This document shows positions 1 through 41,731 of a stretch of 41,731 nucleotides of DNA, one piece after another. Under the pieces are notes generated by a model, which was given only the letters and a program-made list of their open reading frames with translations, was not told where the DNA came from and did no database searches. The stretch spans positions 1 to 41,731 of the forward strand of contig NZ_JOCT01000041.1 of NCBI RefSeq assembly GCF_000717875.1. The letters run 5' to 3'. The DNA is from Streptomyces sp. NRRL S-455 (GTDB taxonomy: Bacteria; Actinomycetota; Actinomycetes; Streptomycetales; Streptomycetaceae). The stretch's first letter is position 1, and every line of letters begins with the position of its first letter. Position numbers and translations under genes: made by a program.

Positions 1-20
1 GCTTCCCTTCGGTCTTGCGT

Positions 21-38
21 TTCCGACTCTATCAGATC
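21..38 (-). repeat. 18-bp leader repeat, copy 1
   Basis: TTCCGACTCTATCAGATC on the plus strand is repeated exactly at 101-118, with starts 80 bp apart. Each copy contains a minus-strand TAGAGT -10 hexamer, so the repeats are probably core parts of tandem rRNA promoters. Confidence 0.8.
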
Positions 39-100
39 TTTCCGATCCGATTTCCTCGGTGCTTTCCAGGTTCCCGCTTCCGCGTTTCCCTTTCCGGCGA

Positions 101-118
101 TTCCGACTCTATCAGATC
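101..118 (-). repeat. 18-bp leader repeat, copy 2
   Basis: Exact second copy of the block at 21-38. It carries the same minus-strand TAGAGT hexamer at 106-111. No good -35 is visible 17 bp upstream, which suggests a promoter depending on extended -10 or activator contacts. Confidence 0.8.
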
Positions 119-378
119 CTTTCGGTCCTGATCCCCAGTCAGAGGGGGTTGTCTTCCCGGCTGTTGGGCCGTTCCGACGTCTCCAACGTTAGCGCGTTCT
201 CTCGGCGTTTCCCAAATCGAAGCCAGTCGGAGTCGATCAGGTCGCCGAGTCCCCATTCGAATTGAATTCGGACGCGCCGAATCAACCCCGTTGGGAGTGA
301 TCTTGCTAGTGGTTGGGTGCCGCTCGTGCGGCGGAAGTGCTGCCGAAGAACCGTTACGGCTCCGCGGCAACCCGAAGA

Positions 379-407
379 ACTTTACGGATCTGATGGAGGG
401 CTGTCAA
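379..407 (-). promoter_or_regulatory. rRNA operon promoter (P1-like), leftward
   Basis: Read on the minus strand there is a consensus -35 TTGACA (402-407), a 17-bp spacer and a -10 TAAAGT (379-384). A second TTGACA lies just upstream (416-421) without a good -10 partner. The element begins about 30 bp beyond the stop codon of the marR gene and drives transcription off the left edge. The downstream leader carries sequence typical of Streptomyces rRNA operons, so this is read as the first of several tandem rRNA promoters. The hexamers are seen directly; the assignment to an rRNA operon rests on recall of Streptomyces leaders, since the 16S gene is outside the window. Confidence 0.75.
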
Positions 408-439
408 GCGCCCCCTGTCAAGATCTTTTCAGGTGCACG

Positions 440-988
440 TCAGTCCAGGTCGGAGAGTCGGCCGCCGGCGTCCGGCTGGGCGTCTTCCACCCTGCGCAGG
501 AGGCGGGTGAGGACCTCGCCGAGCGTCGTGCGCTCCGTCGGGGACAGGTCCTGGAGCAGGTCCTCCTCGAAGACCGACGCCAGGCGCATCGCCTCCAGCC
601 ACTTCTCACGCCCCTCGGATGTCAGCTCCACGATGACTCGTACGCGGTTCGTCTCGTCTCGCTCCCGGGTTACCAGTCCCTCGCCGACCATGCGGTCGAT
701 CCGGTGCGTCATGGCGGCCGGGGTGAGGCCGAGGCGCTTGGCGAGGTCGCTCGGGCCCAGTTGGTAGGGGGCGCCGGAGAGGACGAGGGCCTTGAGCACC
801 TCCCACTCGGCATTGCTGATGCCGAGACCCGCGGTCTGACGGCCGTAGGCGACGTTCATGCGGCGGTTCAGGCGGGACAGGGCGGAGACGATCTGCTCCA
901 CCTGGGGGTCCAGGTCCTGGAACTCGCGCTGGTACGCGGCGATCTGTTCTTCGAGGGTCGGCTCGCTGGGGCCGGGGGTGTCGCCCAT
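440..988 (-). CDS. MarR-family transcriptional regulator of an efflux pump
   Basis: A 182-residue protein with a central MarR winged helix-turn-helix: helix LGPSDLAKRLGLTPAAMTHR near residues 90-110, then a wing with ERDETNRVRVIVELT. Helical ends would form the dimer interface. It is divergent from an MFS exporter, the usual layout in which a MarR protein represses itself and the pump until a drug or oxidant binds. The pair looks like SCO4122/SCO4121 of S. coelicolor, described as a MarR-controlled multidrug pump (recalled, not searched). The ATG at 988 has no strong ribosome binding site, so the start is moderately sure. Its 3' end lies only about 33 bp from the rRNA promoter. Confidence 0.88.
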   Translation of the reverse strand: MGDTPGPSEPTLEEQIAAYQREFQDLDPQVEQIVSALSRLNRRMNVAYGRQTAGLGISNAEWEVLKALVLSGAPYQLGPSDLAKRLGLTPAAMTHRIDRMVGEGLVTRERDETNRVRVIVELTSEGREKWLEAMRLASVFEEDLLQDLSPTERTTLGEVLTRLLRRVEDAQPDAGGRLSDLD

Positions 989-1046
989 GGGCGCAGTATG
1001 GCACGGCCGTTCTTTGCCTTGAAGTCCTTGGACATGTACTCTTTAG

Positions 1047-1068
1047 CTTCGAAGTTTAGTTTCGAAGT
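1047..1068. promoter_or_regulatory. candidate MarR operator between marR and the MFS gene
   Basis: The octamer TTCGAAGT occurs at 1048-1055 and again at 1061-1068, 13 bp apart. The first copy lies within the perfect palindrome CTTCGAAG (1047-1054) and the second contains TTCGAA. Position in the divergent gap fits a repressor site acting on both genes. The operator role is inferred. Confidence 0.5.
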
Positions 1069-1098
1069 CTTCACTCCTAACTTGTGAGAGAGGTGAAC

Positions 1099-2376
1099 GT
1101 GACCAGGGCGATGGGCGCAGCGATGCGCCGGATCCACGTGGGCAACGCACTCAGCGCTTTCGGGCTCGGCTTCACGGTCCCGTACCTGTACGTCTACGTG
1201 GCGCAGGTGCGAGGGCTGGGAGCCATGACGGCGGGTCTCGTACTCGCCGTCTTCGCTGTGGCCGCGCTGGTCGTGCTGCCGTTCGCCGGGCGGGCCATCG
1301 TCCGGCGTGGCCCGCTGCCGGTGTTGCTCGCCGCCCTGGTCGCCGCCGCTGTGGGTGCGCTGGGCCTGGGGGTCGCGAGCAGTGCGGTGGCCGTGCTGGC
1401 GACGGCTGCCGTACTGGGGGCGGGGCAGGCCGTGACGCAGCCGGCGCTGGCGACGATGATCGTGGACTGCTCGACGGCGGAGACGCGGTCGCGGGCCTTC
1501 GCCCTGCAGTTCTTCCTGCAGAACCTCGGGCTCGGGGTGGGTGGTCTCATCGGCGGGCATCTCGTCGACACGAGCAGTGCCGCCTCCTTCACGCTGCTCT
1601 TCGCGATCGAGGCGGCGATGTTCCTGCTGCTGGTCGTGGTGATGGTGACGGTGCGGATGCCGCATACGCCGCGGGTCGAGGACGCGCTCGTGGCCTCGGG
1701 GCGGGGCAGCTGGAAGCAGTTGCTGGGCAACCGGGCCATGGTGCAGCTGTGTGTGCTGGGCTTCGTGCTGTTCTTCGCCTGCTACGGGCAGTTCGAGTCG
1801 GGGCTGAGCGCGTACGGGGTGGAGGCCGCCGGGATATCGACGTCCGCGCTGGGGACGGCGCTGGCGGCGAACACGCTGGTGATCGTGGTCGCGCAGTTCG
1901 CCGTGCTGCGGTTCGTGGAGCGGCGTCGGCGGTCGCGGGTGATCGCTGTCGTGGGGCTGATCTGGGCCGTGGCGTGGGCCGTGGCCGGGTACGCGGGGCT
2001 GGGGCACGGGAGCCAGGAGATGGCGACGGCCGCGTTCGTCTCGACGTACGCGTTGTTCGGGCTGGGTGAGGCGATGCTGTCGCCGACCGTGGCCCCGCTG
2101 GTCGCGGATCTCGCGCCGGAGGGGATGGCCGGGCAGTACAACTCCGCATTCGCCCTGGTCAAGCAGCTCGCGCTGGCTGTCGGGCCGGCGGTGGGCGGGC
2201 CGCTGGGGGCCTCGCTGCACGCGCCGTACATCGTGGCGTTCCTGGTGTTCTCGCTGGGGATCACCGTCCTTGCCCTGCGGTTGGGGCGGCAGCTGACCGA
2301 CGCTCAGGATCGGCCGTGGCTCGCGAAGAGCAGGGTCGTGGCGCGGGGCGGGGCGCCCGTCTCCGCGGACGTGTGA
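1099..2376 (+). CDS. MFS multidrug efflux transporter
   Basis: A 425-residue hydrophobic protein with about 12 membrane segments of the major facilitator superfamily, a proton-driven exporter in the cytoplasmic membrane. The loop between helices 2 and 3 has the family pattern GRAIVRRGP, and the hydrophobic runs fall into two halves. An in-frame GTG exists at 1084, but GTG at 1099 has a ribosome binding site (GAGAGGTGA) about 5 nt ahead and is preferred. It is divergent from the MarR gene with a likely operator between them. It resembles the SCO4121 multidrug and oxidative-stress pump, so substrates are probably structurally varied drugs, though they cannot be read from sequence. Confidence 0.88.
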   Translation: MTRAMGAAMRRIHVGNALSAFGLGFTVPYLYVYVAQVRGLGAMTAGLVLAVFAVAALVVLPFAGRAIVRRGPLPVLLAALVAAAVGALGLGVASSAVAVLATAAVLGAGQAVTQPALATMIVDCSTAETRSRAFALQFFLQNLGLGVGGLIGGHLVDTSSAASFTLLFAIEAAMFLLLVVVMVTVRMPHTPRVEDALVASGRGSWKQLLGNRAMVQLCVLGFVLFFACYGQFESGLSAYGVEAAGISTSALGTALAANTLVIVVAQFAVLRFVERRRRSRVIAVVGLIWAVAWAVAGYAGLGHGSQEMATAAFVSTYALFGLGEAMLSPTVAPLVADLAPEGMAGQYNSAFALVKQLALAVGPAVGGPLGASLHAPYIVAFLVFSLGITVLALRLGRQLTDAQDRPWLAKSRVVARGGAPVSADV

Positions 2377-2382
2377 GGAACC

Positions 2383-2434
2383 GGCGCGGTCGGCCTGACC
2401 CGGGCCGGGCCGCACGGGTCAGGCCGACCGCGCC
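2383..2434. terminator. bidirectional terminator
   Basis: A perfect 20-bp inverted repeat, 2383-2402 against 2415-2434, with a 12-nt loop. It sits between the convergent MFS and permease genes and its right arm contains the last codons of the permease. There is no T tract, as is common for Streptomyces terminators. Confidence 0.8.
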
Positions 2435-2856
2435 TCTGCCACACGAAGCCTGGTGGCCGAGTGGACGGCGGCGAGCAGCGCTGCGAGGTAGATCGCCGCG
2501 CCGAGGACGGCCAGCTGCCACCACGGGACGCTCAGCACGAAGCCTGAGATGCGCGCCGCGAGGACGACGGTCGGCAGGACGGCGATCACCAGACCCAGCA
2601 GTGTGCTCACGGCGATGAGGGCCCCGTGCTGGCAGAGCAGTACCTGGCGTGCCCAGCGCGGCGGGATGCCCACGGCGATCAGCCGGGCGAGATAGCGGCG
2701 CAGGATGCGGGTCTGGCTGCGGGTGGCGGCGAGCACGGCGGCGAGGGCCAGGGCCACCAGGCCCACGGCGGTGGCCAGGAGCGCTGCCGGCGGCACCGGA
2801 TCGTCGGGTTCCACGTGGATCAGGACCGCTCCGGCGTCCATTCCGGCGTCGATCAC
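2419..2856 (-). pseudogene. FtsX-like ABC permease, C-terminal piece after in-frame stop
   Basis: This piece is in the same frame as the permease gene upstream (2860-5064) and separated from it only by a TAG at 2860-2862 and one GCG codon. It encodes the last three membrane segments (one near ALLATAVGLVALALAAVLAAT, two more towards the end), which form the second FtsX domain. GTG at 2856 could in principle start translation, but there is no ribosome binding site and a lone C-terminal FtsX domain is not expected to work. The most likely reading is one ~880-codon permease gene broken by a nonsense mutation. Readthrough or a sequencing error are alternatives. Confidence 0.75.
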
Positions 2857-2859
2857 CGC

Positions 2860-5064
2860 CTATTGCAGGGCGTGGGCCCCCTTTGTGGACACACCGGTGA
2901 TCATGACCGGCCCGTGGGCCTGAATCGGCAGGTCGAGCGCGGTCGCGGTGGCGCGCAGCATGATGCCGTCGGAGCCCGTGCGCCATTCGGCCGGGTCCAC
3001 GTCGTAGGCCGCCGCGGGCAGAGCGCGGGTGCGGCCCAGGACCTTGTCGCCCTTGCGGACGGCGAGACGCAGACGGGTGTCCGTCCCGGTGGGGGCGTCG
3101 GCGGCGTGCGACCAGACCAGGACGCCGCCGTCACGCAGGACGGAGGCTTGGGCGGGATCGAGCCGGCGGCCGGTCAGGCGTTCGACATCACGAGGGGTCT
3201 CCGCGGCGAGCAGGCTGCCGGACTGGCCTTCCCGGCCGGCCATCAGAGGGTTGTCCTGATCGCCTGCCATCAAGAAGCGCACCTCGGTGCGGGGCAGGCC
3301 GTCGATCCCTCCGGAGGCGTCGGCCGTGCGCAGCAGCGCCTTGCTGGGCGGGTGGGTGTCGCTCCCGTAGTCGGCCAACAGGACCTGGCCGGGCAGGACC
3401 GCCGGGTAGGACTGCTTCTCCACTGTGCGGATGAGGGTGTCCAGCAGGGTGACGTAACCGAGGGACGCGCCGAGCAGCACGGTGAGCACGGCCAGGGCTG
3501 CGCAGGCCCTGGCCCGGTCGGCGGCCAGCTGTCTGCGCACCAGGCGGCGCCGGGGACCGTTCTCCGGCATCAGCCGGAGCAGCCCGGCGAACACCTCCGG
3601 GATGGTCAGGAGTACGGCGGCGATCATGATGCCGGTGAGGACCATGGCCTGGGCGGGTGAGTCGACGCGGGTGGCGTACACCACCGTGGCGCACCACGCG
3701 GCGACGGCCAGCAGGTGCCGTGCGTCGCGGGTGCGGCGGCGGGACGGTCGACCGGCTCGTGCGGCGCTGTGGTCCGCTCCGGGCGAAGGGCCGGTCTCCC
3801 TGTCCCCGGTGCGGGCCGGCACCGCCCCGGCGATGAGGCCGGTCACCAGGACGACGGCGAGCAGACGCAGCGCCGGTGTGGCGAGGTCGTCGAGCGGGCC
3901 CCCGGGGCGCTCGCGCAGGTGGGAGATGAGCAGGCGGGCGCCCATGCCCACGGCGACCCCGGCGACCGCTCCGCACGTCGCCGCGGCCAGTGACCAGGCC
4001 AGCGCGGCCAGGGCCGGTCCGGCCGCCGCCGTGGTACGAGGGACGCCGACGGACACCAGGGAGGTGGTGGTGCGCCGGAAACGGCGGCCGTTCATCCCGA
4101 ACACCAGTGCCACGGCGGCGGTGGGGACCAGCAGAGAGGGGATGGTGTAGCCGGCCGGGGTCTTCTCGATCCAGGTCTTCTGCGGGCGGTCGGACAGCTG
4201 GTCCCGTGTGACCAGGGTGGCAGCCACGACGGTGCGTCCGTCCTGTCGCAGCGCGGCGGCCTCCTCGCTGTCGCCCCTGCCCTCGGCCCAGGTGCGTGCC
4301 GCACCGGCGAACGCGTCGACGACGGCCTCCTGTCGCTCCCCCGGCCACACGACGTCCATCTGGGCGGCAAGGACCGGGAACCCCTCGCTCAGAGCCGGAT
4401 CGAGCGTGGCCCAGGTGCCCGGACCGAGCAGCAGGTTCGCGGTGTCCGCGGACCTGTCGTCGACGGTGCCGACGACCTCGAGCCGTACGTCGCCCAGCAC
4501 GGTGAGGGGCTTGCCGACCGAAGTCCCCACGTCGCGCGGCTCCGTGACGGCCACTTCACCGGGGCGGCTCGGCCACCGGCCCGACAGCAGCTCGTACCGC
4601 TCGGGGTACGGGCGATCGGACCAGCCGGCCTCCAGCGCCGTCACGTTGCGGGCCGGTGTGGTGTTCAGCTGGACGTCGGTCGCGCTGAGCACGATGTCGG
4701 CGTCGGTGACTCCGGCGGTACGGAGCCGGGTCCGGAGATCTTCGACGAACGTGTCCTCGCCGGGCCGCAGGGACACTCCGCTGCCATAGCCGACCTTGGC
4801 GCCGAAACGGCCCAGTTCGTTGTCGGCGACCTGTTCGCCCGAGAGGGAGAGTGTCCGCAGGGTGACGAACATGGCCATCACCAGCAGCGCCGCGACGAAG
4901 ACGAGCCCGACCGACCGGGCCAGGGCCCGGGAGCGGGCCAGCCGCCGGGCGATCCTGAGCGTGAGACGGACCCGGCCGCCGTACGTCATGGAGGGGGCGG
5001 GGGCTGGGCCGGACGGTGCCGGTTCGCCCGCTGTGCGGCCGTGTGTGCCGGGCTGGTGCGTCAT
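2860..5064 (-). CDS. FtsX-like ABC transporter permease, truncated by TAG
   Basis: A 734-residue membrane protein of the MacB/FtsX permease class. A first membrane segment near residues 45-65 is followed by a large extracellular domain (about 70-310), a group of helices with the FtsX pattern, a middle membrane region and the start of a second extracellular region, where it stops at TAG. The missing end continues in frame at 2419-2856, so the gene is probably a pseudogene or recently broken. The ABC ATPase lies 40 bp upstream on the same strand. The start ATG at 5064 has a weak GGGAG; ATG at 4989 is an alternative. Such permeases more often extract lipids or peptides or transmit force than import solutes, so the substrate is unknown. 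Confidence 0.8.
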   Translation of the reverse strand: MTHQPGTHGRTAGEPAPSGPAPAPSMTYGGRVRLTLRIARRLARSRALARSVGLVFVAALLVMAMFVTLRTLSLSGEQVADNELGRFGAKVGYGSGVSLRPGEDTFVEDLRTRLRTAGVTDADIVLSATDVQLNTTPARNVTALEAGWSDRPYPERYELLSGRWPSRPGEVAVTEPRDVGTSVGKPLTVLGDVRLEVVGTVDDRSADTANLLLGPGTWATLDPALSEGFPVLAAQMDVVWPGERQEAVVDAFAGAARTWAEGRGDSEEAAALRQDGRTVVAATLVTRDQLSDRPQKTWIEKTPAGYTIPSLLVPTAAVALVFGMNGRRFRRTTTSLVSVGVPRTTAAAGPALAALAWSLAAATCGAVAGVAVGMGARLLISHLRERPGGPLDDLATPALRLLAVVLVTGLIAGAVPARTGDRETGPSPGADHSAARAGRPSRRRTRDARHLLAVAAWCATVVYATRVDSPAQAMVLTGIMIAAVLLTIPEVFAGLLRLMPENGPRRRLVRRQLAADRARACAALAVLTVLLGASLGYVTLLDTLIRTVEKQSYPAVLPGQVLLADYGSDTHPPSKALLRTADASGGIDGLPRTEVRFLMAGDQDNPLMAGREGQSGSLLAAETPRDVERLTGRRLDPAQASVLRDGGVLVWSHAADAPTGTDTRLRLAVRKGDKVLGRTRALPAAAYDVDPAEWRTGSDGIMLRATATALDLPIQAHGPVMITGVSTKGAHALQ

Positions 5065-5104
5065 GCGGCCTGTGCTCCCGGATGCGTGTCGTCGTCCGTA
5101 GGGG

Positions 5105-5797
5105 TCACGAGCGGGACTCCAGACGCCCGTCGACGACCTCGTAGACCGTGTCGGCGAAGTCGCGGCAGCGTGGGTCGTGCGAGCAGATCACGGCCAGGAC
5201 GCCGTCGTCGCACAGGTTCCGGAACAGTTCGAACAGTTCCTTGGTGGCCGCCGAGTCCAAGGCGCCGGTCGGTTCGTCCGCCAGCAGGACCGACCGCTGT
5301 CCGGTGAGCGCCCGGGCGACCCCCACGCGCTGCCGCTGGCCGCCGGACAGCTGCCAGGGGAACCGGTCCTCCAGTCCGGCGAGGCCGACGCGGGAGAGCT
5401 GGTCCAGGGCCTGTCCGCGGGCTTCGGCCACCGAGAGGCCGGCGGCCTCCAGGGGCAGCGCGACGTTCTCCGCGGCGGTGAACTCCTCGATGAGGTTGTG
5501 CTCCTGGAACACCACGCCGACGGTACGCAGCCGCAGTGACGCGCGCTGCGCCTCGTCGGCCGCGGTCACGTCGACCCCGCCGACCCGGACCTCGCCGGAA
5601 TCGGCGAGATCCAGGCCGGCGAGCAGGTTCAGCAGGGTCGACTTGCCGGAGCCGCTGGCGCCGTACACGCACACGAACTCCCCGGCCCTGGCGGTGAAGT
5701 CCACGTCTCGCGCGGCCCATACGGTCTCGGCCGCGGAGCGGTACGCCTTGCACACTCCGCTCGTCCGGACGAGCGGTGCGCCAGCGGCTGTGGTCAA
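5105..5797 (-). CDS. ABC transporter ATP-binding protein (MacB/LolD type)
   Basis: A 230-residue ATPase with Walker A GASGSGKST, Q-loop VVFQEHN, signature LSGGQRQRV, Walker B VLLADEPTGALD and an H-loop in ICSHDP. These place it with the LolD/MacB class that pairs with FtsX-type permeases, and such a permease follows 40 bp downstream. The preferred start is TTG at 5797, just past the stop of the upstream secreted-protein gene (TGA, 1 nt, TTG), which suggests translational coupling. A longer frame running to 5980 overlaps that gene and lacks family similarity. With the permease broken, the ATPase may have no working partner. Confidence 0.88.
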   Translation of the reverse strand: MTTAAGAPLVRTSGVCKAYRSAAETVWAARDVDFTARAGEFVCVYGASGSGKSTLLNLLAGLDLADSGEVRVGGVDVTAADEAQRASLRLRTVGVVFQEHNLIEEFTAAENVALPLEAAGLSVAEARGQALDQLSRVGLAGLEDRFPWQLSGGQRQRVGVARALTGQRSVLLADEPTGALDSAATKELFELFRNLCDDGVLAVICSHDPRCRDFADTVYEVVDGRLESRS

Positions 5798-5798
5798 C

Positions 5799-6164
5799 TC
5801 AGCATCCGTTCGTCGTACGCCAGGACGAGATCTCGTCGCTGTTCCAGGGAGCGACGTTGTCGTCGCTGTCGTTCCGGTGCATGGTCTGCCTGTCGCCGGA
5901 GCCGTTGGAGTGCTCGGCCATGCAGCCCGTGTGACTGGCGGAGCGGTTGGCCCACGAGTCCATCTCGTCGTTGCGGTCACCGCTCAGGTTGGCCCAGCCG
6001 GAGCCGTGGGCGCGCTCACCGATCATCCATCGGAAGTCGTTGTTGCCCCACATGCACATGTTGTTGGAGTTGCAGTCGCTCAGGGCCGCGCTGGCCACGC
6101 CCTGCGTGGTGAACAGGCTCGCGCCGACGATCATCGTCGCCGCTATGGCCGTCTTGACTCTCAT
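5799..6164 (-). CDS. secreted peptidase inhibitor I36-like protein
   Basis: A 121-residue protein with a signal peptide (MRVKTAI, a hydrophobic core, cleavage likely after VASA near residue 27). The mature part has four Cys residues and two repeats of the type NDEMDSW and SDEISSW, the spacing seen in the I36 family of beta/gamma-crystallin-like inhibitors such as Streptomyces SMPI. The start ATG has an excellent ribosome binding site (GAGGGGGAACG). It is the first gene of an operon with the ABC ATPase and permease. It could be an inhibitor of a secreted protease, a bound sensor ligand for the ABC system, or its substrate. Family placement is fairly sure; inhibition is not shown. Confidence 0.78.
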   Translation of the reverse strand: MRVKTAIAATMIVGASLFTTQGVASAALSDCNSNNMCMWGNNDFRWMIGERAHGSGWANLSGDRNDEMDSWANRSASHTGCMAEHSNGSGDRQTMHRNDSDDNVAPWNSDEISSWRTTNGC

Positions 6165-6426
6165 CGTTCCCCCTCGTGTCGTGTACCGATGTCCACTACG
6201 ACCCTCGGGCACCACCGCTCCCCGCTGCACCCCCCGTTGAGGGGGCCTCCCACCCACCGTCACCGAGTCGGGGGATTGACAGGAATCAGAGGGTTTGGTT
6301 CCACGGTTAGCGCTTGACCCTTGCATGACCAAGTGTGAGGCTTCGGGCGGTAGTTGACGTCTGACGAACCGCTCCTGACCACAGCGCGTTCTCATGACTG
6401 ACCAGCCTGACTCGACGGGGGAACGG

Positions 6427-7152
6427 ATGTTGCGTGTCGCGTTGGTGGCTCCCATGCTCTCCGCCCGCATGGCGGTGCGAAGTGTGCTGGACGAAGCAGA
6501 GCAGTTCGGCGTCGTCGCCGAGGGCGCTCCCGGCACTCTGGCCGATATCGTGCGCTGGTCGCGTCCGGATGTCGTGGTTATCAGCCACGCCGCGGAGAGC
6601 GAGGCCCTGCACACACTGCTTCGGCTCGGTGCCGGGAGCACTGACGGACGTCGGCAGGCGGGGCCGCGGCAGTGCGCCGGACGGCCGGCCGGCGTCGTGC
6701 TGGCCGAGCACCTCACCCCCCACGGCACGCGCCAGTTGCTCAGCCATGGAGCGGCGGGCGTCTTGCTCCGCAGTACCGCCGCCCGGCATCTGCCCTGGGC
6801 GGTCACCGCTGTGGCCCAGGGCAGTCTGGCGCTGGACCCGTGCCTGACGGAGGCCCTGAAATCCGCCTACGTCCGGCCGGCTCGGGCCAGCTCCGAACGC
6901 ATCCCGGCCGAGGCCCTGATCTCGACGCTCACCCCCCGCGAGCGGGATGTCCTCGCTCTCGTCGGCGAGGGCTTGCCCAACCGGGAGATCGCCGACGCCC
7001 TCAGCCTGAGCCCCGACACGGTCAAGGACCACCTACGCCGCGTCTACACCAAGCTGGGCGTCGAGACCCGGCTGCACGCGGCCCGGATCGCCTGGCAGGC
7101 GGCGGACGCCACCGTCCACCAGCCGGACCGGTACGCTTCCGAGCCGGCCTGA
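6427..7152 (+). CDS. LuxR/NarL-family regulator with atypical receiver domain
   Basis: A protein of about 241 residues. The C-terminal 65 residues form a LuxR-type DNA-binding domain (STLTPRERDVLALVGEG, then NREIADALSLSPDTVKDHLR). The N-terminal 120 residues resemble a receiver fold (VALVAP, then DVVVIS, a GAAGVLLRS segment), but the acidic pocket of a true receiver is not evident, so activation by a histidine kinase is doubtful. ATG at 6427 has a good ribosome binding site (GGGGGAACGG), closely like that of the divergent I36 gene; ATG at 6394 has none. Its divergent position suggests it controls the I36-ABC operon. No kinase gene is adjacent. Confidence 0.8.
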   Translation: MLRVALVAPMLSARMAVRSVLDEAEQFGVVAEGAPGTLADIVRWSRPDVVVISHAAESEALHTLLRLGAGSTDGRRQAGPRQCAGRPAGVVLAEHLTPHGTRQLLSHGAAGVLLRSTAARHLPWAVTAVAQGSLALDPCLTEALKSAYVRPARASSERIPAEALISTLTPRERDVLALVGEGLPNREIADALSLSPDTVKDHLRRVYTKLGVETRLHAARIAWQAADATVHQPDRYASEPA

Positions 7153-7217
7153 GCCCCTGCCCAGCGGGCGGCGCGGATTGCGCATTCGCGCGCCGGTGTG
7201 GCCGCCGGCCCGACGAG

Positions 7218-8882
7218 TCACCGCTCTCCGCGCGGCAGGGCGAATTCGCACCAGACCGCCTTGCCGCCGCCGGGGGTGCGGCGGCAGCCCCAGTTCGACG
7301 CGATCGTGGCGACTATGGCGATGCCGCGGCCCGATTCGTCGCCCGGTTCCGCGCGGCGGCGTCTGGGGAGGTGGTCGTCGCCGTCGGTGACCTCGATGAT
7401 CAGGCGGCGGTCGGTGCGGCGCAGGCGCAGGCGCATCGGCGGGGTGCCGTGCTGGAGGGAGTTGGCGACCAGTTCGCTGGTGGCCAGGACGCCCAGGTCG
7501 TGCAGGTCGGCGGGGAAGCGCCAGCTGGTGAGGACGCCGGAGGCGAAGGCACGTGCGCGGGGGGCCGCCTCCACGCCGCCGAGGAGTTCCAGGGCGGCGT
7601 TGCGGAAGAGCTCGCCCTCGGGGCCGGTGCGGGCGGGGTGCTGGAGGACCAGGACGGCCACGTCGTCGTCGTGGTCGGGGGTCACGCCGGCCGAGCGGAC
7701 CAGGCGGTCGCAGACGACCTGCGGTGTTCCGGTGGCGCCGGAGAGGGCGCGTTCCAAGGCCTCGATGCCCTCGTCCAGGTCGGCGTCCCGGCGCTCGACC
7801 AGGCCGTCCGTGTAGAGGACGGCCGTGGAGCCGGGGCTGAGCGGGACCGAGCCGGAGGAGTGGATCCAGCCGCCGGTGCCGAGTGGCGGGCCGGTGGGTT
7901 CGTCGGCGCGCAGGACCGTGCCGTTCTCGTCGCGGACCAGGATGGGGAGGTGGCCGGCCGAGGCGTAGACCAGCTTGCCCTCGTTCGGGTCATGGACGGC
8001 GTACGCGCAGGTGGCGATCTGGTTGGCGTCGATCTCGGCCGCCAGGCCGTCGAGGAGCTGGAGGACCTCGTGCGGGGGGAGGTCGAGGCGGGCGTAGGCG
8101 CGGACCGCCGTGCGGAGCTGGCCCATGACGGCTGCCGCGCGGACGCCGCGGCCCATGACGTCGCCGATGACGAGGGCCGTGCGGCCGCCGCCCAGGGTGA
8201 TCACGTCGTACCAGTCGCCGCCGACCGCGGCTTCCGTGCCGCCGGGGTGGTATGTGGCGGCGATGCGCAGGTCGTCGGGCTGTTCGAGTTCCTGGGGGAG
8301 CAGGGAGCGTTGCAGGGTGACCGCCGTTTCGCGCTGGCGGCGTTCGCTGGTGCGCAGGCGTTCGGCGGCTTCGGCGTGGTCGGTGACGTCGGTGGCGAAG
8401 ACGAGGACGCCGCGGCCGTCGCTGCCGCCCGTGCCGTTGCCCTGGGCGACCGGGGTGCAGGTGAAGGTGTAGGAGCGGCCGTCGGGGGCCTTGCGGGACT
8501 TCACCGTGCGCGGCTTGCCGCTGCGCTGGACCTGGTCCAGGAGGGGGAGCAGTCCGAGGGCGTCGAGTTCGGGGAGGGCCTCGCGGGCGCGTTCGCCCAG
8601 GGGGCGTGCGCCGAAGGCGGTCGTATAGGCGTCGTTGACGTAGGCGATGCGGTGGTCGGGGCCGTGGACCAGGGCGACGAGAGAGGGGGCGCGGTCGAGG
8701 ACCTCGCGCACCCCCAGTTCGTCGACGGCGGGCACGGACGGCACCTCGTCGGTCAGGTGTTCGGCGCGGGCGGCGGGTACGGAGCCTTCCCCTCGCCGGT
8801 CCGGGGAGGCCGTCTGTTCGGTCCGCGCTGCGGCGCGGCGCTGCGTTCCGGGGAGCCGGGCGCTCCAGCGCGTGAAGTTCAC
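7218..8882 (-). CDS. PAS - SpoIIE/PP2C phosphatase - HATPase protein
   Basis: A multidomain partner-switching regulator of about 554 residues. PAS domain near residues 55-170 (sensor), SpoIIE/RsbU phosphatase about 190-395 with intact metal motifs GGDWYDV, GDVMGRG, YTDGLVE and DDDVAVLVL, then an RsbW-like ATPase about 420-550 with N-box ELVANSLQHG and a glycine-rich GRGIAIVATIAS. It would dephosphorylate an anti-anti-sigma (STAS) protein and may also rephosphorylate one. GTG at 8882 is chosen because AAGGA lies just upstream; the frame is open further but becomes Pro/Arg-rich. It resembles SCO4120 (recalled). A STAS partner is not adjacent; the Rsb genes at 28-31 kb are a possible source but unproven. 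Confidence 0.88.
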   Translation of the reverse strand: MNFTRWSARLPGTQRRAAARTEQTASPDRRGEGSVPAARAEHLTDEVPSVPAVDELGVREVLDRAPSLVALVHGPDHRIAYVNDAYTTAFGARPLGERAREALPELDALGLLPLLDQVQRSGKPRTVKSRKAPDGRSYTFTCTPVAQGNGTGGSDGRGVLVFATDVTDHAEAAERLRTSERRQRETAVTLQRSLLPQELEQPDDLRIAATYHPGGTEAAVGGDWYDVITLGGGRTALVIGDVMGRGVRAAAVMGQLRTAVRAYARLDLPPHEVLQLLDGLAAEIDANQIATCAYAVHDPNEGKLVYASAGHLPILVRDENGTVLRADEPTGPPLGTGGWIHSSGSVPLSPGSTAVLYTDGLVERRDADLDEGIEALERALSGATGTPQVVCDRLVRSAGVTPDHDDDVAVLVLQHPARTGPEGELFRNAALELLGGVEAAPRARAFASGVLTSWRFPADLHDLGVLATSELVANSLQHGTPPMRLRLRRTDRRLIIEVTDGDDHLPRRRRAEPGDESGRGIAIVATIASNWGCRRTPGGGKAVWCEFALPRGER

Positions 8883-9055
8883 GAATCCTTGCCTCGTGTA
8901 GTCGTCGGCGACCGGCACCGGAACCGGCCGGGGCCCGGGGGCCCGCACCGGGGGCGAGCGGTGGCCCGCCCATGGTGGAGGACCAGTCTGGCAGTGTGCC
9001 GACCGGGTCGGCATCCGTCAGACGCCGGGCCGGCCGGTGGAGTTCCTGGGTCCGG

Positions 9056-10435
9056 TCAGGACGACCCCTTCGGGTTGTCCGGAGGGTCCTGGGAAGGCTT
9101 TCCACCGGCCGCTAGTTCGAACTCCGCCCGGGGGTGTTCGAGTGAACCCAGGGAGACGATCTCCCGTTTGAACATTCCGGCCAGCGTCCATTCGGCGAGT
9201 ACGCGCGCCTTGCGGTTGAAGGTGGGCACGCGGCTGAGGTGGTAGGTGCGGTGCATGAACCAGGCGGGCCAGCCCTTGAGCTTGCGTCCGTAGACGTGGG
9301 CGACGCCCTTGTGCAGGCCCAGGGAGGCGACCGAGCCGGCGTAGGCGTGTTCGTACGTCCGCAGGGGTTCACCGCGCAGGGTGTGGACGATGTTGTCGGC
9401 GAGGACCTTGGCCTGGCGGACGGCGTGCTGGGCGTTGGGGGCGCACTCGCGGCCGGGTTCCCCGGCGGTGATGTCGGGGACGGCGGCGGCGTCTCCCGCG
9501 GCCCACGCGTGCCTGGTGCCCTCGACGGTCAGTTCGGCGGTGCACTTCAGCCGTCCGCGGTCGTCGCGGGGCAGGTCGGTGGCGGCGAGCACCGGGTGGG
9601 GTTTCACGCCGGCCGTCCAGACGACCGTACGGGTGGGGAAGCGGGCGCCGTCGCTGAGGACGGCGATCCGGTCGGCGCAGGATTCCAGGCGGGTCCGCAG
9701 GCGTACGTCGATGTTGCGGCGGCGCAGTTCGGTGACGGTGTAGCGGCCCATTTCCTCGCCGACCTCGGGAAGGATGCGGTCCGAGGCCTCGACGAGGATC
9801 CACTTCATGTCCTCGGGCTGGATGTTGTGGTAGTAGCGCGCGGCGTAGCGGGCCATGTCCGCCAGTTCGCCGAGTGCCTCCACGCCGGCGAAGCCCCCGC
9901 CGACGAAGACGAAGGTGAGGGCCGCGTCGCGGATCGCGGGATCGCGGGTGGAGGAGGCGATGTCCATCTGTTCGATGACGTGGTTGCGCAGGCCGATGGC
10001 CTCCTCGACGGTCTTGAAGCCGATGCCGTGGTCGGCGAGGCCGGGGACCGGGAGGGTGCGCGAGATGGATCCGGGGGCGAGGACGAGTTCGTCGTAGGGC
10101 AGCTGTTGTCCGCCGGTGCCCTCCTCGTCGGTGGCGAGGGTGGTGATGGTGGCGGTGCGTTTCGCATGGTCGACGGCGGTGGCCTCGCCGATGACGACGC
10201 GGCATCGGTGGAGGACGCGGCGCAGCGGCACGACGACGTGGCGTGGGGAGATGGCTCCGGCGGCGGCCTCGGGGAGGAAGGGCTGGTACGTCATGTACGG
10301 GTCGGGGGTGACGACCGTGATCTCCACCTCGCCCCGCTCCAGTTCCCGTTTCAGTCGGCGCTGCAGGCGCAGGGCCGTGTACATCCCGACGTAGCCGCCA
10401 CCGACAACGAGAATGCGCGCACGTTCCTTCACCAT
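9056..10435 (-). CDS. ndh: type II NADH dehydrogenase (non-proton-pumping)
   Basis: A 459-residue flavoprotein that passes electrons from NADH to menaquinone at the membrane without pumping protons. It has an N-terminal FAD site (ILVVGGGYVGMYTALRL), an NADH site (VFVGGGFAGVEALGEL near residue 175) and the WTAGVKPHP and WAAGDAAAV segments that complete FAD binding. A basic, aromatic C-terminus would anchor it to the membrane. ATG at 10435 starts directly before the FAD motif and gives the usual family length; upstream codons in frame are Pro-rich and non-conserved. It is transcribed away from the TetR gene. S. coelicolor SCO4119 appears to be the equivalent (recalled). Confidence 0.9.
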   Translation of the reverse strand: MVKERARILVVGGGYVGMYTALRLQRRLKRELERGEVEITVVTPDPYMTYQPFLPEAAAGAISPRHVVVPLRRVLHRCRVVIGEATAVDHAKRTATITTLATDEEGTGGQQLPYDELVLAPGSISRTLPVPGLADHGIGFKTVEEAIGLRNHVIEQMDIASSTRDPAIRDAALTFVFVGGGFAGVEALGELADMARYAARYYHNIQPEDMKWILVEASDRILPEVGEEMGRYTVTELRRRNIDVRLRTRLESCADRIAVLSDGARFPTRTVVWTAGVKPHPVLAATDLPRDDRGRLKCTAELTVEGTRHAWAAGDAAAVPDITAGEPGRECAPNAQHAVRQAKVLADNIVHTLRGEPLRTYEHAYAGSVASLGLHKGVAHVYGRKLKGWPAWFMHRTYHLSRVPTFNRKARVLAEWTLAGMFKREIVSLGSLEHPRAEFELAAGGKPSQDPPDNPKGSS

Positions 10436-10809
10436 CCCATGACGCACCCGCCGCTTGCGTTTGTCCACAGCCTCGACGAATTGTGTGACTGGAGCGGGAG
10501 AGCGCGCGGAGTTGGCCGGAATAGCGGCATGCGGTGGATAATCGCAGGTCAGCGGGGGTGGTGCGGGGGGCGCGTGGGGGCACATTCAGGACGTACGGGG
10601 CCCGTACTCCGATGGGTGGGCGCTCCGTGCGGAACCTGCCCCTTCTGAATTGACTCCCTCTCAACTATGTTCGTGTCTCGACGGGGTGTGGGGGGATGCG
10701 CTCACGGGGTCCGCGACAGGCGGACCCGCGACCCGGGCCTGTCCCCCGTCCCGGCATCGAATGGCGGGGAGTGTCTCCGGGGGGAGACGTCATTACCGGG
10801 GGATTGCTT
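10436..10809. other. intergenic region between ndh and tetR
   Basis: A 374-bp divergent gap. No gene, hairpin or clear operator is recognised. I looked for the Rex site (TGTGAAC-N-GTTCACA type) expected at some NADH dehydrogenase genes and do not see one. TTGACT at 10650-10655 could be a -35 for the TetR gene but no good -10 follows at 17-18 bp. Confidence 0.5.
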
Positions 10810-11586
10810 ATGCATGTTCAGGACTCTCATTGGTCGTCCGCGTCCGCTCTCGCGGCGGGTGGCGCGACGATGAACGCGGCGGGGAACGGGCGCGGGAACG
10901 GACCGCGGACGGCGCCGCTGCGCGTGGACGCACAGCGCAATCTGGAGCACGTGCTGCGTGCGGCGCGCGAGGTGTTCGGCGAGCTGGGGTACGGCGCGCC
11001 GATGGAGGACGTGGCCCGGCGCGCACGGGTCGGCGTGGGCACGGTGTACCGGCGGTTCCCGAGCAAGGACGTCCTGGTGCGGCGGATAGCCGAGGAGGAG
11101 ACCTCCCGGCTCACCGCCCAGGCCCGGGCGGCGCTCGGGCAGGAGGACGAGCCGTGGTCGGCGCTGTCGCGTTTCCTGCGCACGTCGGTGGCCTCCGGCG
11201 CCGGGCGGCTGCTGCCGCCGCAGGTGCTGCGGGTCTCGGTCGGCGACGACGGAGCCGGTGGGACACGTGTGCCGCAGCAGCGGACGCAGCCCGGCTCGAC
11301 GGAGCTGCGGCTGGTGCCGGAGGAGCCCGTGGCGGTGGCCTCGGTGCCGGCGCCCGTGGTCGCCCCGGAGGGCGACGCCGGGACGTCGGCGCTGCTCGAG
11401 GTCGTGGGTCAGCTCGTGGAGCGGGCGCGTGCGGCGGGTGAGCTGCGGCCGGACGTGTCGGTCTCGGACGTCCTGCTGGTGATCGCGACGGCCGCGCCCT
11501 CGCTGCCGGACGCCGCACAGCAGGCGGCGGCCTCGGCCCGGCTGCTGGACATCCTGCTGGAGGGGCTGCGGTCGCGGCCGGTGTGA
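10810..11586 (+). CDS. TetR-family transcriptional regulator
   Basis: A 258-residue regulator. The TetR DNA-binding domain lies near residues 40-90, with recognition region MEDVARRARVGVGTVYRRFP. The C-terminal ligand domain is long and Ala/Val/Pro-rich and does not point to a ligand. ATG at 10810 follows GGGGGA at a good distance; an ATG at 10696 in frame gives a poorly conserved leader. A hairpin terminator follows the gene. It is divergent from ndh and upstream of an ECF sigma gene, so either could be a target. Likely the SCO4118 equivalent (recalled). Confidence 0.85.
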   Translation: MHVQDSHWSSASALAAGGATMNAAGNGRGNGPRTAPLRVDAQRNLEHVLRAAREVFGELGYGAPMEDVARRARVGVGTVYRRFPSKDVLVRRIAEEETSRLTAQARAALGQEDEPWSALSRFLRTSVASGAGRLLPPQVLRVSVGDDGAGGTRVPQQRTQPGSTELRLVPEEPVAVASVPAPVVAPEGDAGTSALLEVVGQLVERARAAGELRPDVSVSDVLLVIATAAPSLPDAAQQAAASARLLDILLEGLRSRPV

Positions 11587-11592
11587 GCTTTG

Positions 11593-11618
11593 GAGCCCGG
11601 AGGGAGACCTCCGGGCTC
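11593..11618 (+). terminator. terminator after tetR
   Basis: Perfect 11-bp stem, GAGCCCGGAGG against CCTCCGGGCTC, with a GAGA tetraloop, starting 7 nt after the TetR stop. No T tract, as is usual here. Confidence 0.75.
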
Positions 11619-11784
11619 GGACGACGGGGGATCATTCCAGGACTGAGTGGCAGCTGGCACTGGCGTGCGGCGAGTCCCCTCGGATGAGTGATGATCCGAA
11701 ATTCCGGGGTCCTGCACGGAAGCCCATATGGCAGTCTGACCTGGTGGTCTGGACGTGTTGGGCGGCTGGCGGGGGCTTTCCGCG

Positions 11785-13476
11785 ATGAGCGTTGACGGGC
11801 GGGACGAGTCGAGCGGTGACGCTGACGCCAGGGCCGGCGGCCCGGCCCCGCCGCAGGTGCCGAGCCAGGGCGGACGCGCGGGCGTCCCCTCCTTCGGTCA
11901 CCCCGCCGACGCCACCGTTCCGCCGCAGCGCGAACGGCATGAGGACGGCGTGCCGCCGTCGCACGAGCTGCCACCGTCCGACGCCGAGCTCATCGACCGG
12001 ATGCGCTCCGGCGACGACTCGGCGTACGAGGAGCTGTACCGGCGCCACGCCCAGGCCGTGCGCCGGTACGCCCGGACCTGCTGCCGCGACGCCCACACCG
12101 CCGAAGACCTGACCGCCGAGGTCTTCGCACGCATGCTCCAGGCGGTGCGCGGCGGCTCCGGCCCCGAGCACGCCGTACGCGCGTATCTGCTCACCTGCGT
12201 ACGCCGCGTCGCCGCTTCCTGGACGAGGTCGGCGCGGCGGGAACAGCTCGTCGACGACTTCGCGGTGTTCGCCGCCCGGTCGGCAGGTGACTCGGACGGG
12301 TCCGGAGACGACTCACTCGAACCGGGTGCGGACGTACGGGCGATGCGTGAGGCCGAGCGGTCCATGGCCATGCGGGCCTTCCGCTCACTGCCGGAACGGT
12401 GGCAGGCGGTGCTGTGGCACACCGAGGTCGAGGACGAGTCGCCCAGCGAGGTCGCCACGCTGTTCGGGCTGGACGCCAACGGCACACGCGTCCTCGCCAG
12501 CCGGGCCCGCGAGGGCCTCAAGCAGGCCTACCTCCAAGCACACGTCAGCGCCACGCTCACGGCCGACGAGGAGTGCGCACGCTACGCCGACCAGCTCGGC
12601 ACCTACGCCCGCGGCCGGCTGCGCACCCGTGCCGAGCGGGGGCTGCGCAAGCACTTGGAGGACTGCGCGAAGTGCCGGCTGGCCGCGCTGCAGATCGAGG
12701 AGGTCGCCGGCGGCATTCCCGCCGTGGTGCCGGTCGCCGTCATCGGCTGGGTCGGTGCCGCCGGATACGGCAAGGCGGCCGGGCTCCTCGCCGGAGGCGC
12801 GGGAGCGGGGGCGGCCGGTGCCGCGGGTGCGCTAGCGGCGGGCGGGGGATCGTCGAGCGGGACGGCGTCGGCGGGCGCGGGGGGCATGGCAGCGGGTGGT
12901 GGCTTGCCCGGCGGGGCAGGGAGCGGTGGGGGCGCGGTGGCCTCGGAGGGGGTCGGCGCGCCGGTGAAGGCCGGTATCGCGGCCGGTGTGGTCGCCGTGG
13001 GCGTGGTGGCCATGGTCGTGATGGCGCTGGCCGGTGACGAGAAGCCGGAGCAGGAGGCGAAGACGCCCCCCACCCCGTCTTCGCCGGCGGTCCGGCCGGG
13101 CGAGCCGACGCCCACCCCTTCGCGGCGGGAGCCCGGGCCGCCCCGGACACCGGCGATCGTGCCCACGCGCGCCGAGGCGCCCGGGCCGACGCCGACACCG
13201 ACCCCGACGACCAGCTCGACGCCCCTACGGCCCACGCCACCGGCGCCGGCTCCCACCCCGCCGCCCGGATCTCCCAGGCCGACGCCTCCGGCTCCCGTTC
13301 CTCCCACCGCTCCCTCTCCCACCCTCACGCGGACACCGGAGCCACCCCTGCCCGACCCGGTCGCCGGGACCGGGCCCGGGAGGCGGATCGGCTTGAGCAT
13401 CCGGGTCTGGCAGGGGAAAGGCCTGTCGGTCGGTGACCAGCGGTACCCGCACGGCGTCACCGTGCACACGACATGA
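11785..13476 (+). CDS. ECF sigma factor with fused zinc-finger and membrane extension
   Basis: About 563 residues. Sigma region 2 lies near 68-145 (AEDLTAEVFARML), region 4 near 190-245 (LPERWQAVLWHTEVED, then SPSEVATLFGL). A zinc-finger anti-sigma-like motif follows (H-x3-C-x2-C in KHLEDCAKC), then a first hydrophobic segment, a Gly/Ala-rich loop, a second hydrophobic segment near 400-425 and a Pro/Thr-rich stretch of about 100 residues. This is the architecture of ECF sigma factors with a built-in anti-sigma module (ECF52/53 type; SCO4117 recalled). The end, GLSVGDQRYPHGVTVHTT, looks like the first strands of an NPCBM-type carbohydrate-binding domain cut short by the stop. ATG at 11785 is preferred over GTG at 11755, moderately sure. 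Confidence 0.82.
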   Translation: MSVDGRDESSGDADARAGGPAPPQVPSQGGRAGVPSFGHPADATVPPQRERHEDGVPPSHELPPSDAELIDRMRSGDDSAYEELYRRHAQAVRRYARTCCRDAHTAEDLTAEVFARMLQAVRGGSGPEHAVRAYLLTCVRRVAASWTRSARREQLVDDFAVFAARSAGDSDGSGDDSLEPGADVRAMREAERSMAMRAFRSLPERWQAVLWHTEVEDESPSEVATLFGLDANGTRVLASRAREGLKQAYLQAHVSATLTADEECARYADQLGTYARGRLRTRAERGLRKHLEDCAKCRLAALQIEEVAGGIPAVVPVAVIGWVGAAGYGKAAGLLAGGAGAGAAGAAGALAAGGGSSSGTASAGAGGMAAGGGLPGGAGSGGGAVASEGVGAPVKAGIAAGVVAVGVVAMVVMALAGDEKPEQEAKTPPTPSSPAVRPGEPTPTPSRREPGPPRTPAIVPTRAEAPGPTPTPTPTTSSTPLRPTPPAPAPTPPPGSPRPTPPAPVPPTAPSPTLTRTPEPPLPDPVAGTGPGRRIGLSIRVWQGKGLSVGDQRYPHGVTVHTT

Positions 13477-13487
13477 CGCTCGCGTAA

Positions 13488-15602
13488 CTAAACGCGCCGC
13501 ACCCCGGCCCCCGCCCCCAGCGCCCCCCGCTGTGGGGCGATCCCCGCCGGTACCGCGCGCTGTCGTGCCGGTGTTCCCGTCCAGCAGGTGCCGCGGCGGG
13601 ACAGCAGGCGGCGGAGCCACAGTTCCAGGGAGACCAGGTCCGCGAGGCCGTCCAGGGGGAGGGGTTCGCCGGCTGCCGCGCCGCGCAGGGCCTTGCGGAC
13701 CACCCGGGCCTCCACCAGACCGGCCTCCGCCAGCAGCGGCGTGTCGAACAGGGCGACCAGGGAGTCCGCGGCCACCCTCAGCCCCGTACGAGCCGCGGCC
13801 GCCGCCGTCTCCTGGGTCGGTGCGCCCCACCCGGGCGGCAGCTCCCGGACCCCGGCCCCTTCCAGCACCGTACGCAGGATCGCCGCCCGCGCTCCCGGCC
13901 GTACCCGCAACGCCTCGGGCAGCGCCCGGGCCGCCCGCACGACCTGGTTGTCGAGGAACGGCGCGTGCAGCCGCTGGAAGCGGATCTCCGCGGCCTGCTC
14001 CAGCACCCGCAGATCCGCCGCGTGCCGTGCCAGCGCCGCACGCGCGCGGAAGTCCCCCGGCCGCTGCCCCGGCCCCACCAGCTCCGACCGGTGCGTGGAC
14101 GCCTGGAGGCGAACCGATACTTCGGCGAGCGCCTCACCGGTCAGCCAGCGCGCCGCCGGCCCGGGTCTGCCCCAGGTCAGCGCGGCGAGCGAGGCCTCCA
14201 CCGGGTTGCCGGGCGCGTCGAGCCCGTCGTCGGTCCGGTGGTCGAGCAGGCGCGAGGCCAGTGACTCGATCCCGGCCCGGTACTGCGTACGGGACAGCCG
14301 CCGAGCCGCCGCGTACACGCGCGCGGGGACCAGCACGGAGCCGTCCGCCTTGGCCAGCGCGGCGACGGGCCGCACCAGGTGGCGCCGCTTGCGGTCCATC
14401 AGCAGGTCGGCCAGCCGGGCGGGATGCGCGTCCAGGACCTGCCGGGCGCCGTAGCCGGTGAAGTGGTCCGCGCTGCCTGCCGCCAGCCGCGCCCGGTGCC
14501 GGGCCGCCGCCACCAGGGACGCGGCCGGCTCGTCCGTCAACGGACCGTCCAGGTCGGTGTACGGAAGGGTCTCCTCCCCGCCGGCCACGACCACGTGGTG
14601 CAGCCTCGGGTTGGCGGCCAGCGCACCCGCCCGCTCCAGCTCGGCCTCCCGCCCCCCGACCGCGAGGTCGTTGAACGTGACCGCCAGCAGCCGCTCCCCC
14701 GCGCCCGTGCCGTGGCCGAGCACCGTGCCCGGCATCCCGGGCAGGCCCGCGGCGAGCAGCGCCAGCGTCCCCGACGCCGGTCCGCCGGACAGGTCCGCCC
14801 CGATGCCCGGCACGGGCATCCCGCGCGCGGCACGCCGCTCCGCGGGCCCCATGCCGGGCACGGGCCCTGGGTCGATGTCCGCCCCGGGGACGTGCCGTGG
14901 TGCGGACAACCGGGTCCGTACGGCTTCCACCAGCGCGTCGCGCACGGCGTCGACCGCGCTGTCGGGATCGGCCGCGGGCGCGGCGACCGCCAGCGAGGCG
15001 ACGGGCTCGTACCCGGCGATCTCGCGCGCCCCGGCGCGCAGGATGAGGGCGTGCCCCGGCGGAACACGCTTCACGCCGTCGTACGGCGTGGAGTCGTGGA
15101 GCGCGGCGGGCACGTCAGGAGCGGCCAGCAGCGCGGCGAGGTGCCCGAAGTCGAGGTTGGCCTCGATGAGGTCGGCCAGCGGCAGCGCGGCCGTCGCGTA
15201 CGCCGTACCGCCGGCCCAGGGGGTGTGGAACACCGGCCGCGCGCCCGCGAGGTCGCCGCAGACGGTGACCCTCCGGCCGACCTGCACGATCGCGGTGTAG
15301 CTGCCCGGCCAGGCGGTCAGATGCCGAAGTGCCCCGCCGCGTGCGGCGAACAGCGCGACGCGCAGCTGCTCGTCCGTGGCGCCGCAGATGCCGAGGACGG
15401 CGATACGGGTGCGGTCGTCGGCCTTCACGACCCGGATCTCGTCGGGACGCCAGTCACCGACCGCCCACAGTGGATCCGGGTCGCCCCACAGGAGTTGGGA
15501 ACCCACCGGGTGCACGGTCTCACCGTCGGGCCCGGTGGCCCCCGCCGAACCGGCAGCGACGGCTCCCGCGGCGGTGCTGCTCCATCCCACCAACCACCGC
15601 AT
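13488..15602 (-). CDS. asparagine synthase-like protein with degenerate active sites
   Basis: A 704-residue homologue of glutamine-dependent asparagine synthases, the fold also used by lasso-peptide and beta-lactam cyclases. The N-terminal part resembles the glutaminase domain but starts MRWLVG, lacking the nucleophile Cys2. The ATP pyrophosphatase loop at about 271-277 reads LSGGPAS, where active enzymes have SGGxDS, so the key Asp is Ala. C-terminal ARFDNQVV-like helices are kept (APFLDNQVV). Start ATG at 15602 has a strong GGAGG. Catalysis as in AsnB is unlikely; a structural or altered role is possible. It converges on the ECF sigma gene with only 11 bp between stops, and its last ~30 residues are low-complexity. 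Confidence 0.8.
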   Translation of the reverse strand: MRWLVGWSSTAAGAVAAGSAGATGPDGETVHPVGSQLLWGDPDPLWAVGDWRPDEIRVVKADDRTRIAVLGICGATDEQLRVALFAARGGALRHLTAWPGSYTAIVQVGRRVTVCGDLAGARPVFHTPWAGGTAYATAALPLADLIEANLDFGHLAALLAAPDVPAALHDSTPYDGVKRVPPGHALILRAGAREIAGYEPVASLAVAAPAADPDSAVDAVRDALVEAVRTRLSAPRHVPGADIDPGPVPGMGPAERRAARGMPVPGIGADLSGGPASGTLALLAAGLPGMPGTVLGHGTGAGERLLAVTFNDLAVGGREAELERAGALAANPRLHHVVVAGGEETLPYTDLDGPLTDEPAASLVAAARHRARLAAGSADHFTGYGARQVLDAHPARLADLLMDRKRRHLVRPVAALAKADGSVLVPARVYAAARRLSRTQYRAGIESLASRLLDHRTDDGLDAPGNPVEASLAALTWGRPGPAARWLTGEALAEVSVRLQASTHRSELVGPGQRPGDFRARAALARHAADLRVLEQAAEIRFQRLHAPFLDNQVVRAARALPEALRVRPGARAAILRTVLEGAGVRELPPGWGAPTQETAAAAARTGLRVAADSLVALFDTPLLAEAGLVEARVVRKALRGAAAGEPLPLDGLADLVSLELWLRRLLSRRGTCWTGTPARQRAVPAGIAPQRGALGAGAGVRRV

Positions 15603-16355
15603 CGCCGCCTCCACAGGCTGTGTACAACCAGTGCACCGTACGAACCGGTTCACCATGCTGCCATGAAGGAGGCGTTCCAGAGGGTGCCCGCGCCGCTTGC
15701 GCTCCGCTGAATGCGCCCCGGCGGAGCCGCCCACACGATCCCGGGCAGTCCCGAACACCCGGACGTCACAAGGAGATACGGGCGGCCAAAGCGGAAGGAA
15801 GAGAAGCAGACAAGCGAGAGGAAGAGAGGCTCAAGGCAACTGCGACGCGAATGCGCCCCCGGTACGCGCCCCAATTACGCCCGGCACGCCGCCAAGTACC
15901 GTGGTCGGAGCCCTGACACCATCGCCCACAGGGTCTGTTTTCAGCCAAATCGGCGTCGTGCGGACAGCCTCGAACACGCTCCGTACAGGCGCCGCCGACC
16001 ATCGCACGCTCGCGCGGCCCGGGAGACGGAGCACGCCTCCCGGACCCTTCCGCCGCCCGCGGGGATGAAGGCGGCGGTGTCCCCCAGCCCACTGGATCCA
16101 GTACAGCGGGCCGACCCACGCACGGACCATGGAACCGCTCCCGTGATGGCCGGAGAAGAGCGCACGGACAGGCGCACGGCCACACAGTGGGAGCACGCCG
16201 CGACTGCCCGTATACGACCCGTACTTCCGTACGGACCACAATCCCGCCAACCGGAAGAATGCCCCTTAACGCTTGGGATGCGGCGAACTACGCTGTGTTT
16301 ACGAATGCCGCACGGTTATGCCAGCGCGGCAGCCGTCTGTGTCGAGGGGTGGCTC
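15603..16355. other. long upstream region of the sporulation-associated gene
   Basis: A 753-bp gap without a gene I can support. The frame of the downstream gene stays open back to 15711, but the residues are Arg/Pro-rich and non-conserved, and the GAGGGGTGG before 16356 marks the real start. 15766-15840 is purine-rich with an AAGGAG that has no start codon after it. A weak promoter candidate (TTGGGA at 16273, 17 bp, TGTTTA) lies about 60 bp before the gene. A long regulated leader would be normal for a developmental gene. Confidence 0.45.
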
Positions 16356-17780
16356 ATGTCCAGGGAGCAACGCGGGCCGAACGAAAAGCTCGGCGCCGTT
16401 CTCGCCCTCGCGGGAATCTCCAACGCGGGCCTCGCACGACGCGTCAACGACCTTGGCGCCCAGCGCGGTCTGACACTCCGCTACGACAAGACGTCGGTGG
16501 CGCGCTGGGTGTCGAAGGGCATGGTGCCGCAGGGTGCGGCGCCGCATCTCATCGCCGCCGCCATCGGCCAGAAGCTCGGCCGCCCGGTGCCACTCCACGA
16601 GATCGGGCTGGCGGACGCGGACCCCGCACCCGAAGTCGGCCTCGCCTTCCCCCGGGACGTCGGGCAGGCGGTGAGGTCCGCGACGGAGCTGTACCGCCTC
16701 GACCTCGCCGGCCGCCGCGCCGGATCCGGCGGCATCTGGCAGTCGCTGGCCGGATCGTTCGCAGTGAGCGCGTATGCAACGCCCGCCTCACGATGGCTGA
16801 TAACCCCGGCCGACAGTTCGGTCGCGCGGGACGTGGGCCCTGGCGAGGGCTCCGGCGCACCGCTCAAAGTCGGCCACAGCGATGTGCAGAAGCTGCGGGA
16901 GGCCGCCGAGGACGCGCGGCGCTGGGACTCCAAGTACGGCGGCGGCGACTGGCGTTCGTCGATGGTCCCCGAGTGCTTAAGGGTGGAGGCCGCCCCTCTC
17001 CTGCTCGGCTCCTACTCCGACGAGGTCGGCCGGGCGCTCTTCGGCGCCTCCGCCGAACTCACCCGCCTGGCCGGCTGGATGGCCTTCGACACGGGTCAGC
17101 AGGAAGCCGCCCAGCGCTACTACATCCAGGCCCTGCGCCTCGCCCGGGCGGCGGCGGACGTCCCCCTCGGTGGCTACGTCCTGGCCTCGATGTCCCTCCA
17201 GGCGACCTACCGCGGCTTCGGCGACGAGGGCGTGGACCTCGCCCAGGCCGCCCTGGAACGCAACCGCGGCCTCGCCACGGCCCGCACCATGAGCTTCTTC
17301 CGCCTCGTCGAGGCCCGGGCACACGCACGCGCGGGCGACGCCCAGGCGGCCGGCGGTGCCCTCAAGGCCGCCGAGAGCTGGCTGGAGCGCGCCCGCCCCG
17401 GCGACAACGACCCGAGCTGGCTCGGCTTCTACTCCTACGACCGTTTCGCCGCGGACGCGGCCGAGTGCTACCGCGACCTCAAGGCGCCCCGCCAGGTCCG
17501 CCGCTTCACCGAGCAGGCCCTGTCGAAGCCGACAGAGGAGTTCGTCCGCTCGCACGGCCTGCGCCTGGTCGTCTCGGCGGTGGCCGAACTGGAGTCGGGG
17601 AACCTGGACGCGGCGTGCGAGCAGGGGGTGCGGGCGGTGGAGGTCGCCGGGCGCATCTCATCGGCCCGGACCACGGAGTACGTGAAGGATCTCCTGCACC
17701 GGCTCGAGCCGTACGGTGACGAGCCACGGGTGGTGGAGCTCCGGGAACGTGCCCGGCCTTTGCTGATGGCGCCTGCGTGA
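16356..17780 (+). CDS. sporulation-associated regulator (S. griseus ORF1590 / NsdA type), TTA codon
   Basis: A 474-residue protein with an N-terminal helix-turn-helix-like part (about 10-85: [12 protein letters not shown], then [12 protein letters not shown]) and a C-terminal array of TPR-like helices (about 200-460). This matches the actinomycete family of S. griseus ORF1590 and the NsdA/NsdB developmental regulators; SCO4114 looks equivalent (recalled). ATG at 16356 has GAGGGGTGG at the right distance. Codon 208 (16977-16979, in PECLRV) is TTA, the rare leucine codon read by the bldA tRNA, so full-length protein should appear only when bldA is active. The S. griseus gene is reported to use alternative starts; GTG/ATG codons inside the HTH part would allow the same here. 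Confidence 0.85.
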
Positions 17781-17805
17781 GCGTCTGCCGAGTTGAGATG
17801 ATCTT

Positions 17806-17860
17806 GCGGCTGCGGGGCGGCCCATGGTCGATCGCGCAGTTCCCCGCGCCCCCTGGGGCG
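17806..17860. repeat. common Streptomyces intergenic repeat (CGCAGTTCCCCGCG type)
   Basis: The segment containing GCGCAGTTCCCCGCGCCCC and a G-rich left part is a sequence I recognise as recurring between genes in many Streptomyces genomes. It lies after the sporulation-associated gene and may act as a transcript-end hairpin. Its copy number in this genome cannot be seen. Confidence 0.55.
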
Positions 17861-17929
17861 ATACCCACCTCGGCGTTTGAACGCGCTGTCAGTGGTGCAG
17901 TGCACTATCGGTAGCGGGAGGTGGTGCTC

Positions 17930-19126
17930 GTGCGGGCCGCGTACGACTGTGACGTGCTGGTGATCGGCGGGGGGATCGTCGGTCTGTCCACGGCGTACGC
18001 GATCACACGCGCCGCACCGGGCACACGCGTCACGGTCCTGGAGAAGGAGCCCGGCCCGGCCCGCCACCAGACCGGCCGGAACAGCGGCGTCATCCACAGC
18101 GGCATCTACTACCGCCCCGGCTCCCTCAAGGCGCGGTACGCGGTGCGGGGAGCCGCCGAGATGGTCAAGTTCTGCACCGAGTACGGCATCCCGCACGCCG
18201 TCACCGGCAAGCTGATCGTCGCGACCGACCGCTCGGAGCTGCCCCGCCTGCACGCGCTCGTGCAGCGCGGCCGGGAGAACGGCATCCCGGTGCGGGAACT
18301 GGGCGCGTCCCAGATCACGGAGTACGAGCCGGAGGTGCGGGGCCTCGCCGCGATACACGTCGGCACGACCGGCATCTGCGACTTCGTCGCGGTCGCGCGG
18401 CAGCTGGCCCACGGCTCGGGGGCCGAGATCCGGTACGGCACGAGGGTCGTCCGCGTCGACCGCCGGCCCGAACGGGGCGTCGCCGTGCTCACGGCCTCCG
18501 GGGACATCGTCCGTGGCCGGGTCCTGGTGAACTGCGCCGGCCTCCACTCCGACGAGATCGCCCGGCTGACCGGCGACGACCCGGAGGCCCGGATCGTGCC
18601 GTTCCGCGGCGAGTACTACGAACTCGCCCGGCCGGAACTCGTACGCGGACTGGTGTATCCCGTACCCGACCCGGCGTTCCCGTTCCTCGGGGTGCATCTC
18701 ACGCGCGGCATCGACGGGGGCGTCCACATCGGGCCCAACGCCGTGCCGGCGCTGGCCCGCGAGGGGTACGGGTGGGGCACGGTCCGCCCACGCGAGCTGG
18801 GGGCGACGCTGGCCTGGCCGGGGTCCTGGCGGATCGCCCGCCGGCACTGGCGGTACGGGGCCGGGGAGATGCGGCGGTCACTGTCCAAGAAGGCGTTCAC
18901 GGAGGCGGTGCGCCGGTTGCTGCCCGGGGTGTCCGAGGATGACCTGGTGCCGACGGCGGCGGGGGTGCGGGCACAGGCGGTGCTGCGGGACGGGACGCTG
19001 GTGGACGACTTCCTGATCCGGGAGGGTGCGCGTGCGGTGCATGTGCTGAACGCGCCGTCTCCCGCGGCTACGGCGTCTTTGCCGATCGGGCGGGAGGTGG
19101 GGCGTCGGGTGCTGGCGGTGCTGTGA
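17930..19126 (+). CDS. lhgO: L-2-hydroxyglutarate oxidase (LhgO family)
   Basis: A 398-residue FAD-dependent oxidoreductase of the DAO family. The N-terminal dinucleotide fold reads DVLVIGGGIVGLSTAYAI, followed by RHQTGRNSGVIHSGIYY, a segment characteristic of LhgO. The late segment VPTAAGVRAQAVL closes the FAD pocket. It should oxidise L-2-hydroxyglutarate to 2-oxoglutarate, sending electrons to the quinone pool or to oxygen. GTG codons at 17921, 17924 and 17930 compete; GTG at 17930 has GGGAGG at about 8 nt and directly precedes the conserved part. It appears to be transcribed alone. Confidence 0.88.
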   Translation: MRAAYDCDVLVIGGGIVGLSTAYAITRAAPGTRVTVLEKEPGPARHQTGRNSGVIHSGIYYRPGSLKARYAVRGAAEMVKFCTEYGIPHAVTGKLIVATDRSELPRLHALVQRGRENGIPVRELGASQITEYEPEVRGLAAIHVGTTGICDFVAVARQLAHGSGAEIRYGTRVVRVDRRPERGVAVLTASGDIVRGRVLVNCAGLHSDEIARLTGDDPEARIVPFRGEYYELARPELVRGLVYPVPDPAFPFLGVHLTRGIDGGVHIGPNAVPALAREGYGWGTVRPRELGATLAWPGSWRIARRHWRYGAGEMRRSLSKKAFTEAVRRLLPGVSEDDLVPTAAGVRAQAVLRDGTLVDDFLIREGARAVHVLNAPSPAATASLPIGREVGRRVLAVL

Positions 19127-19459
19127 CTGTCAGGGCCCGTTGTCAGGTGCTCGGCGTTGTAGCTGAGGGCGGGGCGTTGCGCAGCCCGGCGTGGCGGGGT
19201 GCCGCTGCGCCCACCCGTGCCGCCCCAGCGGCACGACTGCCCGCAGCGGCAGTCGCCGACGCACGGAAGGGGACGTGTCGGGGGGTGTCCGCCCGCAGCG
19301 GTTGGCGCGTCAACGGACAGTGAGTCGGTCTCCGACCCCATCGCGCCGTTCCGAGGACGGACACCCCCCGGCACGGCCCCGACCCACCACCGGGCGTCAC
19401 GCGCACCGAAACAGCCACAGGCCGCCGCAGCCACCGCACCCCGTAAAATCAGGGGCACT
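19127..19459. other. intergenic region before trmB
   Basis: A 333-bp gap without a supported gene. It holds a common intergenic repeat at 19197-19246 and a TAAAAT -10-like hexamer at 19444-19449, about 10 nt before the trmB start, with no clear -35. The long open frame leading into trmB is not conserved-looking. Confidence 0.5.
19197..19246. repeat. common Streptomyces intergenic repeat (GTGCCGCTG/CAGCGGCAC type)
   Basis: A stem of 9 bp, GTGCCGCTG (19199-19207) with CAGCGGCAC (19226-19234), flanked by GACTGCCCGCAG. I recall this module as widespread between Streptomyces genes. It may end lhgO transcription. Confidence 0.55.
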
Positions 19460-20290
19460 GTGTCTGACTCCGCCAACACCCCCGAAACCGAACACCACGC
19501 CCCTGGTGTCTCCATCCGGCACACCCGGGCCAAGGGAGAGCCCCGCTTTCCCGACGGGCCGCAGGCCGATCCCGCCGGGTCGCACTTCGAGCGGCGGATC
19601 CGGAGCTTTCAGCCGCGGCGGAGCCGGGTCACCGCAGGTCAGGCCGACGCGCTGCAGCGCCTGTGGCCGAAGTGGGGCCTCGACATCGACGGCCGCCACA
19701 CCCTCGACCTCTCCGATCTGTTCGGCAACGACAACCCGGTCGTCCTGGAGATCGGCTTCGGCATGGGCGAGGCCACCGCCCAGATGGCCGCCGCCGACCC
19801 CGGCACCAACATCCTCGCCGTCGACGTCCACACCCCCGGCCAGGGCAACCTGCTGAATCTCGCCGACCGGAACGGCCTGTCCAACATCCGCGTCGGCAAC
19901 GGCGACGCGATCATCCTGCTCCGCGAGATGCTCGCCCCGGACTCCCTCGACGGACTCCGCGTCTACTTCCCCGACCCCTGGCCGAAGAAGCGGCACCACA
20001 AGCGCAGGCTCATCCAGCCCGACTTCCTGACCCTCGCCGCCACCCGCATCAAGCCCGGCGGGATCGTGCACTGCGCCACCGACTGGGAACCGTACGCGGA
20101 ACAGATGCTCGAGGTTCTCACGGCTCACCCCGACTTCGAGAACACGCAGGCGGACGGCGGTTTCGCGCCGCGTCCCGACTTCCGTCCACTGACCCGTTTC
20201 GAGGGGCAGGGACTGGACAAGGGACATGTCGTGAACGACCTCCTCTTCCGTCGCGTACAGCACGTGGACCAACCCTCCGCGGGCGCCTGA
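19460..20290 (+). CDS. trmB: tRNA (guanine-46-N7)-methyltransferase TrmB
   Basis: A 276-residue SAM-dependent enzyme that forms m7G46 in the variable loop of tRNAs. The SAM site LEIGFGMGEA is near residue 95, and the family signature VYFPDPWPKKRHHKRRL near 175-190 contains the catalytic Asp and the tRNA-binding basic run. TDWEPYAEQML is also typical. An N-terminal extension of about 60 residues is usual in actinomycetes. GTG at 19460 is preceded by AGGGG at proper spacing. The next gene starts 52 bp downstream with its own promoter-like TAGGGT. Confidence 0.93.
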   Translation: MSDSANTPETEHHAPGVSIRHTRAKGEPRFPDGPQADPAGSHFERRIRSFQPRRSRVTAGQADALQRLWPKWGLDIDGRHTLDLSDLFGNDNPVVLEIGFGMGEATAQMAAADPGTNILAVDVHTPGQGNLLNLADRNGLSNIRVGNGDAIILLREMLAPDSLDGLRVYFPDPWPKKRHHKRRLIQPDFLTLAATRIKPGGIVHCATDWEPYAEQMLEVLTAHPDFENTQADGGFAPRPDFRPLTRFEGQGLDKGHVVNDLLFRRVQHVDQPSAGA

Positions 20291-20342
20291 CCGCACCGCT
20301 CCGGACTGCGGACAGCGCCCACCCGTCGTTAGGGTCAATGCC

Positions 20343-21752
20343 GTGGCCACCTGCCCCCCACACCCGCCCCACCCCGGCGGCCCCACCGTCGGCACAACGG
20401 TCGCCGGTACACCGGCCGTCGCCACACCGGACGTCGGCACACCGGAAGGCGGCCCCCTGCGGCACGCCCACTGGTGGCAGCGCGCCTGGGTGCGCTACGG
20501 CGCCCTGATCACGCTCCTGGCGATCTCCGGCCTGGTCATCCTCGCCCTGGTCCGCGAGGAGACCGGCACGGAAGGGTTCCTGGTGGGGCTCGGGCTGGCC
20601 ACGCTTCCGGTGCCCCTGCTCATAGCCGCGTTCCGCTGGCTGGACCGGGTCGAACCGGGCCCCTGGCGGAACCTGCTGTTCTGCTTCGCCTGGGGTGCCT
20701 GTGCGGCCGCGCTGATAGCGATCGTCGCCAACAGTTTCGCGACCAGATGGGTAGCGACGGCGACCGCGGACCCGTCCAGCGCGGACACCCTCGGCGCGAC
20801 CGTCATAGCCCCGGTGGTCGAGGAGACGGCCAAGGCGGCGGCCGTCCTGCTGGTCTTCCTCTTCCGGCGCCGCGACTTCACCGGCATCGTCGACGGGGTC
20901 GTCGTGGCCGGCGTCACCGCCACCGGCTTCGCGTTCACCGAGAACATCCTCTACCTGGGCATGGCCTTCGGCACCGACCAGCTCACCGGCGACACCGGCA
21001 TCGCCTCCGTCACGGCGGCGACCTTCTTCGTGCGCATCATCATGTCGCCGTTCGCGCATCCGCTCTTCACGGTCCTCACCGGCATAGGCTTCGGCATCTC
21101 CGCGCTCGCGGCGGACCGCCAGCACCTCCGCCGCGTCGCCTTCCCGCTCTCCGGACTGCTGCTCGCCATGGGGATGCACGCGATGTGGAACGGCTCGTCC
21201 TCGTTCGGCGAGTACGGGTTCCTCGCGGTCTACGCGGCGTTCATGGTGCCCATCTTCGGGCTGCTGACATGGCTGGTGGTGTGGACCCGGCAGCGCGAGC
21301 TGCGGACCGTGCGGGAGGAACTCCCCACGTACGCCGTGGCCGGGTGGCTGTCCCCGGCGGAGCCGTACGCGCTCGGCTCGATGCGGGCCCGGCGGATCGC
21401 CCGCCAGTACGCCCGCCGTCACGCGGGAAGGGCGGCGGCGCGGGCGGTGGCTCAGTACGAGGGGTACGCAACGTCCCTGGCGTTCCTGCGGCACCGGGGC
21501 CGCCGAGGCCGCGCCGGGGCCGACTTCACCGTCCGGGAAGAGGAACTCCTGCGGGAACTGTGGCGGCGCCGGGAGGCGGCCCGCCCCGCGCTGGACCACG
21601 CGGCACGGATGACGGCCCCTCCGGTCCCTGTGTCGGCACCGCCCTGGCCGGTGTACGGGGTGTACGGGTACGGCCACCCGGCACCGTACCCGGCGTACAC
21701 GCCGTCCCCCGCATACGACCCGTCCCCCACGTACAACCCCTACCGCTCCTAG
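20343..21752 (+). CDS. PrsW-family intramembrane metalloprotease
   Basis: A 469-residue membrane protein with about 8-9 helices. PrsW motifs are complete: EETAK in APVVEETAKAAAV, AFTEN, SPFAHPLFT and MHAMWN, providing the glutamates and histidines of the intramembrane metal site. B. subtilis PrsW makes the first cut in the anti-sigma factor RsiW, so an anti-sigma or other single-pass membrane protein is the likely substrate here. The N-terminus (~40 residues) is Pro/Thr-rich and the C-terminus ends with a Tyr/Pro-rich tail. GTG at 20343 lies 7 nt after a TAGGGT -10-like hexamer and lacks a ribosome binding site, so the mRNA may be leaderless. The ECF sigma with a fused membrane module at 11.8-13.5 kb is an imaginable but unproven client. 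Confidence 0.85.
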   Translation: MATCPPHPPHPGGPTVGTTVAGTPAVATPDVGTPEGGPLRHAHWWQRAWVRYGALITLLAISGLVILALVREETGTEGFLVGLGLATLPVPLLIAAFRWLDRVEPGPWRNLLFCFAWGACAAALIAIVANSFATRWVATATADPSSADTLGATVIAPVVEETAKAAAVLLVFLFRRRDFTGIVDGVVVAGVTATGFAFTENILYLGMAFGTDQLTGDTGIASVTAATFFVRIIMSPFAHPLFTVLTGIGFGISALAADRQHLRRVAFPLSGLLLAMGMHAMWNGSSSFGEYGFLAVYAAFMVPIFGLLTWLVVWTRQRELRTVREELPTYAVAGWLSPAEPYALGSMRARRIARQYARRHAGRAAARAVAQYEGYATSLAFLRHRGRRGRAGADFTVREEELLRELWRRREAARPALDHAARMTAPPVPVSAPPWPVYGVYGYGHPAPYPAYTPSPAYDPSPTYNPYRS

Positions 21753-21791
21753 CCCGGAACTCGAAACACCCCGAGCCCGGCTCAGGGCGAG

Positions 21792-21839
21792 CGGGCCCAC
21801 GTCAGGCGGCAGCCTCGGGCCCACGTCAGGCAGAAGCCT
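21792..21839. repeat. 24-bp tandem duplication at the aldo/keto reductase 3' end
   Basis: The unit starting CGGGCCCACGTCAGGC (21792-21815) is repeated at 21816-21839 with two mismatches. The second copy includes the stop codon and last residues of the reductase, so the first copy is a duplicated gene end lying just outside. Confidence 0.75.
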
Positions 21840-22770
21840 CCGTGAGCCGCCCCACCTCCGCCTCCGTCAGCGTCAGTTCCCCGACCCCCAGGAGCGCGGG
21901 CAACTGCTCCACCGTCCGCGCGGAAGCGATCGGCGCCACCACCGTCGGCTGCGCCGCGAGCCAGGCCAGGGCGACCGTGGCCACGGGAGCGTCGTGTGCC
22001 GCGGCGATCTCGTCGAGGGCGTCGAGCACCCGGCGTCCCCGCTCGGTCTCCAGGTGCTTGGCGGCACCCCCGGCACGCGCGCTCTCGACGGTCGTACCGG
22101 ACCGGTACTTGCCCGTGAGGAAGCCGGACGCGAGCGCGTAGTAGGGAACGGCCGCGAGCCCGGTCCGCTCGGCGAGGTCCTGGAGTTCGCCCTCGTAGGT
22201 GTCGCGGGAGACCAGGTTGTAGTGCGGCTGGAGCGCCACGTACCGGGCGAGGCCCTCGCGGTCGGAGAACTCCAGGGACGCCCGCAGCCGCTCCGCGGAG
22301 ATGTTGGAGGCGGCGATGTGCCGCACCTTCCCGGCCTTCACGAGGTCGTCGAGCGCGCCGATGATCTCCTCGACCGGTACGTCGGGCCGGTCGAAGTGGG
22401 TGTAGTAGAGGTCGATGTAGTCGGTGCGCAGGCGCCGCAGGGAGGCGTCGGCGGCGGCCTTGATGTTGGCGGCGGACAAGCCCTGATACTCGGGGTGCTG
22501 GCTGACCTTCGTGGCGACGACGACGTCGGAGCGGTTGCCTCGTGCCCCGAGCCACTGGCCGAGTATGGTCTCGGACTCGCCGCCCTGGTTGCCGTCGGCC
22601 CACGCCGAGTAGACGTCGGCGGTGTCGACGAAGTTGCCGCCGGCGGCGGTGTAGGCGTCGAGGACGGCGAAGGACTGAGCCTGGTCGGCGGTCCAGCCGA
22701 AGACGTTGCCGCCGAGGGCGAGCGGGAAGACCTCGAGGTCGGAGGAGCCGAGCTTGCGAAGAGAAGTCAT
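21826..22770 (-). CDS. aldo/keto reductase
   Basis: A 314-residue NADPH-dependent oxidoreductase with the TIM-barrel tetrad: Asp and Tyr in FVDTADVYSAW, Lys in VATKVS and His in LYYTHFD. The C-terminal part (APIASARTVEQL) is the cofactor phosphate site. It resembles the YajO/Tas group that reduces small carbonyl compounds; the physiological substrate is unknown. ATG at 22770 is preferred; a TTG four codons earlier is possible. It appears monocistronic, following the terminator of the M23 peptidase gene on the same strand. Confidence 0.9.
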   Translation of the reverse strand: MTSLRKLGSSDLEVFPLALGGNVFGWTADQAQSFAVLDAYTAAGGNFVDTADVYSAWADGNQGGESETILGQWLGARGNRSDVVVATKVSQHPEYQGLSAANIKAAADASLRRLRTDYIDLYYTHFDRPDVPVEEIIGALDDLVKAGKVRHIAASNISAERLRASLEFSDREGLARYVALQPHYNLVSRDTYEGELQDLAERTGLAAVPYYALASGFLTGKYRSGTTVESARAGGAAKHLETERGRRVLDALDEIAAAHDAPVATVALAWLAAQPTVVAPIASARTVEQLPALLGVGELTLTEAEVGRLTEASA

Positions 22771-22851
22771 GCCCCACGTCAACGACCGTGCCGGAACACC
22801 ACATTCCGAGGGGGACGCAAAGCTCCCGTAAACACTCCCGTCGGCAGCGAA

Positions 22852-22895
22852 ACCGGCGGCCCTGACGTCGGGGGGTCGTCGTCAGGGCCGCCGGT
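22852..22895 (-). terminator. terminator after the M23 peptidase gene
   Basis: Perfect 16-bp inverted repeat (22852-22867 with 22880-22895) and a 12-nt loop, beginning about 20 nt past the peptidase stop on the minus strand. Confidence 0.8.
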
Positions 22896-22916
22896 GCTTC
22901 GACAGGGGTGCGCCGC

Positions 22917-23945
22917 TTACGGATTGAGTCCCTTGCCCCGCAGCCACGCCATCGGGTCGATGCCGCCGGAGCCACCGTTGTGGACCTCGAGGTGCAGGTG
23001 CGCTCCGGTGACGTTGCCGGTGGCGCCCACGCGGCCGATGACATCGCCCGTGCTGACCTTCTGGCCGACGCTGACGCCGATGGACGACTGGTGCGCGTAC
23101 CAGATCTCCGTGCCGTCATCGAGGGTGAGGACGGTCTTGTAGCCGTACGACCCGCTCCAGCCGGCCTCCGTGATGGTGCCGCTGTGCACCGCCTTGATGG
23201 GGGTACCCGTGGGCGCGGCGAAGTCCAGGCCCGTGTGGTAGCCGGAGGACCAGTAGGCGCCGGCCTGGCCGAAGCTGGAGGTGATGGTGTACGAGGAGGT
23301 CGGCAGCGTGTACTGCTTGGCGAGGGCGGCGAGCCGCTCGGCCTCGGCCTTCTTGCGGGCCTCCTCCTCGGCCTTCCGCTTGGCTTCGGCGGCCTTGGCC
23401 TTGGCTTCCGCTTCGGCCTTGGCGGCGGCTTCCTTGGCGGCCTTCTCGGCGGCGGCCGCGGCTTCCTCGGCGGCCTTGGTCTCGATCTGCTCCTGCTGGT
23501 GCTCGACCTGGGCCATGATCCGGGCGCGCAGTGCCTCACCGGCGCCGGAGGTGCCCTGCTCGGTGTCGGCGGACGCCGTGGCGAGGTCGCTGAGCGGAGT
23601 GGCGGAGCCTTCGGGTGTGTCGTCGTCCGAGATGAGGGAACCCACCGAGGGAAGGTCCGACACGGAGATCGACACCGGCGGCTTGCCGGTCTGGGCGCTG
23701 GCCATACCGCCCGCGCCCACGGCGGCTATGACGCCGACGCCCAGGACGGTGGAGCTGCGGGCGAGCCCTCCGCCGCGCTGCTTGGTGACGCGATGCCGGC
23801 CACGGACGGGACGGATGGACTCCGCACTGGGGTTCCACTCCTGGAACGGGCCCTCGTCGGTACGCAGACCGCCGTAGCCGAAGGTCTCGGTGTCGCGCTG
23901 GTTCGGCGCGGACGGGGCCGCGGGGGCAGGCCGGTTGGACGCCAC
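22917..23945 (-). CDS. M23 (LytM-type) peptidoglycan endopeptidase, riboswitch-controlled
   Basis: A 342-residue exported cell-wall hydrolase. A cytosolic N-terminus of about 60 residues is followed by a hydrophobic export segment (VLGVGVIAAVGAGGMASA), a Ser/Asp-rich linker, an Ala/Glu/Lys coiled coil (about 145-215) and a LytM domain (about 220-340). Zinc ligands lie in HTGLDFAAPTGTP and in HLHLEV; the domain would cut peptide cross-links in peptidoglycan. GTG at 23945 follows AAAGGAG. A c-di-AMP riboswitch directly precedes it, so second-messenger level should set expression, linking wall cleavage to turgor and growth, as known for other Streptomyces wall hydrolases. Likely the SCO4108 equivalent (recalled). 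Confidence 0.92.
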   Translation of the reverse strand: MASNRPAPAAPSAPNQRDTETFGYGGLRTDEGPFQEWNPSAESIRPVRGRHRVTKQRGGGLARSSTVLGVGVIAAVGAGGMASAQTGKPPVSISVSDLPSVGSLISDDDTPEGSATPLSDLATASADTEQGTSGAGEALRARIMAQVEHQQEQIETKAAEEAAAAAEKAAKEAAAKAEAEAKAKAAEAKRKAEEEARKKAEAERLAALAKQYTLPTSSYTITSSFGQAGAYWSSGYHTGLDFAAPTGTPIKAVHSGTITEAGWSGSYGYKTVLTLDDGTEIWYAHQSSIGVSVGQKVSTGDVIGRVGATGNVTGAHLHLEVHNGGSGGIDPMAWLRGKGLNP

Positions 23946-23969
23946 GTGGGCGTACTCCTTTCCTTCCTT

Positions 23970-24115
23970 CTCGCCTACCGGGTTAGCTGACGGGTTCGGA
24001 GCAGGAAGGTCTCCTACGCGCGTATAACCACCGTGCTTCCACGGCGGCTTACGCCCGATTCACCCCAAGTTGTGGTTCCCCGGTTCCCTTTCGGGATTCG
24101 GCGCGTGCGCACGGA
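23970..24115 (-). promoter_or_regulatory. c-di-AMP (ydaO/yuaA) riboswitch
   Basis: On the minus strand the leader contains the ydaO core: CGCCGAATCC, GGAACCGGGGAACC, TTGGGGTGAATCG, then a variable arm, AGGAGACC, CGTCAGCTAACCCGG and GTAGGCG. These are the conserved blocks of the class in their normal order, ending about 25 nt before the start codon. c-di-AMP binding normally lowers expression of the following gene by premature termination. Recognition is by consensus blocks; no folding was run. Confidence 0.92.
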
Positions 24116-24360
24116 GCCGCCTTCTGTGACGGCTGGGACGACCGCGCTGCGTTATCGAACGTTAATAGACGCGCGGTGGGTATTCCAGCGATTCCGCTTG
24201 ATCATTAAGCTTTTTCGCGCGGACTTACCTGCTGTGACCAGCCCAAAACGGGCGAGTTGGCCGCTTCATGAGCGCCTCAAGGTTTATGACGGTGTGTCAG
24301 TTGTGACGCGGAGCGACGTGATTCGCTTACTGCCTGTGACGAGGAAGGCCCGCAAATAAA
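24116..24360 (-). promoter_or_regulatory. AT-richer promoter region upstream of the riboswitch with four GTCACA boxes
   Basis: This stretch is clearly less GC-rich than its surroundings. On the minus strand GTCACA occurs at 24125-24130, 24233-24238, 24302-24307 and 24335-24340. GTCACA-type repeats are reported targets of the response regulator MtrA in mycobacteria, which governs wall hydrolases. The -10/-35 is not clear; GATAAC and TATTAA near 24145-24165 are candidates. The open frame on the plus strand (24033-24359) is discounted because it runs across the riboswitch. Confidence 0.5.
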
Positions 24361-24396
24361 CCGAGGGCCGGAACCCTTTCGGATTCCGGCCCTCGG
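24361..24396 (-). terminator. terminator of initiator tRNA
   Basis: Perfect 13-bp stem (24361-24373 with 24384-24396) with a 10-nt loop, followed on the minus strand by TTTATTTG. It begins 7 nt after the tRNA 3' end. Confidence 0.88.
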
Positions 24397-24403
24397 CCTT
24401 CAG

Positions 24404-24477
24404 TAGCGGGGACAGGATTTGAACCTGCGACCTCTGGGTTATGAGCCCAGCGAGCTACCGAGCTGCTCCACCCCGCG
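24404..24477 (-). tRNA. initiator tRNA-fMet (CAU)
   Basis: A 74-nt tRNA without encoded CCA. Anticodon CAU sits in the loop CTCATAA, and the anticodon stem has the three consecutive G-C pairs (GGG/CCC) that mark initiator tRNAs. The first base pair of the acceptor stem (C1 with U72) is unpaired, another initiator hallmark. The T arm reads GGTTCAAATCC. Confidence 0.95.
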
Positions 24478-24532
24478 TCGTTGTGACACCAGTGTACGTC
24501 ATTCGCGGGACAGCTCGCACACACCCGCTGGT

Positions 24533-25663
24533 TCAGGTCAGCAGGTGGTGGTTCGGGGCCTTGGCGGCGTCCTCGTGCTCGGGGAGGACGACGACCTGTG
24601 CTCCTCCGTCCGCCAGGACGCCACCGCCGTCGGCCGCCGCCACGAAGGTGTCCGGCTCGCGCCAGGCCGTGACGACCCGCCGTACGCCCGCGTCGAGGAT
24701 CAGCCGGGCACAGGGCGCGGGGCGGGAGGCCCGGCGGGCGCAGGGCTCCAGGCTGCTGTACACCGTCGCGCCGGGGAGCCTCGGGTCGGCCGGGTCGGTC
24801 TTGGCGAGGGCCGCCTCCTCGGCGTGCACGACCGGATCGCCGCCCTCCCGGGAGTGACCGCGGGCCAGTTCCGTACCGTCGGCCGCGACCACCACCGCAC
24901 CGACGCTGAACGCCGTGTCCGAGGCAGGGCATTGGGCGGCCAGTTCGCAGGCGAGGGCGAGCCAGTGGTGGTCGGCGGCGGTGGGGAGCGGGCCGGCGCT
25001 CGGAGCGGTCGGCTCGTACCGCATGAGGACCACGTCCTCGATCTGCCGGGTCTCCAGCAGCCGGAGCCGGCCGGACTGGTAGCCGCCGGGCCCGAAGAGG
25101 CGGGGCGCGTCGGGGGTGCCCACGAAGAGCGGGGCGAGGACCAGCTGGAGTTCGTCGGCGAGGCCCTGGGTGAGCAGTTGGGTGTGGATCAGGCCGCCGC
25201 CCTCGACCATGAGGCGCCGTACGCCCCGGACGTCGTGCAGGTGCGTGAGGAGTCGGCGCCAGTCGAGCTCGGCGCCGAGCGGGACGACGTCGGTGGCGAG
25301 GCCGAGGGCACGGGCGCGTCCGGCGCCCTCGTCGGTGGTGTAGAGGACCTTCTCGCCGCCGGTGTGCCAGAACCGGGCCGCCGGGTCGAGGTCGCCGGAG
25401 CCGCTGACGGTGACCTTGAGCGGGTACTCCGGTTTACCGGCGGCCGTGCGGGCGGCGCGCCGCTCGTCCGAGTTGACCAGCAGCCGCGGGTTGTCGGCGC
25501 GGATGGTCCCGGCGCCCACCAGGATCGCGTCCACGGACGCCCGGACCTCGTCGACCCGGTCGAAGTCCGCTGGGCTGGACAGGAGCAGGCGTTCGGGGCC
25601 GGTGTCGTCCAGGTAGCCGTCGAGGGAGACGGCGGCGGACAGCAGGACGTACGGGTGGGGCAT
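24533..25663 (-). CDS. RibD-like bifunctional protein with reversed domain order
   Basis: A 376-residue protein. Residues about 5-225 form a RibD_C/DHFR-like reductase (SAAVSLDGYLDD, then DAILVGAGTIRADNPRLL and MVEGGGLIHTQLL). Residues about 240-376 form a cytidine-deaminase-fold domain with zinc ligands in HAEEAAL and SLEPCARRASRPAPC. Ordinary RibD carries the deaminase first and the reductase second. The two would convert the GTP cyclohydrolase II product to 5-amino-6-ribitylamino-uracil phosphate. GGGAG precedes ATG 25663. It is divergent from a MarR gene and close to a GTP cyclohydrolase II gene, all sharing one operator type. Function as a riboflavin-pathway pair is inferred from domains and context. 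Confidence 0.85.
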   Translation of the reverse strand: MPHPYVLLSAAVSLDGYLDDTGPERLLLSSPADFDRVDEVRASVDAILVGAGTIRADNPRLLVNSDERRAARTAAGKPEYPLKVTVSGSGDLDPAARFWHTGGEKVLYTTDEGAGRARALGLATDVVPLGAELDWRRLLTHLHDVRGVRRLMVEGGGLIHTQLLTQGLADELQLVLAPLFVGTPDAPRLFGPGGYQSGRLRLLETRQIEDVVLMRYEPTAPSAGPLPTAADHHWLALACELAAQCPASDTAFSVGAVVVAADGTELARGHSREGGDPVVHAEEAALAKTDPADPRLPGATVYSSLEPCARRASRPAPCARLILDAGVRRVVTAWREPDTFVAAADGGGVLADGGAQVVVLPEHEDAAKAPNHHLLT

Positions 25664-25689
25664 CGACGCTCCCGGCTCGTTGGAACGGC

Positions 25690-25718
25690 GGACTGATGGC
25701 GGACTGATAGTGGACTGA
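25690..25718. repeat. three GGACTGA direct repeats with 11-bp period
   Basis: GGACTGA occurs at 25690-25696, 25701-25707 and 25712-25718, exactly 11 bp apart and therefore on about the same face of the helix. They lie in the leader/promoter of the RibD-like gene and may bind a regulator or be a slippage product. Confidence 0.7.
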
Positions 25719-25744
25719 CGGAACGGGCTTGGACGGAATGGGGC

Positions 25745-25764
25745 TTGGTTCAAGTTTGAAACAA
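25745..25764. promoter_or_regulatory. MarR operator O1 overlapping the marR promoter
   Basis: Near-palindrome TTGgTTCAA-gt-TTGAAaCAA. Its first hexamer TTGGTT is also the -35 of the MarR promoter; a 17-bp spacer leads to -10 TACACT (25768-25773). The start codon at 25780 lies where transcription should begin, so the mRNA is probably leaderless. Binding here would repress marR and could block the divergent RibD-like gene. Confidence 0.72.
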
Positions 25765-25779
25765 ACCTACACTGATGAC

Positions 25780-26295
25780 ATGACGACTCGCTGGCTCACC
25801 CCCGAGGAGCAACGCGCCTGGCGCGCGTACGTCGCCGCCTCACTGCTCCTCGAGGACGCGATCGACCGGCAGCTGCAGCAGGACGCCGGCATGCCGCATC
25901 TGTACTACTCCATCCTGTCCGTACTGTCGGAGTCTCCGGAACGGCGGCTGCGGATGACCGACCTCGCCGAGCGGCTGAAGATCACGCGCAGCCGGCTGAC
26001 GTACGCGGTGACACGGCTGGAGAAGGACGGCCTGCTGCGGCGCGAGGCCTGCCGGTACGACAAGCGGGGCAGCATCGCGGCCCTGACCGACGACGGGTTC
26101 GCCGTACTGGAGCGCGCCGCGCCCGGGCACGTCGAGACCGTGCGGAGCTTCCTGTTCGACCGGCTCAGCGAGGAGCAGGTGGGGCAGTTGGAGGAGATCT
26201 CCGCGGCGATCGCGCAGGGACTCCAGGAGGACGGATCCCGGCCCGCGTCGGACGACGTGCCGTGGCGGCGGAGGTCGTCGACGGCCTGTTCGTGA
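25780..26295 (+). CDS. MarR-family regulator of the rib module
   Basis: A 171-residue MarR protein: winged helix near 60-110 (RMTDLAERLKITRSRLTYAVTR, then wing CRYDKRGSIAALTDDG) and helical dimerisation ends. It starts 7 nt after a TACACT -10 hexamer and has no ribosome binding site, so translation of a leaderless mRNA is likely. It sits between the RibD-like gene (divergent) and the GTP cyclohydrolase II gene (co-directional). Three matching palindromes overlie the promoters, so it probably represses itself and both enzymes. The inducer may be a flavin-pathway compound, a phenolic or an oxidant; nothing in the sequence decides. Confidence 0.85.
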   Translation: MTTRWLTPEEQRAWRAYVAASLLLEDAIDRQLQQDAGMPHLYYSILSVLSESPERRLRMTDLAERLKITRSRLTYAVTRLEKDGLLRREACRYDKRGSIAALTDDGFAVLERAAPGHVETVRSFLFDRLSEEQVGQLEEISAAIAQGLQEDGSRPASDDVPWRRRSSTACS

Positions 26296-26322
26296 CGTGC
26301 GCCACAAGGCGCCGTATTCACA

Positions 26323-26342
26323 TTGCTTCAAATTTAAAGCAA
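26323..26342. promoter_or_regulatory. MarR operator O2 overlapping the ribA promoter
   Basis: Palindrome TTGCTTcAAATTTaAAGCAA with one mismatched pair. As at O1, its first hexamer TTGCTT serves as -35, followed by a 17-bp spacer and -10 TAGTGT (26346-26351). Confidence 0.75.
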
Positions 26343-26365
26343 GAGTAGTGTCCGGGCCCATGGAA

Positions 26366-26385
26366 CTGCTTCAAATCTGAAGCAG
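26366..26385. promoter_or_regulatory. MarR operator O3 downstream of the ribA start site
   Basis: Palindrome CTGCTTCAAATCTGAAGCAG with one mismatched pair. Its centre is 43 bp from that of O2, about four helical turns, which would permit cooperative binding. It lies just after the expected transcription start of the cyclohydrolase gene. Confidence 0.75.
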
Positions 26386-26428
26386 TACGGCTGTGCAGCC
26401 GAACAGGAACGGAACCCGGAGGCCCCGC

Positions 26429-27070
26429 ATGCCCGACACCCCCGCCGTCGTCGCCACCCCGCGCTCCCGCGTCCGGATCCCGCTGCGCTTCCACGACGGC
26501 TACCGGGCCGACGCCGAACTCGTCACCTTCCACGGCCTCGCCGACGGCCTGGAGCACGTGGCCATCGTCCTGGGCGAGCCCGGCCCGGTTCCGCTGGTGC
26601 GGCTGCACTCCGAGTGCCTGACCGGGGACGTGTTCGGTTCGGCTCGCTGCGACTGCGGTCCGCAGTTGCGCGAGGCGGTCGAGCGCATAGCCGACCGCGG
26701 CGGCGTGCTCCTCTACCTCCGCCAGGAGGGCCGGGGCATCGGCCTCTACAACAAGCTCGACGCGTACGCCCTCCAGGACGAGGGCCTCGACACCTACGAG
26801 GCGAACGCCGCCCTGGGGCTGCCGGAGGACGCCCGCGACTACACGGCGGCGGCCCAGATGCTCCGGGCCCTGGGCATCGGCGAGCTGGACCTGCTGTCCA
26901 ACAACCCCGACAAGTCCGGCCAGCTGCGCGCCCTGGGAGTCGACGTGCGCGACCGGATCCCGACGGGCGTCTTCACCACCGCGCACAACGTCCGCTACCT
27001 GCGCGCGAAGGTCCTTCAGACGCAGCACACGCTGCCGCTCGCCGCGCTGACGGAGCTCAGCGCCGGCTGA
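26429..27070 (+). CDS. ribA: GTP cyclohydrolase II (stand-alone RibA)
   Basis: A 213-residue enzyme that opens GTP and removes formate and pyrophosphate to give 2,5-diamino-6-ribosylamino-pyrimidinone phosphate. Zinc cysteines lie in SECLTGDVFGSARCDC; RQEGRGIGLYNKLDAYALQD and LLSNNPDKSGQL form the substrate site. The Tyr in KLDAY (Tyr105 in E. coli numbering) is kept, unlike the Streptomyces paralogue reported to stop at a formamidopyrimidine, so the full reaction is expected. There is no fused RibB domain. ATG 26429 follows GGAGG. The gene has its own promoter with two MarR operators and is probably a second, inducible copy beside a housekeeping rib operon elsewhere. Confidence 0.92.
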   Translation: MPDTPAVVATPRSRVRIPLRFHDGYRADAELVTFHGLADGLEHVAIVLGEPGPVPLVRLHSECLTGDVFGSARCDCGPQLREAVERIADRGGVLLYLRQEGRGIGLYNKLDAYALQDEGLDTYEANAALGLPEDARDYTAAAQMLRALGIGELDLLSNNPDKSGQLRALGVDVRDRIPTGVFTTAHNVRYLRAKVLQTQHTLPLAALTELSAG

Positions 27071-27170
27071 GCTTCCCGGTCCCGTCCGGGCGGGTGAAAG
27101 AAGCTGCTTGCACCTCGGCTCATCGGGTACAGCCTTTGAAAGAGGGCGACCTCCGCAGTACCCGGAGCTT

Positions 27171-27818
27171 ATGGAAAGTGACCGTTTTGTGACCGAACTC
27201 GGCGGCCCCGGTGACCACCGGGCGAGGGGAGCGGGCGATGGCCCGGAAGCCGTCGCGTCACAGATCGCCGCTGCTGTGGAGAGTCTGACCGCCCTGTGGT
27301 CGATCGCCGCCCAGGACGCCTCCCTGCGGCTGTCCCTGCACCAACTGCGGGCGCTGCGGACGCTGGAGGCCGCTCCCGGCCTGAACCTCACGGCCCTGTC
27401 CGACCGGCTGGACATCGGCCTTCCCACGGCCAGCCGCCTCTGCGACCGCCTGGCGGCGGCCGGCCTCCTGGAGCGCGTCCCGCATCCGGACACCCGCCGC
27501 GAGGTCCAGTTGTGGCTCACCCCGCACGGACGACACGTCCTGGGCGACATCGCCGGCCGCCGCACCGAGGCCCTGGCCACGGCACTGGCGGCGATGAAGC
27601 CGGACGACCGGGCGGCGTTGCGCACGGGGTTGCGGGGGTTTCTCGCGGCGCGGGACTCTGGGCTTCCCCGTACCGACGGGGGGAACGAATCAATCGGGAT
27701 GAACACCAGCGTTGCGAAAAGGACTGAAGAGACGAACAGAACCGAGAGGACCGATAGGGTCGGCAGGACCGACGGGACCGACCCGACCGACGGGCCCGAC
27801 AGGACCGACGGGCACTGA
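27171..27818 (+). CDS. MarR-type regulator with repetitive Arg-Thr-Asp tail
   Basis: A 215-residue protein with a winged helix near 60-140 (NLTALSDRLDIGLPTASRLCDRL, then RREVQLWLTPHGR). It is a paralogue of the protein at 32257-32751: both carry SRLCDRLxAAGxxER, and the two genes flank the Rsb genes. The last ~35 residues are a low-complexity tail of RTD/GTD units without family counterpart, made by repeats of GACCGACGG-type DNA. ATG 27171 has GGAG close upstream. A role in control of the Rsb cluster is inferred from position only. Confidence 0.8.
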   Translation: MESDRFVTELGGPGDHRARGAGDGPEAVASQIAAAVESLTALWSIAAQDASLRLSLHQLRALRTLEAAPGLNLTALSDRLDIGLPTASRLCDRLAAAGLLERVPHPDTRREVQLWLTPHGRHVLGDIAGRRTEALATALAAMKPDDRAALRTGLRGFLAARDSGLPRTDGGNESIGMNTSVAKRTEETNRTERTDRVGRTDGTDPTDGPDRTDGH

Positions 27819-27876
27819 CGTACGGCGTGGGCGACGGGCGAAGTCGGGCGCGTAGGTTCGCCGGACTCCTTGCCCG

Positions 27877-28947
27877 TCAGCCCCTCGAGCCGTCACCACC
27901 CATGGCGCCGCCCCCGCCGCTCAGCACCGCCACACACGTGTCGTCCCCCACCGCCCGAGCCGCGCTGCCGGAGTCCCTGAGGATGACCGCGGCCACCACC
28001 GCCGGGTCGCAGCCGAGGAGCACGGCGTCGTCCGGAGGCGTCCAGCGGCCGGGCAGTCCGTCGCTGTGCAGGACGAGCAGGCAGTCGTCCTGCCACGGCT
28101 CGCGCTGCACGGTCAGGGACGCCGGCGCCTGGGCGCCCGCGATGCCGGGCTGGGACAGCAGCGGCTTCCACCTGCCGCCGGTGCGCAGACGGCCACTGAC
28201 GTTGCCGATCCCGGCGAAGTACAACCGCCCGGCCGCGAGGTCCAGTTGGGCCACGGCGACGGCCGCGCCCCGGGTAGGGCGCAGAGTCCGGCCCAGGCGC
28301 CGCAGGATCTCGTCGGGGGGCAGGCCCGCCAGCCCGCGCAGCGCGCCCACGGCGGTGTCGGAGGCCTCCGCCGCCTTGGCTCCGTGACCGAGCCCGTCGG
28401 CGAGCAGGAGGGTCGGCCGGTCACCGTCGTCCACCAGGCTCCAGGCGTCGCCGGAGTGCTCGGCCCGGCCGAGGGGGACGTTGACGCCACCCGCGCGCGG
28501 GCCCCGCGCGGGCGTCCTCGTCCGGTCGGCCGGGGGGTGGTGGTCGATGCGGGCCACGGCGACGGTGCCCCGGCCGGGCGCGCTGTGCAGGCCGAAGTCG
28601 TTCGCTATGCGCCGGCACGTACCGAGGCCCGCGCCCAGGGAGGCCGCTGTGGTGTAGCCGTCGCTCATCGCCACCGCGACGTCCGGGATGCCCGGGCCGT
28701 GATCGAGCGAGACGAGCTGCACCGACCGGCCGCGGCCGTCGCCGTGCGGGCGCTCGACGAGGTCGACGAGCATGCGCCCGCCCTCCGCGTGCCGGATCAG
28801 GTTGGTCGCCAGCTCCGTCGCCACGAGCGCGGCGGTCGCGGTGCGGTCCGGGCCGAGCCCCGCGCACGCACCGGCCTCCTCCACCGCCACCCGGACGTCC
28901 CGCACCCGGGTGGAGTCGTCCACCGGCACGTCCCACACCCTGCTCAT
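27877..28947 (-). CDS. RsbT-like ATPase fused to RsbX-type PP2C phosphatase
   Basis: A 356-residue fusion. Residues about 15-135 form a GHKL ATPase/serine-kinase domain like RsbT or RsbW (TELATNLIRHAEGG, DHGPGIPD, LGAGLGTCRR). Residues about 165-350 form a small SpoIIE/RsbX phosphatase (LLLADGLGHGAKAAEAS, LHSDGLPG, DDTCVAVL). In stressosome systems RsbX resets phosphorylated RsbR and RsbS. The start ATG overlaps the stop of the rsbT gene by one base (TGATG), so translation is coupled. It is the last gene of the rsbR-rsbS-rsbT operon. Confidence 0.87.
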   Translation of the reverse strand: MSRVWDVPVDDSTRVRDVRVAVEEAGACAGLGPDRTATAALVATELATNLIRHAEGGRMLVDLVERPHGDGRGRSVQLVSLDHGPGIPDVAVAMSDGYTTAASLGAGLGTCRRIANDFGLHSAPGRGTVAVARIDHHPPADRTRTPARGPRAGGVNVPLGRAEHSGDAWSLVDDGDRPTLLLADGLGHGAKAAEASDTAVGALRGLAGLPPDEILRRLGRTLRPTRGAAVAVAQLDLAAGRLYFAGIGNVSGRLRTGGRWKPLLSQPGIAGAQAPASLTVQREPWQDDCLLVLHSDGLPGRWTPPDDAVLLGCDPAVVAAVILRDSGSAARAVGDDTCVAVLSGGGGAMGGDGSRG

Positions 28948-29390
28948 CAGGACCCCGGACGGGACGGGGGCACGGCGGTGGCCCACGCGGTGACGGTGAC
29001 GGTGGTCCCCTCCCCCGGCCGGCTCTCCACCTCGAACTCGTGGACCAGCCGCTTGGCCCCGCTCATGCCGAGACCGAGCCCGCCGCCACTGGTGTATCCG
29101 TCGGTCATCGCCTGGTCCAGGTCGCGGATGCCGGGCCCGCTGTCGACGAAGGCCAGCCGCAGCCCTCGCGTCTGCCCGGTGTCCAGCGGAGTGAGCGCCA
29201 CATGTCCGCCGCCACCGTGGACGAGGGTGTTGCGGGCCAGCTCGCTGGCGGCGGTGACGAGCTTGGTCTGCTGCACCAGGCCGAAACCGAGCTCGGCGGC
29301 GGCCTGCCGGACCTGCTGCCGTACCCAGGCCAGGTCGGCGTCCGAGCCGATCGGCAGGGTGGCCGGGGCCGCGTGGCGGGAGGCCTGCAT
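28947..29390 (-). CDS. rsbT: RsbT-type serine/threonine kinase (switch protein)
   Basis: A 147-residue GHKL kinase: N-box SELARNTLVHGGGG, G1 DSGPGIRDLD and G2 GLGLGMSGAKRL, the standard RsbT length and spacing. RsbT phosphorylates RsbR and RsbS in a stressosome and, once released, activates a PP2C phosphatase. ATG at 29390 has GGGGAG at 7 nt; GTG at 29393 is adjacent (TGAGTGATG with the upstream stop). It sits between the rsbS and fusion genes, with overlaps typical of one operon. Confidence 0.9.
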   Translation of the reverse strand: MQASRHAAPATLPIGSDADLAWVRQQVRQAAAELGFGLVQQTKLVTAASELARNTLVHGGGGHVALTPLDTGQTRGLRLAFVDSGPGIRDLDQAMTDGYTSGGGLGLGMSGAKRLVHEFEVESRPGEGTTVTVTAWATAVPPSRPGS

Positions 29391-29393
29391 CAC

Positions 29394-29849
29394 TCAACTC
29401 CCCTCGCCCTGTCGCTCACCGGCGGCGAGCAGCTCCATCGCGCGTTCCACGTCCAGGGCCGTGAGCAGTCCGGGCAGAGTGAGGCCCAGCTCGACCAGGG
29501 TGATCGCCACCGCCGGGCGCATCCCGGCCAGCACCGTGCGGGCGGCCAGCAGTTCGGCTCCGGCGGCGATCTCGGCGAGGACCCGCCCCAGGAAGGAGTC
29601 GACGATCTCCACGCCGGAGATGTCGATGACCACACCGGTCACTCGGGTGTGCGCGATCCGGTCCGTGATGTCCTGCTGGAGCTGCTCGGCCATCCCGTCG
29701 TGCAGCTCACCCTGGAGGGTGACCAGCAGGGTGTCGCCCAGCTTGAGGACCGGAACCGTGAAGGCGTGCCCGCCCGCGGCCCCGGCCACCGGATGCCCGG
29801 CCACCGGGTGCCCGAACCCCGCGGGCCCGTTCCCCGCAGCCCCGGTCAC
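29394..29849 (-). CDS. rsbS: RsbS-type STAS scaffold protein
   Basis: A 151-residue protein with a STAS domain from about residue 31. The phosphorylation segment VVIDISGVEIVDSFLGR contains Ser85, the counterpart of RsbS Ser59 (DSF). The first ~30 residues are Gly/Ala/Pro-rich with a duplicated GHPVA and are absent from ordinary RsbS. GTG 29849 overlaps the rsbR stop by four bases (GTGA). It should build stressosome complexes with RsbR and hold RsbT until phosphorylated. Confidence 0.9.
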   Translation of the reverse strand: MTGAAGNGPAGFGHPVAGHPVAGAAGGHAFTVPVLKLGDTLLVTLQGELHDGMAEQLQQDITDRIAHTRVTGVVIDISGVEIVDSFLGRVLAEIAAGAELLAARTVLAGMRPAVAITLVELGLTLPGLLTALDVERAMELLAAGERQGEGS

Positions 29850-30751
29850 CGCGCTCCCGCGTCGGCCGCGGCGACCGGCGAGATGGCCACGCCCTGCCGG
29901 CTGAGCGCGTAGGCCAGGGCGTCCGCCAGGCTCGCGCGGGTGAGCACCGTGCCCAGGTCGATGCCCAGGTGGACGATGGTCTGCGCGATGGCCGGCCGGA
30001 TCCCGGAGACGATGCATTCGGCGCCCATCAGCCGTGCCGCGGCCACCGTCTTCATCAGGTGCTGGGCGACCAGCGAGTCGACCGTGGGCACGCCGGTGAT
30101 GTCGAGGATGGCGTACCGGGCGCGCTCGGCGACGATCGCGTCCAGCAGGCTCTCCATGACCACCTGGCTGCGGGCGCTGTCCAGCGTGCCGATCAGCGGT
30201 ACGGCGACCGTGCTCTCCCAGAGCTTGATCACCGGGGTGGCCACCTCGTGCAGCTGCTCGCGCTGCCGGGCGATCAGCTCCTCGCTCGCGCTGACCGTCG
30301 TCTCCAGCACGACCAGGCGCAGTGTGCCCATGAGCACGGTCAGCGCCAGCACGCAGTTCTGGGCCTCAGGGGCGTACGGTTCCTCGAACTCGGCGCGCAG
30401 CAGCTCCGTCACCGGTTCGCGCAGGGCAGCCACCTCCCTGGCGACCCCGTCCGGGTCCATGCCCGTGCGGGCGCGGGAAGCCGCCATCCGCCCCAACTGG
30501 TCACGCACCGCCTCGAACCCGGACGCCCGGATGTCCTCCAGCCGCCCCGAGGCCGCCACCGCGGCCAGCGCCGCCGTCACGGACCTGCCGGCCTCCACCG
30601 CCTCGTCACGTGACACGGTGAAGACCGTGCGGAACAGCGCCGCGTCCGCCCACCGCTGGGCGATCTGCTCCCGGCGCCGTTCGAGGAAGGCGCTCACCTG
30701 CTGGGCCGCCGGCTCCTGCTCCGCGTTCTCTTCCGACACCGACACTTGCAT
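29846..30751 (-). CDS. rsbR: RsbR-type stressosome sensor/co-antagonist
   Basis: A 301-residue protein with an N-terminal helical globin-like sensor (about 20-160) and a C-terminal STAS domain (about 170-285: VPLIGTLDSARSQ, ILDITGVPTVDSL, ECIVSGIRPAIAQTIVHLGI). Thr172 (ATPVIKLWE) and Ser226 (VDSL) stand at the positions of the two RsbT-phosphorylated threonines of B. subtilis RsbR; the second is Ser rather than Thr. ATG 30751 follows AGGGAG. First gene of the rsbRST operon; a TTGcC-N4-GACAA operator-like site lies about 60 bp upstream. The signal sensed by the globin-like part is unknown. Confidence 0.9.
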   Translation of the reverse strand: MQVSVSEENAEQEPAAQQVSAFLERRREQIAQRWADAALFRTVFTVSRDEAVEAGRSVTAALAAVAASGRLEDIRASGFEAVRDQLGRMAASRARTGMDPDGVAREVAALREPVTELLRAEFEEPYAPEAQNCVLALTVLMGTLRLVVLETTVSASEELIARQREQLHEVATPVIKLWESTVAVPLIGTLDSARSQVVMESLLDAIVAERARYAILDITGVPTVDSLVAQHLMKTVAAARLMGAECIVSGIRPAIAQTIVHLGIDLGTVLTRASLADALAYALSRQGVAISPVAAADAGAR

Positions 30752-30804
30752 CGCTCCCTTGCACGGGCCGGACCGAGGTCACGCCACGGCGCCCCAGCCG
30801 TTAC

Positions 30805-30818
30805 TTGCCGTATGACAA
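30805..30818. promoter_or_regulatory. operator-like palindrome before rsbR
   Basis: TTGCCGTATGACAA: arms TTGcC and GACAA around a 4-bp centre, one mismatch from perfect. On the minus strand the 19-nt context matches the palindrome at 32846-32861 at about 15 of 19 positions. It follows a possible -10 (CACTAAT) with TTGTTT 18 bp ahead, so a repressor here could shut off the rsb operon. Confidence 0.5.
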
Positions 30819-30891
30819 ACATTAGTGCCGCCGTGCGACACCACCAAACAACTCTTCGTGCACGCCCACGACCTGCGTCTTCCCCCGCGCC

Positions 30892-32064
30892 CTACCGCCC
30901 ACGCCAGTCGAGACACACCACGAGGGCGTCGTCGTCCGGGACGGTTTCGCCGCGGTGGCCGGTCAGTTCGCGCAGGATCGCCCGGGGCACCTCGGCGGCC
31001 GGCAGCAGCCGCGTCGACTGGATCGCCCGGGCCAGGGCGGCGTCTCCGTACGCCTCACCACCCGGCGAGGCCACGTCGTAGACCCCGTCACTGACGAAGA
31101 CCAGCCGGTCGCCGGGCTCGACACGGAACTCCTGGGCGACGTAGTCGGTCTCCTCGAACATGCCGAGCGGCAACTGGGCGTCGAAGGGCATCCGCTCCAC
31201 CACGCCTTGGCGCAGCCTCAGCAGCCGCGGGGAACCGGCGTCCACCGCCCGGACCAGCCCGGTGGCCAGCTCGATGTCGAGCATCAGCACGGACACGTAG
31301 CAGCGGCCCCGGTAGTGGGCGTACACCGCCTGGTCGGCCAGGGCCGCCTGGTCGGCGATGGGCAGACCGGCCCGGCGCGCGTTGCGCAGAGCACTGATCG
31401 CCAGGTTCGTCAGCAGCGAGGCCTCTATGCCCTCGCCCATGCCGTTGGTGACGTAGAGACTGAGCCGGTCGGCCGTGGCGGACCAGTCGAAGTTGTCACC
31501 GAAGATCGCGTACGCCGGTTCCAGCTGCGCGCCCAGCTCGTACTCGGGGCGGGAACAGGAGCGGCCCGGCAGCAGCTGCCACTGCATCTCGGCGGCCAGG
31601 GTGAGCCGGTCCCTGCGGCGGGCCTGGAGGTACAGGTCGGTGTCCCGCTCGGCCACGACGACCTCGTGCCCGAGCACCTGGGCGATCTCGGCGAGTTCGC
31701 CCAGGCAGCCGTCGGCGTGCTCGCCGCCCGGCAGGGCCACCGACATCACGCCGAGGCGGTCGCCGCGCACGGTGACCGGCAGATGCGCGCGCACGAGACC
31801 CTCCGGGAGGGGCTCCACATACGCCTGCTGCGCTCCGAAGGCCCGGCCCGCCGGGCTGTTGTGCACGGACACCGGCTGAAGGGTGTGCGGCAGCACCGAC
31901 ACCGGCTGAAGCACCGTCAGTCCGTAGTCGGCCAGGTACAGCTCGACGGAGTCCGCCGCGTACTGATCGGTCAGTACACGACGGACCTCGTCCAGCAGTC
32001 GGTGGGGCGCCGCCGTGCGCAGGGCGCGCTCGGCGGCCACGAATCTGTTCACGATCGTCGTCAC
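30892..32064 (-). CDS. GAF/PP2C (RsbU-type) protein with altered metal site
   Basis: About 390 residues: a GAF-like sensor (about 20-165), a short helical linker (ERDTDLYLQARRRDRLTLAAEMQWQLLP) and a SpoIIE/PP2C domain (about 195-390). Late motifs VSDGVYDVA and DDDALVVCLDW are present, but the central motif reads VTNGMGEG where active enzymes have D-G/A-M-G-H/R-G, so a metal-binding Asp is Asn. The first motif (DNFDWSA) is also unusual. Phosphatase activity may be reduced or lost. GTG at 32064 is a tentative start without a clear ribosome binding site; the open frame extends further. It lies directly upstream of rsbR on the same strand. Confidence 0.82.
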   Translation of the reverse strand: MTTIVNRFVAAERALRTAAPHRLLDEVRRVLTDQYAADSVELYLADYGLTVLQPVSVLPHTLQPVSVHNSPAGRAFGAQQAYVEPLPEGLVRAHLPVTVRGDRLGVMSVALPGGEHADGCLGELAEIAQVLGHEVVVAERDTDLYLQARRRDRLTLAAEMQWQLLPGRSCSRPEYELGAQLEPAYAIFGDNFDWSATADRLSLYVTNGMGEGIEASLLTNLAISALRNARRAGLPIADQAALADQAVYAHYRGRCYVSVLMLDIELATGLVRAVDAGSPRLLRLRQGVVERMPFDAQLPLGMFEETDYVAQEFRVEPGDRLVFVSDGVYDVASPGGEAYGDAALARAIQSTRLLPAAEVPRAILRELTGHRGETVPDDDALVVCLDWRGR

Positions 32065-32256
32065 GATGGTCTGAACACCAATCTCTTCTCGGTCGTCGAC
32101 GGGTCCACGGGTACGGGTCCTGGGGCGCGGGTCCTCGGGTACGGGAGGGGCTGGGCGCGTGCCGGGCGCGGTGGGCCGCTGCCGGCCCGGGGCCGGTTTC
32201 CGCCCTCGCGCCCGTACGCCTAGTACGCTGACGGCCACCCCGGTGCCTGCGAGAGT

Positions 32257-32751
32257 GTGACTGTGACTTCCCTCCGACCCCGCCCAGAGCCAGCAGAGGT
32301 CGCGCGTGTGACCTCTACGGCTGCGGAGTTGCTGGAGGTCCTCTGGGGCCGGGCCTCGACGGCCCCCGCTTCCGCGTCCCAGCTGCGCGTGCTCCTCATG
32401 CTCGAGCACCACGAGGGCATCAACCTGCGCACCCTGGCCGACTCCCTCGCCTCCACCCCGCCCTCGACCAGCCGGCTGTGCGACCGGCTGCAGGCGGCCG
32501 GGTTCGTCGAACGCGAGGTGAGTGCGGTGGACCGGCGCGAGGTACGCCTGCACCTCAGCGGCCGGGGCCGCGCCTTCCTGGCCGACCTGCGCACCCGCCG
32601 GGAGCAGACGCTGCGCGCCGTGCTCGACCAGATGCCGGCCGCCAAGCGGGTGGCGTTGCTGCAGGGGCTGGAGGCGTTCTGCGACGCGGCGGCGGCCCAG
32701 ATACACGACGACGCCGACGACGCCCGCACCTCCGGCAGCCAGACTGCCTGA
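32257..32751 (+). CDS. MarR-type regulator beside the Rsb genes
   Basis: About 164 residues with a winged helix near 50-115 (NLRTLADSLASTPPSTSRLCDRL, then RREVRLHLSGRGRAF). Paralogous to 27171-27818; both differ from classic MarR proteins in their short N-terminus. GTG 32257 or 32263 may be the start; neither has a strong ribosome binding site. A perfect 16-bp palindrome lies about 95 bp after the gene, before the sigma factor gene, and a related one before rsbR, making this protein a plausible binder of both. It is divergent from the GAF/PP2C gene. Confidence 0.78.
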   Translation: MTVTSLRPRPEPAEVARVTSTAAELLEVLWGRASTAPASASQLRVLLMLEHHEGINLRTLADSLASTPPSTSRLCDRLQAAGFVEREVSAVDRREVRLHLSGRGRAFLADLRTRREQTLRAVLDQMPAAKRVALLQGLEAFCDAAAAQIHDDADDARTSGSQTA

Positions 32752-33056
32752 CCTGTTCGAACCACCCGACGCGGCACCGGGTCGAACATTCCGGATCCTT
32801 CCCCGTGCCCGTCCGCCACGGCTACTCTGTTGTTCTCCGACTATGGTTGTCAAACGACAACTGTCTGCTCCCGGCACTCCTCGACCTCCCCTCCGTACCG
32901 TCGGTGCGGATACCCCGTCACCGCCCCGACCTGCACCGACTGTGGGCTACGTCTCGGCCTGAGGTTCGCGGGGCATGAGCCCGGCAAGCGCGGGTAACGG
33001 GGCGTGAGGTGGCCTGTCGGGGGATGGGAGCGGGCCGGAACTATGAGGGAGGGCCC
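32752..33056 (+). other. upstream region of the SigB/F-family gene
   Basis: A 305-bp gap without a supported gene. It holds the palindrome at 32846-32861 with a possible -10 (GACTAT, 32839-32844) beside it. I searched by eye for a SigB-type promoter (GTTT, 13-16 bp, GGGTA); GGGTAA is present near 32994 but without a fitting GTTT. Confidence 0.5.
32846..32861. promoter_or_regulatory. perfect palindrome GTTGTC-AAAC-GACAAC before sigma gene
   Basis: Arms GTTGTC and GACAAC are exact reverse complements around AAAC. The form TTGTC-N4-GACAA is typical of MarR-family operators. A related copy precedes rsbR. Confidence 0.7.
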
Positions 33057-33917
33057 GTGACGGCGACCACGCGCATCGGCATGACGACGGATTCCCGCAC
33101 CGCAGGCGGTGAGGACCTTCCGCAGATCGCGGAGCCGCAGAAGCTCGCCCCGCAGGACGCGCGCGAGCTGACCGGCCAGTTCCTCGACCGCCTCGCGGTA
33201 CTGGAAGAGGGCACGCCCGAATACCAGTACGCGCGCAACACGCTTATCGAGATGAACATGTCACTGGTGCGGTTCGCGGCCCGCCGGTTCCGCGCCAGCG
33301 GCCAGGCGATGGAGGACGTCGTCCAGGTCGGCGTCATCGGCCTCATCAAGGCCATCGACCGCTTCGAGGTCTCCCGCGAGGTCCAGTTCACCAGCTTCGC
33401 CGTGCCGTACATCGTCGGCGAGATCAAGCGGTTCTTCCGCGACACGTCCTGGGCGGTGCACGTGCCGCGGCGCCTGCAGGAGGCGCGTACCGAACTCGCC
33501 AAGGCCACCGAGGAACTCGCCTCCCGCCTCGGCCGCGCGCCGAAGGTCGCCGAGCTGGCGGCGCTGATGAACCTGTCGGAGGAGGAGGTCGTCGAGGCCC
33601 AGGTCGCGTCGAACGGCTACTCGTCCTCCTCCCTGGACGCCACGATCGGCAACGACTCCGAGGAGAGCGAGGCGACGCTCGCCGCGTTCATCGGCGAGGA
33701 GGACCCGGCCCTGGAACTCGTCGAGGACTTCCACGCGCTGGCCCCCCTGGTCGCCGAACTCGACGAACGCCAGCGCCTCATCCTCCACCTCCGCTTCGTT
33801 GAGGAACTCACCCAGGCGGAGATCGGCAAGCGCCTCGGCATCTCCCAGATGCACGTGTCCCGGCTGATCTCCCGGACGGTGGCGCGACTCCGGTCGGGGA
33901 TGCTGGCGACGGGCTGA
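33057..33917 (+). CDS. SigB/SigF-family RNA polymerase sigma factor
   Basis: A 286-residue group 3 sigma factor: region 2 near 75-140 (MNMSLVRFAARRFRASGQAMEDVVQVGVI is its start), region 3 near 150-200 (PRRLQEARTELAKATEEL), region 4 near 235-285 (LDERQRLILHLRFVEELTQAEIGKRLGISQMHVSRLISR). It belongs with the Streptomyces stress and sporulation sigma factors (SigB, F, G, H, N), which are held by RsbW-type anti-sigma factors. GTG 33057 follows AGGGAGGG. No stand-alone anti-sigma gene is adjacent; the Rsb genes 1-5 kb upstream on the other strand are the nearest control proteins. A T-tailed terminator follows. Confidence 0.9.
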   Translation: MTATTRIGMTTDSRTAGGEDLPQIAEPQKLAPQDARELTGQFLDRLAVLEEGTPEYQYARNTLIEMNMSLVRFAARRFRASGQAMEDVVQVGVIGLIKAIDRFEVSREVQFTSFAVPYIVGEIKRFFRDTSWAVHVPRRLQEARTELAKATEELASRLGRAPKVAELAALMNLSEEEVVEAQVASNGYSSSSLDATIGNDSEESEATLAAFIGEEDPALELVEDFHALAPLVAELDERQRLILHLRFVEELTQAEIGKRLGISQMHVSRLISRTVARLRSGMLATG

Positions 33918-33998
33918 GGCCCGGCAGGGGCCCGGTCCAGGGGCGAACCTGCCGTCGACGACGGGGCTCAGCTGTCCGTCGGCGGCAGGGTGATGACG

Positions 33999-34021
33999 GC
34001 CCGGCGCTATGCCGGGCTTTT
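33999..34021 (+). terminator. terminator after the sigma gene
   Basis: Stem GCCCGGC / GCCGGGC with a 5-nt loop and TTTT. It overlaps the 3' end of the small minus-strand gene. Confidence 0.85.
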
Positions 34022-34276
34022 CACCCAGTCGACGAGCCGAGCCCACCAGCCGCCCCTCGCCCCGTCCTGCCCGGATGGCACTGATGGCACTGATGGCACT
34101 GATGGCACTGATGGCGATCGACTCGCCGTTCTCACCGTGCGGGCACTTCCGGATTCCGCAGAATCGCACATGCACCGCCGAGCGGCCGGTACACCCATCA
34201 GTACTTGGTCCACATGCCTCCCGCAACCCTCATAGGTCACCTTTCGACATGACGGGCAGACAGCACGCTGACACAT
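34007..34276 (-). CDS. small Cys-rich zinc-ribbon-like protein
   Basis: An 89-residue protein. The first 37 residues hold six Cys (C2, C7, C10, C18, C35, C37) in MCQRAVCPSCRKVTYEGC...RRCMC, an arrangement expected for a zinc ribbon and seen in many small actinobacterial proteins of unknown role. A VPS repeat follows, then the tail GGWWARLVDWVKSPA. The tail closely matches that of the protein at 34724-35236 (RGWWARLADWMRGPA), which also carries an N-terminal Cys cluster. ATG 34276 follows AAGGGGGG. It is divergent from the Cys-protein/YeeE operon, so both may serve sulfur or redox handling; this is inferred. Confidence 0.75.
   Translation of the reverse strand: MCQRAVCPSCRKVTYEGCGRHVDQVLMGVPAARRCMCDSAESGSARTVRTASRSPSVPSVPSVPSVPSGQDGARGGWWARLVDWVKSPA
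34075..34116. repeat. 9-bp tandem repeat (ACTGATGGC)n
   Basis: About four and a half copies of ACTGATGGC. In the minus-strand gene they encode the Val-Pro-Ser repeat between the Cys-rich part and the tail. Copy number is a multiple of three, so changes would not shift the frame. Confidence 0.85.
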
Positions 34277-34723
34277 GATTACCCCCCTTGGTTCTTTTTA
34301 GTTCTTCGATCAATATCCACTGCATTCACGCCGCCGCCACAATAAACCCCAGGATTTACACGCACCTTCAGAAACGGCTACCTCGCGCTGGCACAGACCG
34401 CACCCAGGAAGCCGAAACCCGCTCCCAGCAGCCTCGTTGACGGCCGTAAATATCCGGATACGAGAGGGAGACGCCGCATGTCCGTCGCGGAGATTATCTC
34501 ACCGAGCAGCGCCAAGTGACCCGTCCCATGAATTCCCGAGTTGCCCGACGCCCGAAACAATGGTTGCATCGCGCCCGGTCGAGAAATGGAGTAGCAGCAC
34601 CTTATTTGTCACTGCCCGTCAACACATTGGCATACAAACCGTCGACCGAGCACAGCGAGGGCAGCAACTAAAAACGGCAACCGCTCTTCACGGAGGGTGG
34701 CGTGCCGGTCAGGAGGGAGCAAC
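34277..34723. other. AT-richer divergent region
   Basis: A 447-bp gap of visibly lower GC than the surroundings, between two divergent small-protein genes. A minus-strand frame at 34378-34569 (ends LLGAGFGFLGAVCASAR, contains a TTA codon) could be a small membrane peptide or a relic but lacks a convincing ribosome binding site. A possible promoter for the plus-strand operon is TTGTCA (34606-34611) with CATACA 19 bp on. Confidence 0.45.
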
Positions 34724-35236
34724 GTGAGTTGCTCACATGCCGCAGGATGCCCCCTCTTCCCCTTGCTCAGGGCGAGTTTGCAAGGTTGGCGCGAGTACTA
34801 CTGCGACAGCACAGATCGATGGCTCGGCTGTGCGCGCTACCAGATGTCCCTCACCGGCGAGCGCGTGCCCATCAGCCTGTTGCCCAACGGAGCCCGTGCG
34901 CGGCACTTCGAAGCTCCGGCCACCCCCCAACAGCCCTCGCCGTCACAGCCCGCCCCGGGTACACCGGAGGCCGCGTCCTGGTCCCAGCCGGCACCATCCC
35001 CGGCACCGTCCCAGCCCTATGAGCAGTCACCGTCAGGGCCTGGAACCACCACACCCGAGGCCATGGCCCCGTTCGGGGCAACACCTTCGCCGGCGAATGT
35101 CTGGCATCGCCCGCCGACACCGTCCCCGCAGACCGCCGAACCCACGGACAACGCCGCTCGACACACACGCCAAGCGCCCAGCCCCAAGCGCGGCTGGTGG
35201 GCTCGACTCGCCGATTGGATGAGAGGACCCGCATGA
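34724..35236 (+). CDS. Cys-rich protein with Pro-rich linker, first gene of YeeE operon
   Basis: A 170-residue protein. The N-terminal ~60 residues (SCSHAAGCPLFPLL, then YYCDSTDRWLGCARYQ and VPISLLPNG) hold four Cys and look like a compact metal- or redox-binding module that I recall as a small standalone actinobacterial family of unknown function. A Pro/Ser/Thr-rich linker of ~90 residues leads to the tail RGWWARLADWMRGPA, shared with the divergent small protein. GTG 34724 follows AGGAGGGAG. Its stop overlaps the next start (ATGA), so it is translated together with the YeeE-type genes. A role in sulfur delivery is plausible from context only. Confidence 0.75.
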   Translation: MSCSHAAGCPLFPLLRASLQGWREYYCDSTDRWLGCARYQMSLTGERVPISLLPNGARARHFEAPATPQQPSPSQPAPGTPEAASWSQPAPSPAPSQPYEQSPSGPGTTTPEAMAPFGATPSPANVWHRPPTPSPQTAEPTDNAARHTRQAPSPKRGWWARLADWMRGPA

Positions 35237-35922
35237 GCACCTACTGGCCCTGGTGGGCGGGCGCTGTCGGACTCGCTCTGGTCACCATCAACCACACCCT
35301 CGTCACCGATCGGTCCCTCGGGGTGTCGGCAGCCTGGGATCGCGTGCTGCACTGGCGCCGCGAACGCCGGCTCGAGCGGATGGACGACGAGTTCGCCGAC
35401 GATCAAGCTCTCGCCGAGGCGCTCGCCGCAGCCACAGCGGAACACTTCGGCACCACCGCCACCGCCACCGCCTCCACCGCCACCGCCACGTCCACCGTTC
35501 CGCAGGTCCCCTACGGGACCTCGCAGCCGCTCGAAGCCGATGCCGGTGCCGATGCCGATACCGCGACTGAGCGCCCGGCAGCCACCAGCCTGCGCCCGGC
35601 CCCACTGATCACTCAGGCTGTCCTGCTGGTGTCGATCTTCCTCGGTGGACTCATCGCCGCAGTCACCTCCGGGCGTTTCCACCTCCGCTTCGACATGGGC
35701 CCGGCGTTCCGGAACCTGGTCACCGCCGATTCGGCCATCATGATCGCCGTGCTGTTCGTGGGAGGTGTCCTGGTCGGCTTCGGCACCCGGCTGGCCGGTG
35801 GGTGCAGCTCCGGCCACGGACTCAGCGGCTGCGGCCGGCTACGACCGGTCAGCATCGTCGCGACAGCCGTCTTCTTCGGCACCGCCGTCGCGGTGTCGTT
35901 CCTCCTGTGGAAGGTGATCTGA
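35233..35922 (+). CDS. YeeE/YedE-family sulfur transporter, first half
   Basis: A 229-residue membrane protein. One helix at the N-terminus, a charged stretch (about 35-70), a low-complexity Thr/Ala linker (TATATST type from ACCGCC repeats), then three helices (about 125-229) with LAGGCSSGHGLSGCGR, the conserved Cys motif of YeeE/YedE proteins. Family members move thiosulfate or other reduced sulfur across the membrane by passing it between cysteines. ATG 35233 overlaps the upstream stop. The second half is a separate gene with 1-nt overlap. The N-terminal helix plus linker is not usual in the family. Confidence 0.85.
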   Translation: MSTYWPWWAGAVGLALVTINHTLVTDRSLGVSAAWDRVLHWRRERRLERMDDEFADDQALAEALAAATAEHFGTTATATASTATATSTVPQVPYGTSQPLEADAGADADTATERPAATSLRPAPLITQAVLLVSIFLGGLIAAVTSGRFHLRFDMGPAFRNLVTADSAIMIAVLFVGGVLVGFGTRLAGGCSSGHGLSGCGRLRPVSIVATAVFFGTAVAVSFLLWKVI

Positions 35923-36338
35923 TGCGCACCCGAGGCGCGGTTCTGCTGGCCAGCATCATCACCGGACTGGCCCTCGGTTACACCGTCACCAACATCGGCT
36001 TCGGCGACTACGCCGAGCTGAACCGCATGTTCACCTTCCAGGACCCGCGCATGCTCCTCTCCTTCGCGGGCGCGGTGGTGATCATCGTGTGCGCCTTCGC
36101 TCTGCTGCGGGTCCGCCGCACCCCGGGGCGCATCCACGCCGGCGTGATCCCCGGCGCGGTGCTGTTCGGTACCGGCTGGGCGATCTCGGGCGGCTGCCCT
36201 GCCATCCCGATCATCCAGGTCGCCAGCGGATACCTTCCTGCCCTGATCACCATCGTCGGCGTCATCGTCGGTATGCGGCTGTGCCGCTGGGCCAACGCCC
36301 GGTACTTCCACCTCGACCGCGGCTCCTGCGGGTTGTAA
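35922..36338 (+). CDS. YeeE/YedE-family sulfur transporter, second half
   Basis: A 138-residue membrane protein with four helices. SGGCPAIPIIQVASG is the second-half Cys motif of YeeE/YedE transporters, and FGTGWAISGGC is typical. ATG overlaps the upstream stop (TGATG). Together with the gene before it, it would form one transporter; the split form is known in bacteria. No rhodanese or TusA-like sulfur carrier is adjacent, so the Cys-rich protein at the head of the operon may fill that role. Confidence 0.87.
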   Translation: MRTRGAVLLASIITGLALGYTVTNIGFGDYAELNRMFTFQDPRMLLSFAGAVVIIVCAFALLRVRRTPGRIHAGVIPGAVLFGTGWAISGGCPAIPIIQVASGYLPALITIVGVIVGMRLCRWANARYFHLDRGSCGL

Positions 36339-36406
36339 CCAGACCCCCACAAGCCAGAGCGTGCACGGTCAGCGGCTGACGCGGCTTCAAGTCGCTCCAC
36401 AGCCGT

Positions 36407-36441
36407 GAGCCCCAGTCCAGACGCGGTCTGGACTGGGGCTC
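36407..36441. terminator. bidirectional terminator between YeeE operon and tRNA-Lys
   Basis: A perfect 16-bp stem (36407-36422 with 36426-36441) closed by a GCG loop, with no T tract. It ends 5 nt from the tRNA 3' end and about 70 nt after the YeeE stop. Confidence 0.85.
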
Positions 36442-36446
36442 CTCTG

Positions 36447-36519
36447 TAGGCCCTGTGGGACTCGAACCCACAACCAATGGATTAAAAGTCCACTGCTCTG
36501 CCAATTGAGCTAAGGGCCC
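36447..36519 (-). tRNA. tRNA-Lys (UUU)
   Basis: A 73-nt tRNA without encoded CCA. The anticodon loop reads CTTTTAA with anticodon UUU; the acceptor stem is GGGCCCT with AGGGCCT, the T loop GGTTCGAGTCC. The first pair is G-U. Confidence 0.95.
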
Positions 36520-36635
36520 AGGCGATGTTGCCCCCACGAGCATAGCCCGCCGTGGCCGAGTCTCCGATCGGGTATCGGGGACCCGGCCGTGCCGAAGGGG
36601 GAAACAGGCCCGGTCGGCGTCACTGACGCGGTGCG

Positions 36636-38708
36636 TCAGCCGTTGCGCTTCCAGCGCGGCTTGTCCTCGCGGCGGCCGAAGGAACCGCCGCCACGGTGGT
36701 CACCGCGGTGGTCGTCACGACGGCCGTACGGACGGTCGTGGCCACCGGAGCGGAATCCCGGACGGTCGTCCCGGCGGTCCCGGTTGAAGGGACGGTCGCT
36801 GCCCCGGTGCCCGCCGCGCTCGTCCCGGCGGAAGCCACCACGGTCCCGGTCGCGGTTGAAGCCGCCGCGGTCGTCACGCCGCTCGAAGGAACGCCCGCCG
36901 CGGTCGTCACGCCGCTCGAAGGAACGCCCGCCACGGTCGTCACGCCGGAAGCCGCCACGCTCACCGCGGTCGCCCCGGTCAGACCGGTCGTCCCGGCGGA
37001 AGCCGCGGTCACGGTCGAAGGAACGCCCGCCACGGTCACGATCCCGGTCACGGTCGCGGTTGAAGCCACCGCGGTCGTCACGCCGCTCGAACGAACGCCC
37101 GCCACGGTCACGGTCCCGGTCACGGTCGAAGGAACGGCCACCCCGGTCGTCACGCCGGAAGCCGCCGCCACGCTCCTCGCGCCGCTCCCGCCGCTCGTAC
37201 GGCGCGGAAACCTCGGCGCGCTCCTCACGCTCGACGTCCTTCGCGGTCGGCTGCTCGGGCACGGACACCTCGACACCGGCCGACGCCTCCACCGACTCAC
37301 CGGCCGCCACCGCGGCAGGCTCCTCGCCCCGCTCACGCGCGACGCGCGCGAGCAGCCGGTCCGACTCCTCACGCAGCTCGTTCGCGCGCCGCTGCGCCCG
37401 CTCCAGCTCCTTGGTGAGCTGGGCGACCTCACGCTCGGCCTGCTGCGCGGCGTTGCCCACCGACTCGGCCTGCACCTCGGTCATCGACCGGGCACCGGTG
37501 ATCTCGGCGACCTCCGGGTCGAAGGCGCCGGCGCCCTGGATGATGTGACGCGTGGCGTCGACGCCCGCGTCCTCCATCAGCCGGAAGATCTGCCGCCGCT
37601 GGTGCGGCAGCGACAGGGACACGACCGTGCCCGTGCGGCCCGCGCGCGCCGTACGGCCCGCCCGGTGCAGGTAGTCCTTGTGGTCACCGGCCGGGTCCAC
37701 GTTCAGCACCAGGTCGATGCCGTCGACGTGGATACCGCGTGCGGCGACGTCGGTCGCGACGAGCACGTTGACGTACCCGTCCTTGAAGTCGGCCAGCGTC
37801 CGGGTCCGCGCGCCCTGGGTCATCCCGCCGTGCAGCGCGTCGGCCTTCACACCGGCGTCGCGCAGCTGCTCCGCGACACGGTCCGCGCCCAGCTGGGTGC
37901 GCACGAAGATGATGGTGCGGCCCTTGCGGGAGGCGATCGCGGCGGTGACCGGCGCCTTGTCCTTGGGCTTCACGATCAGGATGTGGTGCGACATGGTCGT
38001 CACCGCGCCCTGCGCGGCGTCGACCTCGTGGCTGACCGGGCTGTTCAGGTACCGGTCGACCAGGGTCTTGATCTCGTTCTCCATGGTCGCGGAGAACAGC
38101 ATCCGCTGGCCGCCCGCCGGAACCTGGTCCAGCAGCTCGGTGACCTCGGGCATGAAGCCCAGGTCGGACATCTGGTCGGCCTCGTCGAGAACGGCGATCT
38201 GCACGTTCTCCAGCGAGCAGGCACCGCGGTTGATGATGTCGCGCAGCCGGCCCGGAGTGGCGACCAGGATGTCGACGCCCTTCTCCAGGGCGTAGATCTG
38301 GTTGCCCATGGACGTACCGCCACAGACGACCTTCATCTTCAGGCCGAGGACGTCACCGTAGGGCTGCAGCGCGTCGGCGACCTGCATGGCGAGCTCACGC
38401 GTCGGCGTGAGGATGACGGCCCGCGGCTTGTGCTTCTCCGTACGGCCACCGGCGAGCGTCGCCAGCGTCGGCAGACCGAAGGAGAGGGTCTTGCCGGAGC
38501 CGGTGCGGCCCCGGCCGAGGATGTCCTTGCCGGCCAGGGCGTCCGGAATGGTCGCGGCCTGGATCGGGAAGGGGGTGGTCACGCCGTTCTGCGCGAGCTT
38601 GCGCACAACGCCCTCGGGCAGACCGAGGTCGGCGAAAGTGACCTCGGGGGCGTCCTCGGCTGCCTCGTTCTCGGGCACGACGACGTGGTCAGTACTGGCA
38701 ATGGACAT
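36636..38708 (-). CDS. DEAD-box RNA helicase with RGG-rich tail
   Basis: A 690-residue helicase. The core (about 20-400) has all motifs: Q motif (FPIQAATIP), GRGRTGSGKT, PTRELAMQ, VLDEADQM, LFSATM, VATDVAARGI and HRAGRTARAG. A helical linker follows (about 400-490), then ~170 residues of Arg/Asp/Gly repeats such as RRDDRGGRSFE and RDRDRGG, which bind RNA and may promote phase separation. It resembles CsdA/RhlE-type enzymes for cold adaptation, ribosome assembly and decay; SCO4096 appears equivalent (recalled). GGAAGG lies about 12 nt before ATG 38708, somewhat far. Confidence 0.93.
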   Translation of the reverse strand: MSIASTDHVVVPENEAAEDAPEVTFADLGLPEGVVRKLAQNGVTTPFPIQAATIPDALAGKDILGRGRTGSGKTLSFGLPTLATLAGGRTEKHKPRAVILTPTRELAMQVADALQPYGDVLGLKMKVVCGGTSMGNQIYALEKGVDILVATPGRLRDIINRGACSLENVQIAVLDEADQMSDLGFMPEVTELLDQVPAGGQRMLFSATMENEIKTLVDRYLNSPVSHEVDAAQGAVTTMSHHILIVKPKDKAPVTAAIASRKGRTIIFVRTQLGADRVAEQLRDAGVKADALHGGMTQGARTRTLADFKDGYVNVLVATDVAARGIHVDGIDLVLNVDPAGDHKDYLHRAGRTARAGRTGTVVSLSLPHQRRQIFRLMEDAGVDATRHIIQGAGAFDPEVAEITGARSMTEVQAESVGNAAQQAEREVAQLTKELERAQRRANELREESDRLLARVARERGEEPAAVAAGESVEASAGVEVSVPEQPTAKDVEREERAEVSAPYERRERREERGGGFRRDDRGGRSFDRDRDRDRGGRSFERRDDRGGFNRDRDRDRDRGGRSFDRDRGFRRDDRSDRGDRGERGGFRRDDRGGRSFERRDDRGGRSFERRDDRGGFNRDRDRGGFRRDERGGHRGSDRPFNRDRRDDRPGFRSGGHDRPYGRRDDHRGDHRGGGSFGRREDKPRWKRNG
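36660..37190 (-). repeat. imperfect tandem repeats coding the RGG tail
   Basis: Units around CGGTCGTCACGCCGCTCGAA recur many times at 27-48-bp steps and encode ERRDDRGGRSF or DRDRDRGG. Such repeats gain and lose copies easily between strains. Confidence 0.8.
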
Positions 38709-39090
38709 GCGAATGCGAAACCTTCCGGAGTCTCAAGTCGGCACGCGCCCGTCAACTCCGTGATTCGCTTCGCAATACGACCGCCTCAATGCGGTCCACC
38801 ACGGCAAAGGAGAGTACGCGCCACACGGCGCGCTCTGCGGTGGCGCCGGGCAAGATGGGATCAAACGATCTGCCACCATACGCACTCCGGGCCCCGCAAG
38901 GCAAACCGGACGGCGCATGAGACAGCGGGAACGCACCGAAGCACTTCCCGACAGCCCTCAACCACCCGCCTCCCGGAAATGTTCCCGCGTCACCACGACC
39001 GGCCCGCTCGGGTGACCGCAGCAACAGCACGCGGCCACAACGGAGCTGCCCGGCGTGGGCCGAACCCCCGCGCCCCACGCGACCGCACCG
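38709..39090. other. intergenic region upstream of the helicase
   Basis: A 382-bp gap with no gene I can support. It must hold the helicase promoter and leader, but I see no clear -10/-35 pair and no recognised cold-shock or riboswitch element. Confidence 0.45.
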
Positions 39091-39636
39091 CTACGCCGGC
39101 ACGCCCGCCTCCGGTGCCGGCTCCCGCTCGGCCAGCTGCGGTTCGGGAGGCTCGTGCGCCGACGACGACGGCTCCGGCGTCGGCTCAGAGGACGCAGTGG
39201 GCTCGGGCGGAGTCGGCGTGGGCTCCGGTTCGGCCGTCCGGGTGGGAGTGGGCGGAACCGGCGGCTTCGGCGCGGGCCGACCCGGCTCCCCGGGCTTCTC
39301 ACGCCCAGGCGCCGACGCACTCGCCGCGACCGACGACGACGCGTCGGGGGACGCCGACTCCCCACGCCCGCCATCGCCCTTGCCCTTCTTCCCCTTCTTG
39401 CCCTTCTTGTCCTTGTCCCGCCCGCGTTCCTTGTCGCCCGACACCGCACCGCCCACCTCGCCGCCGCCCGACACCGCCGACCCGCCGTCAGGCGCCTCCC
39501 CGCCACGCTGCCCGGCGGAATGCGACGGCTTCGCGCTCCCGCCCGCGCCGTCGTCGCCGACGCTCATACAGCCGGCGGCAGCGGCGACGGCCACGACGGT
39601 GGCGGCCAAGCGGACAGGTACGTACAAGGGGCGCAC
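39091..39636 (-). CDS. Pro-rich lipoprotein of unknown function
   Basis: A 181-residue protein with a lipoprotein signal: VRPLYVPVRLAATVVAVAAAAGC, lipid attachment at Cys23. The mature chain has a Gly/Ser-rich start, a Lys/Gly-rich patch (DKKGKKGKKGKG) and a long Pro/Thr/Glu-rich end without a fold I recognise. GTG 39636 follows GGAGGTG. It probably sits on the outer face of the membrane and spans into the wall. Possibly co-transcribed after the small zincin gene. Confidence 0.7.
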   Translation of the reverse strand: MRPLYVPVRLAATVVAVAAAAGCMSVGDDGAGGSAKPSHSAGQRGGEAPDGGSAVSGGGEVGGAVSGDKERGRDKDKKGKKGKKGKGDGGRGESASPDASSSVAASASAPGREKPGEPGRPAPKPPVPPTPTRTAEPEPTPTPPEPTASSEPTPEPSSSAHEPPEPQLAEREPAPEAGVPA

Positions 39637-39724
39637 GGGGCCACCTCCGGGAAGGGTGATGGAGTCAACACCTCCAACTCCCGCCGCCCGCAAGAGGACA
39701 CGCGGCCCGCATTCACACCGTCGC

Positions 39725-40075
39725 TCAGCCGTAGCCCAGGGAGTGAAGGCGCTCGTCGTCGATCCCGAAGTGGTGCGCGATCTCGTGCACCACCGTGATC
39801 TCCGTCTCGGCGACGACGTCCTCCCGCGACTCGCACATCCGCAGCGTCGGATTCCGGTAGATCGTGATCCGGTCCGGCAGCACACCGGCGTACCACTCAC
39901 CCCGATCGGTCAGCGGAGTCCCCTCGTACAGCCCGAGCAGCTCGGGATCATCCGCCGGCGGCTCGTCCTCCACGAACACCGCGACGTTGTCCATCAGTCG
40001 CGTCAGCTCCGGCGGGATCCGGTCGAGCGCCTCGGCGACCAGCTCCTCGAACTCCTCGCGCGTCATCTCCAGCAC
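39725..40075 (-). CDS. small zincin metallopeptidase
   Basis: A 116-residue protein of the minimal zincin family (formerly DUF1025). The zinc site HEIAHHFGIDDERLHSLG lies near the C-terminus, giving HExxH plus a later Asp/Glu ligand. ITIYRNPTLR and a strand before it match the family. There is no signal peptide, so it is cytosolic. Start choice is between GTG 40075 and ATG 40066; ATG 40066 has GGAG directly against it, too close. Substrate unknown. Confidence 0.85.
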   Translation of the reverse strand: MLEMTREEFEELVAEALDRIPPELTRLMDNVAVFVEDEPPADDPELLGLYEGTPLTDRGEWYAGVLPDRITIYRNPTLRMCESREDVVAETEITVVHEIAHHFGIDDERLHSLGYG

Positions 40076-40158
40076 AGGCCCATTGTCGGCCACGGCCCGA
40101 CCGTACGAGAGCCATCCGGCGTCGCATATCAAGCCCGGGACTTGGGCATACGGGATCA

Positions 40159-41731
40159 ATGGTCCGCGTCCCCGCCGCTGCCCTGCGTGTCCTGAACCCG
40201 ATCCGCAAGGCCCCGAGAGCCCTCGCCCGCCGCTACCGCTCCCGCCAGGCCCCGGCCACCATCGCGCTCGTGCCGCAGCCACACCCGTGGACCCGCGCGG
40301 TCGGACTCGTGGCCGTCGTCCTCCTGGGCGCCTGGCTGGGCCTGCTGATCGTCGGCAACGTACGGGTCCCGGTCGGTCCCATGAACACCACCATGACCCT
40401 GCGCCCCTCTGCCACCGGCGGCACCAAGATCAACGTCTCGCCCCTGGGCGCCCTGCAACTGGACAGCCACATCGCCCCCGTCCGCCTCGACGTGAACGTC
40501 GACCAACTCGACCCGGACCGCGCCCAGGCCCTCGTCGACCACCCCGAACGCCTCTCCGGCCTCCAGGACGAAGTCACCGAGGACGTCGGCCGCGGCACCC
40601 TCGACCTGGCCGTACGCTCGTGCGTCGCCGTCGTCGCCGGCGCCACCACCCTCGGCCTCGTCGTCTACCGCCGCCCCCGCCGCGCCCTGGCCGCCGGCGG
40701 CCTGGCACTCACCCTGCTCGCCGCCTCGGGCGGCACGGCGTACGCCACCTGGCGCCCCGACTCCGTCCTGGAACCCAAGTTCTCCGGCCTGCTCACCTCG
40801 GCCCCCTCCCTGGTCGGCAACGCGCGCAGCATCGTCACCGAATTCGACGTCTACCAGAAGGAACTGGCCCGCCTCGTCACCAACGTGACCAAGCTCTACG
40901 ACGCCACGTCCACCCTCCCCGCCTACGCGCCCGACCCCTCCACCATCCGGGTCCTGCACGTCTCCGACATCCACCTCAACCCGGCGAGCTGGAAGATCAT
41001 CGCCTCGCTCGTGGAGCAGTACAAGGTGGACGTGATCGTCGACTCGGGCGACACGATGGACCACGGCACGGCCGCCGAGAACGGCTTCCTGGACCCCATC
41101 GAGGACCTCGGAGCCCCCTACGTCTGGGTCCGCGGCAACCACGACTCGATGATCACCCAGCGCTACCTGGAGAGCCTGAAGAACGTCCACGTCCTCGACA
41201 ACGGCCGCGCGACAACGATCAAGGGCCTGCGCTTCGCGGGCATCGGCGACCCTCAGTACACCCCCGACCGTTCCAAGAGCATCGGCGCCGAGCAGTCCCA
41301 GGAACTCGCGGGCGCCCGCCTGGCCACGGCCCTGCGCGACCAGCGCGCCGCCGGCACCCCCGTCGACGTCGCCATCGCCCACGAACCCTCCGCGGCCCGC
41401 GAGGTCGACGGCGAGGTCCCCCTGGCCCTCGCCGGCCACATCCACCACGACGAGACGGAAGTCATGAAGTACGGCACCCGGCTGCGCGTCGAGGGCTCCA
41501 CGGGAGGCAGCGGTCTGCGCGCCATCGAGGGCAAGCACCCGGACCCCATCGAGGCGTCGATCCTCTACTTCGACCGGGGCACCCGCCACCTCCAGGCCTG
41601 GGACGAGATCGAACTGGGCGGCCTCGGCCTCACGACAGCCGAGGTCAGCCGCCACCTCCCCGAGGAGAACCAGCCCGGCGCGACCCCGTCCCCGAGCACC
41701 CCCACCCCATCCGGAACCGGCACCCCCACCC
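40159..41731 (+). CDS. membrane-anchored metallophosphoesterase (3' end beyond window)
   Basis: An open frame of 524 codons running off the right edge. A first membrane helix near residues 50-68 and further hydrophobic segments near 155-200 precede a calcineurin-like phosphoesterase domain (about 270-480) with its metal motifs in order: VSDIHLNP, DSGDTMDHG, RGNHDS, AHEP and GHIHHDE. The end becomes Pro/Thr/Ser-rich. It would hydrolyse a phosphoester, probably outside or at the membrane; the substrate is unknown. ATG 40159 is divergent from the zincin gene with about 83 bp between. Confidence 0.88.
   Translation, partial: MVRVPAAALRVLNPIRKAPRALARRYRSRQAPATIALVPQPHPWTRAVGLVAVVLLGAWLGLLIVGNVRVPVGPMNTTMTLRPSATGGTKINVSPLGALQLDSHIAPVRLDVNVDQLDPDRAQALVDHPERLSGLQDEVTEDVGRGTLDLAVRSCVAVVAGATTLGLVVYRRPRRALAAGGLALTLLAASGGTAYATWRPDSVLEPKFSGLLTSAPSLVGNARSIVTEFDVYQKELARLVTNVTKLYDATSTLPAYAPDPSTIRVLHVSDIHLNPASWKIIASLVEQYKVDVIVDSGDTMDHGTAAENGFLDPIEDLGAPYVWVRGNHDSMITQRYLESLKNVHVLDNGRATTIKGLRFAGIGDPQYTPDRSKSIGAEQSQELAGARLATALRDQRAAGTPVDVAIAHEPSAAREVDGEVPLALAGHIHHDETEVMKYGTRLRVEGSTGGSGLRAIEGKHPDPIEASILYFDRGTRHLQAWDEIELGGLGLTTAEVSRHLPEENQPGATPSPSTPTPSGTGTPT

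Follow-up and report, generated by a model that had tools for sequence, protein, structure and literature searches.

Comparative analysis of a 41,731-nucleotide stretch of DNA from Streptomyces sp. NRRL S-455 (hereafter, the window) leads us to propose that a reduction-first RibD has displaced the canonical bacterial RibD in this organism, and that a self-repressing MarR-family regulator controls this enzyme together with an extra RibA, uncoupling the early supply for riboflavin and F420 from FMN. We assign this reading a probability of about 0.7.

Gene content of the module

The module consists of three genes. The first, on the minus strand (24533..25663), encodes a reversed RibD, in which a Rib7-like reductase (residues ~1-217) is fused N-terminally to a C-terminal Rib2-like zinc deaminase (residues ~225-376); the corresponding Pfam domains are PF01872 at residues 4-212 followed by PF00383 at residues 231-332. 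Its translation most likely starts at the ATG at 25663 rather than at the far TTG of the longest open reading frame. The second gene, marR (plus strand, 25780..26295, ATG at 25780), encodes a putative repressor of 171 amino acids that matches PF12802 and PF01047 above the cut-offs and has 3zpl as the closest solved chain by sequence. The third gene, ribA (plus strand, 26429..27070, ATG at 26429), encodes a stand-alone GTP cyclohydrolase II that matches PF00925 and PRK00393 above the cut-offs and TIGR00505 with 187.3 bits, below the cut-off of 205.85; the genome has RibA paralogues at C25 (within RibBA) and C22. The domain assignments thus agree with the preliminary description of this DNA, which had grouped a RibD-like protein with reductase before deaminase, a MarR regulator and a GTP cyclohydrolase II. 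In the databases, proteins of the reversed RibD type are labeled 'dihydrofolate reductase family protein'. About 100 sampled relatives have a reversed RibD in place of ribD, most of them beside a dedicated MarR.

Operators and promoters

Three palindromic sites that match TTGCTTCAANNTTGAAGCAA were located in the module at the positions assigned to them by the preliminary description. Site 1 (25745..25764, two mismatches) lies in the divergent ribD-marR spacer, site 2 (26323..26342, one mismatch) overlaps the -35 box of the predicted ribA promoter, and site 3 (26366..26385, three mismatches) lies shortly after the predicted start of ribA transcription. The predicted marR promoter (plus strand, 25745..25773) has the -35 box TTGGTT at 25745-25750 and the -10 box TACACT at 25768-25773, and the predicted ribA promoter (plus strand, 26323..26351) has TTGCTT at 26323-26328 and TAGTGT at 26346-26351; the early claim of a -35 box in the left arm, 17 bp from the -10 box, is correct for both. 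As only six bases separate the marR -10 box from its ATG, the marR mRNA is likely to be leaderless. A genome-wide search for the palindrome, also proposed in the preliminary description, returned the three module sites as the sole matches with up to three mismatches in 8,232,740 bases (8.23 Mb), and the reversed (backward) control pattern of TTGCTTCAANNTTGAAGCAA had no matches in the same sequence at the same threshold.

All three sites are conserved, with up to five mismatches, in 66 of the 66 loci that have the trio in its standard gene order, a set restricted to this order and including the window locus. Across these loci the center of site 1 is found 24-27 bases before the marR ATG, and the distance between sites 2 and 3, which is 43 bases here, varies from 38 to 48 with a mode of 44. 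The information content of sites 1, 2 and 3 is 1.85, 1.65 and 1.75 bits per column, versus 0.31, 0.34 and 0.50 bits in their 25-base left flanks; the right flanks have 1.20 bits at site 1 (containing the -10 box and the marR start), 0.67 bits at site 2 (containing the -10 box) and 0.21 bits at site 3. The promoter blocks at marR and ribA are likewise conserved in the alignment of related loci. In one locus (L118), ribA has been relocated to the opposite side of ribD, and two sites have moved along with it. Site 1 lies at most 13 bp from the ribD start in two loci, and hence the ribD promoter should overlap it. Co-loss of MarR and the operators was considered and rejected as independent proof of binding, since sites 2 and 3 are inside the lost segment; the evidence is therefore limited to site conservation and the relocation of ribA in L118. 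On these grounds, MarR is predicted to bind the three palindromes and to repress from them.

The reversed RibD gene is present in each of the 80 sampled genomes with a MarR of the module type. The MarR is absent from 28 of the 108 genomes that carry the fusion, which indicates that MarR control is not essential; a search for marR relocated elsewhere in the genomes of the MarR-less loci gave no match of the module type. The comparison supports the original description of the module as a self-contained unit under its own regulation: it has a single MarR, its three operators are unique in the genome, and the two enzymes are the visible targets.

Displacement of the canonical RibD

The rib operon of this genome has no ribD, and no RibD other than the reversed one was found. 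The remaining pathway genes (ribE, ribM, ribBA and ribH) are present with an FMN riboswitch, so that the reported absence of lumazine and riboflavin synthases holds for the window and fails for the genome. The reductase C33 was rejected as a RibD, being a reductase-only gene with 29% identity, and so was C46 as a second RibD deaminase, because it appears by eye to be a TadA-type tRNA deaminase whose match covers the deaminase part only. The other PF00383 matches in the genome (C12 and two in C4) had no TIGR00326 match.

In a set of 246 Streptomyces genomes, the fusion occurs without a canonical RibD in 104 and together with one in four, while 131 have the canonical RibD only and seven have neither; a broken-looking 62% match in one genome (G012) was left out, and counting it would give five genomes with both fusion and canonical-type enzymes. 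These genomes are related, and Fisher p-values for the split overstate their independence; the 86 fusions in the RibD role form one clade. In canonical genomes the order riboswitch-ribD-ribE is found in ten out of ten sampled, while in genomes where the fusion fills the RibD role the riboswitch abuts ribE with a gap of 129-288 bases (27 of 27 sampled). Reduction-type reductases with 52-67% identity are also encoded in at least 24 of the 131 genomes that have the canonical RibD only, several of them next to a separate deaminase gene. The exclusion is therefore true of the full fusion and not of the enzyme type. Among 354 genomes of the class outside Streptomyces, a reduction-type reductase without a full canonical RibD occurs in 66, both in 15, the canonical RibD only in 246 and neither in 27.

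Diagnostic residues and order of reactions

The roles of reductase residues, including the Lys that chooses the substrate, are taken from PMC3631187, and those of deaminase residues, described for AoRib2, from PMC8256712. At the position of the bacterial Lys151 (BsRibG 151) a Ser, Ser9 in the protein studied here, is found in all 206 loci. The deaminase has the zinc motifs HXE and PCX8-9C with Arg at +3 and Ser at +5; in the 200 of the 206 loci with a deaminase alignment, PCX9C is present in 198, the Arg in 200 and the Ser in 196. By contrast, canonical Streptomyces RibDs combine Lys with PCX8C in 13 loci (12 genes) out of 14, the last being a fragment without the motif. The position of AoRib2 Asn59, two before the zinc His, is occupied by Val, and a Glu in WREP may match Glu136.

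The reductase domain scores higher with archaeal Rib7 (111.5 bits) than with B. subtilis RibD (49.9 bits), whereas the full-length deaminase domain scores higher with bacterial RibD (47.6 bits) than with fungal Rib2 (27.8 bits). The whole protein remains below the cut-offs of both TIGR00326 (136 versus 156.35 bits) and the archaeal reductase family TIGR01508 (128.2 versus 186.45 bits). A fold model with a mean pLDDT of 65.6, too weak for active-site geometry and used for ranking only, has archaeal reductases as its first 16 structural matches and AoRib2 as the first deaminase-only matches (ranks 48 and 49), with bacterial RibDs in between. Taken together, the sequence features suggest that the reversed RibD most likely performs reduction before deamination.

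Proposed mechanism and alternative explanations

The module would represent the upper riboflavin pathway of the organism. RibA would convert GTP to DAROPP, which the reversed RibD would reduce to DARIPP and then deaminate to ARIPP, in the order of archaea and fungi. MarR would act through the three near-identical palindromes to repress ribA, the divergent ribD and itself, and binding of a small molecule would release all three promoters; we guess that this signal is a pathway-related or flavin-demand metabolite. The genes ribE, ribM, ribBA and ribH would stay under the FMN riboswitch. Since the lower pathway keeps this riboswitch and the upper one does not, the supply of 5-amino-6-ribitylaminouracil appears to be uncoupled from FMN, and the ARIPP supply for riboflavin and F420 would depend on the MarR signal rather than on FMN alone. 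A passage of PMC12855090 states for mycobacteria that F420 synthesis also draws on this intermediate.

A variant compatible with the preferred reading holds that MarR, like many of its family, senses phenolic or redox stress and answers it by raising the flavin supply. Phenolics and redox stress are a common ligand class of MarR proteins and the module stands alone outside FMN control, yet its operator occurs nowhere else in the genome within three mismatches, and we regard this variant as possible though doubtful. Somewhat less probable is that ribD displacement and MarR control are as we propose and the reversed RibD works in the bacterial order, deamination first. The overall similarity of its deaminase to bacterial RibD and the sub-threshold TIGR00326 match to both domains favor such an order, but the substrate-choosing Lys is lost in all 206 loci, the loop residues are Rib2-like, the canonical RibDs of the genus show the opposite residue state, and the reductase is closest to archaeal Rib7.

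The preliminary description had favored inducible production of the intermediate to feed F420, a specialized metabolite or a signal rather than bulk riboflavin, which is consistent with a dedicated MarR and no FMN riboswitch in the module. Other reduction-type copies do coexist with canonical RibD, and in one genome (G093) a reversed-type RibD clusters with WD40-like, SUMF1-like and RibA genes, a cluster that we take to resemble toxoflavin clusters. In toxoflavin-like clusters, RibA/RibD are accompanied by genes of the WD40, methyltransferase and SUMF1 types; none of these three gene types was recognized by eye among the listed window genes, nor was any biosynthetic cluster seen around the module among them. 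Because no second RibD turned up in the genome and the canonical enzyme has given way to the fusion across the clade and the genus, the reversed RibD should be needed for all riboflavin; the exclusion of bulk riboflavin is thus unsupported and this explanation very improbable. Its softer form, a supply uncoupled from FMN, survives within the preferred reading of a reduction-first RibD under MarR control.

In a broader context, we consider it fairly probable, with somewhat less confidence than for the module itself, that a large share of the actinomycetes, among them about four in ten sampled Streptomyces, makes riboflavin reduction-first via Rib7/Rib2-like enzymes that replace the bacterial RibD, and that one Streptomyces clade has these enzymes fused, mostly with a MarR switch replacing the FMN riboswitch on the upper pathway. 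Eubacteria are usually given a single order, deamination and then reduction (PMC3631187, PMC8256712); many actinomycetes would then use the opposite one. In that case, the current 'dihydrofolate reductase' labels would overlook an essential vitamin gene, and roseoflavin and other FMN-riboswitch antagonists would not act on the reversed RibD step. The module would also be a clear-cut natural example in which a riboswitch has given way to a protein repressor, and the signal of this repressor can now be searched for.

Comparison with known systems

The reversed RibD has the same two catalytic domains as canonical bacterial RibD/RibG (TIGR00326; B. subtilis RibG, E. coli RibD) and is expected, like them, to turn DAROPP into ARIPP overall, but differs in the swapped domain order, Ser for Lys151, PCX9C for PCX8C and the lack of an FMN riboswitch. 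It resembles the Rib7/Rib2 enzymes in its reductase, which is closest to that of Methanosarcina mazei, and in the Arg at +3 and Ser at +5 of its deaminase, shared with AoRib2. Unlike these archaeal and fungal enzymes, it is a single fused bacterial protein with a deaminase closer overall to bacterial RibD, and it has Ser at the key reductase position, where fungi have Thr and archaea Asn.

In the rib operon of S. davawensis/davaonensis, an FMN riboswitch directly precedes the first gene, as in this genome, and the names given to the operon, ribBMAH or ribE1MAB5H, contain no ribD or ribG (PMC3239331, PMC11039241); the identification of ribB/ribE1 as riboflavin synthase rests on these names. The retrieved passages of both papers do not mention MarR, operators or a reversed RibD. 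For Streptomyces coelicolor, the retrieved part of the literature searched had the locus only in expression or regulator tables, and within the same scope we found no description of a MarR with a private regulon of riboflavin genes. The MarR of the module resembles MarR-family autorepressors with palindromes in divergent spacers in its MarR domain and in the palindromes placed over the -35 boxes of its own and target promoters, and is distinguished from them by its private, putative regulon of riboflavin genes.

A reversed ribD in place of the canonical gene

Domain search of the window (a 41,731-bp, Streptomyces-like contig of an 8.23-Mb genome) confirmed the grouping proposed in the preliminary description. 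It consists of a 376-aa RibD-like protein (24533-25663, minus strand) with the RibD_C reductase domain N-terminal and the zinc deaminase C-terminal, a divergent marR gene (25780-26295) and, behind the latter, the GTP cyclohydrolase II gene ribA (26429-27070), likewise divergent from the reversed ribD. The closest named match to the RibD-like protein is in a Streptomyces djakartensis locus (96% identity).

In this organism the RibD role is predicted to fall to the reversed protein. The rib operon on contig C25 comprises an FMN riboswitch, ribE, ribM, ribBA and ribH and has no ribD. A TIGR00326 search of the same genome recovered no canonical (deaminase-then-reductase) RibD, its matches being both halves of the reversed RibD, one TadA-like deaminase and a gene encoding a reductase only. 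The proposal that the module serves something other than bulk riboflavin is not upheld, since it encodes the sole RibD found in a genome whose rib operon lacks ribD. The genome also has a third GTP cyclohydrolase II paralogue (contig C22; locus L049, 7415-8179), with AMALQ versus AYALQ in the trio RibA and AYELQ in RibBA; we take its Met to mark the S. coelicolor SCO6655 type, which presumably makes a different product.

Among 246 genomes of the genus, 104 have only the fusion, 131 only a canonical RibD, four both (G093, G118, G176, G215) and seven neither, and Fisher tests on such splits treat related genomes as independent. Partial or split-up matches in G062, G077, G106, G130 and G139 were counted as fusions; G012, which has a canonical RibD and a 62% match spanning 1-291 with an internal stop, was not. 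Two of the genomes with neither, G001 and G050, have a completeness of 79-82%, and three others (G102, G135, G242) are draft assemblies broken into 550-1420 pieces. In the other two, G037 and G156, genome searches found no canonical RibD; G037 has a more distant pair of adjoining, separate reduction-type reductase and deaminase genes near phosphatase and anti-sigma-like genes (locus L124), and G156, assessed from its matches alone, resembles it. This pair is perhaps a second, independent displacement of RibD. The mutual exclusion concerns the full fusion and not the reduction-type enzyme. Of the 131 genomes with only a canonical RibD, at least 24 also carry reduction-type reductases (52-67% identity) among the matches listed; several of these reductases are followed by a separate deaminase gene, and they look accessory.

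Wherever the fusion fills the RibD role in the sampled genomes, the riboswitch abuts ribE (27 of 27: 26 plus the present genome; G118, G176 and G215 included), and the order riboswitch-ribD-ribE was found in 10/10 canonical loci. G093 keeps a canonical ribD between riboswitch and ribE (gap 1266) and carries the fusion at another place (L122, L139), next to RibA, SUMF1-like and WD40-like genes, a neighbourhood that we would liken to a toxoflavin-type cluster. An extra canonical-type RibD adjoins an extra RibA-like gene in G118 (L126, also with a WD40-like gene nearby) and G215 (L127); despite this extra copy, ribD is absent from their rib operons.

Predicted operators and their conservation

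The three palindromes noted earlier at 25745-25764, 26323-26342 and 26366-26385 (sites 1-3) were recovered by pattern search of the window and genome. They are the only matches to TTGCTTCAANNTTGAAGCAA at up to three mismatches in the whole 8.23 Mb, where a control pattern gave 0 matches. All three proteins were then sought in 89 loci, the window and 88 others (L018-L046, L066-L124), a set that covers 87 of the 108 genomes with the fusion and also G012 and G037. MarR and RibA matches are both present in 68 loci; the G012 locus (L123) was left out of the trio count, its MarR match being just 34%, and in L118 ribA lies on the opposite side of ribD, two sites having relocated with it. The trio, whose conservation was suggested as a check, has the standard order in 66 of the 89 loci, the window among them, and all 66 keep three sites at up to five mismatches.

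Across these 66 loci, the information per column is 1.85 bits in site 1, 1.65 bits in site 2 and 1.75 bits in site 3. The left flanks (25 bases) have 0.31, 0.34 and 0.50 bits and the right flanks 1.20, 0.67 and 0.21, the higher right-flank values falling where the -10 elements and, at site 1, the beginning of marR are located. In 20 of the 21 loci lacking MarR the search at up to five mismatches found no site; the exception, L119, has one with five, as does L123. A trio-type MarR (at least 67% identity) is present in 80 of the 246 genomes, the fusion accompanying it in 80/80, and the remaining MarR matches among those listed are paralogues near 60% identity. The centre of site 1 lies 24-27 bases before the marR start in all 66 loci. 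In L087 and L096 the site is at most 13 bases from the ribD start (placed by alignment to that of the window), so close that a ribD promoter could hardly fit in the gap; predicted site 1 should therefore control ribD as well.

Directly 3' of ribA lies a second MarR-type gene (27108-27818, plus strand) without a palindrome of this kind, whose product has abundant Thr, Asp and Arg repeats at its C-terminus. Close to the trio is a ydaO-type c-di-AMP riboswitch (23957-24113, minus strand, 96.7 bits) that seems to serve as leader for a peptidase-like gene (22917-23945); of 20 loci of relatives that were scanned, 9 also have this riboswitch type next to the RibD gene. A further match in the window (16013-16121, minus strand, 103.7 bits) is to Scr4115, an sRNA family of Streptomyces.

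Evolution of the fusion

The 86 fusions in the RibD role form one clade (support 100/95, bootstrap incompletely settled), separate from accessory, split and other-genus copies, and MarR presence requires at least five changes on the starred branches of the same tree; RibD is thus retained, whereas the presence of marR and ribA varies, a turnover mostly readable as losses. The survey of the class outside Streptomyces covered 354 genomes, with E up to 1e-30 as the threshold for the reduction-type reductase and E up to 1e-60 for a full canonical RibD. By these limits 66 genomes have the former and not the latter, 15 have both, 246 only the canonical protein and 27 neither. Reductase and deaminase are matched separately in most cases listed there. 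Some of these matches lie side by side, arranged as in the fusion, and suggest that it may have arisen from such neighbouring genes.

Reaction order and proposed function

According to the accessible text of PMC3631187, Lys151 of BsRibG and Lys152 of EcRibD select AROPP, the same reductase position is Thr in fungi and Asn in archaea, and T35K in yeast Rib7 makes AROPP the better substrate by about 3-fold. This position is Ser in 206/206 loci of the reversed RibD and its kin, some genomes being represented twice. Phosphate binding in fungal Rib2 involves Arg105 and Ser107, at +3 and +5 from Cys102 of a PCX8-9C motif (PMC8256712, accessible text). Of the 200 loci (out of 206) with a deaminase alignment, 198 have PCX9C and two PCX10C, Arg stands at +3 in all 200 and Ser at +5 in 196. 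Canonical RibDs of the genus combine Lys with PCX8C (EPCNHTGRTGPC or EPCDHQGRTGPC) in 13 of 14 loci examined (12 genes), the 14th being a fragment that yielded no motif. With the reductase domain, Methanosarcina mazei Rib7 gives a score of 111.5 bits, compared with 49.9 bits for B. subtilis RibD. Against a reduction-first reading, the whole deaminase domain scores higher with bacterial RibD (47.6 bits) than with AoRib2 (27.8 bits), and the position of AoRib2 Asn59 is Val. A fold model has mean pLDDT 65.6. On its key residues and reductase score, the reversed RibD looks like a reduction-first enzyme.

In the literature searched, with subscription papers largely outside it, we found no account of rib genes being regulated by a MarR protein in Streptomyces, nor of a bacterial RibD that works reduction-first. 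Two papers that reportedly deal with Streptomyces riboflavin genes, Grill et al. 2007 and Kissling et al. 2020, could hold parts of these findings.

Most likely, on evidence that is comparative throughout, MarR would repress marR, ribD and ribA, and binding of a ligand would free all three. RibA and the reversed RibD would then produce ARIPP, which after dephosphorylation would supply F420 and also riboflavin, whose lower-pathway enzymes are controlled by FMN; the accessible text of PMC12855090 describes early steps common to flavin and F420 synthesis in mycobacteria. Compared with known enzymes, the reversed RibD has Ser at the key position, unlike Rib7 of archaea (Asn) and fungi (Thr), and keeps in nearly all loci the Arg and Ser that follow the deaminase Cys in fungal Rib2, whereas it departs from canonical Streptomyces RibD in having Ser for Lys and PCX9C for PCX8C.
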